NCBI GenBank assembly: GCA_903854795.1
Contig: CAINXF010000013.1
Span: forward strand, 1-10,192
Source of the DNA: Candidatus Kerfeldbacteria bacterium
GTDB taxonomy: Bacteria > Patescibacteriota > Patescibacteriia > SBBC01
DNA length: 10,192 bases
Reading direction: 5' to 3'
Positions within the stretch are counted from its first letter, which is position 1. Each line of letters begins with the position of its first letter. This document shows, piece by piece, positions 1 to 10,192 of this stretch. The position numbers and the translations under genes are program-made. The notes under the pieces are model-generated. The model did no database searches. It saw nothing but the letters and a program-made list of their open reading frames with translations, and had not been told where the DNA came from.

Positions 1-1212
1 AAGAAGCTGTCGAAAAAAAGCGGTTCGAAAAAGAGCGCTCCCCATAGGGCTAAGGCGAAAGTGATTTTGCATGCGCGCGTTTCCGTCGTACAGAAGAAGG
101 TGGTCGAAGCACCACACGAGTCGATCGATCAATTGATCTCGAAGGCGCGGGCCCGGGGATTTGTGACGGAAACCGAGATATTGTATGCGCTTCCCGAGCT
201 TGAGGAGTATATTAATGCGTACGAGCAGCTCCTTGACCGTTTCGAGCGCGATGGTGCGAAGGTGATCGAGTCGAACGGCGGCGTGCTCGATATCCATGTC
301 GGACAGCTCAACACGACCGCAAATGAGACCGAGAAGGAGAAGAAGCATCGTGCCCGTGAGGACCGTAACTTCGATCTCGGTGACATCTCGAACGACTCGA
401 TCCAAATGTACTTGCGTGAGATCGGCAAAGTGGCACTTCTGACGACCGAGGAAGAGGTGAGTCTCGCGAAGCGGAAGGATAAAGGCGACATCGAGGCACA
501 GAAGAAGCTCGTCGAGGCGAATTTGCGGCTCGTCGTGTCTATCGCGAAGAAGTTCACCGGTCGTTCGCTCTCGCTGCTGGACCTGATCCAGGAGGGGAAT
601 ATCGGCCTGTTCCGCGCGGTCGAGAAGTTCGATTACCGCAAAGGCTACAAGTTCTCGACGTACGCGACGTGGTGGATCCGTCAGGCGATTACGCGCGCGC
701 TCGCCGACCAGTCGCGCACCATCCGTATCCCGGTGCACATGGTCGAGACGATCAACAAGTTCCAACAGGTCGAGCGTCAACTCATCCAGGACCTTGGCCG
801 TGAGCCGCTGCCTGAGGAGATTGCCGCGGAGATGAGCGAGGACGTCGACAAGATCCGTCAGATCATCAAGATCAGCCAGGATACCGTCAGCCTGGAAACG
901 AGCGTCGGGGACAGCGACGAGGAGGACTCAGTGCTCGGTGACTTCATCGAGGACGTGAAGACGATGACCCCGGACCGCGCCGCAGCGATGCAGCTCCTTC
1001 GCGAGCAAGTGCAGGACATCATCCGCGAGCTCAGCCCGCGCGAACAGAAGATCCTCGAGATGCGGTTCGGTTTGCACGATGGCGTCGCACACACGCTCGA
1101 AGAGGTCGGCCAGGAGTTCGGGGTCACCCGCGAGCGCATCCGTCAGATCGAGGCGAAGGCGCTGGAGAAGATCCAGACGCACCGATCGATGAAGAAGTTG
1201 AAGGATTACTAA
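1..1212 (+). CDS. rpoD: RNA polymerase primary sigma factor (sigma-70 / RpoD), 5'-partial
   Basis: Directs core RNA polymerase to housekeeping promoters. The reading frame is open from base 1, so the GTG at 61 is probably internal and the true start lies outside the window; the first 30 or so visible residues are rich in Lys, Arg and Ser. Numbering from the codon at 61: a region 1.1-like segment at about 20-60 ([20 protein letters not shown]), an acidic/charged linker, region 1.2 at about 110-143 ([18 protein letters not shown]), region 2 at about 146-220 with the core-binding and -10 recognition signature ([19 protein letters not shown], then [18 protein letters not shown]), region 3 at about 223-300, and region 4 at about 315-383 with the -35 helix-turn-helix ([20 protein letters not shown]). 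There is no large non-conserved insert between regions 1.2 and 2. It ends at TAA 1210-1212, followed by a strong terminator. Its last codons recur 1.65 kb downstream, so the 3' end may have been replaced. Family assignment is essentially certain. Confidence 0.97.
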
Positions 1213-1213
1213 C
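1174..1213 (+). repeat. Direct repeat, copy 1: functional 3' end of rpoD
   Basis: These 40 bases are the last codons and stop of rpoD (encoding [12 protein letters not shown]). They match 2827-2866 at 34 of 40 positions in the same orientation. Five of the six differences are synonymous and the sixth changes His to Asn. This is the copy joined to the intact gene. Confidence 0.85.
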
Positions 1214-1225
1214 GAAGAACAATTG

Positions 1226-1254
1226 AAAACACCGTCTTGTGACGGTGTTTTTTT
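1226..1254. terminator. Intrinsic terminator, probably bidirectional, between rpoD and the convergent gene
   Basis: An 11-bp perfect stem (arms 1226-1236 and 1241-1251, core ACACCGTC / GACGGTGT) with a TTGT loop runs into a T-run at 1248-1254, 14 bases after the rpoD stop. On the other strand the same stem is followed by TTTT and an AT-rich stretch, so it can also end transcripts of the converging gene at 1266-2711. Confidence 0.9.
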
Positions 1255-1265
1255 GAATAGGTGAT

Positions 1266-2711
1266 TTACGATTTTTTCTCTACTACTTTCACTACACCAG
1301 TAGTGGCATTAACCTCAACCATGTCTCCATCCTTTAATATATGTGTCGCGATTTTAGTGCCGATTACGCACGGTTTCTTCATTTCTCGGGCAATTATTGC
1401 CGCATGACAGGTTATTCCGCCTTCGTCGGTAATAAATGCTGATGCTTTTTCGAGTGCCGGAATAAAGTTTGCAGTGGTCATTATTGCGACAATAATGTCA
1501 CCCCGCTTCACTTTAGAATTATCGTGGGCGGTTTTAATTATACAAACCCTTCCTCTGGCCTTACCTTTATACCCCACGGTGCCAGTTAACCGTCGTAACC
1601 CCGTAGCTTCGCGATTTAGTATTGGTCTTTGACGAATAAATACTTTTGCGTCATCACCCTCAAGAATACGGTCTTTCCCATAATCAAAGAAGACAACAAA
1701 CCCACGTTTCCTTTTTTCTATACAGGCCCCAACATCAAATTGGCCTTCCAGCGCTTGCAGTACTTCCTGCGCACTCAAAAAAAGCAGATCGTAGTAAGGT
1801 ACTTTGAGATGTGTGGCAATTCTCTTGACTAAACTTTGCACGTAGTAGGATGCTTCTTGGAAGAAATCAGTTCTTTGAGTACGAAGATACACCATATCTC
1901 TAGTGATCCGAACCATTTTCTTATCCTCTATACTAAAATCACTAATGGCTTTTTTAATTCTATTCTCAACTTTCTTCCTGTGTTCAATTCTTATGTTTAG
2001 ATCACGTTCTGCATTGGCGGGGCTGAAATTAGAACGTCTAATATGTACGTCATGAGCGCTCCATGGTTCACCTACAAAGAACCTGAGAGCGAGCCAGCCG
2101 TACTTTCGCGCGTGCCGCTCTTCCTCTTTCAATCCTCCCTTTGAAATGCATAGCCGAAGAAGGTCGTCCTGTTCTTTTTCTCCTTCGGTAAGCCGGTTGG
2201 CTTGGGAAATTACCTCAAGGAGTTCAGGCTGCTCTTTTTTGTCGGCGTATCTTTTAACTACGGCATGAGCTAATTCTGATATGGGATTTTCGAATAATAC
2301 TAAATTTTGAAAAATCATGTAGTTACTGGCCGCGGTCACATAGCTACTCAACAAATCACGCATCTCATTGGGTAGCAAGTTCTTTTTACGAGAAGCGGCT
2401 TCTATTGATTTTGCGGTGTTGATAAGTTGATTCCCTAGCTCAAAGCATTTAATAAATATTGTTTCAGTGTACACATCCCCATGCTTGTTGAATTTCTTCG
2501 TAAGTCCCTCAGTAACTTTTTTTTGGTCGCTTGTTATGACAAAAAAATAGTTATTAGTATATAACCACCGTACCGCGGCCTTCCATCCAAGAATTTCCTT
2601 AACGTTACTTTTATCTATCATCCCCCTGATAATAATTGACGATGCAAAATATGGCTCGATCCTCTCGACCATATATGTCATCTCATCATTTTGAATATCT
2701 TTGATTTTCAT
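1266..2711 (-). CDS. Orphan PEP-utilising (phosphohistidine swivelling) domain protein
   Basis: The C-terminal ~95 residues form the swivelling phosphohistidine domain of PEP synthase, pyruvate phosphate dikinase and rifampin phosphotransferase, with the signature DEGGITCHAAIIARE; the phospho-accepting His is residue 436 from the chosen start. Before it is a helical segment (RTQRTDFFQEASYYVQSLVK, then a LSAQEVLQAL-like stretch) resembling the linker that precedes this domain in rifampin phosphotransferase-like enzymes. The N-terminal ~250 residues are not recognised, and no ATP-grasp domain or PEP/pyruvate-binding barrel is visible, so phosphate must come from elsewhere or catalysis has been lost. 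The start is uncertain: ATG at 2711 (481 aa) was chosen over an in-frame TTG at 2744 (492 aa) and a later ATG; none has a clear ribosome binding site. The gene is clearly AT-richer than everything else in the window and lies between two rpoD tails, which suggests acquisition by transfer. Function unknown. Confidence 0.85.
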   Translation of the reverse strand: MKIKDIQNDEMTYMVERIEPYFASSIIIRGMIDKSNVKEILGWKAAVRWLYTNNYFFVITSDQKKVTEGLTKKFNKHGDVYTETIFIKCFELGNQLINTAKSIEAASRKKNLLPNEMRDLLSSYVTAASNYMIFQNLVLFENPISELAHAVVKRYADKKEQPELLEVISQANRLTEGEKEQDDLLRLCISKGGLKEEERHARKYGWLALRFFVGEPWSAHDVHIRRSNFSPANAERDLNIRIEHRKKVENRIKKAISDFSIEDKKMVRITRDMVYLRTQRTDFFQEASYYVQSLVKRIATHLKVPYYDLLFLSAQEVLQALEGQFDVGACIEKRKRGFVVFFDYGKDRILEGDDAKVFIRQRPILNREATGLRRLTGTVGYKGKARGRVCIIKTAHDNSKVKRGDIIVAIMTTANFIPALEKASAFITDEGGITCHAAIIAREMKKPCVIGTKIATHILKDGDMVEVNATTGVVKVVEKKS

Positions 2712-2813
2712 TTTTTGGGAAAAATAGCTATTTCGGTACGACAATTGTGGATCTGAAACAGTGAGGAATAGTGCGATCTGCGATGGCGGTTTGAATGGAA
2801 TCCCATCGTTGCA

Positions 2814-2847
2814 AGTATAGTATATTCAGACGAACCGGTCGATGAAG
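2814..2847 (-). promoter_or_regulatory. Possible promoter for the phosphohistidine-domain gene
   Basis: On the - strand there are two overlapping TATACT -10-like hexamers (2819-2824 and 2814-2819). The -35 side, about 16-17 bases upstream, offers only a weak match (TTCATC) lying inside the rpoD remnant. This would give a 5' leader of about 100 bases before the ATG at 2711. It is the only AT-rich, TATA-like tract in the 212-bp gap. Weak support. Confidence 0.25.
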
Positions 2848-2866
2848 AAACTAAAGGACTACTAAC
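2824..2866 (+). pseudogene. Detached remnant of the rpoD 3' end (last 13 codons and stop)
   Basis: Read in frame, this encodes [13 protein letters not shown] followed by TAA (2863-2865). The end of the intact rpoD is [13 protein letters not shown]. The frame closes at TAG 2818-2820 two codons upstream of the Ile codon, so it is not expressed as part of a gene. The 40 bp from 2827 match 1174-1213 at 85% identity with almost only synonymous changes, meaning both copies were once under selection as real rpoD ends. It is most simply read as the original chromosomal 3' end left behind when an AT-rich segment with its own version of the end entered, or as the relic of a second rpoD. Chance similarity is very unlikely given matching reading frame and stop. 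Confidence 0.8.
2827..2866 (+). repeat. Direct repeat, copy 2: displaced rpoD end
   Basis: Partner of 1174-1213 in the same orientation, 34 of 40 bases identical. The two copies bracket a 1.61-kb AT-rich interval with one cargo gene. The length and placement resemble attachment-site duplications of elements that enter the 3' ends of genes, but no recombinase gene or short inverted core was found, so this role is inferred. Confidence 0.7.
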
Positions 2867-2894
2867 AACGACTGGCGAAATGCCAGTCGGTTGT
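2865..2894. other. Hairpin directly after the rpoD remnant
   Basis: Arms 2865-2876 and 2882-2894 (core CGACTGGC / GCCAGTCG) pair over 12 bp with one bulged G and a GAAAT loop. It begins at the remnant's stop codon, so it is probably the former rpoD terminator. It could now serve the lipoprotein gene that ends at 2924 on the other strand. Neither strand has a T-run directly after the stem, so it is not a textbook intrinsic terminator. Confidence 0.6.
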
Positions 2895-2923
2895 CGAGGT
2901 GGTCGCGAGAGTTGCCGCGGCTG

Positions 2924-3346
2924 TTATTTTTTTTCCACGGGTACCCAGGATTTTACGAATCCGCAGAGACTGAAGACCGTCCGGCAGCACGAGGCGTACT
3001 GTGGGTTGCAGACGCTCGAGAACGTTACGGTGATCGAGTCACCGACGTAGGGCCGTAATTCTTCCTTCATTGAATCGTACGTGTTTGTGCCGATCTCCTC
3101 GCCGTCGGGAAGGAGGATGCCGTATGATTCGCTTGGTGTACCGTAGGATTTTACGAAGACCTGCCCCGTGACGATTCGTTGCGTGTTCGAATTGACGTTT
3201 GCGACATTGGTATTCGAAGGTTGATTGGTGGTGGCCGAGTTGTTATTGTTAGTATTCGTTGCGGCCTTGCCACACCCTGTCACGAACAGGAGCGTGGCGG
3301 TGAACAGGAGCGCGCACGAAGTCAGTCGAGCTGAGGAAGTGCTCAT
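2924..3346 (-). CDS. Small putative lipoprotein with Asn/Thr-rich linker
   Basis: This 140-residue protein has a lipoprotein signal: a short polar start, a hydrophobic core (CALLFTATLLFV) and a lipobox VTGC with Cys25 as the predicted lipidation site. Residues 29-56 form a low-complexity Asn/Thr/Ser linker, followed by a compact domain (57-140) beginning TGQVFVKSYG, with an OB-fold-like feel (glycine-punctuated strands, YVGDSITVTF). Four cysteines (113, 120, 121, 128) cluster near the C-terminus and could form disulfides or bind metal; that is inference. The domain is not a family I can name. The ATG at 3346 lies 11 bp after the stop of the gene upstream, so it is probably the last gene of the five-gene unit. 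No Shine-Dalgarno sequence precedes it. Lipoprotein call fairly secure, role unknown. Confidence 0.8.
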   Translation of the reverse strand: MSTSSARLTSCALLFTATLLFVTGCGKAATNTNNNNSATTNQPSNTNVANVNSNTQRIVTGQVFVKSYGTPSESYGILLPDGEEIGTNTYDSMKEELRPYVGDSITVTFSSVCNPQYASCCRTVFSLCGFVKSWVPVEKK

Positions 3347-3357
3347 GATCGCAGTGG

Positions 3358-4020
3358 TTAGACGGCAGGAATACGTTTGATGATGGCGGCCGCATCGTGG
3401 AAGAACACGATACCTGAGATGAAATCGGCTGGTACGGCGCCCATGTTCACCATGGTCGTCAGCAGGCCGACCCAGTAGTCGTTCACGAAGAGGAGTTGCG
3501 GAGGTTGCTCCGGATGGTAGTGGAAGTTCTTTTGGTGGATCATGGCGCGAAGCAGCACGGAGAACGTACCAATGCCGCCGCGGAACACGATGACGATCGG
3601 GGCGCAGGTCGCGAGCAGCTCAGTGCGCGAGGTGGGGGAGTTCACGATCGCGACCGGACCCTCCTGTGATTCAGACCTCAACTCTGGGAATATGACGCCA
3701 ACCGCGCGTCCTTTTGGTGCTTCGGCCGATGCCGCCATGACGCCCGTGGTCCTTCCGCCGCTCAACACGATGCCGCCGCGTTCCATCACTGCCGCGACCA
3801 CGGCTCGCGCTTGGTCCACGTCAGGATGACCCGCGTCGGTGCTGCCACCGCCGTTGATCGATACGACCAGTCCCGAGCTTTCGTAGGTGCTGAGAAGGTC
3901 CTTCGATGAGCAATGAATGGCGAGCCATGCGTTCGGCGCGGTAGCCTCGGCTTCTTGAAGGAGTCCGCCGAAGAAACGCCGTTTTTTCTTCAAGTAGAGT
4001 TGTCCTTTTTTCATGGCCAT
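3358..4020 (-). CDS. SLOG/LOG-like Rossmann-fold nucleotide-binding protein
   Basis: A 220-residue cytoplasmic protein of the SLOG superfamily (LOG lysine decarboxylase-like, TIGR00725-type, DprA relatives). Visible motifs: a first strand and glycine-rich turn (VVSINGGGSTDAG, 52-64), then IVLSGGRTTGVMAASAE (84-100), equivalent to the 'GGG..GLM' segment, Arg132 in TSRTELLATCAPIVIVF, and FRGGIGTFSVL (146-156) at the place of the PGGxGTxxE motif. The proline is replaced by Arg and the motif Glu by Val155, so cytokinin-riboside phosphoribohydrolase activity of true LOG enzymes should not be assumed; nucleotide or derivative binding is more likely. The N-terminus is strongly basic (KKGQLYLKKKRR). 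The ATG at 4020 is 3 bp after the permease stop, so translation is probably coupled. A second Met at residue 3 is an alternative start. Confidence 0.8.
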   Translation of the reverse strand: MAMKKGQLYLKKKRRFFGGLLQEAEATAPNAWLAIHCSSKDLLSTYESSGLVVSINGGGSTDAGHPDVDQARAVVAAVMERGGIVLSGGRTTGVMAASAEAPKGRAVGVIFPELRSESQEGPVAIVNSPTSRTELLATCAPIVIVFRGGIGTFSVLLRAMIHQKNFHYHPEQPPQLLFVNDYWVGLLTTMVNMGAVPADFISGIVFFHDAAAIIKRIPAV

Positions 4021-4023
4021 AGA

Positions 4024-5280
4024 CTACTCGTTTCGTAACGCTTCGAGGACGTTGATAGTTGCCGCTCGCCGCGCCGGGTAGAAACCGGTCGCAAGGCTGA
4101 TGAGGACGATCATGGCCATCATGAGGGCCACAAACTGCCATGGCGTGTAGAACACGCTGACTGCCTGGCCGCCGAGGCGCGTGGCGAAGTATTTGAGTCC
4201 CGCATCGACACCCAAGCCCGCACCGACGCCGATCCCGACGCCGACAACGCCTCCGACCAAGCCCATCGTCATGGCCTCGGAGAGGAAGAGCTGGTAGATA
4301 TCAGTCGATGTGGCACCGAACGCCTTCATGAGGCCGATTTCACGGGTCCGTTCGAGTAGGGAAACCGTGAGCGTGTTCAAGGTGCCGATCGCGGCGACGA
4401 ACATTGCAATTGCGCCGAAACCGCCGACGATGATCTCGAAGATGAGGAAGATCTTGTCGATCTGGCCGACCGTGTCGGCGACCGAGCTTACCTGATAGCC
4501 CATCTTCTCGATCTGTTTCCGTACGCTGGGGACCTGCGATTGGTCGGCCACTTTGACCTTGGCGACGTTGTACTGCTTGTTGTCGGTCGTTTGGCCGACC
4601 CTGACCTTTGCTTCGGTATACGACGCGGGGAAACCGAGGTCTTCGAGTATCTTGAGCGGCAAGTAGACGACGGTCAGATCGGGGTCCTTGATGATGCCGC
4701 GTACCTTCATCGGTATGTCCGTGGGCACGAGGTTGACTTGTTCGACGGTCCCGGTCGTGTCGGTGGTCGGTACCATGACGCGCAACGTTACGTCCTGGCC
4801 GACGGTCGTTGGACTGTCTTCGAGACCGATGAGGTTGAGCGCGGTCGACGTGACAATTGCCTCCTTCGCATCTTGATTGGTAAAGTTACTACCCGCCACC
4901 AATTTCATGCCCTCGAGATCGAGATATTCCTGCGTGACGCCGTAGACGGCTACGTCGGTCGTCTGGTCTTTTCTGGTGATCTGTCCGGAGAGGCTGATCG
5001 AGGGACTAACGATCACGACGCCGCTGATGTTTTGAAAGTTTTTGACCGATTTGTCATCGATCTTCAGCAGGTTGCTTGCGCCTTGGCTGACATCAAGCAC
5101 GCTTAACGCCTCGACGTTGGTGACCTGACTGCGCACGAGTTGCTGCAGGCCGAACCCGAGCGAGATGAGGAAGGTGATGAGCGAAACGCCGACCGCGAGC
5201 CCGCCGATCGTAAGGAGGCTCCGAAGTTTGCGTTGCCGGAGGTTCGCTGCCGATAGGTAAAATGAAAATCCGAGTCGCAT
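4024..5280 (-). CDS. ABC transporter permease, MacB/FtsX family
   Basis: This 418-residue inner-membrane protein has the standard MacB/FtsX (type VII ABC) layout. One transmembrane helix (about 21-45) follows the amphipathic LRQRKLRSLLT start. A large extracytoplasmic domain of about 230 residues (46-275, MacB periplasmic core-like) comes next, then three helices at about 276-304, 334-356 and 382-400. The cytoplasmic segment LLERTREIGLMKAFGAT (308-324) is the family's signature coupling helix, and the end FYPARRAATINVLEALRNE (400-418) is also typical. Family members do not pump substrate through the membrane; they transmit ATP-driven movement to the periplasm or extract lipoproteins, peptides or drugs. 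The ATG at 5280 is 2 bp after the ATPase stop, so the two form a pair. The substrate cannot be told from sequence; the adjacent lipoprotein and FN3 surface protein are natural candidates. Confidence 0.93.
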   Translation of the reverse strand: MRLGFSFYLSAANLRQRKLRSLLTIGGLAVGVSLITFLISLGFGLQQLVRSQVTNVEALSVLDVSQGASNLLKIDDKSVKNFQNISGVVIVSPSISLSGQITRKDQTTDVAVYGVTQEYLDLEGMKLVAGSNFTNQDAKEAIVTSTALNLIGLEDSPTTVGQDVTLRVMVPTTDTTGTVEQVNLVPTDIPMKVRGIIKDPDLTVVYLPLKILEDLGFPASYTEAKVRVGQTTDNKQYNVAKVKVADQSQVPSVRKQIEKMGYQVSSVADTVGQIDKIFLIFEIIVGGFGAIAMFVAAIGTLNTLTVSLLERTREIGLMKAFGATSTDIYQLFLSEAMTMGLVGGVVGVGIGVGAGLGVDAGLKYFATRLGGQAVSVFYTPWQFVALMMAMIVLISLATGFYPARRAATINVLEALRNE

Positions 5281-5282
5281 AG

Positions 5283-6035
5283 TTATTTGTTCAGTAACAT
5301 ACTTGATGCGCCTTCGACAATCATACCGTCGCGAATGTAAATCGTTCGTGAACCGTAGCGTACGTACTCGATGTTATGGGTGACCATGATCATGGTCTTA
5401 TGGCGTTCCTGATTGAGCTCCTTGAAGATCTCCATGACCTTCAGCGCCGACACCGAGTCGAGGTTGCCGGTCGGTTCGTCGGCGATGAACACCTCTGGAT
5501 CGTTGACCATTGAGCGCGCGAGCGCAACCTTTTGTTGCTGACCGCCAGACAGCTGGTTCGGTGGGTACTGCGCGTGATCCGTCATCTCAACCTCCTTGAG
5601 CTTCTCCCACGCACGTTCCCGACGGACCTTCTTGTTGACGTTGTGGATGGCGAGCGGGAGTTGGACGTTGTTCAGTACGTTGATCGAGTTTACCCAGTCG
5701 GGACGTTGGAAGATGATGCCGAAGTGCTGGTAACGGAGCTTCGCGATTTTGTTTTGTGAAAGACCGGTGATTTTCGTACCGCACATCCAGACCTCGCCGG
5801 ACGTTGGTTGCTCGAGACCGAGGATGTGGTCGAGGAGCGTCGATTTTCCGGAGCCTGAAGGGCCGAGGATGATCAAGAACTCTCCTGGCATGATGGTCAG
5901 GTTGATGTTCTTCAGGACCGGAATCGCGTTCTTTCCGACCTGGTACGTCTTATTGACGTTCTTCATCGCGAGCACCGGCGTCGTTGATGGCGTCTCGGAA
6001 CTGGCTTTCCTTGATTTTGATTTCTTCGTGAACAT
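5283..6035 (-). CDS. ABC transporter ATP-binding protein, MacB/LolD type
   Basis: A 250-residue ATPase that powers the neighbouring permease. All motifs are present: Walker A GPSGSGKST (58-66), Q-loop Gln110 (GIIFQRPDWVNSINVLNNV), signature LSGGQQQKVALARS (162-175), Walker B VFIADEPTGNLD (182-193) and the switch His220 (MVTHN). The DEPTGNLDS form and the NVQLPL segment after the Q-loop are typical of the LolD/MacB/FtsE group. A Lys/Ser/Thr-rich N-terminal extension of about 20 residues precedes the ABC core; Met24 is a possible alternative start. The ATG at 6035 lies 4 bp past the stop of the FN3 gene, and no Shine-Dalgarno sequence is visible, so expression probably relies on coupling or read-on from upstream. 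Function as an active ATPase is well supported. Confidence 0.95.
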   Translation of the reverse strand: MFTKKSKSRKASSETPSTTPVLAMKNVNKTYQVGKNAIPVLKNINLTIMPGEFLIILGPSGSGKSTLLDHILGLEQPTSGEVWMCGTKITGLSQNKIAKLRYQHFGIIFQRPDWVNSINVLNNVQLPLAIHNVNKKVRRERAWEKLKEVEMTDHAQYPPNQLSGGQQQKVALARSMVNDPEVFIADEPTGNLDSVSALKVMEIFKELNQERHKTMIMVTHNIEYVRYGSRTIYIRDGMIVEGASSMLLNK

Positions 6036-6039
6036 GGTG

Positions 6040-9000
6040 CTATTTCTTTATTAGTGTACCAATATTCCCGAGCCAGGAGAAGGTGTTCTGGAGGTTCGCG
6101 ACGATGAGCTGAAGGAACGACTGTTGCTTTTGGCTGGTGAGGACGGTGTTCGAGCTCGATTTGGTCTGGTTACCCGCCTTATCACGCGAGACGACTCGGA
6201 AGTGGTAGGTCTTCGCCTGCGCGAGGTCCGAGATGACGATGAGGTGATCGAGCACGAGCTCTTGGTTCTCGTCGGTCGCGCTACTAAACTCGACGCCGGA
6301 TATGCCGACACCATACTCGACCTTCGAGGTCGCTGCCTCGTTCGTCTTCCATGAGACGACGATCTGGACTTTAGAGGTTTCCCCGGAACCGACGCTGTTC
6401 GATTCCGACTTGACGCCGAAGATCTGTGGCGGGGTCGTGTCTTGCAGCGTGGTGAACGTCTGCTCGGTCGAGACTGCTTCATAGCCGAATTGGTCGGATC
6501 CGTGGATCTTGAACTTGTACTTCGCGTCGTCGTTCAGGCCGAAGAGAAGGATGTCGTGGTCGGTGACGAGCGTGGCGTTGCCCTGCGTTTTCGGGGCGAT
6601 GTTGTCGCCGTAGTACTCGACCGATGATGTGGTCGGTACGTTGGTCTTCCAGATGATCTCGGTCTGGCCCTGCGATTTGTTCTTCGTCGATATATCGCTG
6701 ACCTTCGGGAAGGTGAGCGTCGTGAACTGGTAATCATCGGACGTGATCGGGTTGCCGTTGCGATCGAGCCCGCCGAGTCGCACGTGATAGGTTGTGCCGT
6801 CGTTGAGGTTCTCGAACTTTACCGTGTGTTTGACGCTGAAGGTCGTGCTGTCGGCAGTGTAGGTGAGGCCGTATTTCGTCGAGGTGCCGTAGTTGACGAT
6901 CGCGGTCGCCTCCTTGTTCACTTCCCACGTGATGACGGCGTCCTTGAGCCGGACATCGCTGATGTTGACGTTCATGACGCGCGGCGCCTCGAGCGTGGTG
7001 AACGACGCGACGTCCGAACGGGCGACGTTCTGATCAACGTCGATGCTCTTGATGCTAAAGTAGTAGGTCGATACCGCGTTGAGCCCTGTTACTTTGACGC
7101 TGTGGTCGGTGACCATGTCGGCGGTGCCTTGCTCCTCGGTAAGGTTGGTCGCGCCGTCACCGAAGTCGACGAACGATGAGGCTTGCCGTTCGGTGCTCCA
7201 GGTGATCACGGCCGAGAACGAGTCCGGTGTTGCGGCAGGCGCTTTCGTGATGGTGGGCGGCGAGGTGTACCGGCCTTCCGGGATCTTTGCGACGGCCGAC
7301 GTCAGGGCCGAGATTGCTCCGGCAGAGTCGCTGGCGGTGATCCGGTACGTGTATTTCTTCGTGCTGTCTAATCCGGTATCAAGGTAGCCCGTCGAGCGCG
7401 TCGTCGAGATGATCGTGTATGTCGCGCCGTCGTCATCGGACCGGTTGATGGTGTAGAGCGCGTTGGTGCCGTTCGTCGCTGGCGCGTCCCACGTCAGGGT
7501 GATGCTATATCGCTTTTGGTCGCGGTTGGATGAGTCGGTGATCGTGATGTTCTGTGGTTCGCTCGGCGGTACGGTGTGTGCCTCGAAATCGACCGCGGCA
7601 TAGTTGGCGTAGTTGATGTTACCACCGTCATCGATCGCGACGACGTAGAAGGTATTCGTTCCTTGACGCGTGGCCGCGGCGATCGGACCCACGGTCGTTT
7701 TTGTGGTCGCGATGACGTTTCCTTCGGTTGGCGTCGAGTTGATCGAGTAGCGATAGCCGGCGACCGTGACACCTTCGTCACTCGGTGCCTTCCAGGCGAA
7801 AGTGAAGTTGTTCGATAAACCGTTCGTGGGATCGACGGTGACATTGGTCGGTGCGGACGGTGCGCCGAGCGTTTCGAACGTGAGGTCGCCCGAGAAACCC
7901 TGGTTGCCGTCGACGTCGACCCACTTCGCGCGGTAGTGGTATGTCGTGTTTGGGGTGAGTCCGGTGAGTGCCACTGTATGATCGGATACAAGATCGGAGG
8001 TCCCGGTTTCGCTACCGTATCCCGAGGTCGTGCCGTATTGGACGAACGAGGTCGCGGGGTGGGGGATGACGTTGCCGTCGCGGTCGGAATCATTGAGCGT
8101 CTGCCAGGTGATGTCCGCCGAGCGGATGCGGGCATGTACTTCCGGCTGTCCGTTCATGTTCGGCGCCTTGGTGAATTTGCCTTCAGGTTTTGCGGACACC
8201 GTGTCGCTCGGATCGGAGGTTGCCTCGGCCTCGTCCCGCGCCGTGACGTAGTAGTAGTATGTTTGCGACTGCGTGAGGCCGGTATCGAGGTAGCCGGTTG
8301 CCGTCAGGGTGGCAAGATTGGTGAACGTTACGTTGTCCGTCGAACGGTACAGCGTGTAGAACACGGTGCCGCCGTTCTGGCTTGCTGAGGTGTCCCAGGT
8401 GAGCGTGAGGAGGAAGCGGTGCGTGGCGCGGTCGGACGAGTCGATGATCTTCACGTTGCCGGGGATGGCCGGCGCCGGTGTGTACGCCTCGAAATCGACC
8501 GACGCGTAGTTGGCATAGTTGATGTTGTTCCCGTCATCGACAGCGACCACGTAGAACGTGTTCATGCCCTGTCGCGTGGCTGCCGCGATCGGGCCGACGG
8601 ACGTACCTGTCGTGAAATGTGTATTACTGGACGTCGGTGTTGAGTTGACCGAGTAGTAGTAGCCGCCGATGGTGACGCCTTCGTCACTTGGTGGGCTCCA
8701 AGAGAACGTGAAGCTGTTGGTGACGTTCGTCGTATGGTCGACCTGTACGTTCCGTGGGGCAGATGGCGCGCCTTTGGTCGTGAATGCTGCGTCAGAGGAG
8801 TAACCAGGGTTACCGTCGACGTCGACCCATTTCGCGCGATAGTGATACAGTGTGTTCGGTGTGAGGCCGGTGAGTGAGACGCTGTGTGCGTTCACGAGAT
8901 CGGAGCTGCCGACCTCGCTGCCGTAGCTGTTTGTGATGCCGTATTGGATGAACGATGAGGCGGGGTGCGGGACTGTGTTGCCATGTTGGTCGACGTCGTC

Positions 9001-10192
9001 CTGTGTGAGCCACGTGATCTCGGCAGAACGGATGCGGACCGTTTCGCTCGGGAGCCCTGAAATGGCCGGCGCAACCTTGAATTTTCCTTCAGGCTTCATC
9101 GTCGTGACCGCGGAGTTTCCCGAAATGGTCTGTCCCGATCCAACGGCACGCGCGAAGTACGAATATGTCGTCGAGTTGCTCAAGCTCGTGTCGAGGTAGC
9201 CGAGCGTATTGACGGTCGCGATCTTCGTGTAGTTCGCTGGCGGGTCGTCGGTAGCGTTAGGATTGGTGCAGTTGCTCGTACAGCGATAGACGTTATACCC
9301 TGCGACGCCACTGCCAACGTTCGTCGGTGCGTTCCAGGTTAAGGTCAGGGAGTAGCGACTTGATGCGCGGTCGGACGAGTCGGTCGACTGGAGTTGTTCC
9401 GGAGGGCCAGGCGCGTTCGAAGTGAAGGAATAATCAGCGCTCGTGTAGTTCGCGTAGTCGATGTTGCCGATCGCGTCCTTCGCGACGACGTAGACCGTGT
9501 TGGTCCCTTGTTTCGATGCCGCAGAGAATGCGGCTAACCCGCGTGCTGCTGTCTGCGTGCTTGTGGTCCAGCCGCCATCGGCTGAGGCCGTCGGATTGCC
9601 GCCGGTGTTCGTGCCGCAGGTACCGGCTGACGGTACCACGTTGATCGTATAGCAGTACTGGAGGATGTCGCTCGCAGTGCAGGGCGTCATACCGAGACAG
9701 GTGTGGGGGAGTGTCCAGTTGATGGCGAACGAGTCGGTGTCGGTTTGGTGGTCGGGCGTTACCGTCACGCTTTGCGGTACGGTCGGTGCGGGTCCTGTGT
9801 AGAAGTAACCGGTCGAAGCATAGGCGCTGGCATTGTTGAGTGCATTGTCTTGGGCCTCAACGTAGAAGGTGTTCACGCGGTTTTGGTAATGTGCCACGTT
9901 GCTGATCGTACAGGTGCCGCTGGTACAGATCGTCGCCGCGGTGACGCACGTGTCACCTTCGGTGCCGCGATGGTAGCAGTAATTTTTTACTCCCGACGGG
10001 CCGACGTCGCCCACGTCCGACCAGGTGAACTGGAACGTGTCGGTCGATAACATGTAGGTCGTGACCGAAAGATCGGAGATGTTGTTCGGTTTGCTTCCGT
10101 CGACCTTGAAGGTGAACGCGTCGACGGGGGATGTGGTCACGTTGCCATTGCGGTCCTTCGTTTTGATCCGGAGGTAGTACACGCCATCGGTG
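6040..10192 (-). CDS. Giant fibronectin type III repeat surface protein, N-terminus outside window
   Basis: At least 1384 residues; the frame is open to the window's right edge, and the GTG at 10180-10182 is simply an internal Val codon in TDGVYYLRIK. The visible part is a chain of about 13 FN3-like beta-sandwich domains, recognised by recurring strands such as FTFSWSPPSDEGV, SLTLTWNAP, HSVSLTGLTPNTLYHYRAKW and DVDGN turns. Numbering from 10182: a first domain (1-129), then three super-repeats (130-470, 471-772, 773-1064) of three domains each, then three further FN3 domains of about 90 residues (1065, 1155 and 1245 onward) of the purple-acid-phosphatase N-terminal type (W.T...A.S.VEYG...H). 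A Lys/Gln/Ser-rich stretch and a 27-residue amphipathic tail (SFLQLIVANLQNTFSWLGNI) close the protein. All ten cysteines lie before residue 306. No catalytic domain, LPXTG or clear C-terminal transmembrane anchor is visible. Likely secreted or surface-displayed, possibly in adhesion. It is first of the five closely spaced genes seen here. Confidence 0.9.
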   Translation of the reverse strand, partial: TDGVYYLRIKTKDRNGNVTTSPVDAFTFKVDGSKPNNISDLSVTTYMLSTDTFQFTWSDVGDVGPSGVKNYCYHRGTEGDTCVTAATICTSGTCTISNVAHYQNRVNTFYVEAQDNALNNASAYASTGYFYTGPAPTVPQSVTVTPDHQTDTDSFAINWTLPHTCLGMTPCTASDILQYCYTINVVPSAGTCGTNTGGNPTASADGGWTTSTQTAARGLAAFSAASKQGTNTVYVVAKDAIGNIDYANYTSADYSFTSNAPGPPEQLQSTDSSDRASSRYSLTLTWNAPTNVGSGVAGYNVYRCTSNCTNPNATDDPPANYTKIATVNTLGYLDTSLSNSTTYSYFARAVGSGQTISGNSAVTTMKPEGKFKVAPAISGLPSETVRIRSAEITWLTQDDVDQHGNTVPHPASSFIQYGITNSYGSEVGSSDLVNAHSVSLTGLTPNTLYHYRAKWVDVDGNPGYSSDAAFTTKGAPSAPRNVQVDHTTNVTNSFTFSWSPPSDEGVTIGGYYYSVNSTPTSSNTHFTTGTSVGPIAAATRQGMNTFYVVAVDDGNNINYANYASVDFEAYTPAPAIPGNVKIIDSSDRATHRFLLTLTWDTSASQNGGTVFYTLYRSTDNVTFTNLATLTATGYLDTGLTQSQTYYYYVTARDEAEATSDPSDTVSAKPEGKFTKAPNMNGQPEVHARIRSADITWQTLNDSDRDGNVIPHPATSFVQYGTTSGYGSETGTSDLVSDHTVALTGLTPNTTYHYRAKWVDVDGNQGFSGDLTFETLGAPSAPTNVTVDPTNGLSNNFTFAWKAPSDEGVTVAGYRYSINSTPTEGNVIATTKTTVGPIAAATRQGTNTFYVVAIDDGGNINYANYAAVDFEAHTVPPSEPQNITITDSSNRDQKRYSITLTWDAPATNGTNALYTINRSDDDGATYTIISTTRSTGYLDTGLDSTKKYTYRITASDSAGAISALTSAVAKIPEGRYTSPPTITKAPAATPDSFSAVITWSTERQASSFVDFGDGATNLTEEQGTADMVTDHSVKVTGLNAVSTYYFSIKSIDVDQNVARSDVASFTTLEAPRVMNVNISDVRLKDAVITWEVNKEATAIVNYGTSTKYGLTYTADSTTFSVKHTVKFENLNDGTTYHVRLGGLDRNGNPITSDDYQFTTLTFPKVSDISTKNKSQGQTEIIWKTNVPTTSSVEYYGDNIAPKTQGNATLVTDHDILLFGLNDDAKYKFKIHGSDQFGYEAVSTEQTFTTLQDTTPPQIFGVKSESNSVGSGETSKVQIVVSWKTNEAATSKVEYGVGISGVEFSSATDENQELVLDHLIVISDLAQAKTYHFRVVSRDKAGNQTKSSSNTVLTSQKQQSFLQLIVANLQNTFSWLGNIGTLIKK
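6133..6990 (-). repeat. C-terminal FN3 array, three ~90-residue domains
   Basis: Residues about 1065-1350. Each domain shows a W..N..A.{T/S}..V.YG core, a conserved H before strand F (KHTVKF, DHDILLF, DHLIVI), a TYH/KYKF strand and a D..GN or FGY turn. Spacing between domain starts is 90 residues twice. They diverge more from each other than the super-repeat units do, suggesting an older expansion. Confidence 0.75.
6991..7866 (-). repeat. FN3 super-repeat unit 3 (292 residues)
   Basis: Residues 773-1064. A begins GAPSAPTNVTVD with SDEGVTVAGYRYSINSTPT, B carries DSSNRDQKRYSITLTW, C begins PEGRYTSPP. A and B closely match unit 2; the C domain is shorter and has lost the DRDGN-PHPA insertion present in units 1 and 2, so it looks like the C-terminal FN3 type. 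Confidence 0.8.
7867..8772 (-). repeat. FN3 super-repeat unit 2 (302 residues)
   Basis: Residues 471-772. A begins GAPSAPRNVQVD and carries SDEGVT and AAATRQGMNTFYVVAVDD; B carries DSSDRATHRFLLTLTW; C begins PEGKFTKAP. The GAPSAP, DSSDR and PEG markers lie exactly 906 bp from those of unit 3, so units 2 and 3 are in perfect register at these points. Confidence 0.85.
8773..9795 (-). repeat. FN3 super-repeat unit 1 (341 residues)
   Basis: Residues 130-470. The order is an A domain (starting PAPTVPQSVTVTPD), a B domain (DSSDRASSRYSLTLTW) and a C domain (starting PEGKFKVAPAIS and ending in VDVDGNPGYSS). It is 39 residues longer than unit 2, mainly from cysteine-bearing insertions in A and B. The C domain is close in sequence to that of unit 2. 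Confidence 0.8.

Follow-up and report, generated by a model that had tools for sequence, protein, structure and literature searches.

A single-gene insert between two copies of the rpoD 3' end in a Kerfeldbacteria genome as a likely mobile cassette

In the genome of a Candidatus Kerfeldbacteria bacterium (G000), the 3' end of the primary sigma factor gene rpoD occurs twice on one contig, and a gene lies between the two copies. What produced this arrangement? The window analyzed here is the whole of contig CAINXF010000013.1 (G000:C13; 10,192 nucleotides). We regard the insert as a likely mobile cassette, one of six tail-flanked inserts found in the order, that entered by a single crossover in the last codons of rpoD and restored the gene with a tail that it carried. 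The probability of this reading is roughly 0.55.

The two rpoD ends and the gene between them

The target gene rpoD is an open reading frame on the forward strand (1..1212) that is truncated by the contig start. It contains five sigma-70 Pfam domains and matches its relatives over the full length (83% identity in G001 and 81% in G002). Its last 13 codons and stop form tail 1 (attL-like; 1171..1212, forward strand), which completes rpoD at unchanged length. An initial annotation of this DNA had noticed that these codons recur in frame, and the own-genome match and codon table bear this out: tail 2 (attR-like) lies at 2824..2865 on the forward strand and is identical to tail 1 at 35/42 positions. 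Five of the six codon changes are synonymous, as had been claimed. The location given for the second tail holds, except that it stops at 2865 rather than at 2866. The figure of 85% over 40 bp is replaced by 33/40 (82.5%), 33/39 or 35/42, according to where the comparison begins. The best of 60 codon-shuffled controls reached 25/40, compared with 33/40 for the two tails. When positions 2780-2900 were searched against their own genome at E<=0.001, the self-match was accompanied by just one other, to the end of rpoD (84% over 43 bases). The longest run identical in both tails is TCGATGAAGAA (1186..1196, forward strand). We infer that the crossover fell within this run, that the portion of tail 1 lying 3' of it came from the cassette, and that the 3' portion of tail 2 is the former native end of rpoD. 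The last seven residues of RpoD are identical in the joined empty site and in the filled site. A terminator-like hairpin follows tail 1 (1225..1252; -17.6 kcal/mol vs. a shuffled mean of -9.1, sd 2.5). The hairpin after tail 2 (2866..2893) is weak relative to shuffled sequences (75-base fold of -26.5 vs. a mean of -22.6, sd 3.2). An Rfam search of 1100-3000 gave no match at the gathering score.

The stretch between the tails, about 1.6 kb, is AT-richer than its surroundings, as first described, with a GC content of 0.408 compared to 0.578 upstream and 0.57 downstream. It holds one substantial open reading frame, again in agreement with the initial annotation, and a 67-aa frame on the opposite strand. 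This cargo gene (1266..2744, reverse strand; 492 aa) is convergent with rpoD and was characterized by profile and fold matches. Residues 413-483 (1296..1508, reverse strand) match the PEP-utilizers mobile (phosphohistidine) domain (PF00391, E 1.7e-23), and residues 83-492 have a profile match to 5fbs and 5hv1. The best fold match is 5fbu (E 1.7e-13, 15% identity). The score against the rifampin phosphotransferase NCBIfam model is 63.5 bits, far under its cut-off of 999 bits. Judged from its sequence, the cargo is similar to two of the three parts of rifampin phosphotransferase. That enzyme unites an ATP-binding, an acceptor-binding and a His domain in a single chain; the cargo has counterparts of the acceptor-binding and His domains and none of the ATP-binding one. 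The window cassette would supply an accessory protein with acceptor and phosphohistidine parts. Its ATP-binding partner may be a PPDK_N protein from a separate array in the same genome, on contig C54. PADLOC gave no match for the two cargoes submitted to it, and the window cargo was not found in viral contigs. The idea that PEP-utilizer arrays are themselves cassette arrays was dropped, as L083 had no repeat between its genes resembling the rpoD tails, apart from the shared domain.

Related inserts in the order

Six cassettes in the order were accepted, the window and five others. G009 has the other rpoD cassette, at the same rpoD codons and with an unrelated cargo, which is the other cargo between two rpoD tails that the initial annotation had proposed looking for, and a further cassette 3' of an ABC-2 permease. 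G005 has one cassette each behind a MacB-like permease, a typA-like gene and an ABC ATPase (target names assigned by eye). The proposal that an insert entered the 3' end of the gene and restored that end is strengthened by the different cargo in G009 and by single-tail relatives; its suggestion that rpoD is a special target is not supported, since the identical anatomy occurs at four other genes. Inserts measure 436-2062 bases. Five of the six hold a single gene, one has three open reading frames, and in one the gene runs in the forward direction. The tail boundaries of the two rpoD cassettes are at most one codon apart. The copied tails are between 36 and at least 60 bp long, and the runs of identity inside them measure 11-23 bp. 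Over the six tail pairs 35/44 codon differences are synonymous (stop-codon changes counted), and random changes in the last codons of rpoD would be 15-30% synonymous. Eight of the nine non-synonymous differences, counted from codon tables, are located 5' of the identical run, on the side that would be the non-coding copy of the cassette. In the ABC ATPase cassette, tail 2 is partly decayed. In five cases the two copies are no more alike than expected by chance past codon -13, -12, -19, -15 and -11, and no gene-like sequence lies upstream of tail 2 in 5/6. The window insert alone has a clearly lower GC content than both of its flanks; for the other five the values (flanks in parentheses) are 0.494 (0.549, 0.491), 0.53 (0.576, 0.476), 0.457 (0.484, 0.556), 0.548 (0.481, 0.548), and 0.436 (0.498, 0.492).

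A single rpoD tail is the usual state in relatives. Eight of ten genomes of the order had a tail match, and two of these eight had two tails. The wider tail-pattern surveys cover only genomes whose tail fits the pattern. In the class, 135/380 genomes matched, with two same-strand matches on one contig only in G000 and G009. Another class survey matched 156/380; among the matches listed only G000 had two on one contig, and G178 had two on one strand, at places outside that listing. In the phylum 51/379 matched, and only G000 had two same-strand matches on one contig (G009 was outside the draw). Among 13 named rpoD loci (L116-L128), a second tail was present in one, L118, which is the G009 case. 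The two rpoD tail patterns had no match in viral contigs. In G009, the distance to tRNA-Asn is 963 bases from tail 2 and 3064 from tail 1; the spacing from rpoD to tRNA-Asn is 161-1048 in six relatives, a range that includes the G009 tail 2. In the window tRNA-Asn is not beside tail 2, and its best match is on another contig. The flank after tail 2 in the window is not the ancestral one, so part of an option raised earlier, homologous recombination in which rpoD and its flank came from a relative, may apply there. No empty site of the same species or genus was present among the genomes at hand.

Gene tails at large were scanned with a filter for isolated copies; the unfiltered lists consisted of paralogues and repeats, with no long partial copies. 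Isolated duplications were found for 8/3234 gene tails compared to 6/9903 internal windows, and five of the eight were accepted. L230 was set aside as surface proteins with a common C-terminus, and two isolated tails in L213 as part of a repeat-rich locus. No case was accepted in 330,501 bases of G007 or in 822 tails of other class members. A scan of 115 loci (1832 tails) gave 13 matches, three rows of which are the two rpoD cases; the remainder look like paralogues or repeats. From 40 contigs (1019 tails) came three matches, two dropped as weak and the third, L173, shown on closer look to be something other than the tandem paralogue it had resembled. Three of 12 pairs were accepted from 4260 tails. 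Among 19 pairs from 49 loci (4219 tails) L242 was accepted, and the rest were judged from match rows to be paralogues, repeats or weak. A scan of 3517 tails gave 12 isolated pairs, of which L250 was new; L208 was ambiguous on examination and left out of the count, and L198, L212, L213, and L215 were not accepted.

Recombination route and rival explanations

The absence of an integrase, which had been reported for the window insert, extends to all six cassettes: none has an integrase or resolvase match. PF00589 and PF00239 were searched across the whole of G000, G005, and G009. The sole tyrosine recombinase match in G000 and in G009 is Xer-like, and neither of these two proteins scored above the cut-off for integron integrases. 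The heptamer TGCGGWA is present in four of six target tails and in 12/979 gene tails; it is absent from the window tail and the ABC ATPase tail. This motif was found post hoc, after inspection of the tails. A degenerate 7-mer common to four of six random tails arose in 6/2000 draws, and a plain 5-mer test was weaker (some 5-mer in at least four of five random tails in 72/3000 draws). The occurrence of the motif in four of six target tails favors a site-specific enzyme. The two rpoD cassettes share no motif at their inner ends.

The main rival, which we think unlikely but take seriously, is recombination through short homology. Circular or concatenated DNA of relatives, comprising a gene end and its neighbor, would enter through a single crossover in the short tail that it has in common with the host, by way of host machinery and with no dedicated recombinase, and gene-end insertions would be the ones seen because they leave the gene unbroken. 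The five different target genes, the varying address length, the short identical runs and the lack of a recombinase in any cassette are all as this explanation would have it. It accounts less well for the core common to four of six tails and for the start points of the two rpoD cassettes, which are at most one codon apart. Random fragments should also often bring hundreds of gene bases, whereas the accepted addresses are all short, in scans that were filtered for isolated copies. Strain variants misjoined at a shared tail during assembly would mimic the anatomy, and relatives with named records are nearly all metagenome assemblies; we consider this the least probable origin, given identical runs of 11-23 bp and an anatomy found in three genomes, where most differences are synonymous. 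Hardly more probable is that tail 2 is the remnant of a second full gene copy or a transposon target-site duplication. Short direct repeats do flank the insert, but a remnant is opposed by chance-level identity beyond the tail and by the lack of gene-like sequence upstream of it in five of six cases, and a target-site duplication would begin identical and would not diverge mainly synonymously in a non-coding copy. A diversity-generating retroelement with the tails as TR and VR was rejected, as the differences are synonymous and not adenine-directed; no reverse transcriptase was seen by eye in the ORF list of the window contig.

Integron cassettes mostly carry one gene, are compact from promoter to end, and are moved by a recombinase in trans. 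The cassettes described here are likewise mostly single-gene, and their recombinase would act in trans. Unlike integron cassettes, they show no attC-like palindrome or inverted arms at the two rpoD cores (best inverted matches 5/9 and 6/9), and they are single inserts at many gene ends rather than an array at one attI with an adjoining integrase gene. IMEX are elements that use host XerCD at dif and have no integrase of their own. Our cassettes also lack one, and G000 and G009 have no tyrosine recombinase match other than the Xer-like one, but the cassettes insert in gene ends and not at one dif site. With integrative elements in general they share direct gene-end repeats on both sides (six pairs) and gene reconstitution; an encoded integrase is missing. 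Many islands are described, in passages of two papers, as reconstituting the gene they enter (PMC8409611; PMC12884075). Published excerpts on SGI1 at trmE and on elements at yicC likewise describe entry into a coding gene near its 3' end, a gene that stays usable and direct att repeats; those elements, however, are 20-40 kb with their own integrase, whereas the cassettes are 0.4-2.1 kb, have none and occupy several targets in one order. In the literature searched, the rpoD 3' end did not come up as an integration site, and the passages on rpoD concerned housekeeping-gene phylogeny.

A passage defining CIMEs describes them as retaining attL and attR with no integration or transfer genes (PMC5704250), which is the state of the window insert. 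The cassettes could then be decayed islands, integrase-bearing elements that entered gene ends and lost the integrase and most genes. We find this improbable, although the anatomy fits that definition, G009 has a resolvase gene 1.1 kb beyond tail 2, outside the insert, and the ABC ATPase insert has a partly decayed tail 2. A CIME is by definition the decay product of a larger element, whereas the cassettes look uniform and compact: six small inserts at five genes, five with a single gene. Searches with rpoD tail patterns, which cover part of the genomes, turned up no full-size element bounded by these ends.

A possible cassette system and its meaning for Patescibacteria

Under the preferred reading, a free cassette would be a circle in which the cargo is joined to a brief duplicate of one particular host gene's end, measured at 36-60 bp, that would serve as the address. 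When this address recombined with the gene end, tail 1 would arise from a host 5' part and a cassette 3' part, followed by the cargo and by tail 2 from a cassette 5' part and a host 3' part. The target protein stays whole because most changes in the cassette tail are synonymous. A recombinase, absent from the cassette, would act in trans, and candidates are the host Xer-like recombinase, encoded on contig C21 in G000, or an enzyme from another element. No free circle was seen. More tentatively, and with the odds somewhat against it, Kerfeldbacteria may possess a cassette system unlike integrons, in which address-bearing free circles of about one gene each dock at TGCGGWA cores in gene ends across the chromosome and restore the gene, served by one trans-acting recombinase.

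How ultra-small Patescibacteria with tiny genomes and few recognizable mobile elements gain genes is an open question. Six cassettes at five genes in one order offer a testable footprint of such gain. They suggest a cheap search rule: the last 12-20 codons of a gene should reappear in frame, with synonymous changes, 0.4-2 kb further downstream. Free circles, empty sites and a recombinase acting in trans are predicted as well.

Two rpoD tails around unrelated cargo

The window is a complete contig (G000:C13) of a 1.07 Mb assembly in 211 contigs. On its forward strand, rpoD ends at 1212 and a copy of its last 13 codons and stop recurs in frame at 2824-2865. The two tails are identical at 35 of 42 bases, and five of six codon changes are synonymous. 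Their identity of 33/40 compares with a maximum of 25/40 among 60 codon-shuffled controls, and a query of 2780-2900 against the genome matched two places only, tail 2 itself and the rpoD end. Between the tails lie a terminator-like hairpin, a single reverse-strand gene (492 aa) and the upstream region of that gene, at a GC content of 0.408 versus 0.578 and 0.57 in the outside flanks. The AT-rich one-gene insert and the in-frame, mostly synonymous repeat of the rpoD end, both described in the initial annotation, are thus confirmed. Further along the reverse strand are a SLOG cluster 4/lysine-decarboxylase-like protein (3358-4020) and an incomplete ORF (6040-10191; over 1380 aa), cut by the contig end, in which repeated segments are seen by eye. 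Elsewhere in this genome, an AT-rich pair encoding a NERD-domain protein and a DpnI-family restriction enzyme (L084:292-1830, G000:C57) has a GC content of about 0.355 in a contig of 0.52.

The cargo of the window has a C-terminal PEP-utilizers domain, whose histidine is invariant in a 24-sequence alignment. The profile from this alignment matches the acceptor-binding and histidine parts of rifampin phosphotransferase, which is also the top fold match of the predicted structure (mean pLDDT 82.8; 5fbu, E 1.7e-13, TM 0.51), but the ATP-binding part of that enzyme is missing from the cargo. Some match to the cargo, true PEP synthases counted in, is found in 43/57 class genomes, and related proteins form arrays in several class members. 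Arrays of paralogues with the C-terminal domain are seen at L083:2750-10679 (G000:C54) and at loci L087, L088, L089 and L094. The arrays at G000:C54 and G006:C32 are each accompanied by one separate PPDK_N protein, from which we infer what looks like a split, multi-acceptor phosphotransferase.

The rpoD tail was matched in 8 of 10 genomes of the order and is doubled in two of these, the window's genome and G009. The second tail of G009 lies 2.06 kb further on (34/40 identical), with a hairpin after each tail and one reverse-strand gene between them. Its 645-aa product carries LVIVD repeats and a bacterial Ig-like domain and is unrelated to the window cargo, so a second genome does have other cargo between two rpoD tails. 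In G009, tail 2 starts at codon -12; in the window it begins at -13 or -12. Over codons -5 to -1, all differences in both pairs (eight nucleotide changes in total) are synonymous, against 15-30% expected for random changes in the last codons of rpoD.

The six other relatives with rpoD have no second tail in the 2.4 to about 11 kb of downstream DNA looked at. A tRNA-Asn(GTT) gene is found downstream of rpoD in all seven loci of order relatives (L033-L039), at 161-1048 bases in six of them. In G009 it lies 3064 bases from tail 1 and 963 from tail 2; because the distance is ancestral-like from tail 2 only, the insert is taken to separate rpoD from its ancestral neighbour. A scan of the window contig gave no tRNA and the best tRNA-Asn match in that genome is on contig C85, hence the flank after tail 2 in the window is rearranged. 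Six relatives have a single rpoD tail, none of them an empty site from the same species or genus. The same tRNA follows rpoD in nine other class loci chosen for scanning (L119, L121 and L122 among them), a linkage lost in the window. In G009, a resolvase N-terminal domain gene (304 aa; L039:4597-5511, G009:C44) adjoins tRNA-Asn. In G001, reverse transcriptase and bAvd-like genes (L033:5752-7128, G001:C6) lie a few kb 3' of rpoD together with an imperfect repeat (34/40), and this locus looks like a diversity-generating retroelement.

Cassettes at other genes and a core motif

A gene-tail scan of fetched stretches of the order yielded four cassettes at other genes, which does not support rpoD as a special target. 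In G009:C16 (L173), the last 20 codons of an ABC-2 permease (Pfam) recur 678 bases on (51/60 identical; 9/9 codon differences synonymous) beyond a single reverse ORF of 145 aa. The other three are in G005, and their target genes were named by eye. A MacB/FtsX-like permease (C20, L242; 16 codons, 39/48) is followed by a single ORF (forward, 102 aa) for which a Pfam search gave no match, and a typA-like gene (C16, L246; 12 codons, 30/36) by a single reverse-strand gene whose product has a ribonuclease III domain. At an ABC ATPase (C13, L250; 20 codons counted, 46/60) the insert holds three reverse ORFs; tail 2 is decayed in its 5' part, which includes a stop codon, but over its final ten sense codons all differences are synonymous. 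Pooled over six tail pairs, 35/44 codon differences are synonymous, stop-to-stop changes counted in. The hairpin after tail 1 is strong for the ABC-2 permease (z -7.7) and the ABC ATPase (z -6.4) and weaker for the two rpoD genes (z -2.8 and -1.7) and the typA-like gene (z -1.5); the MacB-like permease has none (z 0.2). A separate series of successive surface-type proteins in G005 (L230:1-6342, C8) has unlike sequences, a common C-terminus (TLTFVATGTF) and, at the 3' ends, a 41-base repeat; this could be a related array or simply a set of modular proteins of the usual kind.

The scanned stretches, picked by contig number together with others fetched for other reasons, cover part of each genome. 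In the order (1,175,982 bases), isolated 30/36 duplications occur at 8/3234 gene tails versus 6/9903 internal windows, rates that are approximate per real gene because tail windows include spurious ORFs. Five of the eight tails were accepted, and L250 lies outside that count. Other class members (445,543 bases) gave 0/822 tails versus 2/2514 internal windows. In 330,501 bases of G007 there was no accepted cassette, one ambiguous pair in L208 being left out of the count. A core, TGCGGWA, identified post hoc, is present in 4/6 target tails, always within the longest identical run, and within 45 bases of the gene end in 12/979 gene tails of the same stretches. Of 2000 random draws of six tails, 6 contained some 7-mer, with no more than one two-fold position, that four tails had in common; restricted to the first five cases, a plain 5-mer test was weaker (72/3000 draws). 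The core is in neither the window's rpoD tail, which has TGAAGAA, nor the ABC ATPase tail.

Proposed crossover, recombinase matches and known elements

The cassettes have the structure that would be left if a circle with one copy of a gene end crossed over once with the chromosome. The gene would then be finished by the circle's tail, followed by the cargo and by the circle's 5' part fused to the former native end. Such a single crossover would predict that differences 3' of the exchange point are synonymous and that the sequence 5' of it drifts more freely. In our count from the codon tables, 8/9 non-synonymous differences fall on the 5' side of the identical run, the lone exception being the typA pair's final residue. 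This pattern is not predicted by a decayed second gene copy, a target-site duplication or a misassembly at the common tail.

The cassettes contain no integrase or resolvase match, as the initial annotation had held for the window. Tyrosine recombinase matches number one in G000 and one in G009, both Xer-like. A resolvase search of G000 gave no match, and G009 has one, 1.1 kb past rpoD tail 2. In G005 three matches are to tyrosine recombinases and two to resolvases, all outside cassettes. The core motif in target tails points to a trans-acting, site-specific enzyme, and the variety of targets and of addresses (the cassettes' copies of gene ends) to short-homology recombination; we give the former about twice the weight of the latter.

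Insertion into a gene end with restoration of the gene is familiar from known elements (PMC8409611; PMC12884075), and cis-mobilizable elements (CIMEs) are integrase-less remnants of such elements (PMC5704250). The present cassettes differ in size, in having no recombinase and in having several targets. They can be regarded as a variant of gene-end elements; that they form a distinct cassette system would be the bolder reading.
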